Source: Lachnospiraceae bacterium
GTDB lineage: Bacteria; Bacillota; Clostridia; Lachnospirales; Lachnospiraceae
NCBI GenBank assembly: GCA_028693165.1
Contig: JAQUVX010000009.1
Span: 1 to 64,000, forward strand
DNA length: 64,000 nucleotides
Direction of reading: 5' to 3'
The notes under the pieces were generated by a model. That model had not been told where the DNA came from, ran no database searches, and worked only from the letters and a program-made list of their open reading frames with translations. Below, piece by piece: positions 1 to 64,000 of the stretch; positions within the stretch are counted from its first letter, which is position 1, and each line of letters opens with the position of its first letter. The position numbers and the translations under genes were made by a program.

Positions 1-12
1 GATTCCCAACCA

Positions 13-41
13 TTGACTAATTTACATAAATGGGTTATACT
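13..41 (+). promoter_or_regulatory. Sigma-A-type promoter for the HAD phosphatase gene
   Basis: TTGACT (13-18) and TATACT (36-41) are separated by exactly 17 bases, close to the vegetative consensus. The first well-placed start codon downstream is at 165, which implies a leader of roughly 115 bases. Confidence 0.6.
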
Positions 42-164
42 ATAGAAAGTGAGTTAGACATTAAAAGGATCGGGCAAGGAAATCCTACATGGTTTCTTTA
101 CTCGGTTTTTTTACATCACAAGACACAGAAAATGCGCATAAGGATTAAAGGAGCACAATCGTCA

Positions 165-815
165 ATGAAAAAAAATCATATTCTCTTTGATCTGGACGGA
201 ACTCTGACGGACTCGCAGGAAGGTATCCTGAACTCGATTGAACATGCATTACATTATTATGACATCCAAGTGGAGGATCGCAGTTTCCTTCGCCCGTTTT
301 TGGGTCCTCCGCTGGTGGACAGCATGATGAAATATTATGGATTTACCAGAGAAAAGGCGTTGGAGTCCGTGGTGAAATACCGCGAATATTTCAATGAAAA
401 GGGCTGGCTGGAAAACCGGGTCTACGACGGCGTGGAGGCGATGCTGGGGGCCCTGAAAGAGCAGGGGTACAAGCTGTATGTGGCAACCTCGAAGCCGGAG
501 GATTTTGCACAGCGGATCTTACAGCATTTCGGCCTGGCCGGTTATTTTGACTTTATCGGCGGGGCTACGCTGGATGACAGCCGGGTGCATAAGGCGGACG
601 TGGTTCGCTATGTGCTGGAGACCAACGGCCTGCACGAGAAATCGGGGGTGATCATGATCGGCGACCGGGAGAACGATGTCCGCGGCGCGAAGGAGAATGA
701 ACTGGAATCAATTGGCGTATTATATGGATATGGGGATTTGGCGGAGCTTCGGGCGGCAGGCGCAGATTATGTGGCAGAGACGCCGGCTGCCATTGTCAGA
801 CTCTTAAGACCCTGA
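165..815 (+). CDS. HAD-family phosphatase, phosphoglycolate phosphatase-like
   Basis: This 216-residue cytoplasmic hydrolase has the HAD nucleophile motif DLDGTLTD near residue 9. Motif II (VATSKP) and motif III (K with the GDRENDV acid pair) lie in the expected order. The helical cap inserted after motif I (class C1, as in Gph or PpaX) fits small phosphomonoester substrates. An open frame extends to 30, but ATG 165 is preferred because AAAGGAG lies 11 bases upstream and the HAD motif normally starts within the first ten residues. The exact substrate (phosphoglycolate, pyrophosphate or a nucleotide) cannot be read from the sequence. It has its own promoter and is not obviously co-transcribed with the CarD gene. 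Confidence 0.8.
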   Translation: MKKNHILFDLDGTLTDSQEGILNSIEHALHYYDIQVEDRSFLRPFLGPPLVDSMMKYYGFTREKALESVVKYREYFNEKGWLENRVYDGVEAMLGALKEQGYKLYVATSKPEDFAQRILQHFGLAGYFDFIGGATLDDSRVHKADVVRYVLETNGLHEKSGVIMIGDRENDVRGAKENELESIGVLYGYGDLAELRAAGADYVAETPAAIVRLLRP

Positions 816-923
816 TCCGGCAAGGAATCCGCGCCAGCTCTGCTGCGGGTCATGACACCTGAGGTGAAAGTGCACAACACCTGACGGGTAACTCTCGGGT
901 AACATAGAAAGGAATGAGTGTAG

Positions 924-1424
924 ATGTTTGAAGTAGGAAATTATGTGATTTACGGAACTTCGGGTGTATGTAAGATTGAGGATATTACAACCATGAATCT
1001 GGGCGGAGGCGCGAAAGACCGGCTGTTTTACGTTCTGAATCCGTCCAGTCAGAAGGGCGGCAAGATCTTTACGCCGGTTGACAGCAAAAAGACCCTGATG
1101 CGTTCCATCTTAAACCAGGATGAGGCCAACAGCCTGATCGATAACATCCAGTCGATTGAAGAACTCTGGATTCCCAATGAGAAGCAGAGAGAGGAACGCT
1201 ACAAAGAATGCATGCGGACCTGTGACTGCCGTGAGTGGATCAAGGTCATCAAGGCACTTTACCTGCGCAAAGAAGAGCGCAGCGCCCTGGGCAAGAAGAT
1301 CACCTCTACCGATGAGAAATACCTGCGGATGGCGGAGGATTATCTGTATTCCGAGCTGGAGATCCCCCTGGGAATTCCCAAAGACAAGATGGAAGACTTC
1401 ATTCGTGAAAAAGTGGAAGGCTAA
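924..1424 (+). CDS. CarD-like / TRCF-type RNA polymerase-binding regulator
   Basis: A 166-residue protein beginning FEVGNYVIYGTSGVCKIEDI, the signature of the CarD/CdnL/TRCF RNA-polymerase-interacting domain (a Tudor-like fold of about 60 residues). The remaining 100 residues are charged and mostly helical, as in CarD family C-terminal DNA-binding domains. Known relatives bind the beta subunit and stabilise open complexes. A ribosome site (AAAGGAATGAG) precedes the ATG. It stands alone, between the HAD gene and pckA. Family assignment is firm; its regulon is unknown. Confidence 0.8.
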   Translation: MFEVGNYVIYGTSGVCKIEDITTMNLGGGAKDRLFYVLNPSSQKGGKIFTPVDSKKTLMRSILNQDEANSLIDNIQSIEELWIPNEKQREERYKECMRTCDCREWIKVIKALYLRKEERSALGKKITSTDEKYLRMAEDYLYSELEIPLGIPKDKMEDFIREKVEG

Positions 1425-1482
1425 CATAATTCCCGACCTATAGACCCTATACTGAAAAATTTATATTTCCGATCTGTATATA

Positions 1483-1511
1483 TTGACTTTTAATTCACGA
1501 AGTGAGATAAT
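1483..1511 (+). promoter_or_regulatory. Promoter of pckA
   Basis: TTGACT (1483-1488) and GATAAT (1506-1511) have 17-base spacing, about 60 bases upstream of the pckA start. It is a near-consensus vegetative promoter. Confidence 0.6.
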
Positions 1512-1568
1512 GGTATCAAATTTCGATTTCATGAAGTTTACTATCTAAAGAAAGAGGATGAGTGCAAG

Positions 1569-3173
1569 ATGGAAAAAATCAATTTGAGTCAGTACGGTAT
1601 TAGTGGAACCACAGAGATCGTATACAATCCTTCTTATGAGACTGTTTTTGAAGAGGAGACCAAGGCAGATCTGGAAGGCTACGAAAAGGGCCAGGTCAGT
1701 GAACTGGGAGCAGTGAATGTTATGACCGGTATTTACACAGGCCGCTCTCCGAAAGATAAATTCATCGTTATGGATGAGAATTCCAAGGACACCGTATGGT
1801 GGACCTCCGATGAATATAAGAACGACAACCATCCGGCAAGCCAGGAAGCATGGGACGCAGTGAAGAAGATCGCTCAGGAAGCTCTTTCCAACAAGAAGCT
1901 GTTCGTAGTAGATGCATTCTGCGGCGCCAACAAGGACACCAGAATGTCGATCCGTTTCATCATGGAAGTTGCATGGCAGGCACATTTTGTAAAGAATATG
2001 TTCATCCAGCCGACGGAAGAGGAGTTGAAAGACTTCACCCCGGACTTCGTGATCTACAATGCTTCCAAGGCAAAAGTTGAAAACTATAAAGAATTGGGTC
2101 TGAACTCTGAGACCGCAGTTGTATTCAATATCAGCAGTCGTGAGCAGGTTATTATCAATACCTGGTACGGCGGCGAGATGAAGAAGGGTATGTTCTCCAT
2201 GATGAACTACTACCTGCCGCTGAAGGGCATTGCTTCCATGCACTGCTCCGCAAACACCGATATGGACGGCGAGAACACCGCAATCTTCTTCGGACTTTCC
2301 GGAACCGGCAAGACCACCCTTTCCACAGACCCGAAGCGTCTGCTGATCGGTGATGATGAGCATGGCTGGGATGACAACGGCGTGTTCAACTTCGAGGGCG
2401 GCTGCTATGCGAAGGTTATCAACCTGGACAAAGATTCTGAGCCGGACATCTACAATGCGATCCGCCGTGACGCTCTGCTTGAGAACGTTACATTGGATGC
2501 AGACGGCAAGATCGATTTCAACGACAAGAGCGTAACGGAGAATACACGTGTATCCTATCCGATCAATCACATTGAGAACATTGTTCGCCCGATCTCTGCA
2601 GCTCCGGCAGCGAAGAACGTGATTTTCCTGTCAGCAGACGCATTTGGCGTACTGCCGCCAGTATCGATTCTGACACCAGAGCAGACCAAGTATTACTTCC
2701 TGTCTGGATTTACTGCAAAGCTGGCAGGTACCGAGCGCGGCATCACCGAGCCGACTCCGACCTTCTCCGCTTGTTTTGGTCAGGCATTCCTGGAACTGCA
2801 TCCGACCAAATATGCAGAAGAGCTGGTTAAGAAGATGGAAAAGAGCGGTGCAAAGGCTTACCTTGTAAACACCGGATGGAATGGCACCGGCAAACGTATC
2901 TCCATCAAGGATACCCGCGGCATCATCGATGCAATCTTAAGCGGCGCGATTGCTACGGCACCGACCAAGAAGATCCCGCACTTCAACTTTGAAGTACCGA
3001 CCGAGCTTCCGGGCGTAGATCCGAAGATCTTAGACCCGCGCGATACCTACGCAGATGCTTCTGAGTGGGAGACCAAGGCACAGGATCTGGCTGGACGTTT
3101 CGTGAAGAACTTCGCCAAGTACGAAGGCAACGAGGCAGGCAAGGCACTGGTTGCAGCCGGCCCGCAGAAATAA
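1569..3173 (+). CDS. pckA: Phosphoenolpyruvate carboxykinase (ATP)
   Basis: The 534-residue product matches the usual length of ATP-dependent PEPCK, which interconverts oxaloacetate + ATP and PEP + CO2 + ADP in the cytosol. The kinase-1a P-loop [12 protein letters not shown] starts near residue 241. The RSPKDKF substrate site, the metal-binding region around GDDEHGWDD, and [13 protein letters not shown] are all present. In gut Clostridia this enzyme is often used in the carboxylating direction. It is monocistronic, between a strong promoter and a strong terminator. Codon use is strongly biased, as expected for a highly expressed gene. A long reverse-strand open frame here is a shadow. Confidence 0.97.
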
Positions 3174-3194
3174 GAATAAAACACAGATAAAAGA

Positions 3195-3235
3195 ACCCGC
3201 AGGACTTGGAATTTCAGTCCTGCGGGTATTTTTTT
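3195..3235 (+). terminator. Rho-independent terminator after pckA
   Basis: A 12-bp perfect stem, ACCCGCAGGACT (3195-3206) with AGTCCTGCGGGT (3216-3227), and a 9-base loop are followed by a T-rich tract. It also separates pckA from the convergent pyrBI genes. Confidence 0.85.
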
Positions 3236-3261
3236 ACATATTTGAAAATTTGCTGGATTCC

Positions 3262-3690
3262 TTATTTGCCGTATTTCTCTTCGCAGTACATGCAGCGATA
3301 GGTCTCGGTGTTTTCGTCGGCCAGATAGAAGATGTGGGGCAGCTCCTGCTCGATGGAGGTGATGCAGCGCGGGTTCTTGCACTGGATCACATTGGTGATT
3401 TTCTTCGGCAGGCTCAGGGCGCGCTTTTCGACGATCTTGTTGTCACGGATGATGTTGACCGTGATGTTGTGATCGATATAGCCCAGGATGTTTAAGTCCA
3501 GGTTGTTGATGGGGCCTTCGACCTTGATGATATCCTTGCGGCCCATCTTGTTGCTGCGGGCATTTCGGATGATTGCCACCTGGCAGTCCTGCAACTTCTC
3601 CAGCTCCAGATGATAATAGATGTCCAGGCTCTTGCCGGCCTGAATGTGGTCGAGGACCACGCCTTCCTGTAATCCGCTGATATTTAACAT
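3262..3690 (-). CDS. pyrI: Aspartate carbamoyltransferase regulatory subunit
   Basis: A 142-residue PyrI with the N-terminal allosteric nucleotide-binding domain ([17 protein letters not shown]...) and a C-terminal zinc domain showing all four cysteines, in CKNPRC and CMYC. It couples to PyrB to give CTP/ATP control of the first committed step of pyrimidine synthesis. The start codon overlaps the 3' end of pyrB by 7 bases, so the two genes are translationally coupled. The length is a little under the E. coli protein (153), as is common in Clostridia. Confidence 0.95.
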
Positions 3691-4607
3691 GGTTTATCCA
3701 CCTCCAGTAATGTCATGATCAGGGCCATGCGCACATAGACACCGTACTGTACCTGCTTGAAATATGCGGCTCTCGGATCGTCATCCACCTCGGTGGAGAT
3801 CTCGTTCACACGCGGAAGCGGATGCAGCACGAACATATCCTCGCGGGCCAGCTTCATCTTGTTCTTGTCCAGAATATAGCAGTTTTTCAGGCGGATGTAA
3901 TCTTCCTCGTTGAAGAAGCGCTCCTTCTGTACGCGGGTCATATACAGGATGTCCAGCTCCGGCATGGCATCGTCCAAATTGTTCACTTCCTTGAACGCGA
4001 CGTTGTTGGCGCGCAGGACGTCTTCGCGGATGTACTCCGGAACCTTCAGCTCATCCGGGGAGATCAGCACGAAGCGGACATTGGGGTAACGAACCATGGC
4101 GTTGATCAGGGAGTGCACGGTACGGCCAAACTTCAAATCGCCGCACAGGCCGATGGTTAAGTTGTTCAGCCGCCCTTTGACAGAACGGATAGTCAGCAGA
4201 TCGGTAAGTGTCTGGGTAGGATGCTGATGCCCGCCGTCGCCGGCATTGATCACCGGGATACTTGATTTCTGGGCAGCTACCAGGGCCGCGCCTTCCTTCG
4301 GGTGCCGCATGGCGGCGATGTCTGCATAGCAGGAAATGACGCGAATGGTGTCCGCAACGCTCTCTCCCTTGGAAGCAGAGCTGGAATCGGCCGAAGAAAA
4401 ACCAAGTACGCTTCCACCCAAGTTTAACATTGCAGATTCAAAACTCAGCCGGGTTCGTGTACTTGGTTCATAAAATAAAGTTGCGATCTTTTTTCCGTCA
4501 CATACATGGGCGTATTTGGGAAGATGGTACTCGATATCAGATGCCAGATCCAACAACTGATCAATCTCTTCCACAGAAAAATCCAACGGGTTTAACATAT
4601 GTCTCAT
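3684..4607 (-). CDS. pyrB: Aspartate carbamoyltransferase catalytic subunit
   Basis: A 307-residue catalytic subunit that forms N-carbamoyl-aspartate from carbamoyl phosphate and aspartate. The carbamoyl-phosphate loop STRTRLSFE, the S-K loop region, the HPTQTLTD motif and the HPLPRV aspartate loop are all present. The frame is open to 4634, but the ATG at 4607 is the start because AAGGAG lies 7 bases upstream and MRHMLNP is a normal N-terminus. It is the first gene of a two-gene pyrBI operon read leftward. I see no obvious PyrR attenuator or clear promoter between it and the divergent ABC operon. Confidence 0.96.
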
Positions 4608-4808
4608 TGCGCTTCTCCTTTGTCTCCTTATCATTTTGTCTGAACAGTATTATATATGATTCCATGACAGATTACCACCCCCTTTTTTCTAAAAAACAAA
4701 AATTATCCTGTAAGATATCCTTAAGGAAGATTAAGAAAATTAATCTGCCCAGAGTGTATATTATAGTGTATACTGTTCATAGAAATGCTGCAGCGGTTCG
4801 GAGGAATC

Positions 4809-5597
4809 ATGGAAGAGACGAGAACCCCGATGATTCGGGTGAAAAATCTATATAAGATCTACAAGGTGGGCACCAACAAAGTTTATGCGCTCAACGGAGT
4901 GGACGCCACCATTTACAAGGGAGAGTTCTGCGCCATCGTAGGCCCTTCCGGTTCCGGCAAGTCCACACTGCTCAATATGCTGGCGGGACTGGAGAAGCCC
5001 ACAAAGGGTGAGATCGTCATCGCCGGAAAGCATATCGAGAAGATGACGGAGAACCAGCTGGTGGCTTTCCGCCGGGACAATGTGGGCTTTATTTTTCAGT
5101 CCTACAATCTGTTAAAGACATTGAATGCGGTGGAGAATGTGGCGCTTCCCCTGTCCTTCCGCGGAATCCCGAAGCGGATCCGCAATGAGCGGGCGAAGAA
5201 GTACCTGAAGCTGGTGGGACTGGAGAAACAGATGAAGCATATGGCCAACGCCATGTCCGGAGGACAGCAGCAGCGCGTGGGCATCGCCCGGGCACTGGTG
5301 GTGGATCCGAAGATCATCTTTGCGGACGAGCCCACAGGAAACCTGGATTCCAAGACGACCATGGAGGTGCTGAAGCTGATGCGGCGCATTGTGCGGGAGC
5401 AGAACCAGACCCTGATTATGGTTACCCATGATAACCACATCGCATCCTTCGCCGACCGCCAGTTCCACATCGTGGACGGGGAGATCGTGAGAACCGAGGA
5501 GCGGACGGAAGAGCAGGCAGAACAGGAGCAGGCAGAACAGGACGAGCAGGAGCAGGAAGAGCAGAACGAACAGACACAGGATAACGAGGGAGAGTAA
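4809..5597 (+). CDS. ABC transporter ATPase, MacB/LolD-like
   Basis: A 262-residue nucleotide-binding subunit with Walker A GPSGSGKST, Q-loop FIFQSYN, signature MSGGQQQR, Walker B IIFADEPTGNLDS and the H-loop MVTHD. This is the MacB/LolD/FtsE class, which drives mechanotransmission or extrusion rather than solute import. The last about 30 residues are almost entirely E and Q (EEQAEQEQAEQ...), an unusual acidic tail. ATG 4809 is chosen over 4785 because CGGAGGA lies just upstream. It leads an operon with the secreted protein (4 bases downstream) and the permease. Confidence 0.9.
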   Translation: MEETRTPMIRVKNLYKIYKVGTNKVYALNGVDATIYKGEFCAIVGPSGSGKSTLLNMLAGLEKPTKGEIVIAGKHIEKMTENQLVAFRRDNVGFIFQSYNLLKTLNAVENVALPLSFRGIPKRIRNERAKKYLKLVGLEKQMKHMANAMSGGQQQRVGIARALVVDPKIIFADEPTGNLDSKTTMEVLKLMRRIVREQNQTLIMVTHDNHIASFADRQFHIVDGEIVRTEERTEEQAEQEQAEQDEQEQEEQNEQTQDNEGE

Positions 5598-5601
5598 GAG
5601 T

Positions 5602-7401
5602 ATGAAAGCGTGGAGAAGATGGCTGACAGCCTGGATGGCTGTTCTGATGATAGTGGGACTGATGCCGATGCAGGCATTCGCCTCTGATATGAAGATTTAT
5701 TCCGACCGGATCGCCAGAGGCAAGACCGGAAAGAACATGACCGTATCTTTTAATGTCAAGAACACCTCGGGCAATGATATCGAGGAGCTGGCGATCTATT
5801 TTGACACCAGCGCAGGCGAGATCTGGGACGAGGATGAGGAAGACCGGACCTACGGCTATGCATTCCCGTTTGAGGTGACCGGCTCGCTCAATGACTCGGA
5901 AAATCCCAAGCATGCGGGCAAGCTGACAGCAAGGAACGAGAAGACGGTTTCCCTGACGGCCAGAGTGCGAAAGGATCTGTCCGAGGGATATTATAAGGTC
6001 CCGGTGGTGGCCTCTGACATGAAGACCGGAGATACGGCTTATGCGGATCTGCAGGTCTGGATCTCCAAATCCTCCTCTACGGACAGCGACGACGAGGATG
6101 AAAACAACACCTACGATTTCGTCCTGGGCGAAGGGCAGAATACACCGAACGGCGTCTATCCGAATGTGATGAATTTCTCGATCAATCTGCGCAACAACAG
6201 CCCGGCCACGGTCTACAACGTGAAGGCGAGCATGATTCTGGATCCGGACAGCGAGAAGTTTCCCTTTGAGATCAACGATGCCAATTATGACCGGATGTTT
6301 GACAAGATCGCGGTGGATGAGACGGTGGAGCTGGGATACAGCTTTGCCATCCGGGAGGATACCTACACCGGCTACTACCCGATCGCCATGAAGGTATACT
6401 ATTCCGACAGCTCGACGGGCAATACGCTTACGACCTTTGAGACGTCCTTTTATGTGCATGTGCGCAACAAAGATAAGGAAGATGAGTACGGCGAGTTCAA
6501 CGAACACGACCGCACCAGAGCACGTATTATTGTAGATGGATTTACGACGAACCCGGAGACGATCATCGCGGGCGAGAGCTTTGAACTGACCCTGCGCATG
6601 AAGAATGCCTCCACCAATGTGGCGGCCTCGAATATCCTGTTTACGGTGGAGTCGGAGAAGGTCTCGGACAGCGCCGTGTTTACCACGGAGGCAGGCAGTT
6701 CCTCGGTGGCGCTGAGTTCGCTGGCACCGGGAGCGACTAAGGAGATTCAGCTCCGCCTTTCTTCCAAACCGGGAGTCGATCAGCGTTCCTATGGCCTGAC
6801 CGTGAAGTCGAAGTACGACAGCCCGGAATTTAAGAATGCGGAGGAAAGCTCGGTCGTCGATATTCCGATCCGGCAGATCCCGCGTCTGAACACGGGAACC
6901 TTTGAGGTGATGCCGGAATCGATTTCGGTCGGCGGCGAATCCAACGTCATGTTCGGGATCAACAACACGGGTAAGGTCCTCCTCTACAACGTGATGGCAC
7001 GGTTTGAGGCGGATTCCATCCAGACGACCGATACCTATGTGGGCAATATCAAACCCGGCGAAACCGGAAATGTGGACTGCATGGTGACCGGGGCGGCACC
7101 GACCACCGACGACGGAAAAGTCAAGGTGATCATTTCCTACGAGGATGAGAACGGTGAGATGTCCGAGGTGGAGAAGGAACTGAATCTGATGGTCACCGAG
7201 GACATGGAAGAGATGGACAGCATGGATGCGGGCAATTTTGAAGATGTTCCGATGGAGGAGCCCGGCTTTTTGCAGAAATATCAGCACCTGCTGCTTCCTG
7301 CGGCGCTTGGGACGAGCGGAGTGCTTCTGATCATTGTCATTGTAATGGCCGTGAAACACCACAAACGGAAAAAGGAGCAGGAGGAAGATGAGACTGATTG
7401 A
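5602..7401 (+). CDS. Secreted, membrane-anchored CARDB/COG1361-like protein of an ABC operon
   Basis: A 599-residue extracellular protein. It has a Sec signal peptide (residues 1-27, ending MQAFA), then several Ig-like/CARDB-type beta-sandwich repeats recognisable by recurring phrases such as TVSFNVKNTSGNDIEEL, NFSINLRNNSPATVYNV and VMFGINNTGKVLLYNV. One membrane helix (about residues 562-585) is followed by a short basic cytoplasmic tail. It lies between the ATPase and the permease, with 4-bp spacing upstream and a 14-base overlap downstream. It probably extends the permease periplasmic-like domain into the cell wall, in the way MacA partners MacB, but it is not an HlyD/MacA homologue. Function is inferred from context only. 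Confidence 0.75.
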   Translation: MKAWRRWLTAWMAVLMIVGLMPMQAFASDMKIYSDRIARGKTGKNMTVSFNVKNTSGNDIEELAIYFDTSAGEIWDEDEEDRTYGYAFPFEVTGSLNDSENPKHAGKLTARNEKTVSLTARVRKDLSEGYYKVPVVASDMKTGDTAYADLQVWISKSSSTDSDDEDENNTYDFVLGEGQNTPNGVYPNVMNFSINLRNNSPATVYNVKASMILDPDSEKFPFEINDANYDRMFDKIAVDETVELGYSFAIREDTYTGYYPIAMKVYYSDSSTGNTLTTFETSFYVHVRNKDKEDEYGEFNEHDRTRARIIVDGFTTNPETIIAGESFELTLRMKNASTNVAASNILFTVESEKVSDSAVFTTEAGSSSVALSSLAPGATKEIQLRLSSKPGVDQRSYGLTVKSKYDSPEFKNAEESSVVDIPIRQIPRLNTGTFEVMPESISVGGESNVMFGINNTGKVLLYNVMARFEADSIQTTDTYVGNIKPGETGNVDCMVTGAAPTTDDGKVKVIISYEDENGEMSEVEKELNLMVTEDMEEMDSMDAGNFEDVPMEEPGFLQKYQHLLLPAALGTSGVLLIIVIVMAVKHHKRKKEQEEDETD

Positions 7402-8737
7402 TCTGCTGGGCATGAGCCTGAACAATCTGCGAAGACGAAAGCTGCGGACGGTGCTGACCGTGCTGGGCGTTATCATCGGCACGGCATCGATCGTGGTCAT
7501 GGTGTCTCTGGGAATCGGTCTGAATGAACTGAACCGGGAACTGATCTCGTCCTACGGCAGCCTGACGGCGATCGAGGTGCGCAGCGATGTTGGCATGGGC
7601 GGCAGCAGTGACAGCAAGACCGAACCGCTGTATCTGACGGATGAGACGGTCAAGCAGATGGAGCGGATTGCCAATGTGAGCAGTGTCTATCCGCTTCTGG
7701 AGGTTAACGCGATCATGAAGCAGAGCAAATATTCGGCGGGCACGAATCTGACCGGTGTGCCGCAGGGATATTTGGAGCAGATTCCTCTGGGGCAGGGGGC
7801 GGTGCCGGCGGCAAACAGCAAGGATCTGGAGTTGATCTACGGAAATGCGGTACTCCAGTGGTTTACGGAAGGAAAGAGCGGTTCCGGATATTGGGAGACG
7901 GGAGAGCTTCCGGATGTGGATCTGATGGGAAAGCCCATGTTCGTGATCTTTGATACAGACACCTATTATCAGTCACAGGGCGGCGGCGAGGACGCGCCGA
8001 AGGCTCCGAAGAAATACCTCCTGAATACGGCCGGTATCGTCGAGGGAGGCTTAAACGATTACAATGATTACGCCTATTCGGTCTATGCGAGACTGGATCT
8101 TTTGGAGGCGCAGCTAAAGAAGATCTTCAAGAAGAAGCCAATCCCCGGCCAGCCGACCAATAAGAAGGGAAAACCGTACAATTATTTCATCTACAGCTCC
8201 TGCGTGGTCAATGTGGACGATATGGAACATGTGACCGAGGTGCAGAAGCAGCTGACTGATATGGGATATCAGGCGTACAGCCGTGCAGACTGGATGGAGC
8301 AGTCGGAGAAACAGTCCGGGATGATCCAGGCGGTGCTCGGCGGCATCGGTGCGGTATCCCTCTTTGTAGCGGCCATCGGTATCGCCAACACCATGATGAT
8401 GTCCATCTATGAGCGAACCAAGGAGATCGGTGTCATGAAGGTGCTGGGCTGCGACATGGGAGTGATCCGCAATATGTTTCTGCTGGAATCCGGTTTCATC
8501 GGCTTTCTGGGCGGGATCATCGGTGTGGCCTTCAGCTACGGAGTTTCCTTTGCCATGAACCGTTTTTTGGCGATTGCACAGACTATGACGGGCATGGAAG
8601 GCGACATCTCCCGGATTCCCATGTGGCTTGCACTGGCAGCGATCGGATTCGCGATTCTGGTCGGCATGGTTGCCGGTTTCTTCCCGGCCCTGCGCGCCAT
8701 GAAGCTGAGTCCGCTGGCGGCGATCCGAAATGAATAA
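7388..8737 (+). CDS. ABC transporter permease, MacB/FtsX family
   Basis: A 449-residue permease with the MacB layout. A first membrane helix (about residues 20-42, after the LNNLRRRKLRTVLTVLGVIIG signature) is followed by a large extracellular domain (about 45-310) and three helices in the FtsX domain (about 318-445) with the MMMSIYERTKEIGVMKVLG motif. The ATG sits inside the 3' end of the preceding gene, behind GGAGGAAG, so translation is coupled. With the two upstream genes it forms a complete three-part export or envelope-stress system; substrate unknown. Confidence 0.88.
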   Translation: MRLIDLLGMSLNNLRRRKLRTVLTVLGVIIGTASIVVMVSLGIGLNELNRELISSYGSLTAIEVRSDVGMGGSSDSKTEPLYLTDETVKQMERIANVSSVYPLLEVNAIMKQSKYSAGTNLTGVPQGYLEQIPLGQGAVPAANSKDLELIYGNAVLQWFTEGKSGSGYWETGELPDVDLMGKPMFVIFDTDTYYQSQGGGEDAPKAPKKYLLNTAGIVEGGLNDYNDYAYSVYARLDLLEAQLKKIFKKKPIPGQPTNKKGKPYNYFIYSSCVVNVDDMEHVTEVQKQLTDMGYQAYSRADWMEQSEKQSGMIQAVLGGIGAVSLFVAAIGIANTMMMSIYERTKEIGVMKVLGCDMGVIRNMFLLESGFIGFLGGIIGVAFSYGVSFAMNRFLAIAQTMTGMEGDISRIPMWLALAAIGFAILVGMVAGFFPALRAMKLSPLAAIRNE

Positions 8738-8755
8738 AATATTTGGTCATATCAT

Positions 8756-8790
8756 AAGAACGCATAAGAACCTTGTGCGTTCTTAAAAAA
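8756..8790 (+). terminator. Hairpin after the ABC operon, possible terminator
   Basis: A 12-bp stem (AAGAACGCATAA / TTGTGCGTTCTT, with one G-T pair) has a 5-base loop. It is followed by A rather than T residues, so it may be a processing or weak termination structure. Confidence 0.4.
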
Positions 8791-8910
8791 TGACAACGAT
8801 TGTCTATTATTTAACGCAACAAAGCATCAGAGTTGTTTCTACAAGATGAGAATACTTTCCTGGTTAGTTTCTAATAAAAAGTCAATAGTTATAAATAAAA
8901 TAATTATTTG

Positions 8911-8950
8911 AAATATTCACAAAATTTAAAAACTATATTTGTGAATATTT
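8911..8950. promoter_or_regulatory. 13-bp perfect inverted repeat upstream of the APC/UcpA operon promoter
   Basis: AAATATTCACAAA (8911-8923) is mirrored exactly by TTTGTGAATATTT (8938-8950) with a 14-base spacer. It ends four bases before the -35 box, an activator-type position. The half-site TTTGTGAA recalls CRP/FNR and Rex sites, but the spacing is too wide for a single such dimer. The regulator is not encoded next to it. Confidence 0.55.
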
Positions 8951-8954
8951 TAAC

Positions 8955-8983
8955 TTGAACTTTATTTTATTAGGCGGTATACT
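8955..8983 (+). promoter_or_regulatory. Promoter of the APC permease/UcpA operon
   Basis: TTGAAC (8955-8960) and TATACT (8978-8983) have a 17-base spacer, 26 bases before the permease start codon and directly downstream of the inverted repeat. Confidence 0.6.
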
Positions 8984-9009
8984 TATGCCCGAAAAGGGGG
9001 TAAGAAACT

Positions 9010-10422
9010 ATGGCTTCAAATGACAAGCAGCAAAGTGGTTTGAAAAAGAGTGTAGCGCTGATTTTTGTCTACACGGTAGCAACAGGTTCCATTTTTACCT
9101 ATGTCAGTTACTGGGATTCCGTATTCTTTAATTATTGCGGCGCCGGTACGTTTTTGGCATTCGGCCTTATGACATTGGCAATTCTTCCTATTGCTTTGGT
9201 TTACAGTGAGCTTTCTCCGATGTTTCACACGGCAGGCGGCGAACTGATCTATAATACGGTAGGATTAAACAAGCACGTCGGCTTCCTGGCCTCCTGGCTG
9301 ATTATGGCAGCATGGATCTCAGTTCCGCCGGCAGTGGTTATGGCTATCGCGACCTTCGTCAGCCGTACCTTCGGTCTGAATCTGACCTTTGGCACCACGA
9401 TGATCATCGGTGCCATCATCCTGGTTCTCGTGTTCCTCATGAGCTTACAGGATATTCAGTTTCTGGTAAAAGCGCAGGCGACCTGCCTGTTTGCAAACAT
9501 TATCACCACATTGATCACAGGTATTCTGCTGTTGTGCTCCGGACATTGGAGCTTTGCGAACCTGTCCAATCTGTTTGAGACAAATCTGACTTCCACAGGC
9601 GGAATTCCAGGATGGGTGATCGGCATGGCGCTTTTGATCACACCGTTCTTCGGATTTGAGACCGTACCGCAGATGGTCGAGGAGGGCGACTTCCCGACAT
9701 CCAACACCAAAAAAGCGATTTGCGGTTCCGTTATCACCTGCGGTTCCATTTATATGTTCTTCTTCTTCTGTGTGGCGGGTCTGGATTCCTTCAGCAACCT
9801 TTTGGCCGGTGATGCACAGAATGGTTTCATGACAATCACGGCAATGCAGACCTTGCTTGGATGGAAAGTATGGCCACTGATCTACGGATGTATTTCCATC
9901 CTGATGGGTATGACCGCTTCCATTCTCGGATTCTGGATGTCCACCGTCCGCATGATGTACTCCATGGGCAAGAAAAACTTCCTGCCTGAAGCATTTACCA
10001 AAGTCAACAAGCATCAGCAGCCGGTACTTCCGAACATCTTCCTGCTGTGCATCAGCCTTGCATTCATTCTGCTTCAGAATGCAGGAACGTTTATGAATGA
10101 CTTCTTCAACCTGATGTCCTTCGGCTGTGCCTGTGCTTACGCGCTGACCATGATCTCGGCTGTTTTGATTCACCGCAAACACCCTGAGTGGTATAAAGGC
10201 AACAAAAACGTCGTAAAAGGCGGAGATGCAATGCGTATCCTGGCGATGGTTATCATGGTTGCAATCGCGTACTTCTGTACACTGGGACAGGGCAAGGGCT
10301 CCTGGATTTCCTTCGGTGTATACATGGGCGTCGGCGTTGTGATCTGGCTGTGGATGGTTTTGGTGAGATGGACGAAATCCAAGGTTATTATTGAGACACC
10401 AGATGGAAACAAAGAGTTTTAA
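9010..10422 (+). CDS. APC-superfamily amino acid/amine permease (first copy)
   Basis: A 470-residue integral membrane protein with about 12 predicted helices. The N-terminal APC signature is KSVALIFVYTVATGSIFTYVSYWDS, and a conserved mid-protein segment reads FFGFETVPQMVEEGDFP, as in YfnA-like and glutamate/amine APC transporters. It has an ordinary SD site (GGGGG) upstream and is the first gene of an operon with a UcpA-like SDR and a second permease. The second permease (11326) is clearly a paralogue, with the same motifs throughout. Substrate is not determinable from sequence. Confidence 0.88.
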   Translation: MASNDKQQSGLKKSVALIFVYTVATGSIFTYVSYWDSVFFNYCGAGTFLAFGLMTLAILPIALVYSELSPMFHTAGGELIYNTVGLNKHVGFLASWLIMAAWISVPPAVVMAIATFVSRTFGLNLTFGTTMIIGAIILVLVFLMSLQDIQFLVKAQATCLFANIITTLITGILLLCSGHWSFANLSNLFETNLTSTGGIPGWVIGMALLITPFFGFETVPQMVEEGDFPTSNTKKAICGSVITCGSIYMFFFFCVAGLDSFSNLLAGDAQNGFMTITAMQTLLGWKVWPLIYGCISILMGMTASILGFWMSTVRMMYSMGKKNFLPEAFTKVNKHQQPVLPNIFLLCISLAFILLQNAGTFMNDFFNLMSFGCACAYALTMISAVLIHRKHPEWYKGNKNVVKGGDAMRILAMVIMVAIAYFCTLGQGKGSWISFGVYMGVGVVIWLWMVLVRWTKSKVIIETPDGNKEF

Positions 10423-10457
10423 CCATACAAAATATTATATTAAAGGAGAATACAATC

Positions 10458-11255
10458 ATGGCTAAATTGGATGGAAAAGTAGCATTAATTACAGGTGCAG
10501 CAGCTGGACTGGGTGAGGGCATTGCAACCGCTTACGCAAAATACGGCGCAAAGCTCTGTATGGTTGATCTGTCAAAGGATGTTGAGAAGACGGCAGAGAA
10601 GCTTCGCAAAGAGTACAACGCAGAGATCATCACCTGTGTGGCTAATGTTGCCGACAAGGCACAGATGAAAGCCGCAGCAGAGCAGGCCGCAGAGAAATTC
10701 GGCACCATCAATGTTGCGTGCTGCAATGCAGGCGTGTGCAGACTGGCTCCGTTTGAGGAGATGACCGATGAGACCCGTGACTTCCATATCGACGTAAACA
10801 TCAAGGGCGTTTGGAATACCTGCCAGGCAGTCATTCCTTATATGCTGAAAAATGGCGGCGGCAACATCGTCATCGCTTCTTCCGTAACCGGTGATATCGT
10901 AGCCGATGCAGGTGAGGCGGCTTACGCCATGACAAAGGCCGCGCTGGTTGGTCTGACCAAGTGTCTTGCAGTCGAGTACGCAGACAGAAATATCCGTGTA
11001 AACTGCTCACAGCTGGGCTATGCACGTACCCCGATGGTAGAGAAGATGGCTCTGGAGTCCAATCCGAACGATCCGGAGAGTGCAATCAACGATATCGCAA
11101 AGGGTGTTCCGATGAAGAGACTGGCAAAACCGATCGAGGTTGGCGAACTGTTTGCATTCCTTGGCAGTGATGAATCCAGCTACTTAACCGGTTCACAGGT
11201 TGTTATCGACGGCGGCAGCACACTTCCTGAAACCATGAGTATTGGTACAAACTAG
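10458..11255 (+). CDS. ucpA: Short-chain dehydrogenase/reductase, UcpA-like
   Basis: A 265-residue classical SDR. It has the NAD(P) glycine motif TGAAAGLGEG near residue 12, CNAG in place of the usual NNAG, and the catalytic Ser-Tyr-Lys set in SSVTG and YAMTK. The C-terminal GGSTLPET strongly resembles E. coli UcpA. The substrate-side PG motif has become LG (QLGYARTP), a mild departure. Its placement between two APC permeases suggests oxidation or reduction of an imported amino acid or amine derivative, which is inference. The asp/leu-rich interior has no membrane segment, so it is cytosolic. Confidence 0.8.
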   Translation: MAKLDGKVALITGAAAGLGEGIATAYAKYGAKLCMVDLSKDVEKTAEKLRKEYNAEIITCVANVADKAQMKAAAEQAAEKFGTINVACCNAGVCRLAPFEEMTDETRDFHIDVNIKGVWNTCQAVIPYMLKNGGGNIVIASSVTGDIVADAGEAAYAMTKAALVGLTKCLAVEYADRNIRVNCSQLGYARTPMVEKMALESNPNDPESAINDIAKGVPMKRLAKPIEVGELFAFLGSDESSYLTGSQVVIDGGSTLPETMSIGTN

Positions 11256-11269
11256 AAGAGAAAACTGCG

Positions 11270-11306
11270 AAAGGGGGTTGTAATCCATACAGCTCCCTTT
11301 TTGTTT
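11270..11306 (+). terminator. Possible weak terminator or attenuator between ucpA and the second permease
   Basis: AAAGGGGG (11270-11277) can pair with CTCCCTTT (11293-11300), with one mismatch and a 15-base loop, followed by a short T/G run. It would reduce rather than abolish read-through into the second permease. Confidence 0.35.
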
Positions 11307-11325
11307 GCAAATGGAGGTGGCTTTT

Positions 11326-12732
11326 ATGCCGGGGACGGGTGAAACAAAATTGAACCGCAGCCTGAAGCTGATCTATGTCTACGCGATTGCGACAGGCGCA
11401 ATTTTTACCTTTATTGGTTATTGGGATTCGATCTTTTATGAATATTGTGGTTCCGGAACTTTTTTGGCATTTCTTTTAATGACCCTGTTAATTCTTCCTA
11501 TTGCCTTTGTCTACTGTGAGATGGCACCGCTGTTTCCAGAGGCCGGAGGCGAACTGATCTATAATACCGTAGGCATCAACAAGCACTTTGGGTTTCTTTC
11601 CGCATGGCTGATTATGGCCGCATGGATTGCGGTGCCACCGGCTGCGGTCATGGCGATCGTACAGTGGATTTTTCACATTACGGGTCTGACGCAGAATTTT
11701 AACATCATCGAAATTGTGGCGGCAATTCTGCTGGTGGGATACTTTATCCTGAGTCTGCAGAATGTGGAGATTGCAGGAAAGCTTCAGCTTGTGATGCTGG
11801 GACTGGCGATCGTGGGCTGCATCGTGGCCTCCATTGCCTTTATGTGTTCGGGCAGCTGGAGCTTTTCCAACTTCTCCAACTTCTTTTATTCCCAGGCGAA
11901 GGCTTCCCTGGGGATCAACCCGTGGATCATCGGCCTGGGCTTTTTGATCACGCCGTTCTTCGGGTTTGAGACCGTGCCGCAGATGATCGAGGAAGGCAAC
12001 TTCCCGATCACGGACAGCAACAAGGCTATCTGGGGTTCGGTGGTAACATGCGGCATCATTTATGGCTTCTTCTTTCTCGGAATCGGCGGTATGCCCGTCC
12101 AGGCTCTGATAGAAGAGGGCGGCGCGGCGACCGGCGGTTTTCTGGCGATCACGATGATGGAGCAGCTGGGCGGCGGCTGGCGGATCGGCGCGGTGCTCTT
12201 TGGCATTGCCGCGATTCTGTGCGCCATCGGAACCTGTCTGCTGGGCTTCTGGCTGTCTACAGTGCGCCTGCTTTACGCCATGGGACGCAGCAATTTCCTG
12301 CCGGAATCCTTTGCGAAGCTGAACAAACATAAACAGCCGATTCTGCCGAATGTACTGCTGCTGATCGTATCGATCGTATTTCTGGTTTTGCAGAATTCCG
12401 GAACCTTTATGAATGACTTCTTCAACCTGATGGCCTTTGGCTGTGCCTGTGCCTATGCGATTACCATGGTAGCGGCGATTCGGATTCACAGTGGTCATCC
12501 GGACTGGAAGTCTGGCTACAGGCTCAAAGGCGGCAGCTTCACACGCTGGCTGTCCCTGATCATTGCGGTGGTCATTGCATTTTTCTGTACCCTGGGGCAG
12601 GGCATCGGCTCCTGGATCTCCTTTGCCGTATACATGGGTATCGGCATCCTCCTCTGGCTTTGGATGGTTCTGGTAAAATGGAAGAAAACCAGGGTGGTGA
12701 TCAACACCCCGGACGGTCCGACCGAATATTAA
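11326..12732 (+). CDS. APC-superfamily amino acid/amine permease (second copy)
   Basis: A 468-residue permease with about 12 helices, closely related to the one at 9010: same YxYAIATGAIFTFIGYWDS start, FFGFETVPQMIEEGNFP centre and AFFCTLGQGIGSWISF end. Upstream TTG (11305) and ATG (11311) codons are in frame. ATG 11326 is preferred because GGAGGT lies 7 bases before it and the N-terminus then aligns with the first copy. Two permeases around one SDR suggests related substrates or a substrate/product antiport pair. The two proteins diverge most in the loop after helix 8, where this copy has QALIEEGGAATGG. Confidence 0.88.
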   Translation: MPGTGETKLNRSLKLIYVYAIATGAIFTFIGYWDSIFYEYCGSGTFLAFLLMTLLILPIAFVYCEMAPLFPEAGGELIYNTVGINKHFGFLSAWLIMAAWIAVPPAAVMAIVQWIFHITGLTQNFNIIEIVAAILLVGYFILSLQNVEIAGKLQLVMLGLAIVGCIVASIAFMCSGSWSFSNFSNFFYSQAKASLGINPWIIGLGFLITPFFGFETVPQMIEEGNFPITDSNKAIWGSVVTCGIIYGFFFLGIGGMPVQALIEEGGAATGGFLAITMMEQLGGGWRIGAVLFGIAAILCAIGTCLLGFWLSTVRLLYAMGRSNFLPESFAKLNKHKQPILPNVLLLIVSIVFLVLQNSGTFMNDFFNLMAFGCACAYAITMVAAIRIHSGHPDWKSGYRLKGGSFTRWLSLIIAVVIAFFCTLGQGIGSWISFAVYMGIGILLWLWMVLVKWKKTRVVINTPDGPTEY

Positions 12733-12761
12733 GTACATGTATGAAGTATGAAGAAAAATAC

Positions 12762-12790
12762 TTGCATAAACGGACAAAATCCGATATGAT
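12762..12790 (+). promoter_or_regulatory. Promoter of the ZTP riboswitch-purO-purH unit
   Basis: TTGCAT (12762-12767) and TATGAT (12785-12790) have exactly 17-base spacing, immediately 5' of the riboswitch. Confidence 0.65.
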
Positions 12791-12795
12791 AAAAG

Positions 12796-12899
12796 AAGAT
12801 CGTGCGACTGGCGGAATCAGTGGGAAACCACAGGGGAGCACGTGTAAATGAATGCCGACCGCCTGGGCGCCATAATTTGTGGTACCCAGGCGTTTTTTT
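12796..12899 (+). ncRNA. ZTP (pfl-type) riboswitch with terminator expression platform
   Basis: The leader contains the hallmark conserved blocks of the pfl motif in order: GTGCGACTGGCGGAA, then the GTGGGAAACCACAGGGGAGCA stem region, and finally CCGCCTGGGC. The last block forms the pseudoknot-bearing hairpin of the aptamer. ZTP riboswitches sense ZMP/ZTP (AICAR nucleotides) that accumulate when 10-formyl-THF is short, and switch on purine and one-carbon genes. Here the downstream genes directly consume AICAR, so the match of ligand and function is exact. The CGCCTGGG of the aptamer is also the 5' arm of the terminator at 12860, a transcriptional switch. Confidence 0.85.
12860..12899 (+). terminator. 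Intrinsic terminator of the ZTP riboswitch
   Basis: CGCCTGGG (12860-12867) pairs with CCCAGGCG (12885-12892), followed by seven T residues. The 5' arm overlaps the aptamer's conserved CCGCCTGGGC, so ligand binding should compete with termination. Confidence 0.85.
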
Positions 12900-12958
12900 G
12901 TATTTGCGGCAAAACGTCGGGGCCACACCATTGCAAATAATTTCAGGAGGAATGTGAA

Positions 12959-13672
12959 ATGAAACAATTATCACTGAAACAGGAGTTACAGGAGAATGCA
13001 TATCCGGGCAGAGGCATCGTGATCGGCAGGACTCCGGATGGCAAAAAGGCAGTGACCGCTTACTTTATTATGGGAAGAAGCGAAAACAGCCGAAACCGCG
13101 TGTTCGTGGAGGAGGGCGAGGGGATTCGCACCCAGGCATTTGATCCGTCCAGGCTGGTAGATCCGAGCCTGATCATCTACGCACCGGTTCGTGTACTGGG
13201 AAACAAGACCATCGTGACCAACGGTGATCAGACGGACACCATCTACGACGGCATGGACCGGCAGCTTACCTTTGAACAGTCCCTGCGCTGCCGTGAGTTT
13301 GAGCCGGACGGCCCGAACTACACCCCACGGATCTCCGGCATCATGCACATCAAGAACGGAACCTACAACTACGCCATGTCCATCTTAAAGAGCAGCAACG
13401 GCAATCCGGAGGCGTGCAACCGCTACACCTTCGCTTACGAGAATCCGGTAGCCGGAGAAGGCCATTTTATTCACACCTATATGCATGACGGCAACCCGCT
13501 GCCGAGCTTTGAGGGCGAGCCGAAGCTGGTGGATATGATGGATGATATGGATGCATTTACCGATACCGTGTGGAACAGTCTGAATGCAGACAATAAAGTA
13601 TCACTCTTTGTGCGCTACATCGACATCGAGACCGGAGCGTATGAGACGAAGATCGTGAACAAGAACCAGTGA
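12959..13672 (+). CDS. purO: IMP cyclohydrolase, PurO-like
   Basis: A 237-residue enzyme predicted to close the ring of FAICAR to give IMP, the last step of purine synthesis. The sequence (NAYPGRGIVIGRTPDGKKAVTAYFIMGRSENSRNR...) matches the archaeal-type IMP cyclohydrolase fold, an N-terminal-nucleophile-like family unrelated to the N-terminal half of bacterial PurH. AGGAGG lies 8 bases before the ATG. It sits behind a ZTP riboswitch and directly before the AICAR formyltransferase; together they replace bifunctional PurH. Assignment is strong from sequence and context. Confidence 0.88.
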   Translation: MKQLSLKQELQENAYPGRGIVIGRTPDGKKAVTAYFIMGRSENSRNRVFVEEGEGIRTQAFDPSRLVDPSLIIYAPVRVLGNKTIVTNGDQTDTIYDGMDRQLTFEQSLRCREFEPDGPNYTPRISGIMHIKNGTYNYAMSILKSSNGNPEACNRYTFAYENPVAGEGHFIHTYMHDGNPLPSFEGEPKLVDMMDDMDAFTDTVWNSLNADNKVSLFVRYIDIETGAYETKIVNKNQ

Positions 13673-13715
13673 CCGCGAACCAGAACCCGCAAGGCAGGAA
13701 AGGACAATACAAATC

Positions 13716-14894
13716 ATGAACGAGATGGAATTAAAGTATGGTTGTAACCCGAATCAGAAACCGGCACGTGTCTTTATGAATGAAGGAAAGAATCTTCCGA
13801 TTCAGGTGCTTTCCGGAAGACCGGGCTACATCAATCTGCTGGATGCATTCAACGGCTGGCAGCTGGTAAAAGAATTAAAGAGAGCGACGGGACTTCCGGC
13901 AGCGACCTCTTTCAAGCATGTGTCACCGGCCGGAGCTGCGGTGGGACTTCCGCTGGATGAGACGATGGCGAAGATTTACTGGGTGGATGATATGGGAGAG
14001 CTCTCCCCACTGGCGAGCGCTTATGCACGTGCAAGAGGTGCAGACCGGATGTCTTCCTTCGGAGATTTTATCTCTCTGTCCGACATCTGTGACGTGGACA
14101 CGGCAAAGCTGATCAAGCGCGAGGTGTCCGACGGCGTCATCGCACCGGGCTATGAGCCGGAGGCGCTGGAGATTCTGAAGGCAAAGAAGAACGGCAATTA
14201 CTGTGTGATCCAGATCGACGAGGCTTATGAGCCGGAGGCACTGGAGCGCAAGCAGGTATTTGGTGTGGTATTTGAGCAGGGCCGCAACAACCTGGATATC
14301 AACAAAGAGATGTTAAGCAATATCGTGACCGAGAACAAGGAGATCCCGGAGCTGGCCAAGATCGATCTGGTCATTTCCCTGATTACACTGAAATACACCC
14401 AGTCCAATTCCGTATGCTACGCCAAGGGCGGTCAGGCGATCGGGATCGGCGCAGGGCAGCAGTCCCGTGTACATTGTACCAGACTGGCCGGACAGAAGGC
14501 AGACAACTGGTATCTTCGTCAGGCCCCACAGGTGCTGAATTTGCAGTTCGTGGACGGCATCAAGCGTGCGGACCGCGACAACGCGATCGATGTCTACATC
14601 GGTGATGAGTATATGGATGTGCTGGCTGATGGCGTGTGGGAGAATACCTTCCGGGTAAAACCTCCGGTATTTACCAAGGAGGAGAAGCGGGCATGGCTCG
14701 ATCAGATGACCGACGTGGCGCTTGGCTCTGACGCCTTCTTCCCGTTCGGTGACAATATCGAGCGCGCGCATAAGAGCGGTGTGCGCTACATTGCGCAGCC
14801 GGGAGGTTCCGTGCGTGATGACAATGTGATCGAGGTATGTAATAAATACCAGATGGCGATGGCATTTACCGGAATTCGTCTGTTCCACCATTAA
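13716..14894 (+). CDS. purH: AICAR formyltransferase (stand-alone PurH C-terminal type)
   Basis: A 392-residue protein that transfers the formyl group of 10-formyl-THF to AICAR. It begins ELKYGCNPNQKPA and contains SFKHVSPAGAAVG, holding the Lys-His pair of the transformylase active site. It also has the KYTQSNSVCYAKGGQAIGIGAGQQSR block and the C-terminal GGSVRDD/FTGIRLFHH. It lacks the MGS-like cyclohydrolase domain of fused PurH, which explains the adjacent purO. The start at 13716 has an AAAGGA site. It is co-transcribed from the riboswitch promoter and ends at a clear terminator. Confidence 0.92.
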   Translation: MNEMELKYGCNPNQKPARVFMNEGKNLPIQVLSGRPGYINLLDAFNGWQLVKELKRATGLPAATSFKHVSPAGAAVGLPLDETMAKIYWVDDMGELSPLASAYARARGADRMSSFGDFISLSDICDVDTAKLIKREVSDGVIAPGYEPEALEILKAKKNGNYCVIQIDEAYEPEALERKQVFGVVFEQGRNNLDINKEMLSNIVTENKEIPELAKIDLVISLITLKYTQSNSVCYAKGGQAIGIGAGQQSRVHCTRLAGQKADNWYLRQAPQVLNLQFVDGIKRADRDNAIDVYIGDEYMDVLADGVWENTFRVKPPVFTKEEKRAWLDQMTDVALGSDAFFPFGDNIERAHKSGVRYIAQPGGSVRDDNVIEVCNKYQMAMAFTGIRLFHH

Positions 14895-14915
14895 TTGTAT
14901 TAAAATTTGATAAAG

Positions 14916-14953
14916 TGCCGTAGCTGCGAAACGACGTGGCTGCGGCATTTTTT
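14916..14953 (+). terminator. Terminator after purH
   Basis: TGCCGTAGCTGCG pairs with CGTGGCTGCGGCA (mostly Watson-Crick, with wobbles and a mismatch) around a 6-base loop, followed by six T residues. Confidence 0.75.
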
Positions 14954-14993
14954 GCTCAAAAGTATGAAGCTTTTATAAATACGGCCATTTCGC

Positions 14994-15022
14994 TTGCGAA
15001 GTAGGCCTGGACACGGTAAAAT
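14994..15022 (+). promoter_or_regulatory. Candidate promoter of hflKC
   Basis: TTGCGA (14994-14999) and TAAAAT (15017-15022) are separated by 17 bases, 55 bases before the hflK start. Confidence 0.45.
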
Positions 15023-15076
15023 AGAGACTATGTTTTATCTTTCACGAAGATCGCACAAAAAGGAGAAGTGAACATT

Positions 15077-16273
15077 ATGAATCAGAATCCATTTGGCAGC
15101 GGACCATTTGGGGGAGGAAGTCCGTTTGGGGACGGAAATCCTTTCGAGGATCTGCTGAAGAAAAAGAAAGAGGCGAAGGAGTCTGGGACGGAGAAGTTCG
15201 ACTCCAGCGGAAATCCGAAGAAGCGGAGAAACCCGCTTAAGGGGATCGGGGCAGGTCTGGTGGTCGTCCTGCTGTTCTTTGCGTCGACCAACTGCTATTA
15301 TATGCTGGATGAGGAAAATTATGCGGTGGTTACGACACTGGGAAGCCCCCAGGCGGAATCTCAGGCAGGACTGCATTTCAAGATCCCCTTTATCCAGAGC
15401 GTAAGACTGGTCTCCAAAGGCATTAAGGGAATGCCGATCGGCTATACGCAGGACACGAAGGAAGCCATTGAGGAAGAATCGGTGATGATCACCAAGGATT
15501 TCAACTTTGTAAATACCGATTTCTATCTGGAATATATGGTCGATGATCCGGTCAAGTATCTCTACGCTTCGGATGACCCGGAGTCGACGCTTAAGATGCT
15601 GGCCCAGTCCTACATCCGCGACACGGTGGGGACTTACAATGTGGACGATGTGATCACCACGGGCAAGGCGGCGATCCAGTCGATGATCAAGGAGAAGCTG
15701 ACCAACCGTATGATCGCGGAGGATATCGGACTGTCTGTCGTGAACATCACGATTCAGGACGCATTTCCACCGACCGACGAGGTCATGAGTGCATTCAAGA
15801 ACGTGGAGAATGCCAAGCAGGGCAAGGAGACGGCCATCAACAACGCCAACAAGGACCGCAATGAGAAGATCCCGCAGGCCGAGGCGGAGTGCGACCGGAT
15901 CACCAAGGACGCCGAGGCGGAGAAGGAAGCCCGCATTAATGAGGCGCAGGGCCAGGTATCCCGTTTCGAGCAGATGTACGCGGAGTACAGCAAGTATCCG
16001 CTGATCACCAAGCAGCGTATGTTCTATGAGACGATGGAGGATGTGCTTCCGAAGATGAAGGTCTATATCGTGGATGAGACCGGAACCCAGAAGATGCTGC
16101 CTCTTGACAGCTTTACGTCTTCGATGCAGCAGAGCCAGGGCGCTGCGTCCGGGCAGACAGGTTCGGGAACGGCAGGCGCAGGCAGTACGGATGGTCAGAA
16201 CAGTACAGCAGGACAGAATAGCGCAGCAGTCCAGAGCGGCACACAGGCCGCCGGCGAGGAGGTAACACCATGA
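15077..16273 (+). CDS. hflK: HflK-like SPFH/prohibitin membrane protein
   Basis: A 398-residue protein with a Gly/Pro/Phe-rich N-terminal tail (NPFGSGPFGGGSPFGDGNPFED), typical of HflK. It has one membrane helix (about residues 57-75), a prohibitin/Band-7 domain (about 78-250) and an Ala/Glu-rich coiled coil containing QAEAECDRITKDAEAEKEAR. The C-terminal tail of about 45 residues is rich in S, G, Q and A. HflK with HflC caps and modulates FtsH protease. ATG 15077 is chosen over GTG 15068, which would sit almost on top of the AAGGAG site. hflC overlaps its stop codon by 4 bases. Confidence 0.9.
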   Translation: MNQNPFGSGPFGGGSPFGDGNPFEDLLKKKKEAKESGTEKFDSSGNPKKRRNPLKGIGAGLVVVLLFFASTNCYYMLDEENYAVVTTLGSPQAESQAGLHFKIPFIQSVRLVSKGIKGMPIGYTQDTKEAIEEESVMITKDFNFVNTDFYLEYMVDDPVKYLYASDDPESTLKMLAQSYIRDTVGTYNVDDVITTGKAAIQSMIKEKLTNRMIAEDIGLSVVNITIQDAFPPTDEVMSAFKNVENAKQGKETAINNANKDRNEKIPQAEAECDRITKDAEAEKEARINEAQGQVSRFEQMYAEYSKYPLITKQRMFYETMEDVLPKMKVYIVDETGTQKMLPLDSFTSSMQQSQGAASGQTGSGTAGAGSTDGQNSTAGQNSAAVQSGTQAAGEEVTP

Positions 16274-17139
16274 AAAAATCAGGAAAATATATAGGCGGCA
16301 TCATCGTGGCGGCACTGCTTGTGTTTCTCAGTTCATCACTCGTGATTACCTATCCGGATGAGTATAAGATCATCCGCCAGTTCGGTGAGATCGTGAATGT
16401 GGTTCAGGAGCCGGGCGTTTCGCTCAAGGTTCCCTTTATTCAGACCAGCGCGTCGATTCCGAGGGCATTACAGATTTATGATATTCCGAAGTCGGATGTT
16501 ATTACCAGGGATAAGAAGAGCATGATCGCGGATGCGTTCGTACTCTGGAAGATCTCAGACCCGATTTTGTTTACCCGCCATTTGAACGGCCAGGTAGCCC
16601 AGGCACAGTCCCGTATCTCTGCCTCCGTATTCTCTTCGATGAAGGCTGTGATCTCCAACATGGATCAGGCAGAGATCATCGAGAACCGAGACGGAGCGCT
16701 GGCGCTGGACATCAGCGGTCACATCGGCGAGGCGCTGAGCGGTTACGGGATTGAGGTCTTGGCCGTGGAGACCAAGTCGCTGGATATGCCGGATGACAAC
16801 AAGCAGGCAGTCTACGACCGCATGATCTCCGAGCGGAACAACATCGCTGCCTCCTACACGGCGCAGGGCAATTCCTCCGCGCAGAAGATCAAGAATGATA
16901 CCACGAAAGAGGTATCCGTCATGAAGTCCAAGGCGCAGGCCGACGCAGAGAAGGTCAAGGCAGAGGGCGAGGCCCAGTACATGCAGATTCTGTCCGGTGC
17001 CTACAACGATGCCAGCAAGGCCGAGTTCTACAATTTCGTCCGCTCTCTGGATGCGGCGAAGAATGCCTTAAAGAATGGCAACAACACGCTGATTCTGGAC
17101 AAGAGTTCTCCGATCACGCAGATTTTTTACGGATATTGA
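16270..17139 (+). CDS. hflC: HflC-like SPFH/prohibitin membrane protein
   Basis: A 289-residue partner of HflK. It has an N-terminal membrane anchor (about residues 8-25), a Band-7 domain with the usual FPIQ-like PFIQTSASIPRALQIYD segment, the ERNNIAASYTAQGNSSAQKIKNDT region and an Ala-rich coiled coil. The last residues (NTLILDKSSPITQIFYGY) resemble the HflC C-terminus. ATGA overlap with hflK means translational coupling. A terminator follows 3 bases after the stop, so hflKC is a two-gene operon. Confidence 0.9.
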   Translation: MKKSGKYIGGIIVAALLVFLSSSLVITYPDEYKIIRQFGEIVNVVQEPGVSLKVPFIQTSASIPRALQIYDIPKSDVITRDKKSMIADAFVLWKISDPILFTRHLNGQVAQAQSRISASVFSSMKAVISNMDQAEIIENRDGALALDISGHIGEALSGYGIEVLAVETKSLDMPDDNKQAVYDRMISERNNIAASYTAQGNSSAQKIKNDTTKEVSVMKSKAQADAEKVKAEGEAQYMQILSGAYNDASKAEFYNFVRSLDAAKNALKNGNNTLILDKSSPITQIFYGY

Positions 17140-17142
17140 TAC

Positions 17143-17176
17143 AAAAGAGAGTCCAACAGCCGGGCTCTCTTTTGTT
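17143..17176 (+). terminator. Terminator after hflC
   Basis: AAAAGAGAGTCC (17143-17154) pairs with GGGCTCTCTTTT (17162-17173) with one G-T pair. The U-tract is the 3' end of the stem itself. Confidence 0.75.
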
Positions 17177-17324
17177 ATTATTTCATGAAATTCGGTACCA
17201 GACATTGAAATACGGTCTGAAATCATAAAAATAGTCATAAAAGCGTGGTATTTTATGTCTGATAGTGATAATATAAGAATATATGCGAAATAGTTTGTAA
17301 TTATAAGTCAAAAGAGGAAGGTAT

Positions 17325-20300
17325 ATGGTAAATATGAAGCCATTGATTCTGATTGCGGAAGATAATTCTGTTAATAGATCCATTCTGGTGAAAATACTAT
17401 CAGACGAGTATTCCCTTTTGCAGGCGGACGACGGCATCAAGACGCTACGTGCGATCCATAAGTACAGGGATCGCCTGACGGCAGTCATTCTGGATCTCCG
17501 TATGCCGGGAATGAGCGGTGAGGAGATCCTTCAGGAGCTTTCGAAGGATCAGTGCAGTCAGGATCTACCGATTCTGGTGGCGACGGGAGAACAGGATTCG
17601 TTGGTTGAGCATCGGTGTCTGGAGCTTGGTGCATGGGATTTTGTGACGAAACCCTACAACGTGGAGATCATCCGCCTTCGCCTGCACAATATTATTGGCA
17701 GACGGGAGAGTAATCTTCTGAACCGGATCCGTTATATCTCACAGAGGGACAAGCTGACAGGAATTTATAACCGGGATTATTTCCTGGAGCAGACGCAGAT
17801 GATGCGGCAGTACAATCCGGAGGTTCTGTTTGCACTCATTCGAATGGATATTGACCGGTTCCGTCTGTTCAATGCCTCCTTCGGTAAGAAAGCCGGTGAC
17901 GATCTGCTGAAGCGGTTTGCGGCGGCCATCAGAGAGGAGCTGCAAGGGGTAGAGCATTGCACCTATGGGCGGATTGAGTCCGATGTGTTCTGTATCTGCG
18001 CACCTTATGACCGTGAGCGTCTGCTACGGCGTATTCAGGAGGTCTCGGAGCAGGCGCATGGATTTTTTGAAAAATACAGGCTGGAACTGTCCTTTGGAAT
18101 CTACATCATGGACAAGGCGGAGGTTGATATTGAGACAGCCTATTCCTATACCTCGGAGGCAGGCAAAAAGTGTAAGGAGGATGTGCGTCTTACCTATGTC
18201 TTTTATGATGATACGATGCACCACAGACAGATTCGTGAGCGTCAGATCTTAAATGAGATGGAGACGGCAATCCAGGAGCGGCAGTTTCATGTATATCTGC
18301 AGCCCAAATATTCTCTGGCGGAGAATGCTCCGTGCGGTGCGGAGGCGCTGGTTCGCTGGGCTCATCCGGAACACGGACTGATCCCGCCGGGAAATTTCAT
18401 TCCGGTGTTTGAAGAGAATGGGTTTATTGACCGCCTGGATTACTACATGTGGGAGAATGTATGTCAGCTTCTGAGCAAATGGCTGAAGTCCGGCCGTCGG
18501 GTTGATCCCGTGTCGGTCAATGTATCCCGGATCAGTATGTACAACCCCAATGTGGTTCAGGATCTGATCGCACTGGCGGACCGGTATCAGGTTCCCCACG
18601 AGCTTTTGCAGCTGGAAATCACAGAGAGTGCCTACATGTCCAATCCGGAACTGATGAAATACGTGATCGGATGCCTCAGAAATAGCGGCTTCACCATGCT
18701 GATGGATGACTTTGGAAGCGGTTATTCTTCCCTGAATACCTTAAAGGATATCGATATGGATATCCTGAAGATCGACATGAAGTTCCTGCCAAGCGGAGAT
18801 CGGCATGTGAAGTGCGAGAAGATCCTGGCCTCCGTTACCCGTATGGCGGACTGGCTTGGTATGCCGGTCATCGTGGAGGGCGTGGAGACACAGGAACAGC
18901 TGGATTTCCTGATCAGTATTGGCTGTGGATATGTGCAGGGCTATTATTTTGCAAAGCCGATGCCGGTCGAGGAGTATGAGAAGTTCCTTGAATCCAGGTG
19001 CGGCGGAATGCACAGGCAGGAGGTGGATGCGCTGTCTCGTGCGGATGGAGTCGACATGATCTGGTCGGTCGATGAGAAGACGAGCGAGCTTTTGAGAAAG
19101 GTCTCGGTTCCGTTTGCTGTCATGGAATATTCCAGCACCGGCGTGATGGCGCTGCGGATGAATGATGCGTATCACCGGGTGTTTGGCGGTCAGAAGGATC
19201 ATCTGGCACTCCTTGATATGGATGAACGAAACAAATTATATGCGGCAATCGAGGATGCGGTCAGCGATCAGAAGGAGGGAATCTGCGACTGTATGTACCT
19301 GCTGTCCAATGGCCGGTGCAGGTGGTTCCGCATCCACCTTCAGATGATCAGCAGGGTCTCCAACACGATTCTGTTTGGTACGACCTTTATGGATATCACG
19401 ACGGAGCGGGAGCAGGAACGGGAGCTTCTGCATGTGCTGACGGTGCTGAAAAAACCCGAGCAGCGGGATGCTCAGATGATGATCGTGGATGACTCGGAGA
19501 TGAGTATTGAGATTTTGAAGGAGATGTTTGAGAGCGAGTATAAAGTCCTGACTGCGTCCAACGGCCAGGAGGCGATGGAACTCTTAAAAGAGCATTCCGA
19601 TGAACTCTCCATCATTCTTCTGGATATGATGATGCCGGTTATGTCCGGGCAGGAATTCCTGGCCCAGAAGAATCAGATGCCGGAGGCAGCAGGGATTCCG
19701 GTGGTGGTCATTTCCTCCGACAACAGTGAGGATATGCAGATCAATATGCTGCAGTCCGGGGTCAATGACTATGTGACCAAGCCGTTTGTGCCGCAGACTG
19801 TTCAGCGCCGGGTTCGCAATGTGCTGGAGTACAGCAGCCGGTTCCGTAATCTGGTTCACGAATACAAGCAGGCTCTGCTCATAAAGAATACCCAGAGAGA
19901 ACCGCTGAAAAAGGAAGGGTATACCGTGAATGAGATTGACGAAATCCTGGATTTCATGAAACATGTGTTTGATGTTGTCCGGGTCGTGGATCCGGAGACA
20001 ATGAAGGTTCTGGAATTTAAGGAGGACGGGACGGTTGTGACAAATTCCTATTCCTGCTATCAAGTCTGGGGGCGCGAGAAACGGTGTGAGAACTGCACCA
20101 GCCAATGTGCACTGAAGCAGAACTGTATGCTCTCCAAGTTTGAGCTGATCGAGGATGATGTATTTTATGTGATTTCACAGTCGATTCGCGTGTACTTAAG
20201 TGAGACGGAGTCCATCGAGTGTGTGCTGGAGGTGGTGAGTCATATCTCGGAGCATATCAGGGAACCGGAGAGTCGGGTGCAGTCTGTGGAGGAGGCGCTG

Positions 20301-20795
20301 GAGAAGACCAGAAGAAAGATTTATCTGGATCCTCTGACGGAGGCTTATAATCGCCGTTATTACGACGAGATGAAATTCCTTGGAAACGGACTGATCCATG
20401 GACCGGTCAAGCTGGGAATGATTCTGATGGATATGCACCAGTTCAAGCAGTCCAATGATCTGTATGGTCATGCCGAGGGAGACCGGATTCTGATGGAGGT
20501 GTCCGGCGAACTGAGAAGACAGGTGCGGGAACAGGATGCTGTGATCCGCTATGGAGGGGACGAATTTCTGATCCTTTTAAACGGCTGCGAGAAGGAACAG
20601 ATGCAGGCGGCTGTAGAACGGCTGTGGGCGGCGGTTTCCCGCGTCCGTTACGGACCTGACAATGAGATTTGTGCCGAGGCGGATTTCGGATATGTACATA
20701 CGGATGCCTTTGACGGCAATCTGCTTACGCTGCAGGAAATGTTTAAACAGGCCGATCAGCAGATGTATAAAAACAAGCATAAACGCCTTCTTTGA
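17325..20795 (+). CDS. Giant c-di-GMP response regulator: REC-GGDEF*-EAL-PAS-REC-Cys-GGDEF
   Basis: A 1156-residue cytosolic protein. Visible domains are: REC1 (about 1-125, phospho-Asp near 56 in ILDLRMP); a GGDEF fold in which the signature is RIESDVF near 215 and so is probably inactive; an EAL phosphodiesterase (about 300-555; EALVRW near 340, DDFGSGYSSL near 461, EGVET); and a PAS-like segment (about 580-700). These are followed by REC2 (Asp near 767 in LLDMMMP), a cysteine cluster near 910 (CYQVWG, CENC, CALKQNC) and a C-terminal GGDEF with intact YGGDEF near 1075. It could both make and degrade c-di-GMP. It is followed by an HPt protein and is paralogous to the protein at 38491. It has no membrane helix. 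Confidence 0.9.
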   Translation: MVNMKPLILIAEDNSVNRSILVKILSDEYSLLQADDGIKTLRAIHKYRDRLTAVILDLRMPGMSGEEILQELSKDQCSQDLPILVATGEQDSLVEHRCLELGAWDFVTKPYNVEIIRLRLHNIIGRRESNLLNRIRYISQRDKLTGIYNRDYFLEQTQMMRQYNPEVLFALIRMDIDRFRLFNASFGKKAGDDLLKRFAAAIREELQGVEHCTYGRIESDVFCICAPYDRERLLRRIQEVSEQAHGFFEKYRLELSFGIYIMDKAEVDIETAYSYTSEAGKKCKEDVRLTYVFYDDTMHHRQIRERQILNEMETAIQERQFHVYLQPKYSLAENAPCGAEALVRWAHPEHGLIPPGNFIPVFEENGFIDRLDYYMWENVCQLLSKWLKSGRRVDPVSVNVSRISMYNPNVVQDLIALADRYQVPHELLQLEITESAYMSNPELMKYVIGCLRNSGFTMLMDDFGSGYSSLNTLKDIDMDILKIDMKFLPSGDRHVKCEKILASVTRMADWLGMPVIVEGVETQEQLDFLISIGCGYVQGYYFAKPMPVEEYEKFLESRCGGMHRQEVDALSRADGVDMIWSVDEKTSELLRKVSVPFAVMEYSSTGVMALRMNDAYHRVFGGQKDHLALLDMDERNKLYAAIEDAVSDQKEGICDCMYLLSNGRCRWFRIHLQMISRVSNTILFGTTFMDITTEREQERELLHVLTVLKKPEQRDAQMMIVDDSEMSIEILKEMFESEYKVLTASNGQEAMELLKEHSDELSIILLDMMMPVMSGQEFLAQKNQMPEAAGIPVVVISSDNSEDMQINMLQSGVNDYVTKPFVPQTVQRRVRNVLEYSSRFRNLVHEYKQALLIKNTQREPLKKEGYTVNEIDEILDFMKHVFDVVRVVDPETMKVLEFKEDGTVVTNSYSCYQVWGREKRCENCTSQCALKQNCMLSKFELIEDDVFYVISQSIRVYLSETESIECVLEVVSHISEHIREPESRVQSVEEALEKTRRKIYLDPLTEAYNRRYYDEMKFLGNGLIHGPVKLGMILMDMHQFKQSNDLYGHAEGDRILMEVSGELRRQVREQDAVIRYGGDEFLILLNGCEKEQMQAAVERLWAAVSRVRYGPDNEICAEADFGYVHTDAFDGNLLTLQEMFKQADQQMYKNKHKRLL

Positions 20796-20858
20796 CAGAG
20801 GCAGGTGTGCCGCGAAGCGTGTAATCCAGCGTGGCAGAGAAACGAGGAGGATAGGGAT

Positions 20859-21200
20859 ATGAGAACAGAACTGGAACAGTTAAAACAGGCAGGCTGCGAT
20901 ATTGACGGAGCCCTGGAGCGTTTCCTGCAGGATGAGGAATTTTATCTGGAGTGCTATGAACAGGTCATGGCGGATGAAAATTTCGAAGGGCTGGGAGATG
21001 CGCTGAAGGCACATAATGTGGAGCAGGCATTTGACTGTGCCCATGCGCTGAAGGGGGTTATTGCCAATATGGGGCTGACTCCGGTATTCAATCAGCTTGC
21101 AAAGATCGTGGAACCGCTGCGGGCCGGAAAGGACGAAGGGCTTCTGGAGCCTTACCAGAAGCTTCTGGACATACGGGAAGAATTCAGGAAACTGATTTAA
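20859..21200 (+). CDS. HPt phosphotransfer protein
   Basis: A 113-residue, all-helical protein with the HPt motif AHALKGVIANMG; the phosphorylatable histidine is His62. It should shuttle phosphate between a hybrid kinase and REC domains. The ATG at 20859 follows GAGGAGGA; an open frame from 20805 lacks such a site. It lies directly after the giant REC-GGDEF-EAL gene, which has two REC domains but no kinase. The hybrid kinase at 36214 has a REC but no HPt, so this protein is a natural link. Its last 25 codons and terminator are repeated at 31394. Confidence 0.85.
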   Translation: MRTELEQLKQAGCDIDGALERFLQDEEFYLECYEQVMADENFEGLGDALKAHNVEQAFDCAHALKGVIANMGLTPVFNQLAKIVEPLRAGKDEGLLEPYQKLLDIREEFRKLI

Positions 21201-21257
21201 ACCTTGCTGTAAAAGCACGGGAAAAGCTGCCGAATCATAGACTTTAATTAAGTATAT
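21126..21257 (+). repeat. 132-bp direct repeat, copy A (HPt 3' end and terminator)
   Basis: This segment covers the last 25 codons of the HPt gene plus its 3' flank. It recurs without gaps at 31394-31525, with 9 mismatches by my count (about 93% identity). The pair bounds the Fic/D-serine region. Confidence 0.85.
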
Positions 21258-21274
21258 ACCTCGACAGCTTTTTT
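21222..21274 (+). terminator. Terminator after the HPt gene
   Basis: AAAAGCTGCCGA (21222-21233) can pair with TCGACAGCTTTT (21261-21272), one mismatch, followed by more T. The loop is long (about 27 bases) but AT-rich. Confidence 0.6.
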
Positions 21275-21290
21275 ATCATAGGAAATATTA

Positions 21291-22436
21291 TTAAGTGTCT
21301 TTACGCAGTATTTGCAGATATTCGTCATAGGCAAAGGTGCGATTTTTAGACCTCCCTGTTGCCTGTATGAGAATGCCGCAGTTTATCAGTTTCTCAACAG
21401 AGCCGGAAACCGCATTGTAGGACAATCCCAAAGAAGAAGCAGTTTTCTTAATGTCAATGATGGGGTTGGACTCAAGATAAGCAAATACCTTATTCGCAGT
21501 TTTGGCACTCCGCCCAAGGGTTGCTATGACAGCCATATTTTTATCGTGGAGCGCAGTCAGCAGGTCGATGGTTTCAAGCGCATCCTGTGCCGATTCAGCG
21601 ATGGCTTGCAGAAAAAATTTGACCCATTGCTCATAATTGCCTTTAGCACGAACCTCACTCATACGGTCATAGTATTCCACACGGTTTCGTTTGAGAAAAT
21701 AGGAGATGTAAAGCGCCGGGGTAGTCAGCAATTCTTTCTCCATGAGAAAAAGCGTAATAAGAAGCCGTCCCACACGACCATTGCCGTCCAAAAAAGGATG
21801 GATGGTTTCAAACTGGTAATGAATCAGTGCGGCACGAATCAAAATATCCAAATCATCATCCGCATTGATATATTTTTCAAGGTCAGACATGGCCTCGACC
21901 ATATCAGCAGGAGCCGGCGGAATATACCGTGCAGTTTTTAGGGTACTGCCCTGACCGCCAATCCAGTTTTGAGAAGTGCGGAACTCGCCGGGGCTTTTCT
22001 CCTGACCTCTGACACCCTCCATGAGAACTGCATGGACTTCTTTCATCAGTCGGCAGCATAAGGGCAGCGACTTCCGCCGTTCCAATGCAAATTCGGTAGC
22101 CTTGATGTAGTTGACAACATCAGCTACATTCCGATTTGTGTTTTCCTCAAGCAGTGGATCAAGCACATCATCAAGTGTGGCCTGCGTTCCTTCAATCTGT
22201 GAGGACAGCAGGGCTTCTTTTCTGACATACATGGAAACAAACAATGTAACGCTGGGAATACGGGACGCAATGCTCTCCAAGGTTGCAAGCTGCCTGTTTG
22301 CCCGAATCAGCAGATTTACAGTTTCCTGATCCAGCTCAATGGGCGGGACAGGCGGCAGTGGCGCAGGCAGGAAAGATTGATAGCTCATTTCTCCAGTCAG
22401 GTTTGTCTGGAAAGAGCCAGCTCGTTCAGGCATCAT
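21291..22436 (-). CDS. Fic-domain protein (class II) with C-terminal winged helix
   Basis: A 381-residue Fic protein, predicted to AMPylate a target protein. The catalytic motif HPFLDGNGRVGR starts at His213. The self-inhibitory helix motif SSQIEG, an [ST]xxxE[GN] match, lies near residue 80, so it is a class II enzyme kept in check intramolecularly. The C-terminus (about 305-381) reads as a winged-helix DNA-binding domain (IDIKKTASSLGLSYNAVSGSVEKLINCGIL), as in many stand-alone Fic regulators. The start is uncertain by a few codons (GTG 22442, ATG 22436, ATG 22433); GGAG lies 5 bases before 22436. The promoter region holds iterated TGAAATAT motifs. Gene and flanks are more AT-rich than the neighbours. 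Confidence 0.85.
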   Translation of the reverse strand: MMPERAGSFQTNLTGEMSYQSFLPAPLPPVPPIELDQETVNLLIRANRQLATLESIASRIPSVTLFVSMYVRKEALLSSQIEGTQATLDDVLDPLLEENTNRNVADVVNYIKATEFALERRKSLPLCCRLMKEVHAVLMEGVRGQEKSPGEFRTSQNWIGGQGSTLKTARYIPPAPADMVEAMSDLEKYINADDDLDILIRAALIHYQFETIHPFLDGNGRVGRLLITLFLMEKELLTTPALYISYFLKRNRVEYYDRMSEVRAKGNYEQWVKFFLQAIAESAQDALETIDLLTALHDKNMAVIATLGRSAKTANKVFAYLESNPIIDIKKTASSLGLSYNAVSGSVEKLINCGILIQATGRSKNRTFAYDEYLQILRKDT

Positions 22437-22462
22437 AATCACTCCAATCAGGTTTATTTAAC

Positions 22463-22551
22463 ATGAAATATCACTGCTATTATATCATTCATATTTCACG
22501 TTTGCAATCGAAAATGAAATATGAACCGTGAAATCTATCGACATATTTCAC
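22463..22551. promoter_or_regulatory. Iterated ATGAAATAT/ATATTTCAC operator-like cluster upstream of fic
   Basis: Within 90 bases there are five related half-sites: ATGAAATAT (22463), ATATTTCAC (22491), ATGAAATAT (22514), GTGAAAT (22529) and ATATTTCAC (22543), in alternating orientations. They lie just before the fic start. The Fic protein has its own winged helix, so autoregulation is plausible. Confidence 0.5.
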
Positions 22552-22641
22552 TATTCAATTTGAGTATTGCTTTTTGAAAATCAAGAAATTATAATTAAGA
22601 AAAAATAATTTGAGTATTATTCAGGAGAAGGAAGATCAATT

Positions 22642-23083
22642 ATGCCAAGAAAACCAATTCTTGAAGGTGGTAAAAGGGATGAAATTGCGCGAGCAGCATT
22701 GAAGCTGTATTTGACGCCGTATTAGATTTGTTTTTCAACCACTATCAAGAGGATTTTGCATGGATTGTGGAACATGGAAGAAGAAATTCATGTCGCCTGA
22801 TGGAAGATTTTTTGGATATATGGAAATACAAACAAAAGAATTCCGTGAGAAATATGCCCCACAAATGCATCGGACAGCACGTTGGACGATTCGTGAACAT
22901 ACACTGGAAATCATAGAACCTTTTTTGCGGTAAATTGTGGCAATTCAAAGCAAATATTATGGAATCACACCAGCCGTGGAAGAGGATGTGGCGGCACTGT
23001 TTCTGACCTATGGCGTTGGCAGTTCTATTTTACATGAAGATGCAAACAACTTTATGAATCAAAGAACTGAAGATTTGAATTGA
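22642..23083 (+). pseudogene. Broken TetR-family regulator
   Basis: An ATG behind GGAGAAGGAAG starts a typical TetR N-terminus (PRKPILEGGKRDEIARAALKLY), but the frame stops after 27 codons at 22725. Fragments of a plausible TetR C-terminal domain follow in other frames (for example WTIREHTLEIIEPFLR before 22932, and VEEDVAALFLTYGVG from 22976 to 23083). There are therefore several frameshifts or deletions. No functional product is expected. Confidence 0.6.
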
Positions 23084-23102
23084 AAAGGATGTGAAAATTG
23101 AT

Positions 23103-23642
23103 ATGAAAAGATATATAGCCTTGCTGCGGGGCATCAACATAAGCGGAAAAAATAAGATATCGATGACAGAATTGAAATCCTGTTTTGAAGAATTGGGTTA
23201 CGCGGATGTTTTAACACATCTCAACAGTGGTAATGTCATTTTTTCGGTCAATGAAGGTGATGAAATCATGCTTGCAGATATAATCAAAATGATGATAAAA
23301 AAACGGTTTGGCTTAGATATTCCTGTGTTTGTGATTTTACAGGAAACGTTAAAAAGTTTATTGAGTCAAGCTCCCGCTTGGTGGGGAACGGATGACAAAG
23401 AGATATATGACAATTTGATTTTTGTAACGCCTTCCACTACCGCCCCAATAATAGCTGAAAAAATAGGAGAGCCAACGGAAGGGGTGGAGCAGGTATCTGT
23501 TTACGAGAATGTCGTTTTCTGGTCTTTTGACAGAAAGAGATATGCGAAAGCTAATTGGTGGAAAAAAACTGCAAGTGCAGGAATTGGAGAAATGATTACA
23601 ATTAGGACAGCCAATACTTTGAAGAAGATTATTGCAATGTGA
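23103..23642 (+). CDS. DUF1697 family protein
   Basis: A 179-residue protein whose start, KRYIALLRGINISGKNKISMTELKSCFEELGY, and following LNSGNVIFSV segment are diagnostic of DUF1697, a widespread small cytosolic family of unknown function. The C-terminus RTANTLKKIIAM is also typical. The upstream GTG (23091) sits directly on the AAAAGGAT site, so ATG 23103 is favoured. It is AT-rich relative to neighbours and follows a broken TetR gene, consistent with acquired DNA. Family firm, function unknown. Confidence 0.85.
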   Translation: MKRYIALLRGINISGKNKISMTELKSCFEELGYADVLTHLNSGNVIFSVNEGDEIMLADIIKMMIKKRFGLDIPVFVILQETLKSLLSQAPAWWGTDDKEIYDNLIFVTPSTTAPIIAEKIGEPTEGVEQVSVYENVVFWSFDRKRYAKANWWKKTASAGIGEMITIRTANTLKKIIAM

Positions 23643-23933
23643 TATTTGCACAATTATACTCCTTTACAGTGTGGACTTTGCAGAAATTATTAGGTGCTGA
23701 CGCACAAGAATTACTGAAGTCAGCGGGATGCACGGACACTTCCTACCCGTGGAGTGAGACTCCAGTGGAAACAATCGAGGCGATAATGGATGCTGTGCGG
23801 TTCCTTTCTTCCACAATCAGAAATTGTGAAAAGATGCAGGGAAAGTTTGCAAAAGGAACATCACAGCATTGTCTATTTCAAAATCATTGATTGAACATGG
23901 CGGAAATGCAGCAGATTATGCGGTATCACAATC
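23643..23933. other. Decayed intergenic stretch between DUF1697 and the AGCS symporter
   Basis: No intact gene with a convincing ribosome site is visible. An 83-codon frame (23639-23890) ends in KMQGKFAKGTSQHCLF, which reads like the tail of a real protein family, but it lacks a start signal and a recognisable domain. It is probably a gene remnant. Confidence 0.4.
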
Positions 23934-25289
23934 TCAACGCCCGGCAAAAAACTCTGCCGTGGATTTCCTCACCTGCGGACTCATGATCAAAAGTGCCGCC
24001 ACATTGGGAATAATCAGCAGCCCCAGCATACAGTCCTGTATATACCACACCAGATCCACCGTACTCAAGCCTCCTAATAAAATCAGGATCGGAAACAGCA
24101 CCCGGTAAATGGCTGCCCCTTTTGGGCTTTTCAGATACAGAAGACTGACATGCCCAAAATACCACTGACTCATCAGGGAGGTAGCTGCAAATAAGATCAA
24201 ACTGATGGAAACCAGATAGTGAAATCTTGGAAATACCGTTGCAAATGCCGCCGCCGGAAGTGCGGCTGCCGTGGCTCCTTCCAGTGAAACGCCGCTGACC
24301 AGAATCGAAAATCCCGTCGTACTGCAGATGATCATCGTGTCCACAAACACTTCCACAATCCCGTATATTCCCTGCTTCGACGGATGATTCACCTCGGCAG
24401 AAGAATGAATGACAGCCGCAGATCCTTCTCCCGCCTCATTGGAGTAAAGACCTCTCGCCACGCCGTATCGCATGGCCTGTTTCATGGTGAGTCCCATGGC
24501 TGCTCCGGCACCTGCCTGCCAGGAAAAGGCCTGGGTTACAATCAGTTTCATCGTGGGAACCAGCATTTCCACATTGCTTAATACCACCAGAAATCCGCCC
24601 AACACGTAAAATCCTGCCATAAAGGGAACGATTTTCTGTGCGACTTCCGCCAGACGTTTCAATCCCCCTTTGATAATCAGACTCATGGTGACAGCCAGGA
24701 CAACAGCGGTCACAAGAGCCGGAATATGGAAGGCAGACGCAGCTGCGGAAGTGATCGTGTTGGACTGAATCAGAGTTCCTCCTGCATTCTGGCAGAAGAG
24801 GAGAAATGCAGCCACACAGCCAAGAAGCGGGGATTTAAATGCCCTGGCAATATAATACATGGGGCCGCCTATATATCCGCCTTTCCCGTCTTTTTCCCTG
24901 CTGATAATTCCCAGCACAATCTCTCCATATTTCGTTGCCATGCCGAAAAATGCGGCAATCCACATCCACATCAGGGCACCCGGTCCGCCTGATATGAGAG
25001 CGGTGGCAACACCCACGATATTTCCGCTGCCGACGCAGCTTGCGATGGCGGTGTAGAGTGCCTGCAGGGAGGTCAGCCCATTTTTATCAGCATTCTCAGT
25101 TCCATGCTTCTTTACGCTCTGCTTTCTGCCTTTCCCGATCACTTCCCGGAAAATACGGGGGATGGCCCGGAGCTGAATACCGCCGGTGATAACCGTATAG
25201 AACAGCCCGGTTCCAAGAAGCAGCACCAGCATCCATTTGCCCCACAAAAGTCCTGATAGAGTCTCTAAAAAGAGTTCTAGTTTGCCCAT
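23934..25289 (-). CDS. Sodium:alanine/glycine symporter (AGCS family)
   Basis: A 451-residue membrane protein with about 10-11 helices and AGCS hallmarks: an early GGIQLRAIPRIFREV, ALYTAIASCVGSGNIVGVATALISGGPGALMWMW, YIGGPMYY and GLYSNEAGEGSAAVIHSSA. The family takes up alanine, glycine or serine, in some members the D-isomers, with Na+. It is the third gene of a leftward unit: DeoR-type regulator, phosphodiesterase-like enzyme, symporter. The divergent unit encodes D-serine ammonia-lyase, so D-serine or a related amino acid is a reasonable guess for the substrate. A second AGCS protein at 41634 is only a distant relative. Confidence 0.9.
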   Translation of the reverse strand: MGKLELFLETLSGLLWGKWMLVLLLGTGLFYTVITGGIQLRAIPRIFREVIGKGRKQSVKKHGTENADKNGLTSLQALYTAIASCVGSGNIVGVATALISGGPGALMWMWIAAFFGMATKYGEIVLGIISREKDGKGGYIGGPMYYIARAFKSPLLGCVAAFLLFCQNAGGTLIQSNTITSAAASAFHIPALVTAVVLAVTMSLIIKGGLKRLAEVAQKIVPFMAGFYVLGGFLVVLSNVEMLVPTMKLIVTQAFSWQAGAGAAMGLTMKQAMRYGVARGLYSNEAGEGSAAVIHSSAEVNHPSKQGIYGIVEVFVDTMIICSTTGFSILVSGVSLEGATAAALPAAAFATVFPRFHYLVSISLILFAATSLMSQWYFGHVSLLYLKSPKGAAIYRVLFPILILLGGLSTVDLVWYIQDCMLGLLIIPNVAALLIMSPQVRKSTAEFFAGR

Positions 25290-25301
25290 ATGTATTCTCC
25301 G

Positions 25302-26612
25302 TTATTTCAGACAGTTTTTTCCTTCCGCATCAGGAAGTATAAATCCCATGATGGCCGCCAGGGTCGGCGCCACATCAATCAGCTTCATCTCGGACAGCTC
25401 ATGTCCCTTTTCTATGCCGGCGCCTTCCAGCATAAAGGATGCCCTCATCTCCTCAAATTCCTCACTGTACCCATGCTGCGCCTTCTGGTAAACCTTCTCG
25501 GTGCAGTACGGCCCATTCACATTATCCCGGATCTCATACCCTTTTTTGGCAACCAGAACATAGCGGGCCAGAGGGAAACCACCGCGTTTCACTGCACCCT
25601 CCCGATCCAGTACCTCCAAAATACCGCTCTCAGGATCGGAGGCAAGACCTTTCATGATCTCAGCCAGCAGGGCTGCGGCTTCCTGATCCTTCTCGTCATT
25701 CAGACGAATCTCCGACATGCCGCCCGCTCTCTGGGACCAGGCCTTCCAGTCCGTGACGTGTCCGGCCGCATCGGTCTCAATCAGACCGGCCTCCCGGAGC
25801 AGAGTATTGGGGCTGATGTTGTGATGATTGTCGATGGTGCCATGGTCGGAAGCGACACATACGACTATATTGTCGTCGGTCAGCTCGTGTGCCTTTTCGA
25901 TGAGCCGGCCAAGCATCTCGTCGATCTTCTCCAGAGAATGAGCCGCTTCTCTGCTGTAAACGCCCATCTGATGAGCCGTCTCATCAAAGGAGGCAAAGTA
26001 GGCAGACATGAAAAATGGCTGCTCCGGCAGATGACCGGCCAGCTTGTGCTCCAGCATCCACATGGCGGCCTGGAAGCGCTGTTTGTCGCCCGCCTCGGTG
26101 AGGTCCAGTCCTCCGGCATATCTGCCGATCTCCTCCTCCATACTGGCAATCAACCCCTGAGGTTTTGACACAGCATCGAGGAAGAGACTGTCAAGCTCCG
26201 ACCCGTCCCACCAGAATTCCGGTGCAATGTAATCGCCCTTAGCGCCTACGGAAGTGGGAAATGCCACACTGGCCGACACATAACCGGCTTCCTTGGCCCC
26301 TTCCCACAGAGTTTTCACCTGACGGTTTGCAAACCAGTGCCAGGCTCCCAAATGCTCCCCGGTCGGATCAAAAATGCCGTTGTTATAAATCCCGTGGGTG
26401 GCCGGACAGACCCCGGTGATCATACTCTGGTGGCATGGATAAGTAAAGGTTGGAAATACACTTCTCATACCCTTTCGCGCAATACTGCCGCCTTGAACAA
26501 AATACTTCTCAATGTTGGGAAGCTTCACTCCCCGCCGCTCCTGCTCCAACACAAATTCCGGTTTCAGCGCATCCACAGAAATTAATAATACACTTGGTTT
26601 TTCATTTTTCAT
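25302..26612 (-). CDS. Alkaline phosphatase-superfamily phosphodiesterase (NPP-like)
   Basis: A 436-residue protein of the type I phosphodiesterase/nucleotide pyrophosphatase group. Metal ligands and nucleophile are visible: SVDAL near residue 12; the Thr in FPTFTYPCHQSMITG as probable nucleophile; SDHGTIDNHH for the second metal site; and a C-terminal His context. There is no signal peptide, so it is probably cytosolic, unlike many NPPs. It sits 12 bases upstream of the AGCS symporter gene and 14 bases downstream of the DeoR regulator gene. Substrate unknown; within a D-serine locus a serine-containing phosphodiester is an attractive but unproven idea. Confidence 0.8.
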   Translation of the reverse strand: MKNEKPSVLLISVDALKPEFVLEQERRGVKLPNIEKYFVQGGSIARKGMRSVFPTFTYPCHQSMITGVCPATHGIYNNGIFDPTGEHLGAWHWFANRQVKTLWEGAKEAGYVSASVAFPTSVGAKGDYIAPEFWWDGSELDSLFLDAVSKPQGLIASMEEEIGRYAGGLDLTEAGDKQRFQAAMWMLEHKLAGHLPEQPFFMSAYFASFDETAHQMGVYSREAAHSLEKIDEMLGRLIEKAHELTDDNIVVCVASDHGTIDNHHNISPNTLLREAGLIETDAAGHVTDWKAWSQRAGGMSEIRLNDEKDQEAAALLAEIMKGLASDPESGILEVLDREGAVKRGGFPLARYVLVAKKGYEIRDNVNGPYCTEKVYQKAQHGYSEEFEEMRASFMLEGAGIEKGHELSEMKLIDVAPTLAAIMGFILPDAEGKNCLK

Positions 26613-26626
26613 GATTTACGTCTCCT

Positions 26627-27409
26627 TTATGCTTGCTCTACTCGTATTCCGGCTTTGACAAACGGCTCGATCTGCTCTGCCGAAGCTTCGGAATCGGTAA
26701 TAATCATACTGATTTTATCAACATCACACATTTTGACCAGAGAGTTGACTCCCAGCTTGCTGCTGTCGGCGATGATAATGGTATCAGCCGAGGCCTCCAT
26801 CATCTTCTCCTGAACAATAATTTCATTCATTCGCTGATACGTAATTCCCTTATCGACGGAAATTCCGCAGGTGGTCAGGAAAAAGGTATTGATACTTAAT
26901 TTAGAAAAAATCATACCCGCCATATCCGAGATAAAGGCCTTCTCTTCCCGGTTAAAGACACCGCCCGTGGCGATTACGGTAATTCCCTCCGCATCGGAGA
27001 GCTCGTTGATAATGGCCCAGGAATTGGTAACGACGGTTAAGGAATGGAAATGTTTTTTGATGGCTTTTGCAAGAGCAAATGCGGTGGTTCCCGAGTCAAG
27101 AGCGATGGACTGCCCTTCCTGGATAAAATGCAGGGCATATTCCGCAATCTGTTCCTTATTCTCCGGTTTCTCCTGATCTCGGGTGCCGAACGGCGTATAG
27201 GCACTGCTTTCCTGGTCGGACTTCTTATCTACATTCAGGAAGGCGCCGCCTCTGGTCCGGCGGATCAGCCCCTGAGCTTCCATATTCTCCAGATCACGCC
27301 GGATGGTTTCACTGGAGACATCCATCTCCTGTTTCAGCCTGCTGACCCGTACACTTCCGTCTTCCTGCATCAGGTCCAGGATTTTTTGATAACGCTGTTC
27401 TACAAGCAT
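26627..27409 (-). CDS. DeoR/GlpR-family transcriptional regulator
   Basis: A 260-residue regulator. The N-terminal HTH is QRYQKILDLMQEDGSVRVSRLKQEMDVSSETIRRDLENMEAQGLIRRTRGGA, and the C-terminal sugar-isomerase-like effector domain includes IALDSGTTAFALAKAI. This family is usually a repressor responding to a phosphorylated metabolite. The frame is open to 27433, but ATG 27409 follows AAGGGG and gives a standard N-terminus. It is the first gene of the leftward unit and divergent from the MFS-dsdA-HAD unit, so it probably controls both from the operator repeats in between. Confidence 0.9.
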   Translation of the reverse strand: MLVEQRYQKILDLMQEDGSVRVSRLKQEMDVSSETIRRDLENMEAQGLIRRTRGGAFLNVDKKSDQESSAYTPFGTRDQEKPENKEQIAEYALHFIQEGQSIALDSGTTAFALAKAIKKHFHSLTVVTNSWAIINELSDAEGITVIATGGVFNREEKAFISDMAGMIFSKLSINTFFLTTCGISVDKGITYQRMNEIIVQEKMMEASADTIIIADSSKLGVNSLVKMCDVDKISMIITDSEASAEQIEPFVKAGIRVEQA

Positions 27410-27495
27410 TTGATATCCCCTTCTTTCACACATGATAACTTCTTTTTCCTATTATATCGCAATGAATCGCACATTTCAACTCATTTTCACCACAT

Positions 27496-27542
27496 ATATT
27501 CCACAAAATCACACAGCTATTTTTGGCAATATTCCACAAAAT
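27496..27542. promoter_or_regulatory. Pair of ATATTCCACAAAAT repeats, probable DeoR operators
   Basis: The 14-mer ATATTCCACAAAAT occurs at 27496-27509 and 27529-27542, 33 bases apart (about three helical turns), in the divergent region between the DeoR-type gene and the MFS gene. Related CACACA boxes flank them. Confidence 0.55.
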
Positions 27543-27565
27543 AGCATATTATCACACAAAACTAC

Positions 27566-27594
27566 TTGAAATAACACAGAACACCATATATAAT
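27566..27594 (+). promoter_or_regulatory. Promoter of the MFS-dsdA-HAD operon
   Basis: TTGAAA (27566-27571) and TATAAT (27589-27594) are separated by 17 bases, 48 bases before the MFS start and just downstream of the paired repeats. Confidence 0.65.
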
Positions 27595-27641
27595 GACGGC
27601 ATAAGCAGCTATCAAAATTAAATCTAAAGGAGCGGAGTGTT

Positions 27642-28925
27642 ATGAGTACACAAACGAAACACGCAGATTCAAAGAAATGGATCTCCTTCGGAACCCTGGT
27701 TCTGGGAGCCGGCACTATCTACAAGCTTGGATGTTTAAAGGATGCCTTCTATGTACCAATGCAGGAATTTATGGGATTGACCCACACGCAGATCGGAGTG
27801 GCCATGAGCGTGGCGGGGCTGGTATCCACCTTTGGATTTCTGGTATCCATCTATCTGACGGACCGGATTTCCAAAAAAATCATGATTCCGTCTGCCCTTT
27901 TGGGAATCGGGCTCTTGGGAATTGGACTTTCCACCTTCCCGCCGTACTGGCTGTTCCTGGTGATCAACTGTCTCCTGGCGGTCTGTGCCGATATGCTGTA
28001 CTGGCCGACCATGTTAAAAGCCGTGCGTCTTCTGGGAACGGAGGAGGAGCAGGGACGTATGTTCGGCATTCTGGAAGCCGGCCGCGGACTGATTGACACA
28101 ATCATCGCATTCGGCGCTCTCGGTGTGTTTGCCCTGATGGGAAGTGATAAAAATGCTTTAAAGGCAGCTATCCTGTTCTATTCGGCTGTTCCTATGATTA
28201 TCGGTATCATTGCTTACTTTATGCTGGAACCGGATGAGATCAAAACGGTTAATGCTTCCGGCGAGCAGGTTGGCAGAAATAAAGCAGCGCTGGAAAATGT
28301 AGTCAAAGCATTAAAAAATAAAAATATCTGGCTGGTTTCCTTTAATGTATTTGCTGTTTATTGTGTATACTGTGGCCTGACCTATTTTATTCCATTTTTA
28401 AAAGATATCTATGCTATGCCGGCTGTTCTGGTTGGAGCGTATGGGATTATCAATCAGTATGCCCTGAAAATGCTGGGCGGTCCGGTGGGCGGCTATCTGA
28501 CCGACAAGGTGTTCCACTCGGCGACAAAGTTCCTCCGCATTGTATTTATGATTACCGGTGCAGCGCTGGCTGTGTTTGCCTTCCTTCCTCACGGCCATAT
28601 GAATGTTTACTTTGGCATGGTGATGACGTTAAGCATCGGCGCCTGTGTATTCAGCATGAGAGCTATTTTCTTTGCTCCCATGGATGAGATTGATGTACCG
28701 AGAGAAATTACCGGTTCGGCCATGTCGCTGGGCGCTTTTATCGGATATCTGCCAGGAGCATTTTTGTATTCTGTATACGGAAGTGTTCTGGACAGTCATC
28801 CGGGGATGGAGGGTTACAGGATTGTCTTTTTGATGATGGCCGTGTTTGCGGCAGCAGGATTTTTCCTGAGCAGCTACATATTAACTGTAATCGCGAAGTG
28901 TAAAACACAGTCGGCAGCAGAGTAA
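27642..28925 (+). CDS. MFS transporter, probable importer of the D-serine cluster
   Basis: A 427-residue major facilitator with about 12 helices, including an N-terminal-half loop TDRISKKIM in the position of the MFS motif A and a duplicate-half GGYLTDK. GAGRGLIDTIIAFG-type helices and the polar mid-loop are typical of organic-anion or hexuronate/phosphate-ester MFS carriers. AAAGGAG precedes the ATG. It is the first gene of the operon with dsdA (11 bases between the annotated ends) and a HAD phosphatase. It is not an obvious DsdX (GntP family), so the cluster uses a different carrier, possibly for a D-serine conjugate. Confidence 0.82.
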   Translation: MSTQTKHADSKKWISFGTLVLGAGTIYKLGCLKDAFYVPMQEFMGLTHTQIGVAMSVAGLVSTFGFLVSIYLTDRISKKIMIPSALLGIGLLGIGLSTFPPYWLFLVINCLLAVCADMLYWPTMLKAVRLLGTEEEQGRMFGILEAGRGLIDTIIAFGALGVFALMGSDKNALKAAILFYSAVPMIIGIIAYFMLEPDEIKTVNASGEQVGRNKAALENVVKALKNKNIWLVSFNVFAVYCVYCGLTYFIPFLKDIYAMPAVLVGAYGIINQYALKMLGGPVGGYLTDKVFHSATKFLRIVFMITGAALAVFAFLPHGHMNVYFGMVMTLSIGACVFSMRAIFFAPMDEIDVPREITGSAMSLGAFIGYLPGAFLYSVYGSVLDSHPGMEGYRIVFLMMAVFAAAGFFLSSYILTVIAKCKTQSAAE

Positions 28926-28936
28926 GGAGGAATATG

Positions 28937-30262
28937 ATGAGAAAAGAATTAAATCAGATGGTTGGTACGATACCAGAGGTTGCAGATGCAGCCGCATTGA
29001 AAGAGACTTTTTGGCTGAACGGAAAACAGCAGGCTGGAGGCGAGAAGACCATTAAGGAGGTATCGCGGGAACAGGTGAAGGATGCCAGTGACCGGCTGCT
29101 TCGGTTTGCTCCGTATTTGAAGATGGCGTTTCCGGAATTAGAGGAGACGGATGGAATCATTGAATCCAGACTCTGTGAAATTAATGGAATGAAGGAATGG
29201 CTGAACCGCGAATACCACGCAGGGATCAAGGGCCGGTTGTTGTTAAAACGGGACAGCGATCTTCCTGTTTCCGGCTCCGTGAAGGCAAGAGGCGGGATTT
29301 ATGAGGTATTAAAATATGCGGAAGAACTGGCATTGGAGGCGGGAATGCTGAGAGAAACCGATGATTACAGTATTCTGATGCGGCCGGAATTCCTGGAATT
29401 TTACAGCAGGCATACCATCCAGGTGGGAAGTACTGGAAATCTGGGCATGAGCATCGGTATCATGAGTGCAAAGCTGGGGTTTCATGTGATTGTTCACATG
29501 TCGGCCGACGCGAAGCAGTGGAAGAAGGACCTGCTGAGAAGCCGTGGGGTTGAGGTCATCGAATATGCGGATGATTATTGTATGGCGGTAGAGCAGGGAA
29601 GGAAAAACTCGGATGCGGATCCTATGAGTTATTTTGTGGACGACGAGAATTCAAAAAATCTGTTTCTCGGATATAGTGTGGCAGGGGAGAGACTGCAGGC
29701 CCAGCTGAAGGAGCAGAAGATTGCTGTGGATGAGGAGCATCCGCTGTTTGTGTATATTCCATGTGGAATTGGCGGGGCACCGGGGGGAATTACTTACGGA
29801 CTCAAGCAGATCTTTGGGGATCATGTGCACTGCTTTTTCACGGAGCCGGTGCAGGCCTGCTGTATGATGCTTGGAATGGCCACAGGGCTTCACGATGGTG
29901 TCAGCGTCAGTGATTTTGACATAGATGGGAGAACTGACGCCGACGGTCTGGCCGTTGGGCGGCCGTCGGCATTTGTCGGAAGGATTATGGAGCCGGTGTT
30001 GGGCGGGATTGCGACGATCCGGGATGGCCGGTTGTATGATCTGATGAGAGGACTTCTGGCAGAGGAAGATATCTTTATCGAGCCCAGCTCCTGTGCCGGC
30101 TTTGGGGCGCTGATCTGCCCGGATGATTTGGCGGAATATGCAAAGAAATGGGGGCTGACGGATCGAATGGAGCAGGCTTCCCATATTGTGTGGGCTACGG
30201 GCGGCTGCATGGTTCCGGAGGAAACGAGAGAAACATACTTAAAGACAGGTTTATCAGAATAA
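28937..30262 (+). CDS. dsdA: D-serine ammonia-lyase
   Basis: A 441-residue PLP enzyme converting D-serine to pyruvate and ammonia, the same length as E. coli DsdA (442). PLP lysine is Lys116 in SGSVKARGG. The phosphate-binding glycine loop GSTGNLGMSIGIMSAKLGF, the SADAKQWKKDLLR block, CGIGGAPGG and IEPSSCAGF are all characteristic of DsdA rather than threonine deaminase. ATG 28937 has better spacing from AAGGAGG than ATG 28934. The neighbouring MFS, phosphatase, phosphodiesterase-like and AGCS genes suggest a broader D-serine acquisition pathway. Confidence 0.93.
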   Translation: MRKELNQMVGTIPEVADAAALKETFWLNGKQQAGGEKTIKEVSREQVKDASDRLLRFAPYLKMAFPELEETDGIIESRLCEINGMKEWLNREYHAGIKGRLLLKRDSDLPVSGSVKARGGIYEVLKYAEELALEAGMLRETDDYSILMRPEFLEFYSRHTIQVGSTGNLGMSIGIMSAKLGFHVIVHMSADAKQWKKDLLRSRGVEVIEYADDYCMAVEQGRKNSDADPMSYFVDDENSKNLFLGYSVAGERLQAQLKEQKIAVDEEHPLFVYIPCGIGGAPGGITYGLKQIFGDHVHCFFTEPVQACCMMLGMATGLHDGVSVSDFDIDGRTDADGLAVGRPSAFVGRIMEPVLGGIATIRDGRLYDLMRGLLAEEDIFIEPSSCAGFGALICPDDLAEYAKKWGLTDRMEQASHIVWATGGCMVPEETRETYLKTGLSE

Positions 30263-30271
30263 GGATGAGAT

Positions 30272-31078
30272 ATGAGCTATCAATTATTGGTGTTGGATAT
30301 TGATGGAACGGTAAATGATTCTGAACAGCGGGTGACGGCAAAGACGAAAAGGTCGGTGATTGACCTCCAGAGGCGGGGTGTCCGGGTGGTATTGGCATCC
30401 GGGCGGCCGCCTCTGGGCATATTCCCGGTCGCCAGCGAATTGAAACTGGATCAGTTTGGGAGCTATATCATGGCATTTAACGGTGCCAAAATCATGGAAT
30501 ATGGGCAGGGCAGATGCATTTTTGAGAGGCACCTGCCCTTTCATCTGCCGGCCAGGCTGTGGGAAGACGTCAGGAGGTATGAGGTCGGATTTGCGGCGTA
30601 CCACGGTGATGTCATTGTTGCGGGAACCAGGCCGGACCAGTATCTGAAGCTGGAGTCGGAGATTTGCAAAATGACGGTGGAGTATCGGGAAAGATTCGGA
30701 GCCTATGTGGATTTTCCGGTGAGTGAATGCCTGATTACAGGAGAGCCGGAGGAACTGGAGATGCTGGAAATGGACCTGAGCCATAAATATGTTCATGAGG
30801 CACAGCTGTTTCACTCGGAACCGCATTATCTGGAAGTAACGCCGAAGAATGTGGACAAGGCATATGGACTGAAGCATTTGCTGAAAATCCTCCATATTCC
30901 CAGAGAGAATACGGTGTGCTGCGGAAACAGTTTTAACGACAGGACAATGATCCAATATGCCGGAGTCGGCGTGGCGATGGCAAATGCAGTGGAACCACTG
31001 AAAATAGTGGCGGATTATGTTACTGTGAATGACAATGATCATGATGGAATTGCGGAGGTGATTGAGAGGTTTTTCTGA
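30272..31078 (+). CDS. Cof-type HAD phosphatase
   Basis: A 268-residue HAD hydrolase of the Cof/YbiV class with a C2 cap. Motif I is LDIDGTVNDS, motif II is ASGRPP, and motif III/IV is KAYGLKHLL...CCGNSFNDRTMI. These enzymes hydrolyse sugar phosphates and other small phosphomonoesters. It is the last gene of the dsdA operon, 9 bases after dsdA. Substrate specificity cannot be read; together with the phosphodiesterase-like protein it could complete release of D-serine from a phosphodiester. Confidence 0.88.
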   Translation: MSYQLLVLDIDGTVNDSEQRVTAKTKRSVIDLQRRGVRVVLASGRPPLGIFPVASELKLDQFGSYIMAFNGAKIMEYGQGRCIFERHLPFHLPARLWEDVRRYEVGFAAYHGDVIVAGTRPDQYLKLESEICKMTVEYRERFGAYVDFPVSECLITGEPEELEMLEMDLSHKYVHEAQLFHSEPHYLEVTPKNVDKAYGLKHLLKILHIPRENTVCCGNSFNDRTMIQYAGVGVAMANAVEPLKIVADYVTVNDNDHDGIAEVIERFF

Positions 31079-31393
31079 TGAATTAGGAGGAAACTACTGA
31101 CGGAACGAAAAAGGGTTATCCATGGCTGGATAATGGTTCCCCGCGGTTCATTTTTACCAGCGACTGCGTATAGACAACAGTCATCACAAACATCACGATT
31201 CTTATGTCAGCCAGTCGTTAATCACAGGGGCTCCGATCTGCAAGAATACCAGACGATAATGGGAAACTCCAATAAGGATGTTTTCTTTTGGCTTAAACCT
31301 TGCCAACGAAGTTGAAGTACACATCGACCTGCTGGGTGTATTTTTTCTTCTTGTAATGAAAAAGATGTGAACGAGGGGACGGCTCACATGCAT
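31079..31393. other. Gene-free junction between the D-serine operon and the HPt remnant
   Basis: About 315 bases with no credible gene. Short frames (for example 31133-31315) have no ribosome site or recognisable domain. It probably represents the right-hand end of the acquired segment. Confidence 0.5.
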
Positions 31394-31468
31394 GGAAAGG
31401 AAGAAGGACTGCTGGATTCCTACCAGAAGCTTCTGGACATGCGGGAAGAATTCAGGAAACTGATTTAG
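31394..31468 (+). pseudogene. 3' remnant of an HPt gene
   Basis: The 24 codons ending in a TAG stop read GKEEGLLDSYQKLLDMREEFRKLI, almost the same as the C-terminus of the HPt protein at 20859. Everything upstream, including the active-site histidine, is missing. It cannot be functional. It is the probable scar of the original HPt gene or of a duplicated one. Confidence 0.8.
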
Positions 31469-31525
31469 ACCTTGCTGTAAAAGCACGGGAAAAGCTGCCG
31501 AAGCATAGACTTTAATTAAGTATAT
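31394..31525 (+). repeat. 132-bp direct repeat, copy B (HPt 3' end and flank)
   Basis: This copy matches 21126-21257 without gaps, about 93% identical by eye. Most coding differences are at third codon positions. It ends just before the sigK ribosome site. Confidence 0.85.
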
Positions 31526-31542
31526 GCGTTAGGTGGCTTTTT

Positions 31543-32175
31543 TTGAAGACATTTCCCAAGCCTTTGACACCCGGAGAGGAGAGAATCTGTCTGGAGCGCT
31601 GCAAAGAGGGCGACCTGGATGCCCGCAATACTCTGATCGAACGAAATATGAGGTTGGTGGCTCACGTGGCGAAGAAGTATCAGAATACGGATTACGAGAT
31701 GGAGGATCTGCTGTCCGTGGGAACGATAGGGCTGATCAAGGCAGTCAACACCTTTCATATGGATCGTGGCTCCAGGCTTGCCACCTATGCCGCAAAATGT
31801 ATTGAAAATGAAATTCTCATGCTTCTGCGGGCCAGCCGCAAATTTTCCCGTGAGGTATCACTGTTTGAGCCGATCGGTGTGGATAAGGACGGGGAATCGG
31901 TCAGCCTTGTGGATGTGATCGAGATGGAGAACCGGGAGGTCCTTGAGGATCTGATCCTGAGTCAGGATATCCGCGAACTGTATGAAATCTGCGAGGCGTG
32001 TCTGAAGGATCAGGAAAAGACGGTGATCGGCATGCGCTACGGCCTGTATGGCAAGCAGCCGAAAACCCAGCGGGAGATCGCGGAGCTGCTGGGCATTTCC
32101 CGTTCCTATGTATCCCGAATCGAAAAGCGGGCGCTGGGGAAGCTGCGGGTGGAGTTTGAGAAGAAAGAGAAATAG
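31543..32175 (+). CDS. sigK: Sporulation sigma factor SigK
   Basis: A 210-residue sigma factor of the late mother cell. It has sigma region 2 (ARNTLIERNMRLVAHVAKKYQN...DLLSVGTIGLIKAVNTF) and region 4 ([29 protein letters not shown]), closest to SigK. The B. subtilis protein has an extra N-terminal pro-sequence before the FPxPL motif; here the protein starts at that motif, so there is no pro-peptide. The start is a TTG at 31543, 6 bases after AGGTGG, with no ATG in reach. The last residues (VEFEKKEK) differ from a second copy of the 3' end at 34098 (RQRLEENR), implying an insertion at the gene end. Confidence 0.85.
   Translation: MKTFPKPLTPGEERICLERCKEGDLDARNTLIERNMRLVAHVAKKYQNTDYEMEDLLSVGTIGLIKAVNTFHMDRGSRLATYAAKCIENEILMLLRASRKFSREVSLFEPIGVDKDGESVSLVDVIEMENREVLEDLILSQDIRELYEICEACLKDQEKTVIGMRYGLYGKQPKTQREIAELLGISRSYVSRIEKRALGKLRVEFEKKEK
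32110..32148 (+). repeat. attL-like copy of the sigK 3' segment
   Basis: A 39-base segment beginning GTATCCCGAATCGAAAAGCG is repeated at 34098-34136 with only two mismatches; the first 23 bases are identical. It lies inside sigK region 4. With 34098-34136 it brackets about 1.9 kb carrying one AT-rich gene. Confidence 0.75.
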
Positions 32176-32197
32176 AATTTAATGATAACAGAAGGTT

Positions 32198-32231
32198 ACG
32201 CTGCCTTGATGGGGAAATGTCAAGACAGCGT
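32198..32231. other. Hairpin after sigK
   Basis: ACGCTGCCTTGA pairs with TCAAGACAGCGT (one mismatch) across a 10-base loop. No T-tract follows, so it is not a standard terminator; it may mark the end of the inserted segment. The rest of 32176-32459 is AT-rich and gene-free. Confidence 0.4.
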
Positions 32232-32391
32232 ATTGCTTTGCACCGTGAGCACCAAATTATAATGAGGCGGAATATAAAATCTCCGTCCTTTTGCGAGCTG
32301 GAGTAATTCACTATAATTGTGTCACAGTAAAGCATCTATTTCAGGTATTTCAGAAAATTTCTTGAAGTAGATGTTCTATTAGGTTGATCAG

Positions 32392-32400
32392 TGTTATAAT
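32392..32400 (+). promoter_or_regulatory. Extended -10 promoter of the MBL-fold gene
   Basis: TGTTATAAT is a perfect extended -10 element. No good -35 box is present. It is 60 bases upstream of the start codon. Confidence 0.45.
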
Positions 32401-32459
32401 AGATCCGGACGGCACTTATTGAAAAAATGTAGATTAGTTTATATACAAGGAAAAAACAA

Positions 32460-33923
32460 ATGATAAACAATACATGGAAATATCAACGCGGAACAGGTTT
32501 GTTAAAAGAACATCATAATAAATGTACTAATTTTTTTAATAAAATAGAAGATGGCGAAGAGGTATATATACATTTAGATAATCCGGTAACGGAAGACGAC
32601 CTGAATGCTGAAAATGAAACTTATATAAGAGCAACATTACTGTCTGATGAAATGATTTCGTATGATGCAGAAATGCTAGGCCATGCATATAATGAAAATA
32701 ATGAGCTTTTAAACAAATATCGCCCATATTTTGTCAGTTTTATAATACCTTATTCTCAAACTTCCGTAACAGATTTAATGTTGATAGAAAATACATGGTA
32801 TAAGGGGATTTTTCAAACAGCACAATCAGAATTGGAAAATAATGAGACTGTAATAGCGCTGGAAGGAATTTTGGAAACGAGTGCGAGTCCAATTAATCAT
32901 CTAGAAGGAACGATGTTAGTATTTAAAAATAAAAGTCTAAAACAGAGTGAACTGGAAAAAATAAATGAAATAGATAAAACATATAAAATATCGACATTTA
33001 CAACAAGTAATGTAATTATTGAAAACTATTTAAATAGTGCATGGAATAACGATTATCCAAAATTGATTGATATATATAATGTTGGACATGGAAATGCAGA
33101 TTATATTAGAGGAAGCAACAATCACAGAATCTTATATGATGTTGGATATAGTTATATAAAGTGTCCGAAAGCATATGGTGTTTTCCCCTACATGAGAGCA
33201 GCAATGGCTATACGTGGAATGAAGCCTGATTGCGTGGTTTTATCGCACTGGGATACGGATCACATTATTGGATGTGCTTATGCAGAACAGTCATTGTTTA
33301 GAAAAAAATGGATTGCACCAAGTTTTATATCCAGCAATGATAAAAAATATTGCCCGAGTATAAATGCAAAGCGATTGGCAATGTATTTAAATCTTCTGGG
33401 CAACTTATGTTTAGTTGACCGGAGTCAAGGAAAGACTGAAATAGCAACTATATCGTGCATAAATTATGCGGAAATAATCCTTTGGCTAGGCGGTGGTAAG
33501 GATTCAAAAATAACAAGGCATAATTGCGAAGGACTTATTTTGGAAATAGTGGGGAGCCGTAGCTGCCAGAGGGATAAGAATTGCTTGGGACATCAAAGTC
33601 ATATTTTGTTGTCTGGAGATGTTCCGTATCAGTGTATACCAAATACTGTTTTTTCAAAAAAGATTGATTTTCTACATGTACCACATCATTGCTCAGGCAT
33701 GAATTTGTCCGCTCTTACAACTATGCTTCCGGGAGGGCGTGCCGCTATCATCTCTACTGATCGGAAAAAAGATGGCACAAAAAATCTGGATAATACTCAT
33801 TTAAATGAGTTAGGGAGAAAATATTCTATGGTTGTTTGTACAATCGATCATAAGCCTGTGGATGACGATGCAAATTTAAGTGTACAAATTGATTGTTTGA
33901 CTAATTGCATAAAATTCAGATAA
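32460..33923 (+). CDS. MBL-fold metallohydrolase, ComEC-like domain, AT-rich
   Basis: A 487-residue protein. The first about 195 residues match nothing I recognise. The rest is a metallo-beta-lactamase fold of the ComEC C-terminal type: DIYNVGHGNADYI, LYDVGYSY, SHWDTDHIIG (HxxxDH, lacking the second His of the classical HxHxDH), ILLSGDVP and VPHHCSG. There is no signal peptide. AAGGA precedes the ATG. Base composition is far more AT-rich than the neighbours, and the gene is alone between two copies of the sigK 3' end, so horizontal acquisition is likely. Similar orphan MBL proteins occur in phage-defence islands, but no partner is visible here. Confidence 0.75.
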   Translation: MINNTWKYQRGTGLLKEHHNKCTNFFNKIEDGEEVYIHLDNPVTEDDLNAENETYIRATLLSDEMISYDAEMLGHAYNENNELLNKYRPYFVSFIIPYSQTSVTDLMLIENTWYKGIFQTAQSELENNETVIALEGILETSASPINHLEGTMLVFKNKSLKQSELEKINEIDKTYKISTFTTSNVIIENYLNSAWNNDYPKLIDIYNVGHGNADYIRGSNNHRILYDVGYSYIKCPKAYGVFPYMRAAMAIRGMKPDCVVLSHWDTDHIIGCAYAEQSLFRKKWIAPSFISSNDKKYCPSINAKRLAMYLNLLGNLCLVDRSQGKTEIATISCINYAEIILWLGGGKDSKITRHNCEGLILEIVGSRSCQRDKNCLGHQSHILLSGDVPYQCIPNTVFSKKIDFLHVPHHCSGMNLSALTTMLPGGRAAIISTDRKKDGTKNLDNTHLNELGRKYSMVVCTIDHKPVDDDANLSVQIDCLTNCIKFR

Positions 33924-34097
33924 AATACAGCTTCTGCTGGAGTGTGAGCATAAAGAAAATAAATAAGATGGTGTGGTAAAAAATATGGTCTTCATTTAGT
34001 GGACAACGAATTGGACAGAGAGGCAACTAACAAGAGATTCTTGTTAGTTCCAGATGAAGGAACCATTATTTTTATCCCCACCGTGGCAGGAGCATAC

Positions 34098-34160
34098 GTA
34101 TCCCGAATCGAAAAGCGGGCACTCGGGAAGCTGCGGCAGAGGCTCGAAGAAAATAGATAA
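34098..34160 (+). pseudogene. Detached 3' end of sigK (attR-like copy)
   Basis: Twenty codons and a stop read [20 protein letters not shown], the end of sigma region 4, repeating the segment at 32110 in sigK. A strong terminator follows 31 bases later. This is probably the original sigK 3' end, displaced by insertion of the MBL segment. It lies in a different frame from the open frame that runs into galE. Confidence 0.75.
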
Positions 34161-34191
34161 ACCTGGAGTGAAAAATGCATTGTTTTTCCGG

Positions 34192-34230
34192 GCTTTCCCA
34201 TATATAATATATGGGAAAGCTATTTTTTTT
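34192..34230 (+). terminator. Strong terminator, probably the ancestral sigK terminator
   Basis: GCTTTCCCATATA (34192-34204) and TATATGGGAAAGC (34208-34220) form a perfect 13-bp stem with a 3-base loop, followed by TATTTTTTTT. Confidence 0.85.
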
Positions 34231-34266
34231 GACAGAAAAATTTCAGTTGAAATAAGGAGGATGGTT

Positions 34267-35289
34267 ATGTCTACAATTTTGGTAACGGGCGGTGCGGGTT
34301 ATATCGGAAGTCATACCTGTATTTCGCTTTTGGAATCGGGTCATGATGTGGTCGTAGTGGACAATCTGTGCAATTCCTGCCGTGAATCCGTGAAACGTGT
34401 GGAGGAGATTACAGGAAAGCATGTGAGCTTTTATGAGGTGGATCTTCTGGACGAGCCGGCGCTGGATCAGGTGTTTGCAAATGAGAAGATCGATGCGGTT
34501 ATTCATTTTGCAGGTCTGAAGGCCGTTGGAGAATCTGTTTACAAACCATTGGAATATTATCATAACAACATTACCGGTACACTGATTCTCTGTGATGTGA
34601 TGCGCAGACATGGCTGCAAGAACATCGTGTTCAGTTCCTCCGCAACGGTCTATGGCAACCCGGCCTTCGTGCCGATCACCGAGGAGTGTCCGATGGGCGA
34701 GATCACCAACCCATACGGCAGAACCAAGGGGATGCTGGAGCAGATTCTGACAGACCTGCACACGGCAGATCCAGAGTGGAAGGTGATGCTGCTTCGTTAT
34801 TTCAATCCGATCGGTGCGCACAAATCCGGACGGATCGGCGAGAATCCGAAGGGAATCCCGAACAACCTGTTCCCGTACATCACGCAGGTGGCGATCGGCA
34901 AGCTGGTATGTCTCGGCGTGTTTGGCAACGACTACGATACTCCGGACGGAACCTGTGTCCGTGACTACATCCATGTGGTAGATTTGGCAGACGGTCATGT
35001 GAAAGCGCTGGACAAGATGGACAAGGAAGGCGGCGGTGTCTGGATCTACAATCTGGGAACGGGTGCCGGCTACAGTGTCCTGGATGTCATCCGTGCATTT
35101 GAGGAGGCAAACAACTTAAAGATCAACTATGTCTTCAAAGAGCGCCGCGCAGGGGATGTGCCTGCCTGCTACGCAGATTCCAGCAAGGCCGCGCGCGAAC
35201 TTGGCTGGACCGCGAAAAACGGAATACGCGAGATGTGCGAGGATTCCTGGAGATGGCAGAAGAACAATCCGAACGGGTATGAGGAATAA
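34267..35289 (+). CDS. galE: UDP-glucose 4-epimerase
   Basis: A 340-residue extended SDR that interconverts UDP-glucose and UDP-galactose. It has the NAD motif GGAGYIGSH at the N-terminus, the catalytic Ser in SSSATVYG, the YxxxK pair in YGRTKGMLE, and the [24 protein letters not shown] and NLGTG blocks of GalE. ATG 34267 is 6 bases after AAGGAGG; the frame extends to 34054, but that part includes the sigK remnant and a terminator and is not coding. It is monocistronic, with a terminator downstream. Confidence 0.95.
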
Positions 35290-35356
35290 AGAATAACAAA
35301 AAGCAGGATTGACCGAATTCCCAGTTTAACAAGGATGTTTTCGGTTTTTAAGATTT

Positions 35357-35386
35357 GCCGTAGGAGTTTTAAGTCCTACGGCTTTT
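35357..35386 (+). terminator. Terminator after galE
   Basis: GCCGTAGGA (35357-35365) and TCCTACGGC (35374-35382) form a perfect stem with an 8-base loop, followed by TTTTC. Confidence 0.8.
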
Positions 35387-35508
35387 CTTCTGTATAATTT
35401 TTCTTCTTCCACGGCACGGAGTGCTCATACCGCCTGTGTCAGCAGGTGAAACTGCTCGCCCTGTCTGTGTAGCCCAAATCAAACCGCGTGTACAGGTTGG
35501 AAGTGATG

Positions 35509-35559
35509 TGGTATACTGGATATGGAAAATTATCTTCTGCGCTTGTAAAGCAAGCGCAG
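35509..35559 (+). promoter_or_regulatory. Extended -10 promoter and leader hairpin before the GNAT gene
   Basis: TGGTATACT (35509-35517) is an extended -10 element. A perfect 9-bp hairpin follows in the leader, CTGCGCTTG (35537-35545) with CAAGCGCAG (35551-35559), without a T-tract. The rest of 35290-35580 holds only the galE terminator and no gene. Confidence 0.4.
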
Positions 35560-35598
35560 GACGAGTTGATTTAATGTTTTATGAATATGGGGTGGAGT

Positions 35599-36051
35599 AT
35601 GAAAATAGAACAGTTAAGGGAGCATCCTCAATATATTGAAATAGTTATTGATTGGCTCAATGAAGAATTTGGTAACACAAAGAGCCGCAATTTTTATCAA
35701 GAACTCATTAAACACAGCTTGACTGATAATCAGTTGCCCATAACCTTTGTGGCACTTGAAAATGATGTATTATTAGGCACTGTTGGGATTTGGCGAGGAG
35801 ATTTGCTTTCACGACAAGAATTATACCCTTGGCTTTCCGCGTTAGTAGTTAACCCTCGCTATAGAAAGTCTGGAATCGGGCAGGAATTGCAAAAGCACGC
35901 CCTTCAATATTGTCAATCTAAAGGCATTAAACAATTATATCTTTATACAGAATTGAACGGATATTATGAGAAAAGTGGATGGGTATCCTTTGATGTAGGA
36001 TACGAATATACAGGAGGAAAAGTTGCCATTTATAAACATTCCATTTACTAA
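35599..36051 (+). CDS. GNAT-family N-acetyltransferase
   Basis: A 150-residue acetyltransferase. The acetyl-CoA loop is visible as VVNPRYRKSGIGQELQKHAL (motif A, R/QxxGxG/A type), followed by the beta-bulge strand YLYTELNGYYEKSGW. Substrate unknown; small-molecule or aminoglycoside-like acceptors are equally possible. The start could be 35581 (no ribosome site), 35587 or 35599 (GGTGG close by); MKIEQLREHP is a natural N-terminus. It is more AT-rich than galE and the kinase gene around it. Confidence 0.8.
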   Translation: MKIEQLREHPQYIEIVIDWLNEEFGNTKSRNFYQELIKHSLTDNQLPITFVALENDVLLGTVGIWRGDLLSRQELYPWLSALVVNPRYRKSGIGQELQKHALQYCQSKGIKQLYLYTELNGYYEKSGWVSFDVGYEYTGGKVAIYKHSIY

Positions 36052-36213
36052 AGCGAATGAGCATTGAATTGGGTGTCATCGTATCTTCAAGTGGCATAGG
36101 ATGGGTATCCAACCAAGCAACCGGTATCTGCACGAAAAGCCATTGTGCAATTTTTTCAATTGAGTTACAATTATGATAATGAATGTAAAAAGTGGCAGAG
36201 GGGGGAGCGGACG

Positions 36214-38457
36214 ATGGAGGAAGGGAAACTGGATCAGAACAGATGCACTGAGATCACAAAACTGCGACAGGCGGCGCTTGACCGCATCTGGGCGAATCTG
36301 GATGTAGAGACCGGAATTCAGGAGGCGATCACAATCGTGGGCCGCACACTGCAGATCAGCCGTATTTACATTTTTGAAAATAACGAAGAGAATACACACA
36401 TTGACAATACCTTTGAATGGTGTGGGGAAGGCATCGGGCCGCGGAAGGATCTGCTGCAGCACAGGCCATTTGAGGAGCGTGATTATCATGCCATGTTCGA
36501 TCAACAGGGTGTGTTCTTTTGCCCGGATGTCAGCGCTGCGCCGAATCCGGTCCGGGCATTACTGGAGGACCAGAGTATCAGGGCTACGCTGCAGTATGCG
36601 ATTTATGACAAGGGGATCGTTCGGGGATTTGTGGGCTTTGATGATTGTGTCCGCACGCGTTTTGACTGGCGGGATGACACTGTCAGTTTAAGCACCCTGA
36701 TGTATATTTCCCGGATTCTATCAGTCTGTCTGCTGAAAGAGCGAAATCTGCAAAAGGCGGTCAGCCTGCGCGAAGAGCTGGAGCACATTCTGGAGCAGGA
36801 ACGTGATTTGAAGCAGGAGGCACTTTTGGCGGCCGAGGAAAAGAGCCGGTTCCTGTCACGGATGAGCCATGACATGAGGACACCGATGAACGGAATATTG
36901 GGGATCGCGGCGTTGTCGGAGGATGAGGACGATATTGCGGTTCTGAAGGATAATATTCGAAAAATTAAAAACAGCGGAGAATATCTGCTGGAGCTGATTA
37001 ACGATATTCTGGATTCGCAGAAGATTGAAAAGGGAAAGATGCGTCTGCATCCGCAGGTCATTTACTGTGCCGAATTTATGGAGAATCTGTTCGAAATCGT
37101 AAAGGAAAGCGCGCAAGAAAAGCAGATTGATCTGCAAATTAAGATTCCCTATGAACATATGAATGAATTTGTCCGGATTGATCCGGTCCGCATGAAACAG
37201 ATCTTTTTGAATTTGTTGTCGAATGCGATCAAATTTACTCCGAACCACGGGACGGTTTCGTTTGAAACGGCGTGCGAGCCGCGGGGCGGAAACAGAATGC
37301 ATGTTGTGATCAAGGTGCGCGATACGGGGATAGGCATGAGCAAAGAATACCTGGAGCACGGGATTTTCAAAGTGTTTTCCCAGGAGTACAACCAGGTTTC
37401 AGCACAGAGCGTGGGAACCGGGCTGGGGCTTGTCATTGTAAAACGCCTGGTTGAAATGATGCAGGGAACCATCGAGGTGGAAAGCCAGCTTGGCAAGGGC
37501 ACGACCTTCACGGTACAGATGGATATCGATCGCGTTCCGGTGAACGCGGCCTCGAAGATCGAATCGGATGAAAGCAAGAAAAAGACCGTGGTGAAGGAAC
37601 ATTTATATGGAAAGCGCATTCTGTTAGTGGAGGATCATCCGCTGAATGCGGAGGTGGCGAAACGCATTCTGCAAAAAGCAGGCTGCGAGGTGGAGCTTAC
37701 GGAAAATGGAGACGAGGCGCTGCATCAATTCGAACAGTCGCCGCTTCTGTACTACGATGCGATTTTGATGGATATCCGGATGCCGGTTATGGACGGAATC
37801 ACCGCGGCAAAGGAGATTCGGAAGCTGGAACGGTCCGATGCAAAGACCATCGCGATCATCGCGATGACGGCGAATGCCTACGAGGAAGATATCCGGGAGG
37901 CGCTGGCGGCAGGGATGAATGAGCATCTGGCAAAGCCGGTGGAACCGCAGAAGCTGTACGCGGCCCTGGGGAGATATATCCGAAGCGACCAGAAAGAGCA
38001 GTTCTCCTTCTACACGTATATGGAGGACTCCAACGCGCTGAAAAATTCCATCATCACGATTGCTTCCATGCGGGAAATGATCGAGAATGTACTTGAGCCA
38101 AAGGGGGCCTTTGCGGTTGGCTATGAGTCCTTCCAGAACATTTATCAGTTCCTTCAGCGGAATATCAACCGCTCCAGAGCGGAAATGCAGATCTTGCTTT
38201 TCACGATCCGGGATGCCGGGGAGAAGGCGGCGGACGGCGGTGATTTGTATCAGATCTTAAGTGAGGTGATTCAGTTTTCACTGCGGGAAGGCGATCTGAT
38301 GATTGAATTTAACGCGCATCAGATCGTGATTATTCTTATGAACTGCGACGCGGAAAACAGTGGGAAGGTAGCGGAACGGGTGCTGAATCGATTTGCGCAG
38401 CAAAACCGGGAATTAAGACCGTTCGTGTCCTATGAGCACTGTGAATTTGAAAACTAG
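36214..38457 (+). CDS. Hybrid sensor histidine kinase (GAF-HisKA-HATPase-REC plus degenerate cyclase-like domain)
   Basis: A 747-residue soluble kinase. It has an N-terminal GAF domain (about 20-185), a coiled-coil linker, HisKA with the H-box SRMSHDMRTPMNG (His219), a HATPase_c domain with N-box and GTGLGLVIV (near 401), and a REC domain (Asp520 in LMDIRMP). The C-terminal about 130 residues have the secondary-structure order of a GGDEF domain (QFSLREGDLMIEFNAHQIVIILMN) without its signature, so they are probably regulatory. There is no membrane helix. ATG 36214 follows GGGGGAG. The next gene, 33 bases away, is a REC-PAS-GGDEF-EAL protein, its likely output. It lacks an HPt domain; the orphan HPt at 20859 could serve. 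Confidence 0.88.
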   Translation: MEEGKLDQNRCTEITKLRQAALDRIWANLDVETGIQEAITIVGRTLQISRIYIFENNEENTHIDNTFEWCGEGIGPRKDLLQHRPFEERDYHAMFDQQGVFFCPDVSAAPNPVRALLEDQSIRATLQYAIYDKGIVRGFVGFDDCVRTRFDWRDDTVSLSTLMYISRILSVCLLKERNLQKAVSLREELEHILEQERDLKQEALLAAEEKSRFLSRMSHDMRTPMNGILGIAALSEDEDDIAVLKDNIRKIKNSGEYLLELINDILDSQKIEKGKMRLHPQVIYCAEFMENLFEIVKESAQEKQIDLQIKIPYEHMNEFVRIDPVRMKQIFLNLLSNAIKFTPNHGTVSFETACEPRGGNRMHVVIKVRDTGIGMSKEYLEHGIFKVFSQEYNQVSAQSVGTGLGLVIVKRLVEMMQGTIEVESQLGKGTTFTVQMDIDRVPVNAASKIESDESKKKTVVKEHLYGKRILLVEDHPLNAEVAKRILQKAGCEVELTENGDEALHQFEQSPLLYYDAILMDIRMPVMDGITAAKEIRKLERSDAKTIAIIAMTANAYEEDIREALAAGMNEHLAKPVEPQKLYAALGRYIRSDQKEQFSFYTYMEDSNALKNSIITIASMREMIENVLEPKGAFAVGYESFQNIYQFLQRNINRSRAEMQILLFTIRDAGEKAADGGDLYQILSEVIQFSLREGDLMIEFNAHQIVIILMNCDAENSGKVAERVLNRFAQQNRELRPFVSYEHCEFEN

Positions 38458-38490
38458 CTGCATAGTATGGGTGTACGGAGGGGATAAACA

Positions 38491-41400
38491 ATGGAGAAGG
38501 TCATGCTGGTGGTCGATGATGCCGCGATAAACCGCAGTGTGCTGAGACGAATCTTTCAGGAAGAATATGAGATCGTGGAGGCAGCAGACGGCGAGGAGGC
38601 GCTGGCGCTCATCGAGCAGTATTACGCGGGGAATCTGATCGTGACGCTGGATCTGCGGATGCCCCGTATGGACGGATTTGAAGTGCTGGAACGGGTGAGA
38701 CAGAATCCAAAGTACGAGTCGGTGCCGATCATCGTCAATACGGAATACGGGGATGAAACGACGGAGCTGCGGGTTTTGCGGGCGGGGGCGGATGATTTTA
38801 TCAGCAAACCATACCTGCCGGAGATTGTCAGGCGGCGCGTGTACAATGTTCATGCCCGGTATGAATTAAAGCAGCTCAAGATGGAACGGGAGCTGCGAAA
38901 GACCAGTCAGCAGCTTCAGTCGCTGATGGCCTCGGTGCCGGGGGGAATCGGAATCTTTGAGCTGAAGGGAACGAAGCTCGGCTGCCGCTATTTTAATGAA
39001 GGACTTGCGGCGCTGTTGGGCTACACCAAACAGGAATATGCGGATGTGATCACGGAAACAGCGCTTGCCGCGGTCTATCCGGAGGATCTGCCGAAGCTGA
39101 TGCAGGCGATCGAGGTAACGATTCAAAAGCATCAGAAGGAAGCTTCGAATTCCTGTGAATTCCGCATGATCCGGAAGGACGGAAGCCTGATCTGGATCTA
39201 TCTGTCGGCGGCGGTCACAGAGATGGAAGAAGATGGGATCGTGTTCAGCGCGGTATTCAGTGACATCACAGCGAATGTCGTGGCGCAGGAGAAGATCGAA
39301 GCACACAACCGGGAGCTGAAATATCTGGTGGAGCATGATGCCCTGACGGGACTCTACAACCGGGAGACCTTCTGCAAGAAGACGGAGGAGTACCTCAGAA
39401 ATCACCCAAATCAGGAATATGTGATGATCCGCATGGATGTCGAGCGGTTCAAGGTGATCAATGAGCTGTTCGGAGCAGAGACCGGAGATCTGGTTCTGCG
39501 CAATATCGCGTCGGTGCTGAAAAAGGAGATCGGAAAGCGCGGTATGTATGGACGCCTGGAGGCGGATCATTTTGCAGTCTGTATTGCCAGAAGCGAAGAA
39601 TACTATGAGCAGTTACTTCGCATTCAGGAGGAGCAGTTTGCGGCGCTGAACCTGAATTACCGTATAAACATGTACATGGGAGTTTACATCATCACGGACC
39701 GGACCCTGTCGCTGGAGCAGATGTGTGAGCGGGCAAACATGGCGCTTGGAAGCGTCAAGGGGAAATCACTGCAAAAGTATGCGGTATACAGAGACAGTAT
39801 GCGGACGAGTCTTGTGAAAGAGCAGTTTATGATCAATGAGATGCATCAGGCGCTGGAGCGCGGGCAGTTTACCTTCTACCTGCAGCCGATTTTTGATGCG
39901 GTCACGGAGCTGCCGGTCAGCGCGGAGGCACTGGTGCGGTGGGAGCATCCGGTAAAGGGTATGCTTTCTCCGGCGGATTTCATCCCGCTGTTTGAGCGAA
40001 ATGGATTTATTACGAAGCTGGACCCGTATATCTGGAGAGAGGTATGCCGGTATTTAAGCGATGCACTGGCCAGGGGAGAGCATGTCGTCCCGGTTTCGGT
40101 CAATGTCTCGCGGATCAATCTGTTCCAGTCCAATCTTTGCGAAGAAATTTTGGGGATCGTGGATGGCTGCGGGCTGGATCACAGCCTCATCAAGTTTGAG
40201 ATCACCGAAAGTGCCTACATGGACGACTCGGATCATTTGCTGAAGGTGATTGAGAAGCTGCAGTCCTACGGATTTAAGGTGCTGATGGATGATTTCGGAA
40301 GCGGCTATTCTTCCCTGAATATGCTGAAGGAGACGTCGGTGGATATTTTGAAGATCGATATGCGTTTCCTGAAAAGCTTCAAGATGGATACACGCGGGGT
40401 CTGTGTGCTGGATGGTATTATCCGTATGGCGAAGGATCTGAATATGAAGGTCGTGGCGGAAGGGGTGGAGACGGAGGAGCAGCTTAATTTCCTGAAAAAC
40501 ACCGGCTGTGACTGGATTCAGGGCTATTATTTCTCCAAACCAGTTTCCCTGGAGGATTACCGGAAGCTGCTTGGGGAGCTTGATCAGAAGCTTGCGGCAA
40601 CCTGGATCGAGCTGCCGCAACAGGTGACGGACGAGGATCAGCAGCGGGCCTACCCGTGCTTTGCACAGGAGGCGGTGCATGATGAGATTGTGCGGCAGAG
40701 GCAGTATTTTGATGTGGTGCGGCTGGTGGACCCGATCCGAACCAGGGTCTGTAATATCTGTCAGGACACGTGCGAAACCCACGCCTGCTACAGCGTGTGG
40801 GGGAAGAATGTGCGGTGCAGCAACTGTATTTCCCTGCGGGCGCTGGAGCATCACGGGCGTTTCAGCAAGCTGGAATACTCCAAAGAGGGCGTATTTTTTG
40901 TGATCTCGCAATATATGCAGGTTGCAGGGCGCGACTACGTCATGGAGATGGTGACGCATCTGGAAGATGAGTATGTGGGTCATCTGTTTGACAAAGACCT
41001 GCTGCTGGTCAAGCTCAATGATTTAAACCGCCAGTTGATCGTGGATGAGCTGACGGGTGTTTACAACCGGAGACATATCGATGAGCATCTGAGCAATTAC
41101 ATTTTCAATGCGAAGAACAGCGGCGGCGATCTTGGGATTGCGATGGTGGACATCGACAATTTAAAGATGATCAACGACACCTTCGGGCATATGGCCGGAG
41201 ATTCGGTGATCCGGCACACGGCGAAGCTTTTGCAGGAAAATATTGCCCGGAGCAAAAGTGATTTTGTGGCGCGGTATGGCGGGGATGAATTCCTGCTGGT
41301 GTGCCGCAACGTCCCGGCGGCGGTGTTCCGGCGCCGGCTGGAGGAGCTGTTGGCGTGTGTGAAGGAGGCGAAGGTGGAAGGGATCGGAAGCCTGGCGCTG

Positions 41401-41529
41401 AGTGTGAGCATCGGAGCCGTCACCTTAAGCGAATTCCCGGATTATGAGCAGAAGGAGCTGATTGAAACGGCTGACCGGCGGCTGTATGAGGCGAAACGCG
41501 CGGGGCGCGGCGTGGTGTCCATGGGGTGA
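38491..41529 (+). CDS. c-di-GMP response regulator: REC-PAS-GGDEF*-EAL-Cys-GGDEF
   Basis: A 1012-residue cytosolic protein. Domains are: REC (1-125, Asp54 in VTLDLRMP); PAS (about 140-270); a GGDEF fold with the degenerate signature RLEADHF near 355; EAL (about 435-700; EALVRWEHP near 479, DDFGSGYSSL, EGVET, QGYYF); a cysteine cluster near 754 (CNICQDTCETHAC, CYSVWG, CSNC); and a C-terminal GGDEF with intact YGGDEF near 929. Apart from the REC2 domain, it parallels the protein at 17325 domain by domain. It lies 33 bases after the hybrid kinase and should receive phosphate from it, so c-di-GMP synthesis and breakdown are both under phosphorelay control. Confidence 0.9.
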   Translation: MEKVMLVVDDAAINRSVLRRIFQEEYEIVEAADGEEALALIEQYYAGNLIVTLDLRMPRMDGFEVLERVRQNPKYESVPIIVNTEYGDETTELRVLRAGADDFISKPYLPEIVRRRVYNVHARYELKQLKMERELRKTSQQLQSLMASVPGGIGIFELKGTKLGCRYFNEGLAALLGYTKQEYADVITETALAAVYPEDLPKLMQAIEVTIQKHQKEASNSCEFRMIRKDGSLIWIYLSAAVTEMEEDGIVFSAVFSDITANVVAQEKIEAHNRELKYLVEHDALTGLYNRETFCKKTEEYLRNHPNQEYVMIRMDVERFKVINELFGAETGDLVLRNIASVLKKEIGKRGMYGRLEADHFAVCIARSEEYYEQLLRIQEEQFAALNLNYRINMYMGVYIITDRTLSLEQMCERANMALGSVKGKSLQKYAVYRDSMRTSLVKEQFMINEMHQALERGQFTFYLQPIFDAVTELPVSAEALVRWEHPVKGMLSPADFIPLFERNGFITKLDPYIWREVCRYLSDALARGEHVVPVSVNVSRINLFQSNLCEEILGIVDGCGLDHSLIKFEITESAYMDDSDHLLKVIEKLQSYGFKVLMDDFGSGYSSLNMLKETSVDILKIDMRFLKSFKMDTRGVCVLDGIIRMAKDLNMKVVAEGVETEEQLNFLKNTGCDWIQGYYFSKPVSLEDYRKLLGELDQKLAATWIELPQQVTDEDQQRAYPCFAQEAVHDEIVRQRQYFDVVRLVDPIRTRVCNICQDTCETHACYSVWGKNVRCSNCISLRALEHHGRFSKLEYSKEGVFFVISQYMQVAGRDYVMEMVTHLEDEYVGHLFDKDLLLVKLNDLNRQLIVDELTGVYNRRHIDEHLSNYIFNAKNSGGDLGIAMVDIDNLKMINDTFGHMAGDSVIRHTAKLLQENIARSKSDFVARYGGDEFLLVCRNVPAAVFRRRLEELLACVKEAKVEGIGSLALSVSIGAVTLSEFPDYEQKELIETADRRLYEAKRAGRGVVSMG

Positions 41530-41560
41530 AGCCTGTATGCTTTTCGTGATTGAGGCTGGA

Positions 41561-41578
41561 CATGATTGTGCAATCATG
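41561..41578. promoter_or_regulatory. 18-bp near-perfect palindrome upstream of the AGCS gene
   Basis: CATGATTG-TG-CAATCATG has 8-bp perfect arms around a 2-base centre. It lies just before a TAGAAT -10-like element (41580-41585), an operator-like position. Confidence 0.4.
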
Positions 41579-41633
41579 GTAGAATAGAAAGCCATTGCAA
41601 TGGTATCAGTCAAAAGAAGAAAGGTTATCAATC

Positions 41634-43025
41634 ATGTTAGATCTCATAGAATCCGTTAATACGGCTGTCAATAATTTTGTTTGGGGCGTTCCGGCGATGA
41701 TCTGTATCATCGGGGTGGGACTTTATCTCAGTATAGCAACGGGTTTTATTCAAATCCGCAAATTCGGATTTGCTATCAAAACCACGATCGGAAGGATGTT
41801 TACGAAGGCCGAGGCTAAAGAGGGTGCGATGACACCGTTTCAGGCGGTCTGTACGGCACTGGCGGCGACCGTGGGCACGGGAAATATTGCAGGCGTTGCG
41901 GGAGCGATCGCCATCGGCGGGCCGGGTGCAGTATTTTGGATGTGGTGCTCTGCGTTTTTGGGAATGTGCACCAAATTTTCCGAGGTTACCCTGGCGGTGC
42001 ATTTTCGGGAAAAGAATCAGGAAGGGGACTGGGTCGGCGGCCCTATGTATTATATTAAGAATGGCCTGGGTGCAAACTGGCAGTGGCTGGCAGTCGTGTT
42101 TTCGGTGCTGGGGGTACTGACCGTGTTCGGCACGGGAAATGCCACGCAGGTCAATACCATTACGACGGCGATTGATTCGGCGCTGTTAAGCTATGGAGTC
42201 ATTCAAACAAGTCAGGTTGCAGCGGTCAATCTGGTGATTGGAATTCTGATCACGATTCTGGTTGCGCTGGTATTACTTGGCGGAATCAAGCGGATCGGGA
42301 AGGTGACTGAGAAGCTGGTGCCTCTGATGGCCACGGTGTATGTCATACTGGCGATTGGCGTGGTGATTCTGCATGCACAGCATCTTCCGGCGGTGCTTCG
42401 CGCGATTGTGCAGGGTGCATTTTCTCCGTCGGCCTTTACCGGCGGCGCGATCGGTTCGCTGTATGTCAGCATGAAGCGCGGGGTGTCCAGAGGCATCTTT
42501 TCCAATGAGGCCGGTCTTGGTACGGGATCAATTGCGCATGCCACGGCGGATACAGACGATGCGGTGCACCAGGGCTTTTTCGGGATTTTCGAGGTGTTTG
42601 CAGATACGATCGTGATCTGTACGCTGACGGCGCTGGTTATTCTGTGCAGCGGCGTGTCCTTTACCTATGGAAAGGCGGCGGGGGCAGAGCTGACGATCAG
42701 CGGCTTTGTTTCGACTTACGGAAACTGGGTCTCGATCTTTACGGCCTTTGCACTTTGCAGCTTTGCATTTTCGACGATCATCGGCTGGGGCCTTTACGGT
42801 TCCCGGTGCGTGGAGTTTTTGTTCGGTCATAAGAGCATTCGGCCCTTTATGGTGGTGTATTCACTTGTGGCGATTCTGGGTGCAACGGCGGATCTTGGGC
42901 TGCTTTGGGGCATTGCGGATACCTTTAACGGCTTGATGGCGATTCCGAACCTGGTTGCGCTGTTTTTGCTGGCTAAGGTGGTGGTGCGGCTGACTGGGGA
43001 GTATTTTGCGAGAGAAGAGCATTGA
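41634..43025 (+). CDS. Sodium:alanine/glycine symporter (AGCS family), second copy
   Basis: A 463-residue Na+-coupled amino-acid symporter with about 10-11 helices. It shows FIQIRKFGFAIK, CTALAATVGTGNIAGVAGAIAIGGPGAVFWMW, WVGGPMYYIKNGL and GIFSNEAGLGTGSIAHATA, close to classic AlsT/YrbD-type carriers. ATG 41634 follows AGAAAGG; the frame opens at 41595 without a ribosome site. It stands alone, followed by a stem-loop shared with the convergent DUF4364 gene. Compared with the AGCS protein at 23934 it keeps the Asn-Glu-Ala-Gly motif but is clearly a different subgroup. Confidence 0.92.
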   Translation: MLDLIESVNTAVNNFVWGVPAMICIIGVGLYLSIATGFIQIRKFGFAIKTTIGRMFTKAEAKEGAMTPFQAVCTALAATVGTGNIAGVAGAIAIGGPGAVFWMWCSAFLGMCTKFSEVTLAVHFREKNQEGDWVGGPMYYIKNGLGANWQWLAVVFSVLGVLTVFGTGNATQVNTITTAIDSALLSYGVIQTSQVAAVNLVIGILITILVALVLLGGIKRIGKVTEKLVPLMATVYVILAIGVVILHAQHLPAVLRAIVQGAFSPSAFTGGAIGSLYVSMKRGVSRGIFSNEAGLGTGSIAHATADTDDAVHQGFFGIFEVFADTIVICTLTALVILCSGVSFTYGKAAGAELTISGFVSTYGNWVSIFTAFALCSFAFSTIIGWGLYGSRCVEFLFGHKSIRPFMVVYSLVAILGATADLGLLWGIADTFNGLMAIPNLVALFLLAKVVVRLTGEYFAREEH

Positions 43026-43042
43026 TAGAAAACAGATCATGC

Positions 43043-43072
43043 AAAGGGGGCAGCGAGCTGCCCCCCCCTTTG
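43043..43072. terminator. Stem-loop between convergent genes
   Basis: AAAGGGGGCAG and CTGCCCCCCCCTTT form a GC-rich stem with a 4-base loop between the AGCS gene (rightward) and the DUF4364 gene (leftward). The T-tract is short, so termination strength is uncertain. Confidence 0.55.
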
Positions 43073-43083
43073 TGGTGCGGGAT

Positions 43084-43614
43084 TTAAGTCTGCTCCCCCT
43101 GCATCAACGTCTTCATGGCAAAGGCATAGATTTCCTGGCTGCGTTCCTTCCAGTGCGCGCACATGGACTCGGCCTGGTCTTTGTCGGGGACGGAGAGGTT
43201 TAGGTCGATCAGGGTGCTCTTGCCTTCGCGCACCTCACAGTGTACGATGTAGTCCTGGGCGGTAGACTTGTAGTAATCGGATACGATGCTGACCTCGTTG
43301 CGCATGCGGAACCGGTTTTCTTTCAGATAGAGATCCATATCCTCGATGATCGCGGGGGAGATGTTTTTGCCAAAAAAGCTCAGCGTCTCTTCCCCCTCCC
43401 GGGTGATGCAGTAGCGGGTGCTGTTGTGCGTGGATTCCGTGCGGATCAGGCCGGATTCCTGGAGCTCATTCAGCGCCTGCTGCAGCGTGAAGTAGCTGGC
43501 ATACTCATGCTGAAGGAAAAAATCCGTCAGTTGGGCGTTGGTCAGCGGGAAATTGACCTGCTTGAGCATATAGAGATTCATCAGCTTGTAGAGTGTCATT
43601 GGTTCCGATAACAT
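43084..43614 (-). CDS. DUF4364 family winged-helix regulator
   Basis: A 176-residue protein with an N-terminal winged helix (LYKLMNLYMLKQVNFPLTNAQLTDFFLQHEYASYFTLQQALNELQESGLI) and a beta-rich C-terminal half, matching DUF4364, a regulator-like family common in Lachnospiraceae. The ATG at 43614 follows AGGCAGG. It is transcribed divergently from the 1191-residue repeat protein gene across 114 bases, so it could regulate that operon; no operator is evident. Target and ligand unknown. Confidence 0.8.
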   Translation of the reverse strand: MLSEPMTLYKLMNLYMLKQVNFPLTNAQLTDFFLQHEYASYFTLQQALNELQESGLIRTESTHNSTRYCITREGEETLSFFGKNISPAIIEDMDLYLKENRFRMRNEVSIVSDYYKSTAQDYIVHCEVREGKSTLIDLNLSVPDKDQAESMCAHWKERSQEIYAFAMKTLMQGEQT

Positions 43615-43728
43615 AGTATCCTGCCTCTCTCATCGTAAGTTTTTCTTAATCATACCAATTTACTCCTTTTAAATCAAGTGAAAATATGATATCATGGATT
43701 AGATAATGGGTAACTGACAGGTGGTACT

Positions 43729-46700
43729 ATGAGAGAAAAAATAAATCGGCTCGCGAAAGGGATCGTGGATGCGGACATTCCCGAACTTTCTATTACGCCT
43801 CTTTCGCTGGAAGAGACGATTCAGGCCGGGGAGATTACAAGAAGAGAGCTGTTTGTGGCGGATACACAGGGCAGATTTGTGAAGGGGCTGGTATATTCCT
43901 CCAATCTGCGCGTCCGTATTCTGAATAATGCATTCGGAGGCAACCGCAATCATATTACTTACGAAGTGGATGGAAATCATCTGTCGAAGGAAGATGTGAT
44001 TGAGGGAGCTTTTTATCTTGTGACCAATGGCGGAGAGAAAAAGGTTCCTTATTCTTTCTCTGTGGAACTGGGGAAATCCGGAAAGACGCTGGATGCGCTG
44101 AAAGTCCCGGCGGATTTTGCGGATCTGACACATCGCGATCAGGAATTGGCACTGCGTCTTTTTGAATATCAGGATTTTGTGGAGGCTCCGTTTATGCAGA
44201 GTCTTTCTGTGCGTGCGCTCTACGATGGACTGCGGGGCCGGTTAAACCGTCAGAATCAGCTGGAAGAATTTCTGGTGGCGCTGAAGGCCAAGGAGCCGGT
44301 GAGGCTTGAGATCGCGGAAAAGACAAAGCAGTATGACGGACTGACGGAGACCATCACAGAGAAGCTGGTGGTGAAGAGCAGTACCTGGGGTTACGTGCAG
44401 TTCGAGGTGAGTGCGGACGGAGATTTTTTAGAGCTTCCAAAGAAGAGCTTTACGATACAGGATTTTAAGGATGGCGTCTGTGAGGTGACTTATCAGGTCA
44501 ACCCGGGGAGAATCCACCGTGGAAAGAATCTGGGCGCCATACGCATTACTGCGGTGCGGGAATCGTTTACGATACCCGTCGAGGTACAGGCGGCGGAGGA
44601 GAGCGAAGAGAAGACGGTGCGCAGCCGTCAGGAAGAGCTTCAGCGCTATTTCGTTCTGCGCCTGGAATATGAGAGCGGGATGTATGAGGACCGTCTTCTG
44701 ATCAACCAGATGAAGCAGGAGCTGGATCGCATCCGCAGACAGTTCGGCGAAGATCTGAGCGATCTCATACGCCAGGCAGAGCTTTTGATCCTGGAGGGTC
44801 AGAAGGAGCGGGCCGGCGTGCTTCTGGAGAGCTGTAAGGATCAGGTGATGGCACAGAAGAAGGATCAGCGGGATCTTTACTGTTACTATCAGTATTTGCA
44901 GATGCAGGTCAGGAAAAAGGACGGCCAGCGCGAGAGTCTGCTTCGCACGGTCAAAAAATATCTGGAGGAGGATCCGTGCAACAGCAGCCTTTATCTGCTG
45001 CGGCTTCGGCTGGAACCGAGCGCACAGGAGAATCCGTCAGGGCTGCTCGATGAGATGAAGGCCATGTTTGCGGGCGGCTGCCACAGTCCTTACCTCTATA
45101 CCCACGTATTTCGGATTTATGAGAAGAACATGTATCTCCTGAAACGACTGGATGATTTTGAGGTGCAGGTGCTTTTGTTTGCGGCAAAACGGGGACTGGT
45201 GGACAAGGAGCTGGCGCTGCACGTGGCGGAGCTGGCCGGTGTGGTCAAGCATTACCGGACTCTTTATTACCGGCTGATGGTGCTGCTTTATGAGAAGTAT
45301 CAGGAGAAGGAGCTTCTGAGTGCAGTCTGCTGCATCCTGATCAAGGGAGACTGCCGGAACCGGGTGTATTTCCCATGGTATCAGAAGGCGCTTGAGGCGG
45401 GAGTCAGCCTGACAAGGCTGTATGAGTATTTCCTGTATGCGCTGCCGCGGGAGTATCCGTATCTGCTGCCGAAGGAGATCCTGTTGTATTTTTCCTATGA
45501 AAAAGCGATGGATGATTACAGCCGTTCCGTTCTGTACATGAATATCCTGAAATACATGAAGCCGGAGGCCGCATTGTACAAGCAGTATGAGCGGGACATT
45601 GAACAGTTTACGATGGAACAGCTTCTGCATTCCCGGATCAACCACAGATTTGTGGTGCTCTATGAGCACATGGTCTACAAAGAGATGATCGATGAGCGCG
45701 TGGCGAAAGTGCTGCCGTCGCTGCTCAAGTCGTATCGGGTGCAGATCAAGAATGCGAACATCCGCTATGTGGTGGTGTGCTACGAGGAGATAGAGGGCGA
45801 GGATGCCTTCCTGGTACAGGATGGTGTGGCGTACGTGCCGCTGTTTTCGGAGCATCCGGTGCTTTTGTTCCAGGATGAATACGGCAACCGCTACCACAAC
45901 ATCTCCTACCGCAAGCTGCCGGCGATGGAGAAGAAAAACGCTGCGGAGCTGGAAGAGCAGTGCTATGATATTTTTCCGAACCACCCGATGCTTCGCTTGC
46001 AGGAGTGTGGGGAGATCGTGGCGGCCGGGATTCAAAATGAGTCAGAGCTGATGACGATGAAGCGCGCCCTGACGGACTTAAAGCTTCATCCGCTGTTTCG
46101 GAAGCGGATCCTGTCCGGCATGATCGACTACTATAAGAGGCAGCTTGAGTCGGAGGATGGCGAAGCCGGTGAGGATGTAGACTACCTGATGGATCTGGAT
46201 CTGGACCGCTTAGACCGCGCGGAGCGGAACGGGGTCTGTGAGACGCTGATCTCGCAGGATTACATCCGTGAGGCTTATGAGATTATACAGCATTATGGCT
46301 GCGAGGGCATCCGGGGTACGCGGCTTTTGAAGCTGTGCACCAAGATGGTGCTGCAGCAGCTGTTTGACGAGGATGATGGTCTGCTTTCCATGGCTTGTAT
46401 GCTGTTCTCGGAAGGCAAATACGACAGTGTACTGCTCGATTACCTCTGTGAGCATTTCAATGGTTCTGCGAAGCAGATGTTCAAGATTCTGAATCAGGGT
46501 GTGCATGAGCATGTGGAGACCTATGATATGCCGGAACGCCTGCTGGCACAGATGCTCTTTAGCGGGGAGACGGATCGGATTGATCAGGTCTTTGACTGGT
46601 ATGCAGCCGGGAAGAAGACCAGTGAAAACGTGGTGCGGGCGTATTTCACCCTGAGGTCGGCGGAATATTTCCTGAAGGACACCCCCACGCAGGACCGGGT

Positions 46701-47304
46701 ATTTGCGTACCTGGAAGGTGCGGTGCACGGCATGGAAGAGCGAAACCGGATTCCCACCATCTATCTGCTGGCGCTGACCCGCTATTATTCCACATTGAAG
46801 GTGCTGGATGAGGAGCGAAAGAGTCTGTGCAGCAGCATGGTGGAGCTTCTGATGGAAGAAGGCCGGATCTTCGCCTATTTCCATGATCTGGGACGGCTGA
46901 TCGATATGCCGGATTCCATCATGGACAAGGTGATCGTTGAATACCGCGGCAGCCGGGACTCCAAGCCGGAGCTGGAGCTTCGAATTTTGCCGGAGGATGA
47001 GGAGTACAGCTTCGGGGAACTGAAGAAGGTTTACCCGGGCGTGTTTACCTGCCAGAAGGTACTGTTCGAGGGCGAGATCCTGGAATACCAGGTTTACGAG
47101 CAGCGCGACGGAGTACGGACACTGGTAAGCGAAGGCAGTTTGTCCTGTGATACGGAGAGTAAGAAGAAAGAGGGAAGCCGGTTTGCTTCTCTGAATGAAA
47201 TGGGGCTGTGCCTGTCTCTTAAGGAGGAGGACACCCTGAAAGAAAAAATGAAGAACTATCTGACTGACGGTGCTGTGATGGAAGCGTTATTCGATCTGAT
47301 GTAG
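43729..47304 (+). CDS. Very large repeat protein, DUF5717-like, partner of an Hsp70-like protein
   Basis: A 1191-residue cytosolic protein without signal peptide or membrane helix. The first about 290 residues look like beta-sandwich domains (VRILNNAFGGNRNHITYEVDG, VPYSFSVELGKSGKTLDAL, YVQFEVSADGDFLELPKKSFTIQDFKDGVCEVTYQV). From about 300 onward it is mostly helical-hairpin repeats (TPR/HEAT-like), ending in a short beta segment. From memory it resembles the family annotated DUF5717 in Lachnospiraceae; I could not verify that. It is followed 31 bases later by the Hsp70-like gene and then a TPR-like gene. No catalytic motif is visible, so a scaffold or client-binding role is a guess. Confidence 0.7.
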   Translation: MREKINRLAKGIVDADIPELSITPLSLEETIQAGEITRRELFVADTQGRFVKGLVYSSNLRVRILNNAFGGNRNHITYEVDGNHLSKEDVIEGAFYLVTNGGEKKVPYSFSVELGKSGKTLDALKVPADFADLTHRDQELALRLFEYQDFVEAPFMQSLSVRALYDGLRGRLNRQNQLEEFLVALKAKEPVRLEIAEKTKQYDGLTETITEKLVVKSSTWGYVQFEVSADGDFLELPKKSFTIQDFKDGVCEVTYQVNPGRIHRGKNLGAIRITAVRESFTIPVEVQAAEESEEKTVRSRQEELQRYFVLRLEYESGMYEDRLLINQMKQELDRIRRQFGEDLSDLIRQAELLILEGQKERAGVLLESCKDQVMAQKKDQRDLYCYYQYLQMQVRKKDGQRESLLRTVKKYLEEDPCNSSLYLLRLRLEPSAQENPSGLLDEMKAMFAGGCHSPYLYTHVFRIYEKNMYLLKRLDDFEVQVLLFAAKRGLVDKELALHVAELAGVVKHYRTLYYRLMVLLYEKYQEKELLSAVCCILIKGDCRNRVYFPWYQKALEAGVSLTRLYEYFLYALPREYPYLLPKEILLYFSYEKAMDDYSRSVLYMNILKYMKPEAALYKQYERDIEQFTMEQLLHSRINHRFVVLYEHMVYKEMIDERVAKVLPSLLKSYRVQIKNANIRYVVVCYEEIEGEDAFLVQDGVAYVPLFSEHPVLLFQDEYGNRYHNISYRKLPAMEKKNAAELEEQCYDIFPNHPMLRLQECGEIVAAGIQNESELMTMKRALTDLKLHPLFRKRILSGMIDYYKRQLESEDGEAGEDVDYLMDLDLDRLDRAERNGVCETLISQDYIREAYEIIQHYGCEGIRGTRLLKLCTKMVLQQLFDEDDGLLSMACMLFSEGKYDSVLLDYLCEHFNGSAKQMFKILNQGVHEHVETYDMPERLLAQMLFSGETDRIDQVFDWYAAGKKTSENVVRAYFTLRSAEYFLKDTPTQDRVFAYLEGAVHGMEERNRIPTIYLLALTRYYSTLKVLDEERKSLCSSMVELLMEEGRIFAYFHDLGRLIDMPDSIMDKVIVEYRGSRDSKPELELRILPEDEEYSFGELKKVYPGVFTCQKVLFEGEILEYQVYEQRDGVRTLVSEGSLSCDTESKKKEGSRFASLNEMGLCLSLKEEDTLKEKMKNYLTDGAVMEALFDLM

Positions 47305-47334
47305 CCGGTCAGTCTGTGTTAGATAAGGGGTTTT

Positions 47335-48558
47335 ATGGACGGACTGATAGTTGGTATTGATTTGTGTGATGAATATACCCAGATTAATTGTGCGGAGGAA
47401 GAGAAAACCTGGACGATTCCTTCGGCGATCTGTAAGAACAAGAGTACGGATCAGTGGTATGTGGGCGAGGAGGCCTTTGCCCATACGCTGACGGGGGATG
47501 GGATCATTGTGGATAAGCTGCTGAAGCTTGCCGCAAAAGGCGGAACAGCCACCCTTGGCGAGATCCGTTACGAAGGAAAGACCCTGTTGAAATTATTTCT
47601 GGAGCAGGCGCTTAAGCTGCCGAAGCAGGAATACCACACCGGGGAGATCCGGCAGCTTGTTTTTACCGTGCGGAAGGTGGATACCGCGCTGATGGAGCTG
47701 CTTTACGGCTGTGCGCAGGAGCTTGATATTCCTAGGGAGAAGGTTCATATCATCAGCCATTCCGAGAGCTTTATTTACTATGTGCTGAGTCAGAAAAAAG
47801 AGATCTGGAACGGGACGGTCGGCATGTTTGATCTGTCGGAGGAGCGGCTGTGCTATTATGAGATGCGGGTGCAGCGGGGCTTGAAGAAGACGACGGTTCT
47901 GGCGGAATATGAGAATCTGGAGGAGGGGTTTAATCTGGACATTCTCACGACACCGTCCGGTGCCAGGATGGCGGACTGGATTCTGACCTCCTGCGGCGAG
48001 CGCATGATGCAGAAGACCGTCTATTCTTCCGTATTCCTGACCGGAAAGGGCTTCGAGAAGCTGGACTGGGCAGAGGACTTCATGAAGCTGGTCTGCAGCA
48101 AACGCCGGGTCTATATGGAGCCTTCGGTCTTTGCAAAGGGGGCGGCTTACCGGGCCGCGGATATGCTGCATGAGCGCACCTCCTATCCGTTTACCATGAT
48201 CTGTGACGGGCGGTTGAAATCCACTGTGTCGATGAATGTGCTTCACAGAGGGCAGGAGACCTCCGTGCTGCTTGCTTCGGCCGGGGATAACTGGTATGAG
48301 CAGATGTCCACCATGGATGTGATTCCGGATGGACAAAATACGGTGGAGTTTGTAGTCACACCGCTGGATACAAAGAGCAAAAAGACAGTTTCCATTCCGT
48401 TAGAGGGCTTCCCTAAGCGGCTGGACCGCACCATGAAGGTGCGGATTCAGGTCTCATTTCTGGACGAGCGGACGATGGATGTGAAGCTGAAGGATCAGGG
48501 CTTTGGGGAAATCTTCCCATCGACCGGGGTACAAATCAGACAAGAGGTTATGCTATGA
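47335..48558 (+). CDS. Divergent Hsp70/actin-fold ATPase, DUF5716-like
   Basis: A 407-residue protein. The N-terminal about 300 residues carry actin/Hsp70 nucleotide-binding features: GIDLCDEYTQI (phosphate 1), VGMFDLSEERLCYYEM (phosphate 2), SSVFLTGKGFEKLDW and EPSVFAKGAAYRAA (adenosine/connect 2 region). The last about 100 residues are beta-rich (VSMNVLHRGQETSVLL...), in the place of an Hsp70 substrate-binding domain but much shorter than in DnaK (about 610 residues in all). The stop overlaps the next start by 4 bases. Family name DUF5716 is from memory. It is probably an ATP-dependent chaperone- or cytoskeleton-like engine for its operon partners. Confidence 0.7.
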   Translation: MDGLIVGIDLCDEYTQINCAEEEKTWTIPSAICKNKSTDQWYVGEEAFAHTLTGDGIIVDKLLKLAAKGGTATLGEIRYEGKTLLKLFLEQALKLPKQEYHTGEIRQLVFTVRKVDTALMELLYGCAQELDIPREKVHIISHSESFIYYVLSQKKEIWNGTVGMFDLSEERLCYYEMRVQRGLKKTTVLAEYENLEEGFNLDILTTPSGARMADWILTSCGERMMQKTVYSSVFLTGKGFEKLDWAEDFMKLVCSKRRVYMEPSVFAKGAAYRAADMLHERTSYPFTMICDGRLKSTVSMNVLHRGQETSVLLASAGDNWYEQMSTMDVIPDGQNTVEFVVTPLDTKSKKTVSIPLEGFPKRLDRTMKVRIQVSFLDERTMDVKLKDQGFGEIFPSTGVQIRQEVML

Positions 48559-49367
48559 GTGTATGGTTGTGCAGACAGGAACAGGTGCATCACCCGTTTT
48601 ATGTGGAAAATTTAAATATTCATCTGTATTCTTCCCAGGAACTTTCCTATGTGATCTGTCAGTATCCGCTGATGGTGATGGATGGGTTTGTCAATGAAAA
48701 CCTGTTGGAATTTCTGCGGGAGGAGCTGGATTTGGGCTTTCTGGCGCTGAAGCTGGAACGGTGGCTTGCAAGCCGTGAAGACCCGGATGAGGCGCTGGTC
48801 ATGATCCTGCAGGAATGTGATTATTATACGGCTGCGGAGATTGCCCGGTACCGGCAGAAGCTGACGGAGCTGCGCAGAAAGCATCCGGCGGAATACCGGA
48901 AGATGAAGGCGGATGAGCTGTTTGCCATGCATCAGTATGGGCGGGCAGTCAAAGTGTATCAGGAGCTTCTGGAAAGTCCGAAGGATTCCTACGTGAATGA
49001 GGAGTATGAGGGGCGCATCTGGAACAATCTTGCATCCTGCTACGCCCGTCAGTTTCGGATGAAGGAAGCGTTTGAGGCCTATGAGCGGGCCTACAATAAG
49101 CTCGGCAAAGAGGAGATTTTGCAGTCCCTGTATTGTCTGACGAAGCTGGACGGCAGCCTGATGCTGGGAGACCGGATGAAAGCGCTGATCACGGAAGAGC
49201 TTAAGAAGGTCTGGGACGAGCGGTTTGCACAGGTGCAGGAACAGGCCGATCAGTCGGATGCGGTCGAGCAGCTGGAGGTTTTGTTTAAGCGGGATTCCAT
49301 TCGCAGACAGGCTGGTGCGGCTTCCATGCTTCATCGCTGGAAGCGGGAGTACCGGAGTATGGTTTGA
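48555..49367 (+). CDS. TPR-like protein, third member of the Hsp70-like operon
   Basis: A 270-residue cytosolic protein. An N-terminal mixed segment (PFYVENLNIHLYSSQELSYVICQYP) is followed by helical pairs with TPR-like consensus spacing (ADELFAMHQYGRAVKVYQELLE; IWNNLASCYARQFRMKEAFEAYERAYNKL). ATGA overlap with the Hsp70-like gene shows translational coupling. No homologue with known function is recognised. With its neighbours it makes a three-part module of beta/helical scaffold, Hsp70-like ATPase and TPR adaptor. Confidence 0.65.
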   Translation: MSVWLCRQEQVHHPFYVENLNIHLYSSQELSYVICQYPLMVMDGFVNENLLEFLREELDLGFLALKLERWLASREDPDEALVMILQECDYYTAAEIARYRQKLTELRRKHPAEYRKMKADELFAMHQYGRAVKVYQELLESPKDSYVNEEYEGRIWNNLASCYARQFRMKEAFEAYERAYNKLGKEEILQSLYCLTKLDGSLMLGDRMKALITEELKKVWDERFAQVQEQADQSDAVEQLEVLFKRDSIRRQAGAASMLHRWKREYRSMV

Positions 49368-49410
49368 TGCCCGACGAAGTTGAAATAAAGACAGGAAAGG
49401 AAACAAGGAA

Positions 49411-52053
49411 ATGAAAGAACTGGAAAAGACCTACAATCCTTCCGCCATTGAGGAGAAGCTTTATCAGAAGTGGCTGGATAACAAATATTTTCACGCACAG
49501 GTGAACAAGGACAAGAAGCCGTTCACGATCGTGATGCCGCCGCCGAATATCACCGGCCAGCTTCACATGGGGCATGCGCTGGACAACACCATGCAGGACA
49601 TTCTGACGCGCTACAAGCGGATGCAGGGCTATGAGGCGCTGTGGCAGCCGGGAACGGACCATGCGGCGATCGCAACGGAGGTCAAGGTCATCGACAAGCT
49701 CCGTAAGGAGGGTATCGACAAGCATGATCTGGGACGCGACAAGTTCTTAGAGGCCTGCTGGGACTGGAAGAAGGAGTACGGCACCCGCATCATCAATCAG
49801 CTGCACAAGCTGGGTTCCTCCGCAGACTGGGAGCGCGAGCGCTTTACCATGGATGAGGGCTGCTCGAAGGCAGTTCAGGAAGTGTTTATCAAATTATACG
49901 AAAAAGGCTATATCTATAAAGGCTCCCGCATCATCAACTGGTGTCCGGTATGTCAGACGTCTATCTCGGATGCCGAGGTAGAGCACGAGGAGCAGGACGG
50001 CTTCTTCTGGCACATCAATTATCCGATCGTGGGCGAGGAAGGCCGTTTCGTGGAGATCGCGACCACACGTCCGGAGACACTGCTGGGCGATACCGCTGTG
50101 GCGGTCAACCCGGAGGATGAACGCTATCAGGATCTGGTTGGCAAGCTGTTAAAGCTGCCGCTGACCGACCGGGAGATTCCGGTGGTTGCGGATGCGTATG
50201 TAGACAAGGAGTTCGGAACCGGCTGTGTGAAGATTACACCGGCGCATGACCCGAACGATTTTGAGGTGGGAAAACGCCACGATCTGGAAGAGATCTGCAT
50301 CCTGCACGACGATGCCACCATCGACTGCCCAGGCAGCAAATACGATGGCATGGAGCGCTATGCGGCAAGAAAAGCCATGGTGGAGGATTTGAAGGAGCAG
50401 GGACTCTTGGTCAGCATCGAGCCTCACGCGCACAATGTGGGAACGCATGACCGCTGCAAGACCACGGTTGAGCCGATGGTGAAGCAGCAGTGGTTCGTCC
50501 GCATGGAGGAGATGGCAAAGCCGGCGATCGAGGCGATCAAGACCGGTGAGCTGAAGTTCGTTCCGGAGAGCTTTGGAAAGACATACCTGCACTGGCTGGA
50601 GGGCATCCGCGACTGGTGTATCTCCCGTCAGCTGTGGTGGGGCCATCGGATTCCGGCTTATTACTGTCAGGACTGCGGCGAGATCGTGGTTGGCAGAGAA
50701 ACGCCATGCAAATGTCCGAAGTGCGGCGGAACGCAGTTCAAACAGGATGAGGATACACTGGATACCTGGTTCTCCTCTGCACTGTGGCCGTTCTCGACCC
50801 TGGGCTGGCCGGAGAAGACTCCGGAGCTGGAATATTTCTATCCGACGGATGTGCTGGTAACCGGTTACGATATCATCTTCTTCTGGGTCATCCGCATGGT
50901 ATTCTCCGGAATCGAGCAGACCGGCAAGTGTCCGTTCCACACGGTGCTGATCCACGGTCTGGTGCGCGACAGCCAGGGCCGCAAGATGAGTAAATCGCTG
51001 GGCAACGGCATCGATCCGCTGGAGGTCATCGACAAGTACGGCGCGGATGCACTGCGCATGACGCTGATCACCGGCAATGCGCCTGGCAATGATATGCGTT
51101 TCTACTGGGAGCGCGTGGAGGCGAGCCGGAACTTTGCAAACAAGGTGTGGAACGCATCCCGTTTCATCATGATGAATATCGAGAAGGCGCCGGTTCACGA
51201 TGTGAAGCTGGCGGACTTGACGATGGCGGATAAATGGATTCTGTCCAAGGTCAATACTCTGGCGAAGGATGTTACCGAGAATCTGGACAAATACGAGCTG
51301 GGCATCGCGCTGCAGAAGGTTTATGACTTCATCTGGGAGGAGTTCTGTGACTGGTACATCGAGATGGTGAAGCCGAGACTCTGGAACGAGGAAGATACCA
51401 CGCAGGCGGCGGCGCTGTGGACGCTCAAGACGGTTCTGATTAATTCGTTAAAGTTGCTGCACCCGTACATGCCGTTTTTGACCGAGGAGATCTTCTGCAA
51501 TTTACAGGAGGAAGAGGCTTCCATCATGATCTCTGCATGGCCGGAGTATCAGGCGGCATGGGATTTTGCAGCGGAGGAACATGCGGTAGAGGTGATCAAG
51601 GAGGCGGTTCGCGCGATCCGTAATGTGCGTACCTCCATGAACGTACCGCCGAGCAGGAAAGCCAGCGTTTATGTGGTTTCCGAGCAGCAGGAGGTGCTTG
51701 ACATCTTCGAGCACAGCAAGGTATTCTTTGCGATGCTGGGCTATGCAAGTGAGGTGACGCTCCAGAAGGACAAGACCGGGATTGCGGAGGATGCCGTGTC
51801 TGCGGTGATCCCGAATGCGGCGATCTATATGCCGTTTGCGGAGCTTGTGGACGTGGCGAAGGAGATTGAGCGCCTGACGAAGGAACATGAGCGTCTTGCG
51901 GGCGAGCTGGCCCGTGTAAAGGGGATGCTCGGCAATGAGCGCTTCGTCAGCAAGGCTCCGGAGGCAAAGATCAACGAAGAAAAAGCGAAGCTTGAAAAAT
52001 ACACACAGATGATGGCTCAGGTTGAAGAGCGTCTGGGACAGCTTCAGGCATAA
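49411..52053 (+). CDS. valS: Valyl-tRNA synthetase
   Basis: An 880-residue class Ia synthetase. It has the HIGH motif as HMGH in PPPNITGQLHMGHAL, a CP1 editing domain (TTRPETLLGDTAVAVNPED and GTGCVKITPAHDPNDFEVG), and the KMSKS loop RKMSKSLGNGIDP near residue 530. The anticodon-binding helical domain and a C-terminal coiled coil (EIERLTKEHERLAGELARVKGMLGNERFVSKAPEAKI) are also present. A cysteine pair in CPKCGG marks an extra zinc site. AGGAAAGGAAAC precedes the ATG. No T-box leader is possible in the 43-base gap upstream, so it may be co-transcribed with the TPR-like gene. Confidence 0.97.
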   Translation: MKELEKTYNPSAIEEKLYQKWLDNKYFHAQVNKDKKPFTIVMPPPNITGQLHMGHALDNTMQDILTRYKRMQGYEALWQPGTDHAAIATEVKVIDKLRKEGIDKHDLGRDKFLEACWDWKKEYGTRIINQLHKLGSSADWERERFTMDEGCSKAVQEVFIKLYEKGYIYKGSRIINWCPVCQTSISDAEVEHEEQDGFFWHINYPIVGEEGRFVEIATTRPETLLGDTAVAVNPEDERYQDLVGKLLKLPLTDREIPVVADAYVDKEFGTGCVKITPAHDPNDFEVGKRHDLEEICILHDDATIDCPGSKYDGMERYAARKAMVEDLKEQGLLVSIEPHAHNVGTHDRCKTTVEPMVKQQWFVRMEEMAKPAIEAIKTGELKFVPESFGKTYLHWLEGIRDWCISRQLWWGHRIPAYYCQDCGEIVVGRETPCKCPKCGGTQFKQDEDTLDTWFSSALWPFSTLGWPEKTPELEYFYPTDVLVTGYDIIFFWVIRMVFSGIEQTGKCPFHTVLIHGLVRDSQGRKMSKSLGNGIDPLEVIDKYGADALRMTLITGNAPGNDMRFYWERVEASRNFANKVWNASRFIMMNIEKAPVHDVKLADLTMADKWILSKVNTLAKDVTENLDKYELGIALQKVYDFIWEEFCDWYIEMVKPRLWNEEDTTQAAALWTLKTVLINSLKLLHPYMPFLTEEIFCNLQEEEASIMISAWPEYQAAWDFAAEEHAVEVIKEAVRAIRNVRTSMNVPPSRKASVYVVSEQQEVLDIFEHSKVFFAMLGYASEVTLQKDKTGIAEDAVSAVIPNAAIYMPFAELVDVAKEIERLTKEHERLAGELARVKGMLGNERFVSKAPEAKINEEKAKLEKYTQMMAQVEERLGQLQA

Positions 52054-52079
52054 GACGGGACAGACCCGCATATATTAAA

Positions 52080-53318
52080 ATGATGGAAAAACAGGCGCGG
52101 GATTATCTTTTGGAGATACCGCTTTGGACAAAAAAGAAAAATACACTGAGTCAGGTTCGGGATTTTCTTGCGGCACTGGGAAACCCGGACCGGGATTTGA
52201 AGATCATCCATGTGGCGGGAACCAACGGCAAGGGTTCTGTGTGCGCGGATCTGACCGGCATCCTTGTGCAGGCTGGATATCGCGTGGGAACCTTTGTCTC
52301 TCCTCATCTTGTGGATGTGAAGGAACGGTTTTTGCTGGATGGGAGTCCGGTGGAGGAAGCAGTTTTTGAGCGCAGCTTCCGGAAGGTGCTTGCCGTGGTG
52401 GAAGTCATGGTGGAGCGCGGCTATTGTCATCCGACCTTTTTTGAGTTTGTGTTTTTGATGGCGATGGTGCTTTACCGGGAGCTGGGGCCGGATTATGTGA
52501 TTCTGGAGACCGGGCTTGGAGGGCGGCTGGATACGACCAATGTGATCGAACGGCCGCTGGCTTGTGTGATCACGTCCATCAGCCTGGATCACACGCAGTA
52601 CCTTGGCGGGACGATCGCCGAGATTGCGGCGGAGAAGGCCGGCATCATCAAGCCGGGAGTTCCTGTCATCTATGACGACAATGAACCGGAGGCATCGGCA
52701 GTCATTTGCAGGGCGGCGCAGGCCGTGGGCGCGGAGGGCATTCCGGCGGGAGAAGCGGAGGCTTACCGGGACGTCGCATTTGCGGCACCGTATCAGGCGA
52801 TGAACGCGGCGCTGGCGGTTCGGACGCTGGAGATTTTGCAGGCATCCGGAAAAGTGGAGGGGATCACCCCGCAGGTTTGCCGGGAAGGTCTTTTGAAGGT
52901 ACACTGGAGCGGCCGGATGGAGGAGATTCGTCCGGATATCTGGCTGGACGGCGCACACAATCCGGGCGGCATTGCGGCATTTATCCGGGCGGTTCAGGCA
53001 CAAAAATCGCAAAAGAAGATACAGCTTTTGTTTGCAGCCGTTGCGGACAAGGATTATCACGAGATGGTCAATCTGCTTTGCAGAGCACTTCCCATAACGC
53101 GTGTGACGGTTGTGCAGCTTCAGAGCGAACGCGGACTGGACAGCGGACGTTTGGCCCGACAGTTTGAGCAGGCGGGCTGTAACGTGGTGGAACAGTTTCC
53201 CTCGGCACGGGAAGCGCTGCATGCGGCGCTGCAGAACAGGACATCGGAGGACAGGCTGTACGTGGTAGGTTCTCTTTATCTGATCGGAGAGATCCAAAAC
53301 GTACTGAAGGAGGAATGA
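52080..53318 (+). CDS. folC: Folylpolyglutamate synthase / dihydrofolate synthase
   Basis: A 412-residue Mur-ligase-fold enzyme that adds glutamate to folates (and dihydropteroate, if bifunctional). P-loop GTNGKGSV lies near residue 46. FVSPHLVDVKERF, the GLGGRLDTTN Mg/ATP site and DGAHNPGG are present. The start could be 52080 or 52083; no clear ribosome site is visible, in keeping with read-through from valS 26 bases upstream. The valS-folC order is common in Firmicutes. A 45-residue protein gene follows after 2 bases. Confidence 0.95.
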   Translation: MMEKQARDYLLEIPLWTKKKNTLSQVRDFLAALGNPDRDLKIIHVAGTNGKGSVCADLTGILVQAGYRVGTFVSPHLVDVKERFLLDGSPVEEAVFERSFRKVLAVVEVMVERGYCHPTFFEFVFLMAMVLYRELGPDYVILETGLGGRLDTTNVIERPLACVITSISLDHTQYLGGTIAEIAAEKAGIIKPGVPVIYDDNEPEASAVICRAAQAVGAEGIPAGEAEAYRDVAFAAPYQAMNAALAVRTLEILQASGKVEGITPQVCREGLLKVHWSGRMEEIRPDIWLDGAHNPGGIAAFIRAVQAQKSQKKIQLLFAAVADKDYHEMVNLLCRALPITRVTVVQLQSERGLDSGRLARQFEQAGCNVVEQFPSAREALHAALQNRTSEDRLYVVGSLYLIGEIQNVLKEE

Positions 53319-53320
53319 CT

Positions 53321-53458
53321 ATGCTGGATTTTGAGGAAGAAATCAACCGTTTTAAACCGAGCCTGGAGGTAGGCGACGTGGAGGAGGCAATCGGAAAAGA
53401 AGATCTGACGGATATGACGGATCTGATGATGGAGTGTCTGCGAAGTAAAGGAGAATAG
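53321..53458 (+). CDS. Small acidic protein of 45 residues, unknown function
   Basis: The ATG follows AAGGAGG by 7 bases, and the frame stops at 53458, just before the next gene's start. The product (MLDFEEEINRFKPSLEVGDV..., ending LRSKGE) is acidic, helical and without membrane segment or cysteines. Its perfect ribosome site and tight spacing between folC (2 bases) and the TPR protein (10 bases) make it a real gene. I recall similar short proteins from related Clostridia but no function. Confidence 0.7.
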   Translation: MLDFEEEINRFKPSLEVGDVEEAIGKEDLTDMTDLMMECLRSKGE

Positions 53459-53468
53459 GCAAAGCAAG

Positions 53469-54776
53469 ATGGAGAGTGGAAAAAGAAACCGTCAGATTGC
53501 CAATGCCTACTATAATCTGGGACTGATCAAGGCCGGACAGCGTGATTTGTGCGGTGCCGTGGCGGCGCTGAAGAAGAGCCTCCGGTTCGATAAGTTTCAG
53601 ACGGATGCGCGAAATCTCCTCGGCCTGATCTACAACGAGATCGGCGAGGTGGGGGCGGCGCTGACACAGTGGGTCATCAGCCTGAACCTGCAGGAGACGG
53701 ACAATCTGGCAGAAGAATATCTGCGCAAGGTCCATGCCGCCAGAGGTTATCTGGAGGTGGCGGACCAGGCCGCAAAAAAATACAATCAGGCATTGAATTA
53801 CGCTCAGAATGAGAATGAAGATCTGGCGGTACTGCTGCTGATGCGTATGCTGGACGAGTTCCCGCAGTACGTGAAGGCACAGGAGCTGCTGGCGCTTCTC
53901 TACATTCATCATGAAGATTACACCAAGGCGGGGCGCTGTCTGTATCAGGCGCTGAAGGTTGACCGTTATAATCCGCTGGCGCAGCGCTACATGACGGTGG
54001 CGAAGCAGAATACCGGCCGTGCGGAGATCGAGAAACGAAAGCTGAAGAATGCATTTTCTCACCGGCAGATGCAGGACGATGATATCATCATTCCGCCAAG
54101 CTACAAGGAAAATACCGGCTGGCAGTCAATCTTGAATATCCTGGTGGGACTGGTGCTGGGGGCGATGGTCATCTTCTTTCTGGTCATGCCGGCGAGCCGG
54201 GAGGCGCTGAATGCGGCCCACAACCAGGAGCTGGAAAAACACCTTGAGCTGGTCAATCAGAAGAGCATTGAGATAGACAGTCTGAATCAAAAACTGGAGG
54301 ACGCACAGGCGGCACAAGCCTCGGCAGAGGGAACGCTGGCGACGCTTGTCAGCGACAATGGCGGCGTGATCAGCCAGTACCAGAATCTGGCGCGAATGCT
54401 TCAGGCATACCGCGATGAGGATCTGCGGACCGTGGCTGAAGTCTATGTGGGGACGGATATGGATGTGCTGAATGACGGGGTGCTGAATGATATTGTCACG
54501 GCGATCCGCGCGGACATGTCGGAACAGGGCTATGGAATTCTGGCACAGATGGGCGACGAGGCCATGAATCAGGAGAACGGTGCGGCGCAGGCCATTGACT
54601 ATTACCAGAAGAGCCTGCTGATCAAGGGAGATAATCCGGAGGTCATCTATAAGGTCGGCATGGCATATCAGGCGACCGGAGATACGGATCAGGCCAATGA
54701 ATATTTTGGCAATGTGATCATGAATTATCCGGATTCGGATTATGCGGCGCAGGCCAAGACACAGCGCGGCTATTAA
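53469..54776 (+). CDS. Membrane-anchored TPR protein
   Basis: A 435-residue protein with N-terminal TPRs on the cytosolic side (about residues 5-180: NAYYNLGLIKAGQRDLCGAVAALKKSLR and later repeats). One membrane helix (about 222-242, SILNILVGLVLGAMVIFFLVMP) is followed by a coiled coil (about 250-295) and two or three further TPRs at the C-terminus (IDYYQKSLLIKGDNPEVIYKVGMAYQATGDTDQANEYFGNVI). It would sit as a single-pass scaffold. AAGGAG lies 17 bases upstream of the ATG. It closes the folC operon; function unknown. Confidence 0.78.
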   Translation: MESGKRNRQIANAYYNLGLIKAGQRDLCGAVAALKKSLRFDKFQTDARNLLGLIYNEIGEVGAALTQWVISLNLQETDNLAEEYLRKVHAARGYLEVADQAAKKYNQALNYAQNENEDLAVLLLMRMLDEFPQYVKAQELLALLYIHHEDYTKAGRCLYQALKVDRYNPLAQRYMTVAKQNTGRAEIEKRKLKNAFSHRQMQDDDIIIPPSYKENTGWQSILNILVGLVLGAMVIFFLVMPASREALNAAHNQELEKHLELVNQKSIEIDSLNQKLEDAQAAQASAEGTLATLVSDNGGVISQYQNLARMLQAYRDEDLRTVAEVYVGTDMDVLNDGVLNDIVTAIRADMSEQGYGILAQMGDEAMNQENGAAQAIDYYQKSLLIKGDNPEVIYKVGMAYQATGDTDQANEYFGNVIMNYPDSDYAAQAKTQRGY

Positions 54777-54810
54777 GGGCAAACGGCAATTACAAAAGCA
54801 AAAGAGATAA

Positions 54811-54856
54811 AAAACACGATGGAAAAATAGGATTTTTTTTCTGTCGTGTTTTTTTA
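54811..54856 (+). terminator. Terminator after the TPR gene
   Basis: AAAACACGA (54811-54819) pairs with TCGTGTTTT (54844-54852), with an inner AAAAAT/ATTTTT helix, followed by further T residues. Confidence 0.75.
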
Positions 54857-54953
54857 TGTTCTGCGTCCGGCGGGCGCATGTTTTGTGGGGAATCAAATTC
54901 GGTGAAGCAAAAATGCTCCGTGCGGGGCAGCTTAAGGAAGGGAGAAAATTGGG

Positions 54954-55295
54954 ATGACAGAGCAGACATTTACCTATGAGGCGAGAGGACAGGTGTTGGT
55001 AATTCATCTTCCGAAGGAACTGGATCATCACAACAGCAGAAATTTGAAATATGAGACGGACTTGCTGCTTTCTGAGAATTATATCAACAAGGTGGTCTTT
55101 GACTTTTCGAGGACGGAATTTATGGATTCGTCAGGAATTGGAATTTTGCTGAACCGCTACAAACAGATGGCGCGAAGCGGCGGGAGTGTGGCGCTCTACG
55201 GTGTAAATGCCCAGGTGGGGCGGGTTTTGACCATCGGTGGAATCGGTAAGCTGATGGAGCATTTTGACTCGAAGGAAGCAGCGATAGCGGGATAA
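54954..55295 (+). CDS. spoIIAA: Anti-sigma F factor antagonist SpoIIAA
   Basis: A 113-residue STAS-domain protein. Its MDSSGIG loop contains the regulatory serine (Ser59/60) that SpoIIAB phosphorylates and SpoIIE dephosphorylates; the unphosphorylated form frees sigma-F in the forespore. AGGGAG precedes the ATG. First gene of the spoIIA operon, 24 bases before spoIIAB. I could not identify a convincing sigma-H promoter in the 95 bases upstream. Confidence 0.95.
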   Translation: MTEQTFTYEARGQVLVIHLPKELDHHNSRNLKYETDLLLSENYINKVVFDFSRTEFMDSSGIGILLNRYKQMARSGGSVALYGVNAQVGRVLTIGGIGKLMEHFDSKEAAIAG

Positions 55296-55319
55296 GAAAA
55301 AAGTGGGAGGGTACGAAGC

Positions 55320-55736
55320 ATGGAACGTTTTCGGATGGAGCTGGAAAGCCGGTCAAAAAATGAAGAATTTGCCAGGGTCGTGGCGGCGGTATTTATAAGC
55401 CGTCTGGACCCGACTCTGGAGGAACTGGAGGATGTGAAGACATCGGTGTCAGAGGCGGTGACTAATGCCGTGATTCACGGGTATCAGGGCGAAGCGGGCA
55501 CAATCCAGGTGGAGATGGAGATTGAGGGTAGCCAGGTGCTGATCCAGGTCCGGGATACGGGCGTGGGAATCCGCGATGTAAAGCGGGCCATGGAGCCGAT
55601 GTATACCACGGATAAGACCGGAGAGCGCTCCGGCATGGGATTTTCCTTTATGGAAGCCTTTATGGATGACGTTCAGGTTTTATCGGAGCTTGGAAAAGGC
55701 ACCACGGTCATCATGAAGAAGACGATTGGCAGGTAA
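55320..55736 (+). CDS. spoIIAB: Anti-sigma F factor / serine kinase SpoIIAB
   Basis: A 138-residue GHKL-fold kinase. It has the N-box SVSEAVTNAVIHGY, G1 DTGVGI and G2 GMGFSFM, close in length to B. subtilis SpoIIAB (146). It holds sigma-F inactive and phosphorylates SpoIIAA. Spaced 24 bases after spoIIAA and 4 bases before sigF, the classical spoIIA order. Confidence 0.95.
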   Translation: MERFRMELESRSKNEEFARVVAAVFISRLDPTLEELEDVKTSVSEAVTNAVIHGYQGEAGTIQVEMEIEGSQVLIQVRDTGVGIRDVKRAMEPMYTTDKTGERSGMGFSFMEAFMDDVQVLSELGKGTTVIMKKTIGR

Positions 55737-55740
55737 ACAC

Positions 55741-56460
55741 ATGGAGGACACGGGGAAACTGATTCGGCAGGCGCACGAAGGAAACCAGGAAGCCCGGGAA
55801 AAGCTGGTCATGAATAACGTAGGACTCGTGTGGAGCATTGTCCGCCATTTTACCGGGCGGGGCTGCGAGCTGGAGGATTTGTTTCAGATCGGGTGTGTGG
55901 GACTTTTGAAAGCCATCGATAAATTCAATCTTGATTTTGAAGTCAAATTCTCTACCTATGCAGTCCCCATGATCACCGGGGAGATCAAGCGGTTCTTGCG
56001 GGATGACGGGATGATCAAGGTGAGCCGCTCGATCAAGGAGCTGGGGATGCGGGTGCGTAGCGCGCGGGAAAAACTGACGGGGGAGCTTGGGCGGGAGCCG
56101 ACGCTGGAGGAGATTGCGGTGCGGGTCGGGGTCAGCCGTGAGGAGGCCGCGGCATCTCTGGAGGCCGCGACCGAGGTGGAGTCTCTTTACAAAAATATCG
56201 GCGGGGCGGAGGATCAGAATCTCTGCCTGATGGACCGCCTGCCGGACGAGCGGGAGGATCAGGAGCGTCTGATGAATCAGATGGTGCTGAAACAGCTTCT
56301 GGATCAGCTGGAGGAGAAGGAGCGGGAGATCATTGTCCGCCGTTATTTTGAAAATCAGACCCAGAGCCAGATTGCGGCGGCGCTTTCCATTTCCCAGGTG
56401 CAGGTATCGCGTCTGGAAAAGAAAATTCTGCGGCGTATGCGGGAATATCTGAATCCGTAA
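55741..56460 (+). CDS. sigF: Forespore sigma factor SigF
   Basis: A 239-residue sigma-70-family protein. Region 2 reads MNNVGLVWSIVRHFTGRGCELEDLFQIGCVGLLKAIDKFN and region 4 reads NQTQSQIAAALSISQVQVSRLEKKILRRMR. It carries the SigF/SigG-type YAVPMITGEIKRFLRDDGMIKVSRSIKEL segment. ATG 55741 lies 7 bases after GGCAGG; the upstream TTG frame is not needed. It directs the first forespore regulon. The tail of the gene contains the likely -35 element of the downstream spoVA promoter. Confidence 0.95.
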   Translation: MEDTGKLIRQAHEGNQEAREKLVMNNVGLVWSIVRHFTGRGCELEDLFQIGCVGLLKAIDKFNLDFEVKFSTYAVPMITGEIKRFLRDDGMIKVSRSIKELGMRVRSAREKLTGELGREPTLEEIAVRVGVSREEAAASLEAATEVESLYKNIGGAEDQNLCLMDRLPDEREDQERLMNQMVLKQLLDQLEEKEREIIVRRYFENQTQSQIAAALSISQVQVSRLEKKILRRMREYLNP

Positions 56461-56472
56461 TCAGCCATACTA
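56442..56472 (+). promoter_or_regulatory. Sigma-G/F-type promoter of the spoVA operon
   Basis: CATACTA (56466-56472) is a perfect forespore -10 consensus. GGAATA (56442-56447) is a fair -35 at 18-base spacing, inside the sigF 3' end. It lies 40 bases before the first gene of the spoVA unit. Confidence 0.65.
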
Positions 56473-56511
56473 ATCCCGGAAAGCGGAAAACCGGGAAAAG
56501 GATGTGATGAC

Positions 56512-56667
56512 ATGAAATTCAGAAAATCGAAGGTGGGTATTGTGACGGCGCTTCTCTGTCTGCTTGCGGTGGCTGCGGTGCTGTGGTTTGTGTTTCGCGG
56601 GCAGACGGGCGGGACGATGCAAGGCGGCACGCTGGTGGAGCTTTATACGGAGGAGGTGGCAGCGTGA
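56512..56667 (+). CDS. 51-residue single-pass membrane protein leading the spoVA operon
   Basis: The ATG follows AAAAGGATGTG. The product has a basic N-terminus (MKFRKSKVG), one hydrophobic helix (about residues 9-27) and a short polar tail. Its TGA overlaps the GTG start of spoVAA by 4 bases, which argues strongly for translation. The forespore-type promoter is directly upstream. I do not recognise it as a known Spo protein; function unknown. Confidence 0.65.
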   Translation: MKFRKSKVGIVTALLCLLAVAAVLWFVFRGQTGGTMQGGTLVELYTEEVAA

Positions 56668-57290
56668 GCAGCACGGTGTACTTAAATCTGCGGGAGATCA
56701 CGGAGGTGCGCAAAAAGGATGTCTTCGTGAAGGACGTGGCGAGCATCTATTGCAGCGACCAGAATATCCGGAACAAATGCAACGTGGTCAAGGTCAAGAC
56801 GGTTCGGGAGGAGAAGCCGAAGCGTTATGTGGAGAGTGCGTTGGATGTGATCGAGAAGCTGGAACAGGCGGACCCGTCCATCCAGGTGACCAACATCGGG
56901 AAGGTGGAATACATCATCGACTACCAGCCGCCGAAGCCGCCGCGTCTGCTGTGGCAGTGGGCGAAGACGGTTTTTGTGTGTATTGTCTGCTTTTGCGGGG
57001 CAGCATTTGCCATCATGACCTTCAACAATGATGTGAGTGTGCCGGATGTATTTGCAGAGATTTATCGTCTGGTGACGGGCACGGAGTCGAACGGGGTCAC
57101 GATTCTGGAACTGTCGTATTCGGTCGGACTTGCAGGGGGGATCATTATATTCTTCAACCATTTTGCAAAATGGAAGCTGAATACGGATCCGACACCGCTG
57201 GAGGTGGAGATGCGGCTGTACGAGGAGAATATCTGTAAGACCCTGATCCAGAATGACGGGCGGAAGGAGCAGGGAATCGATGTACAGTGA
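56664..57290 (+). CDS. spoVAA: Stage V sporulation protein AA
   Basis: A 208-residue SpoVAA with an N-terminal soluble domain (TVYLNLREITEVRKKDVFVKDVASIYC) and two membrane helices (about 108-125 and 155-172), part of the SpoVA complex that moves Ca-dipicolinate into the spore. The start is a GTG at 56664 that overlaps the previous stop and follows GGAGG. The reading frame overlaps spoVAB by 11 bases. Confidence 0.93.
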   Translation: MSSTVYLNLREITEVRKKDVFVKDVASIYCSDQNIRNKCNVVKVKTVREEKPKRYVESALDVIEKLEQADPSIQVTNIGKVEYIIDYQPPKPPRLLWQWAKTVFVCIVCFCGAAFAIMTFNNDVSVPDVFAEIYRLVTGTESNGVTILELSYSVGLAGGIIIFFNHFAKWKLNTDPTPLEVEMRLYEENICKTLIQNDGRKEQGIDVQ

Positions 57291-57837
57291 GATCGTTGCT
57301 GGTGCGGTGCGGATGATGCCGCAGATGATGCCGCAGATGATGCCGCAGATGATGTCACGGCTGATGCCGCAGGTAACGCTGCGGAGCACGCCGCAGACAG
57401 CGCTGCAGCAGGTGTTTCTTGGGTTTGCCGGTCTCGCTGCCGGCGGGGTGATCGCTGCGGGCGTGTTTGCATTTCTGGCGATCATCGGCGTCTTTCCGCG
57501 GCTGGTTGGAAAGACGAAGACGAGACAGCATATTCTGCTGTATGATACGCTGATTGTGCTCGGAGGAGTGGCCGGCAATACGATGGATCTGTATGAAATC
57601 CCCATGGTGCTTCCCGGAGGCAGTCTGATGCATGGCGCGGTGCTGGGCGTCTTTGGACTGGCGGTGGGAGTCTTTGTTGGATGTCTGGTCATGTCGCTGG
57701 CGGAAACCCTGAAGACGGTTCCGGTGATCACGCGCAGGATTCACCTGGCCGTGGGGCTGCAGTATGTGATTCTTTCGATCGCGGCCGGCAAGCTGGTCGG
57801 GTCGCTGGTGTACTTTATATGCGGAATCGCTGCATGA
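57280..57837 (+). CDS. spoVAB: Stage V sporulation protein AB with an unusual N-terminal repeat
   Basis: A 185-residue membrane protein with four predicted helices (from LGFAGLAAGGVIAAGVFAFLAIIGVFPRL onward), matching SpoVAB. The start at 57280 overlaps spoVAA by 11 bases. Between it and the first conserved helix (about residue 45) lie repeats of MMPQ encoded by a 12-bp tandem array (57313-57408). Usual SpoVAB proteins enter the first helix within about ten residues, so this extension is odd. Confidence 0.88.
   Translation: MYSEIVAGAVRMMPQMMPQMMPQMMSRLMPQVTLRSTPQTALQQVFLGFAGLAAGGVIAAGVFAFLAIIGVFPRLVGKTKTRQHILLYDTLIVLGGVAGNTMDLYEIPMVLPGGSLMHGAVLGVFGLAVGVFVGCLVMSLAETLKTVPVITRRIHLAVGLQYVILSIAAGKLVGSLVYFICGIAA
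57313..57408 (+). repeat. 12-bp tandem repeat inside spoVAB
   Basis: ATGATGCCGCAG occurs three times in a row (57313-57348). Five more degenerate units of the same length follow, such as ATGATGTCACGG and CTGATGCCGCAG, up to 57408. It encodes MMPQ and variants in frame. Confidence 0.85.
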
Positions 57838-57850
57838 GAGGAGAAAAATT

Positions 57851-58291
57851 ATGGAACTGAACAAGCAAGCCTACAATGAATATGTCAGCAAAATCACCCC
57901 GAAGAATTCACTTCCCATGGATATGTGCCGGGCATTTCTTGTGGGCGGTTTGATCTGCGGTCTGGGTCAGCTGATGACGACCGGAATGATGAATTTGTGG
58001 GGGATGGAGAAGGAGACGGCGCAGGCCTGGACACAGATCGAGCTGATTCTGGCAAGCGTGCTGCTGACCGGCTTGAATCTCTACCCGGCCATCGTGAAGT
58101 GGGGCGGCGCCGGCGCCTTGGTGCCGATCACGGGCTTCGCGAATTCTGTGGTGGCGCCGGCGATCGAGTACAAGGCAGAAGGGCACGTATTCGGGATCGG
58201 TGTCAAGATCTTCACCATCGCAGGCCCGGTGATCCTGTACGGCGTATTCGCCAGTTGGGTGCTGGGAGTGATTTATCTGGTTTTGGGGTAG
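57851..58291 (+). CDS. spoVAC: Stage V sporulation protein AC
   Basis: A 146-residue membrane protein with about four helices and the SpoVAC hallmark sequence (RAFLVGGLICGLGQ, GAGALVPITGFANSVVAPAIEYKAEGHVFGIG). SpoVAC is the mechanosensitive-channel-like part of the dipicolinate transporter. GAGGAG precedes the ATG; it is 13 bases after spoVAB. Normally spoVAD follows directly, but here the operon stops and resumes at 62592. Confidence 0.95.
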   Translation: MELNKQAYNEYVSKITPKNSLPMDMCRAFLVGGLICGLGQLMTTGMMNLWGMEKETAQAWTQIELILASVLLTGLNLYPAIVKWGGAGALVPITGFANSVVAPAIEYKAEGHVFGIGVKIFTIAGPVILYGVFASWVLGVIYLVLG

Positions 58292-58377
58292 GCGGCGAGG
58301 GGGAATTTGGATGTTGGTGAAGGGGGATTTGCAGGAAGTCGTGGGAAAATCGTTCTATGGCTGCCCAATCAAGACTC

Positions 58378-58522
58378 TTTTGGTAATTATGAAGAAAATC
58401 AAGCTACGATTACCAAAAATTTGCCCAAATCAAGCCAGAAATCCTTATGAAATCCAGGGTTTTGGTAGCCGAAGGCCATTATAGCGCTCAGCTACCAAAA
58501 ATATAATGAAATTTTGGTAGCT
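58378..58522. repeat. Cluster of TTTTGGTA/TACCAAAA hairpins after spoVAC
   Basis: TTTTGGTAAT (58378) pairs with ATTACCAAAA (58409). TTTTGGTAGC (58460-58469) pairs with GCTACCAAAA (58491-58500), whose 3' arm can instead pair with ATTTTGGTAGCT (58511-58522). Near copies of TGCCCAA(A)TCAAG occur at 58362 and 58422. No open frame with a ribosome site covers 58292-58714; this is not a standard terminator. Confidence 0.7.
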
Positions 58523-58714
58523 AGACCCAAATTGGAAGCAAAATTACAAAAAGGCCGCTTAAAAGGAAGATATTTGAGCGAAAAACAGGGTAGATTTTGT
58601 AATCAAAGGTGTGAAATTGCGGAAATTACCAAAAGCGTAATGCGGGTGCCAGAGGAAGCTAACATATCATGTGAAACTGTATGCCAATATTGCAGACGAA
58701 GCCCCACAAACCAG

Positions 58715-59497
58715 TCAAATAACGAAATACCGCTTAATCAGGTGATCGATCTCCTCAGAATTGGCGGGATGTGTTCGGGTTTCATAAGTGGTGATCAGGT
58801 TGACGGAGGGAATGATATCATGATTTCCATAAAGCTTCAGCTTGTTATATGCTAAATCGCGATAGGAGGCGTTGTCCATCATGCCAAAATGCTCCCAGTA
58901 CCAGAGCGACGATGTGGCGGGGTGAAGAATTGTGAAGTCCGGATAAATGGTAGCATCGTTGAGCTGCAAAGCGCACTCATAGCGGTAAGGAATCTGATTT
59001 AAAAAAAGTGCATTGGCGATTATGACCTCCGATTTCGAGCGCACCGGATGACCGGAAAGCGTCTGGTGAATCAGATGCTCCGGATGGTTGGGATTGCGCA
59101 GGTAGTCGGCGCTGGCCCAATCCTGATTTTTCGGGCAAAGCGCCTGAAGTCGGGTCTGCAGAAGCTCAGAATAGAGGGAGTCTGCCTGCAGCAGTTCCAG
59201 GGACTTTTTCTTCTGTTTTTGGCATGCGGAGAGGAAGTCCTTAAGAAGTGCCTGTTCACAGCATTTTTCTTCGTATTGCAGGGTTTTGAACTTTTTCAGT
59301 GCGAGGGTCTGAGCCAGGGGCAATTCCTTTTTGTGGACATAAATGGGGTGGGCTCCATTGCAAATATAATATTTTTTGTACTTTCCGTTTTTGTTGGCTA
59401 AAAGATTCTGTGTGGGGAACCCTTCAAGTTCCTGTGCCAGCTTCTGGATATCGGCCTTCAGCAGCGCATCTATAGATTTTAAATATTCGTACAGCAT
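58715..59497 (-). CDS. PD-(D/E)XK nuclease-like protein of unknown function
   Basis: A 260-residue protein. The N-terminal half is helical and charged (KYKKYYICNGAHPIYVHKKELPLAQ...). The C-terminal half has the order of a restriction-endonuclease-like fold: RSKSEVIIANALFLNQIPYRYECALQLNDATIYPDFTILHP, then WYWEHFGMMDN, suggesting an Asp in YPDF and a Glu in WEHFG as metal ligands, with Lys/His replacement. There is no signal peptide. It is alone on the reverse strand inside the split spoVA locus. Similar stand-alone proteins occur in Firmicutes without known role. Confidence 0.65.
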   Translation of the reverse strand: MLYEYLKSIDALLKADIQKLAQELEGFPTQNLLANKNGKYKKYYICNGAHPIYVHKKELPLAQTLALKKFKTLQYEEKCCEQALLKDFLSACQKQKKKSLELLQADSLYSELLQTRLQALCPKNQDWASADYLRNPNHPEHLIHQTLSGHPVRSKSEVIIANALFLNQIPYRYECALQLNDATIYPDFTILHPATSSLWYWEHFGMMDNASYRDLAYNKLKLYGNHDIIPSVNLITTYETRTHPANSEEIDHLIKRYFVI

Positions 59498-59740
59498 TCT
59501 ATACTCCTTTAGTATGAGTGAGAAAAGGGATCAAAATTTTGAAAGACTGAAAATCTGAAAATCTGAAATTCGATAAAACAGATAACATCATAATAATAAA
59601 AAATGCGACGTTCGTCAACAGAAAATTTGGACACAGGCAGTTTGAGTGAACCTGCGAGCGCGGCGACCGGTTAAGAAATGTTAAGAATAAATACACAGAA
59701 TTTCCAAACTTACCTGTCATACTAAACGCATACTTCCGCG
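59498..59740. other. Gene-free stretch between the nuclease-like gene and the tandem repeat
   Basis: AT-rich, with no gene or clear promoter consensus that I can defend. It includes the 5' side of the nuclease-like gene and the leader of the alarmone synthetase. Confidence 0.5.
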
Positions 59741-59840
59741 AAGCATATAAGCGCTGAACAAAGAGTATAAGCACTGAACAAAGAGTATAAGTGCTGAACA
59801 AAGCATATAAGCGGCGGACGAAGAATATAAGCATCAATCA
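59741..59840 (+). repeat. Five-unit 20-bp tandem repeat before the alarmone synthetase gene
   Basis: Units of exactly 20 bases start at 59741, 59761, 59781, 59801 and 59821. The core is AAGAGTATAAGCACTGAACA with small changes; the last two are the most diverged. It ends 16 bases before the synthetase ATG. Confidence 0.9.
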
Positions 59841-59856
59841 AAGAATGGGGACAGGA

Positions 59857-60480
59857 ATGACAAAGGAAGCATTTTACGGCGCGTATCTGCCGGAGCTGGA
59901 ACGGATCTTTCAGGAACTGATGGATCAGGCGGCGGACCTCAGAAGAGAGCAGGAGCAGGAGCAGACAGCGGACCGCAGTCCGGTCGAGCATTATAAAGGA
60001 CGGATCAAGTCTGCTGACAGTATGCTTGCAAAACTTAAGCGGAGAGGACTTCCGCCGACGATGGAGGCGGCTCTCACGAAAAATCACGATGCGGTTGGAA
60101 TCCGGATTATCTGCAATTTTACGCGAGATGTCTATGAGGTTGCCCAGCGTTTTAAAGAGCAGAACAGCGTGGCAGAGGAGAAAGACTACATACAAAATCC
60201 GAAGGAAAATGGGTATCGAAGCTACCATATGATTGTGCGTTTTCCGTGCGGAATCGGGGGCGTGCAGGAGATTCTTGCCGAGGTGCAGATCCGCACGATC
60301 GCGATGGACTGCTGGGCCAGCCTGGAACATCAGCTGAAGTACAAGAAACATGTAACTAATCAGGCGCTGATCGGTCATGAACTGAAACGCTGTGCCAATG
60401 AGCTGGCTTCTGCGGACGTGATGATGCAGACGATCCAGGAACTGATCGAAGATGAGCGTGAGGCGGGGGAGACTGCCTGA
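59857..60480 (+). CDS. Small alarmone synthetase (RelQ/YjbM-like)
   Basis: A 207-residue (p)ppGpp synthetase with the RelA/SpoT synthetase fold only: HYKGRIKSADSMLAKLKRRG (ATP-binding), DAVGIRIICNFTRDVYEV, KENGYRSYHMIV, EVQIRTIAMDCWASLEHQLKYK. There is no hydrolase domain. Such SAS proteins make ppGpp from GTP/GDP and ATP under stress. An open frame extends back to 59791 through the tandem repeats, but ATG 59857 is the natural start. The two-component regulator gene follows after about 14 bases. Confidence 0.9.
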   Translation: MTKEAFYGAYLPELERIFQELMDQAADLRREQEQEQTADRSPVEHYKGRIKSADSMLAKLKRRGLPPTMEAALTKNHDAVGIRIICNFTRDVYEVAQRFKEQNSVAEEKDYIQNPKENGYRSYHMIVRFPCGIGGVQEILAEVQIRTIAMDCWASLEHQLKYKKHVTNQALIGHELKRCANELASADVMMQTIQELIEDEREAGETA

Positions 60481-60494
60481 AAGTGAGAGAATCT

Positions 60495-61157
60495 ATGAAA
60501 TTATTATTTGCGGAAGATGAAAAAGAATTATCCAGAGCCGTGGCCACCATTCTGCGCCGCAGCGGATATGAGGTGGATACAGCCTATGACGGCGATGAAG
60601 CCCTCAGGCTGGCCGGCATGCATTATTATGATGCATTGATTCTGGATATCATGATGCCGAAGAAACATGGGATGGAAGTCCTCAGAACTTTGAGGCAGGA
60701 AGGCAATGTAACACCGGTTCTCATGCTGACGGCCAAGTCCGAGGTGGAGGACAAGGTGGCGGGGCTGGAAGAAGGGGCGAATGATTACCTGACGAAGCCA
60801 TTTGCCGTAAAGGAATTGATCGCGCGGATCAAGGCGATGACCCGAAGCAGAGAAGAAATGACACCGGAACTGATCCAGGTGGGAGGCATTTGCGTGAATC
60901 GCAGGGAACAGACGCTGGAGGGGGCAGGCGGAAGCGTGAGTCTCAACCATCAGGAACTGGAGCTGCTGGAATATTTTCTGCGCAATGCGGGAAAGGCATT
61001 TACCAGAGCGCAGATCAAGGAACGCTTCTGGCGTGAGGCGGCGGATGATCTGGTGGTGGAGGTGTACGTGTCCTATCTGATGCATAAGCTGGAGTCCGTG
61101 CGGGCAAAGGCCGCAATCCATAAGGATGAAGCAGGAAATTATCAGCTACTTATCTAG
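60495..61157 (+). CDS. OmpR/PhoB-family response regulator
   Basis: A 220-residue regulator. It has REC (1-118; Asp-Glu-Asp pocket, phospho-Asp near 51 in LILDIMMP, Thr in MLTAKS, Lys in LTKPF) and a winged-helix output domain with GGSVSLNHQELELLEYFLRNAGKAFTRAQI. ATG 60495 is preferred to GTG 60483. The cognate kinase gene follows within 54 bases. Target genes unknown; no operator seen nearby. Confidence 0.92.
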   Translation: MKLLFAEDEKELSRAVATILRRSGYEVDTAYDGDEALRLAGMHYYDALILDIMMPKKHGMEVLRTLRQEGNVTPVLMLTAKSEVEDKVAGLEEGANDYLTKPFAVKELIARIKAMTRSREEMTPELIQVGGICVNRREQTLEGAGGSVSLNHQELELLEYFLRNAGKAFTRAQIKERFWREAADDLVVEVYVSYLMHKLESVRAKAAIHKDEAGNYQLLI

Positions 61158-61211
61158 CCGCAAAACCAGGCAGTCGCGAAAATGCAAAATTTACAGAAGG
61201 AGGAAGCGTTT

Positions 61212-62468
61212 ATGCTCAGAAAACTACAGTGGAAATTTCTTCAGATCAGCATGGCCGCTTTCGCGGTGGTGGTCGTGCTGCTGACGGGGATGCTGAACCT
61301 GTTTTATATTATGCAGATGGAAAATCAGTCCAATTATCTGCTGGAGTTTCTGGTGGAAAATGGAGGCCGTTTTCCGCGGAATATCGCGAAAGATTCGGAC
61401 TTTGCGCGGGGGTTCAATGGGTTCTCGCAGGAGACACCCTATGAGACGCGGTATTTTTCGGTGGAGCTGGATGACAGCGGGGTGGCGATTCGGAGCGAAC
61501 TCGGGTCGATCGCTGCGGTTTCGGACGCGGAGGCCCTCGATTATGTGATGCGGGCAGAATGTACGGGAGATACACGAGGGTATCTTGACAGCTACAAGTT
61601 TGCGGTGAAGGAGCAGGAGAACAGCGTGCTGTATGTGTTCCTGGACTGCCATTTCACGCATCGCATGGAGCTGTCCTTTGTGGTGAGTTCTGTCATGATT
61701 GCCGGGGCATCGCTGGGGCTTGTGCTGGTTCTTATGATTTTGCTTTCCGGGAAAGCGGTCGCGCCGCTGGCTGCTTCGATCGAGAAGCAGAAACGGTTCA
61801 TCACGGACGCGGGGCATGAGCTGAAGACTCCGCTGGCCATCATTTCAGCAAATAATGAGGTGATCGAGATGACCTCCGGGGAGAATGAGTGGACGGAGAG
61901 CACCCGCCATCAGATTGTCCGGCTGAGTGACTTGATTCAGAATATGCTGGTGCTTTCCAGACTTCAAGAGGAGCCGGAACAGCAGTTGGCGGAGCAGGTG
62001 GATTTGAGCAGTCTGGTGGAGGAAGAAACCAATCCCTTCGCAAGCGTTGCGCGCAGCAAAGGAAGGAAGCTTGAGATCGAGATACAGAAAGGAATCTGTT
62101 GTAAGGGCAATGAAAACAGTCTGCGCCAGTTAGTTACGATTCTGATTGACAACGCTGTAAAATATGCGGACGAGGGCGGGACGGTTCAGGTCGCATTCTC
62201 GGCGAAGAGAAAGGAATGTGAGCTTAAGATTACAAACCCCTATGCGAATGCATCTGAGGAGGAGATGAAAAAAGTATTCCAGCGTTTTTACCGCACCGAT
62301 CAGTCCCGCTCCCGTGAGACCGGGGGAAGCGGCATCGGCCTCTCCATCGCCACGCTGATCACAGAACTCCATAAGGGAAAGATCTGGGCGGAGGTGCCGG
62401 CGCAGAACGTGGTATGCTTTCATGTGGTGCTGCCAGGTGAAACACAATCCCGGCGCCTCTCTGTATAG
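61212..62468 (+). CDS. Sensor histidine kinase, partner of the OmpR-type regulator
   Basis: A 418-residue membrane kinase. It has two membrane helices (about 12-35 and 158-184) bounding a short extracellular sensor region, then HisKA (FITDAGHELKTPLAII) and HATPase_c with N-box LVTILIDNAVKYA and GGSGIGLSI. There is no HAMP domain between the second helix and the H-box. ATG 61212 follows AAGGAGG by 8 bases. It is co-transcribed with the regulator gene. Confidence 0.92.
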   Translation: MLRKLQWKFLQISMAAFAVVVVLLTGMLNLFYIMQMENQSNYLLEFLVENGGRFPRNIAKDSDFARGFNGFSQETPYETRYFSVELDDSGVAIRSELGSIAAVSDAEALDYVMRAECTGDTRGYLDSYKFAVKEQENSVLYVFLDCHFTHRMELSFVVSSVMIAGASLGLVLVLMILLSGKAVAPLAASIEKQKRFITDAGHELKTPLAIISANNEVIEMTSGENEWTESTRHQIVRLSDLIQNMLVLSRLQEEPEQQLAEQVDLSSLVEEETNPFASVARSKGRKLEIEIQKGICCKGNENSLRQLVTILIDNAVKYADEGGTVQVAFSAKRKECELKITNPYANASEEEMKKVFQRFYRTDQSRSRETGGSGIGLSIATLITELHKGKIWAEVPAQNVVCFHVVLPGETQSRRLSV

Positions 62469-62492
62469 AATTTCTAAGAATAACAGATACTG
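62462..62492 (+). promoter_or_regulatory. Candidate forespore promoter for spoVAD-AE
   Basis: TGTATA (62462-62467) and GATACTG (62486-62492), with an 18-base spacer, approach the sigma-G consensus (TGnATA and CATACTA). It overlaps the hairpin that follows. About 100 bases before spoVAD. Confidence 0.35.
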
Positions 62493-62529
62493 TTGATGTC
62501 GGAACAAAGACAAAGCAGTATCTGTTTTC
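62482..62529 (+). terminator. Terminator-like hairpin after the kinase gene
   Basis: AACAGATACTG (62482-62492) pairs perfectly with CAGTATCTGTT (62516-62526), followed by a short T run. Loop of 23 bases. Confidence 0.5.
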
Positions 62530-62591
62530 ATTCACGGGGAATGGACGGAGCAGACTTTGTCCCATCAGGGAAAGTGAGGGAATCATACAGC

Positions 62592-63662
62592 ATGCAGAAG
62601 GGAAAAGCCAGTTTAGCGTTGGAACATCCGGCTTATGTGACGGCATCGGCTTCCATTGCCGGGAAGAAAGAGGGAGAAGGACCGCTCAAGAGCGGAATTG
62701 ATGTGGTGGAACAGGATCCCATGTTTGGTGCAGAGACGTGGGAGGAGGCGGAGAGCGCTATGCAGAAGCAGGCGGCGGACCTGGCTTTGGAGAAGGGCGA
62801 TATTCACCGGAAAGACATTCGTTATCTGTTTGCGGGGGACCTTCTGGGGCAGTTGATTGCCACTTCCTTTGGAACCGTGGATTTGGAAATTCCCCTGTTC
62901 GGGCTGTATGGGGCGTGTTCTACCATCGGGGAAGCGCTGAGTCTGGGGGCCATGTGCGTCGATGCCGGTCACGCAGACCGGGTGCTTGCTGTGGCATCCA
63001 GCCATTATGCCACGGCGGAGAAGCAGTTCCGCTTCCCCCTGGGCTATGGAAATCAGCGGTCGCAGAGTGCGTCCTGGACGGTCACAGGCTGCGGAGCCGT
63101 GGTGCTCTCAAAGGAGGAGCCTGGGCGGATGGCGAAAGACCAGGCGCAGGTGCGGATCACCGGAATCACGACCGGAAGGATGGTGGATCTTGGCGTGAAG
63201 GATTCCATGAATATGGGAGCGGCCATGGCTCCGGCAGCGTGGGATACCATCCAGCAGAATTTCGAGGATTTCGGTGTGGACGAACTGCATTATGATAAAA
63301 TCATCACCGGTGATCTCGGGACGATCGGTCAGAAGGTTCTTCTGGATTTTGCAAAGAACAAGGGACATGATCTCTCAGAGAAGCACATGGACTGCGGCAT
63401 TGAGATCTATGACTGTGAGGCGCAGGATATGCATGCCGGCGGAAGCGGCTGCGGGTGTGCGGCGGTGACCTTGTGCGCGCTCATTCTGCCGAAGCTTCTG
63501 GAGGGAACCTGGAGGCGTGTGTTATTTCTGCCGACCGGGGCATTGTTGTCCACGGTCAGTTACAATGAAGGACAGAGCATTCCGGGAATCGCCCATGCGG
63601 TGGTGCTGGAGCGTTTCGTGCCGACCGCAGGCAGGAAGGAAGAAGGAGGTGCTGTGTCATGA
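62592..63662 (+). CDS. spoVAD: Stage V sporulation protein AD
   Basis: A 356-residue thiolase-fold protein of the SpoVA channel that binds dipicolinic acid. It contains ASASIAGKKEGEGPL, GDLLGQ, the nucleophile-region GLYGACSTIGE, YATAEKQFRFPLGYGNQR and CGCAAVT, all SpoVAD features. The frame is open to 62493, but ATG 62592 gives the expected N-terminus; GAGGG lies 11 bases upstream. Its usual neighbour spoVAC ends 4.3 kb earlier. spoVAE overlaps its stop by 4 bases. Confidence 0.95.
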   Translation: MQKGKASLALEHPAYVTASASIAGKKEGEGPLKSGIDVVEQDPMFGAETWEEAESAMQKQAADLALEKGDIHRKDIRYLFAGDLLGQLIATSFGTVDLEIPLFGLYGACSTIGEALSLGAMCVDAGHADRVLAVASSHYATAEKQFRFPLGYGNQRSQSASWTVTGCGAVVLSKEEPGRMAKDQAQVRITGITTGRMVDLGVKDSMNMGAAMAPAAWDTIQQNFEDFGVDELHYDKIITGDLGTIGQKVLLDFAKNKGHDLSEKHMDCGIEIYDCEAQDMHAGGSGCGCAAVTLCALILPKLLEGTWRRVLFLPTGALLSTVSYNEGQSIPGIAHAVVLERFVPTAGRKEEGGAVS

Positions 63663-64000
63663 CGGAGGTTTTGAAAGCATTTCTGGTAGGAGGCGCGATC
63701 TGCGCAGTGGTGCAGATTCTTTTGGACCGGACGAAGCTGATGCCTGGCCGGATCATGGTTTTGCTGGTAGTAAGCGGTGCGGTTCTCGGCTTTCTTGGGA
63801 TTTACCAGCCCTTTGCTGAATGGGCGGGAGCCGGGGCGAGCGTGCCTCTGCTCGGCTTTGGAAATACGCTCTGGAAGGGCGTGGCAAAGAGCATCACCGA
63901 GGAGGGCGAAGGGGTTCTTGGCATCTTCAAAGGCGGCCTGACTGCCAGCTCGGCGGGGATCGCCGCCGCGCTGGTCTTTGGATATCTGGGGGCTCTGTTG
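63659..64000 (+). CDS. spoVAE: Stage V sporulation protein AE (partial, runs off the window)
   Basis: The ATG overlaps the spoVAD stop (ATGA). The 114 codons in the window encode membrane segments typical of SpoVAE (FLVGGAICAVVQILLDRTKL, GAVLGFLGIYQPF, GAGASVPLLGFGNTL, GLTASSAGIAAALVFGYLGAL). It is open to the end of the window, so the stop lies just outside. SpoVAE is about 116 residues in relatives, so very little is missing. Confidence 0.92.
   Translation, partial: MTEVLKAFLVGGAICAVVQILLDRTKLMPGRIMVLLVVSGAVLGFLGIYQPFAEWAGAGASVPLLGFGNTLWKGVAKSITEEGEGVLGIFKGGLTASSAGIAAALVFGYLGALL

What the first reader, a model, noticed from the sequence alone, without database searches (positions are those of the whole stretch)
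32110..34230. sigK 3' end duplicated around an AT-rich single-gene insertion
Seen: the last 13 codons' worth of conserved sigK sequence (32110-32148) recurs at 34098-34136 with 2 mismatches in 39 bases. The distal copy is followed by a stop and a perfect 13-bp terminator; the proximal copy has a different tail and no terminator. Between them lies only an AT-rich MBL-fold gene with its own promoter. Known: sigK is interrupted by skin-type elements in several Bacilli and Clostridia. Inference: an integrative element used the sigK 3' end as its site and restored the reading frame with its own copy. No integrase is present, so it may be a remnant or mobilised in trans.
Basis: partly seen in the sequence, partly recalled or inferred. 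Interest (0 to 1): 0.72.

Follow-up and report, generated by a model that had tools for sequence, protein, structure and literature searches.

The report
Gene cassette left behind at sigK
The end of a spore-formation gene is duplicated here because a mobile DNA element that targets this exact spot has probably come and gone, leaving one passenger gene and a new ending on the spore gene.

Summary
In detail: 42 bp of the sigK 3' end recur 1,988 bp downstream (3 mismatches), around a 34% GC MBL-fold gene. The distal copy lies before galE, which follows sigK directly in 4 of 17 sibling stretches.

The junction is a large-serine-recombinase (LSR) attachment site: the 26 bp before the distal copy resemble the element arm at 31 such junctions in 25 other assemblies. 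Where an LSR triplet is present and the sigK side is visible (4 of 4 loci), sigK is cut at this codon (SRS|Y), as by a skin element but at a site I did not find described. Where sigK and a junction can be linked without an LSR (11 of 11, window included), sigK is whole at that codon, followed by cargo and a leftover junction. Twelve further loci could not be classed.

Best reading: composite LSR elements carry an inner sigK-tail junction; excision there removes the LSR core, repairs sigK with a borrowed tail and leaves the cargo. The window is such a leftover. The att-site identity is well supported; the excision route is inferred. The cargo may be anti-phage defence (weak evidence, no control).

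The parts
31543..32106 (+). sigK body up to the crossover point (codons 1-188, ends ...GISRS)
   Evidence: same cut point as in LSR-bearing loci
32107..32108 (+). inferred crossover dinucleotide TA (restored attB-like site)
   Evidence: TA is the only letters shared by attL and attR at this point in all four LSR-bearing loci
32107..32175 (+). proximal sigK 3' end (tail 1, [22 protein letters not shown]), inferred to be borrowed
32197..32232 (+). hairpin after tail 1, no T run
32460..33923 (+). cargo: 487-aa MBL-fold (ComEC/Rec2-like) protein, 33.8% GC, candidate anti-phage defence gene
   Evidence: all family matches are weak or below curated cut-offs
34069..34094 (+). element arm (P arm) of an LSR attachment site, diverged
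   Evidence: weight matrix from 25 other arms: 16.3, best of 127,948 positions in the window, next 4.4; background
34095..34160 (+). distal sigK 3' end (tail 2, [21 protein letters not shown]), host-like; with 34069-34094 forms the leftover attR
34191..34221 (+). intrinsic terminator, inferred to be the original sigK terminator
34267..35289 (+). galE, the host gene that follows sigK directly in 4 siblings (context)

Best explanation
The window holds the footprint of a large-serine-recombinase element that integrates inside sigK at codon 189 (SRS|Y). Full elements (LSR triplet, inverted-repeat attP, TA crossover) split sigK so that its last ~20 codons lie beyond the element; by analogy with skin, excision would rebuild the gene. 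Some elements have a second junction inside: element arm | older sigK tail - cargo - element arm | host sigK tail. Recombination of the left end with the INNER junction removes the recombinase core, joins the sigK body to the older, borrowed tail and leaves cargo plus the outer junction behind. In the window this gave sigK + tail VEFEKKEK, the MBL gene, then arm | RQRLEENR. Shown: the att-site identity, the recurrence, the interrupted/whole dichotomy, composite loci with several junctions, that joining the flanks rebuilds SigK in frame, and that one tail-plus-cargo DNA occurs behind a sigK body in one species and behind an element arm in another. Inferred: the inner-junction excision as the route, excision during sporulation, and a defence role for the cargo.
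For: 31 exact-pattern junctions (element arm | sigK 3' end) in 25 assemblies, 15 of them titled Lachnospiraceae; one further match (L080, a gammaproteobacterium) dropped as chance. Window arm is the best of 127,948 positions, also on the 17 bp outside the search pattern. LSR triplet beside the junction or beside attL: G023, G448, G445, Anaerotignum sp. MB30-C6. sigK cut at SRS|Y in these 4 of 4; joining flanks rebuilds 207-209 aa SigK in frame, in G445 with each of three junctions and three tails. attL arms are conserved and their reverse complement resembles the attR arm, the inverted symmetry of an LSR attP (matrix score 9.0 for G023). 11 of 11 linked loci with sigK whole at this codon have no LSR between sigK and the last junction. 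Cassette sharing: G021 sigK tail + Uma2 gene vs inner junction of G445, 91% over 703 bp; G021 junction tail + methylase system vs G454 sigK tail, 79% over 2,532 bp; G012 vs G451, both behind sigK, 94/100 just after the crossover but 63/85 just before it. External LSRs of four elements form one clade, support 1.0.
Against: The window's arm is diverged (16.3; 25 members leave-one-out 3.4 to 48.4) and a score of 16.9 also occurs at one unrelated place among 774,058 positions. No LSR of this type in the own genome at E 1e-60, as the model allows but also as chance would give. The two window copies are closer to each other (49/66) than to any other tail, so the donor must be a close relative, or the copies arose by local duplication. 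In most cassette pairs the left boundary is fixed by how I cut the sequences; only G012/G451 shows a clear step with sigK bodies on both sides, G443/G465 only a weak one (69/99 to 75/100). attL pattern: 0 of 397 family genomes. The external LSR of G445 has an in-frame TGA. No locus is seen before and after excision.
Confidence: 0.62

Rival explanations
1. Self-restoring element: an LSR-less cassette whose own att site includes a sigK 3' end was integrated directly into intact sigK by a recombinase acting in trans, replacing the tail as many tyrosine-integrase islands do.
For: Structure of the window and of ten further LSR-less loci.
Against: In 4 of 4 LSR-bearing loci with the sigK side visible, attL has no sigK tail and sigK is cut. 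A cassette circle would carry an attR-like site, which serine integrases do not normally join to attB (recalled rule, not tested).
Confidence: 0.17
2. Homologous recombination: incoming DNA from a relative that already had the array recombined through sigK or galE flanks, so the window inherited an old footprint without any recombinase in this lineage.
For: Tail copies share 39 of 42 bases, enough for local recombination; neighbouring genomes differ in what lies between sigK and galE.
Against: Would not by itself create the arm|tail junctions, which recur in 25 other assemblies. It can only move existing ones.
Confidence: 0.15
3. Chance or simple tandem duplication of the sigK 3' end around an unrelated gene insertion; the arm resemblance is accidental.
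For: The two copies are each other's nearest match; arm is diverged.
Against: Arm at exactly the predicted base scores best of 127,948 positions; the same architecture with the same codon boundary is found in ten other linked loci.
Confidence: 0.04

Closest known systems
skin-type sigK-intervening elements (skinBs, skinCd, Bcbva island IV, B. cereus AH820, C. tetani and C. perfringens prophages, Alicyclobacillus phage MMB025)
   Same: Full site-B elements split sigK, carry serine recombinases, and joining their ends rebuilds the gene.
   Different: Site at codon 189 rather than the positions I saw described (nt 195 and 423 in the B. cereus group, PMC10745906 passages; skinBs and skinCd only stated to differ from each other, PMC5025042 passages). 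Three LSRs instead of one. Several outer junctions with different sigK tails. The window has no element left, sigK is whole.
ICEs with a triplet of serine integrases in streptococci (Ambroset et al. 2016, PMC4701971, passages)
   Same: Three adjacent LSRs that group by position (external, middle, internal), gene-disrupting insertion, 2-8 bp direct repeats.
   Different: Targets there are mutT, traG, hsdM; here sigK. Conjugation genes were not looked for systematically here; only a RepA_N fragment and a ParA-like start were seen in G023.
Staphylococcal cassette chromosome (SCC) arrays at rlmH (recalled; only search listings seen)
   Same: Large serine recombinases, insertion at the 3' end of a conserved gene, tandem units, recombinase-less units left in the array.
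   Different: Different recombinases and target; here full elements break the target gene and units carry a ~66-bp tail of it.

Membership tests
skin-type sigK-intervening element | sigK split into two parts by the element | tested here: not met
   Window: sigK whole, 210 aa. Met in G023, G448, G445 and Anaerotignum.
skin-type sigK-intervening element | serine recombinase encoded in the element | tested here: not met
   No LSR match between sigK and the junction in the window; none in G000 at E 1e-60. Met in the four full elements.
skin-type sigK-intervening element | excision rebuilds sigK in frame | tested here: met
   For the four full elements, in silico only: 207-209 aa.
skin-type sigK-intervening element | excision regulated in the mother cell during sporulation | not testable with these tools
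   Needs sporulating cultures.
LSR-triplet integrative element (footprint of) | attachment-site arm at the expected base next to the target gene | tested here: met
   34069-34094, score 16.3, best of 127,948 positions; one unrelated place of similar score in 774,058.
LSR-triplet integrative element (footprint of) | three adjacent LSR genes | tested here: not met
   Absent in the window; present in G023, G448, G445 and Anaerotignum. G455 shows two beside its junction, the contig starting within the second.
SCC-like cassette array | tandem units at one target site, some without recombinase | tested here: met
   Several junctions on one contig in G445 (three), G449 (two) and QZDW01000016 (two); 11 linked loci without LSR.
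SCC-like cassette array | ccr recombinases and rlmH target | tested here: not met
   Target is sigK; homology to Ccr was not tested.
MBL-fold defence protein | match above a curated cut-off of a defence family | tested here: not met
   LmuA 7.2e-7 over ~60 residues, RTasMBL 1.5e-4 (PADLOC); 6A-MBL 23 bits against 220, ComEC_Rec2 26.9 against 190; Pfam Lactamase_B 17.2 against 22.7.

The most novel reading that the evidence does not exclude
In Lachnospiraceae and a relative, sigK is host to a family of LSR-triplet elements that cut it inside region 4.2 and that, through nested junctions, act as a delivery device: each imprecise ('inner') excision repairs sigK with a C-terminus brought from another species and deposits a cargo gene, often of defence type, next to a sporulation sigma gene. 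SigK's C-terminal tail is thus a horizontally exchanged module, and arrays downstream of sigK are records of past visits. If excision is sporulation-linked as in skin, the choice among several junctions would give sister cells different SigK tails and different cargo.
Probability: 0.35. Interest if true: 0.85.

Novelty: new variant of a known kind. Interest (0 to 1): 0.7.

Why it matters
Skin elements are the textbook case of a mobile element inside a developmental gene. Here a second, unrelated-position system at the same gene is recurrent, uses three recombinases, and leaves tails and passenger genes behind. It explains how single foreign genes come to sit behind sigK without any integrase, offers a natural pair of att sites for the site-B LSRs, and makes testable whether the end of a sporulation sigma factor is swapped between species.

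Tried and rejected
Rejected: a second sigma-factor remnant (only ~21 codons, nothing upstream); skin at the known-type position (window sigK is unbroken at codon ~90, where five siblings are split); chance. My own first reading that the element carries its own sigK tail as part of attP was dropped after attL was seen in four LSR loci. My first wording that shared cassettes 'begin exactly' at the crossover was dropped: I had cut the sequences there, so only bears on it.

Led nowhere: AlphaFold of the MBL protein from one sequence (mean pLDDT 32.6), no fold search made; attP and attR patterns in viral contigs, 0 stretches each; attL pattern in 397 family genomes, 0 (none of the four known attL genomes was shown to be in that sample, so it had no positive control); first flank-joining script was one base out of frame, redone. 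No control set of flanking genes was run against PADLOC. Literature: six searches showed no sigK insertion with an LSR triplet or at this codon; only passages of five papers were read, and subscription papers are largely missing from the library.
Full report
OBSERVATION. The sigK 3' end is present twice, at 32107-32148 and 34095-34136, 42 nt with 3 mismatches, 1,988 bp apart. The core is found nowhere else in the window with up to 3 mismatches. Between the copies lies one 487-codon gene at 33.8% GC in a 50.6% GC window. The proximal copy completes a 210-aa SigK; the distal copy is a 21-codon fragment with the strong terminator before galE. After the proximal tail there is a hairpin without a T run. 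The promoter claim is not supported.

SIBLINGS. Of 17 sibling stretches compared, 8 hold galE and in 4 (G002, G015, G017, G020) it follows sigK directly with a gap of roughly 140-270 bp; in G018 and G011 it lies 2.4-3.4 kb further on, in G003 on the other side of sigK, in G005 away from the stretch with sigK. No sibling tail among 18 is VEFEKKEK; the distal tail resembles those of G018, G017 and G020. The two window copies are, however, each other's closest match (49 of 66 bases), so tail comparison alone is weak evidence.

THE JUNCTION RECURS. Two other siblings have the same layout, with the second sigK end starting at the same codon: G021 (1,105 bp apart, a Uma2-type gene between) and G012 (1,517 bp). 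A pattern for 'element arm | YVSRIEK' run against one genome for each of 84,980 species gave 30 stretches with 32 matches; one (L080, a gammaproteobacterium with a different protein) was dropped as chance, leaving 31 junctions in 25 assemblies, 15 titled Lachnospiraceae, the others Clostridiaceae, Hungatella, Roseburia, Anaerotignum or unnamed bacteria. In the window's genus 7 of 24 genomes carry a junction: the window, those five, and G013, found by matrix with TGTGT in place of TATGT.

IS THE WINDOW'S JUNCTION ONE OF THEM? A weight matrix from 25 distinct arms, the window not included, gives 16.3 to 34069-34094; this is the best of 127,948 positions in the window, the next being 4.4. On the 17 bp outside the search pattern it is also first. 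Members score 3.4 to 48.4 when left out, so the window's arm is a diverged one. As background, among 774,058 positions of sibling loci (some stretches overlap) two non-junction places reach 13.7 or more, one of them 16.9. At the one position predicted beforehand, the match is therefore very unlikely to be chance.

WHAT THE JUNCTION IS. In G023 three large serine recombinases (524, 584, 573 aa; PF00239 + PF07508 + PF13408) stand directly before the junction. G448 and G445 have such triplets between sigK and the junction, and so has Anaerotignum sp. MB30-C6 (complete genome), where the triplet stands beside attL on the other strand and the element is about 22 kb with metabolic cargo. G455 shows two LSRs beside its junction at a contig end, its sigK side not visible. 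The external LSR of G445 contains one in-frame TGA. The external LSRs of G023, G448, G455 and Anaerotignum form one clade (support 1.0) apart from seven other LSRs whose target sites I did not determine. In all four loci whose sigK side is visible, sigK stops matching at the same codon and runs SRSY into conserved foreign DNA (TAC..C..CTGTTATWATAGGG). The reverse complement of that arm resembles the attR arm, the inverted symmetry expected of a serine-integrase attP, with only TA (TAC in Anaerotignum) shared at the crossover. Joining the flanks gives in-frame SigK of 207-209 aa in all four, and in G445 with each of three junctions. Cutting at SRS|Y should remove most of the region 4.2 recognition helix (recalled knowledge of sigma factors), so these genes should be inactive until the element leaves.

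TWO STATES. I could link sigK and a junction in 15 loci. In 4 with an LSR triplet sigK is cut (G023 is linked across two contigs). In 11 without LSR sigK is whole at this codon, and no LSR match was found between sigK and the last junction; distances to the first junction are 1,105 to 7,436 bp. One of the 11, G021, is split elsewhere in sigK, at codon ~90. If the loci were independent, so clean a split would have odds of 1 in 1,365 (hand arithmetic); they are related, so this is only indicative. Twelve further loci were left out because sigK and junction are on different contigs or one side is missing (G005, G013, G016, G444, G452, G455, G456, G460, G461, G462, G464, G465); in seven of these sigK is whole on another contig.

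COMPOSITES AND CASSETTES. G445 has sigK cut at about 60.1 kb, the LSR triplet at 48.9-43.9 kb, and junctions at 37.4, 4.3 and 0.7 kb on one contig, each with a different tail. This is the predicted intermediate. The same tail-plus-cargo DNA stands behind a sigK body in one species and behind an element arm in another: G021 sigK vs G445 inner junction (91% over 703 bp), G021 sigK vs G465 junction (96% over 297 bp), G454 sigK vs G021 junction (79% over 2,532 bp), with shorter cases G008/G452 and G453/G448. Since sequences were cut at the TA, where the homology starts is partly built in; the free test is where both copies follow sigK. G012/G451 steps from 63/85 before the crossover to 94/100 after it; G443/G465 only from 69/99 to 75/100.

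MECHANISM. Excision of attL with the outermost attR restores the host's sigK and carries older tail and cargo away in the circle. Excision with an inner attR removes only the LSR core and leaves 'body + older tail - cargo - arm | host tail'. The window is exactly that. It needs no integrase in the window and none of this type was found in the genome (G000: none at E 1e-60). It obeys the usual attL x attR rule of serine integrases (recalled). It has not been seen happening: no strain pair before and after is available, the attL pattern was absent in 397 family genomes, and no viral contig holds the sites.

CARGO. The MBL protein has the HxDxDH-type motif (SHWDTDH; motif recalled) and weak matches to defence MBL families (PADLOC LmuA 7e-7, RTasMBL 1.5e-4; NCBIfam ComEC_Rec2 1e-6 and 6A-MBL 4e-5, both far below cut-off). 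Of 397 family genomes three others have a relative (28-33% identity). In L105, upstream of the junction whose arm is nearest in kind to the window's (AGGAGCG), lie an MBL protein (LmuA 2e-33) and a 1,117-aa protein with weak defence-candidate matches. Of ten proteins tested from five cassettes eight had a PADLOC match at 0.01 or better and two none; no control was run. A defence role is plausible, not shown.

LITERATURE. From passages only: skinCd differs from skinBs in site and orientation and carries one LSR (PMC5025042); B. cereus-group insertions lie at nt 195 and 423 of sigK with one recombinase next to the 5' part (PMC10745906); C. tetani and Alicyclobacillus prophages lie in sigK (PMC5553647, PMC13141910); streptococcal serine-integrase triplets disrupt mutT, traG or hsdM with 2-8 bp repeats (PMC4701971). 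Six searches showed no report of the codon-189 site, a triplet in sigK, or exchanged sigK tails; the library is partial.

Noticed in passing
G005:C8:85258, G009:C20:10079-14347, G011:C179/C118, G013:C29, G021:C79/C43 (L019-L021, L029-L033): In 5 of 24 genomes of the genus sigK is split at another place, around codon 90 (query ~268), as by skin-type elements; in G009 the two halves lie only about 3.7 kb apart.
   Followed up: partly
G016:C8:45128-45699 (L034, L131): sigK stops matching at about codon 160 at a contig end and runs into other DNA; possibly a third insertion site in sigK.
   Followed up: no
L081:176-3700: Two 562-aa AAA-ATPase_like/PD-(D/E)XK-type genes stand on either side of one junction; genes of this kind recur in many of the cassettes.
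   Followed up: no
G023:C46 (L028) about 11200-11700: Fragments of a ParA-like start and a RepA_N replication protein (PF06970) lie directly after the cut sigK, suggesting an ICE or plasmid-like core in that element.
   Followed up: partly
L071/L107 (G016:C63) 3616-12960: A CRISPR-cas-like gene run (recognised by eye, not tested) follows the distal sigK end.
   Followed up: no
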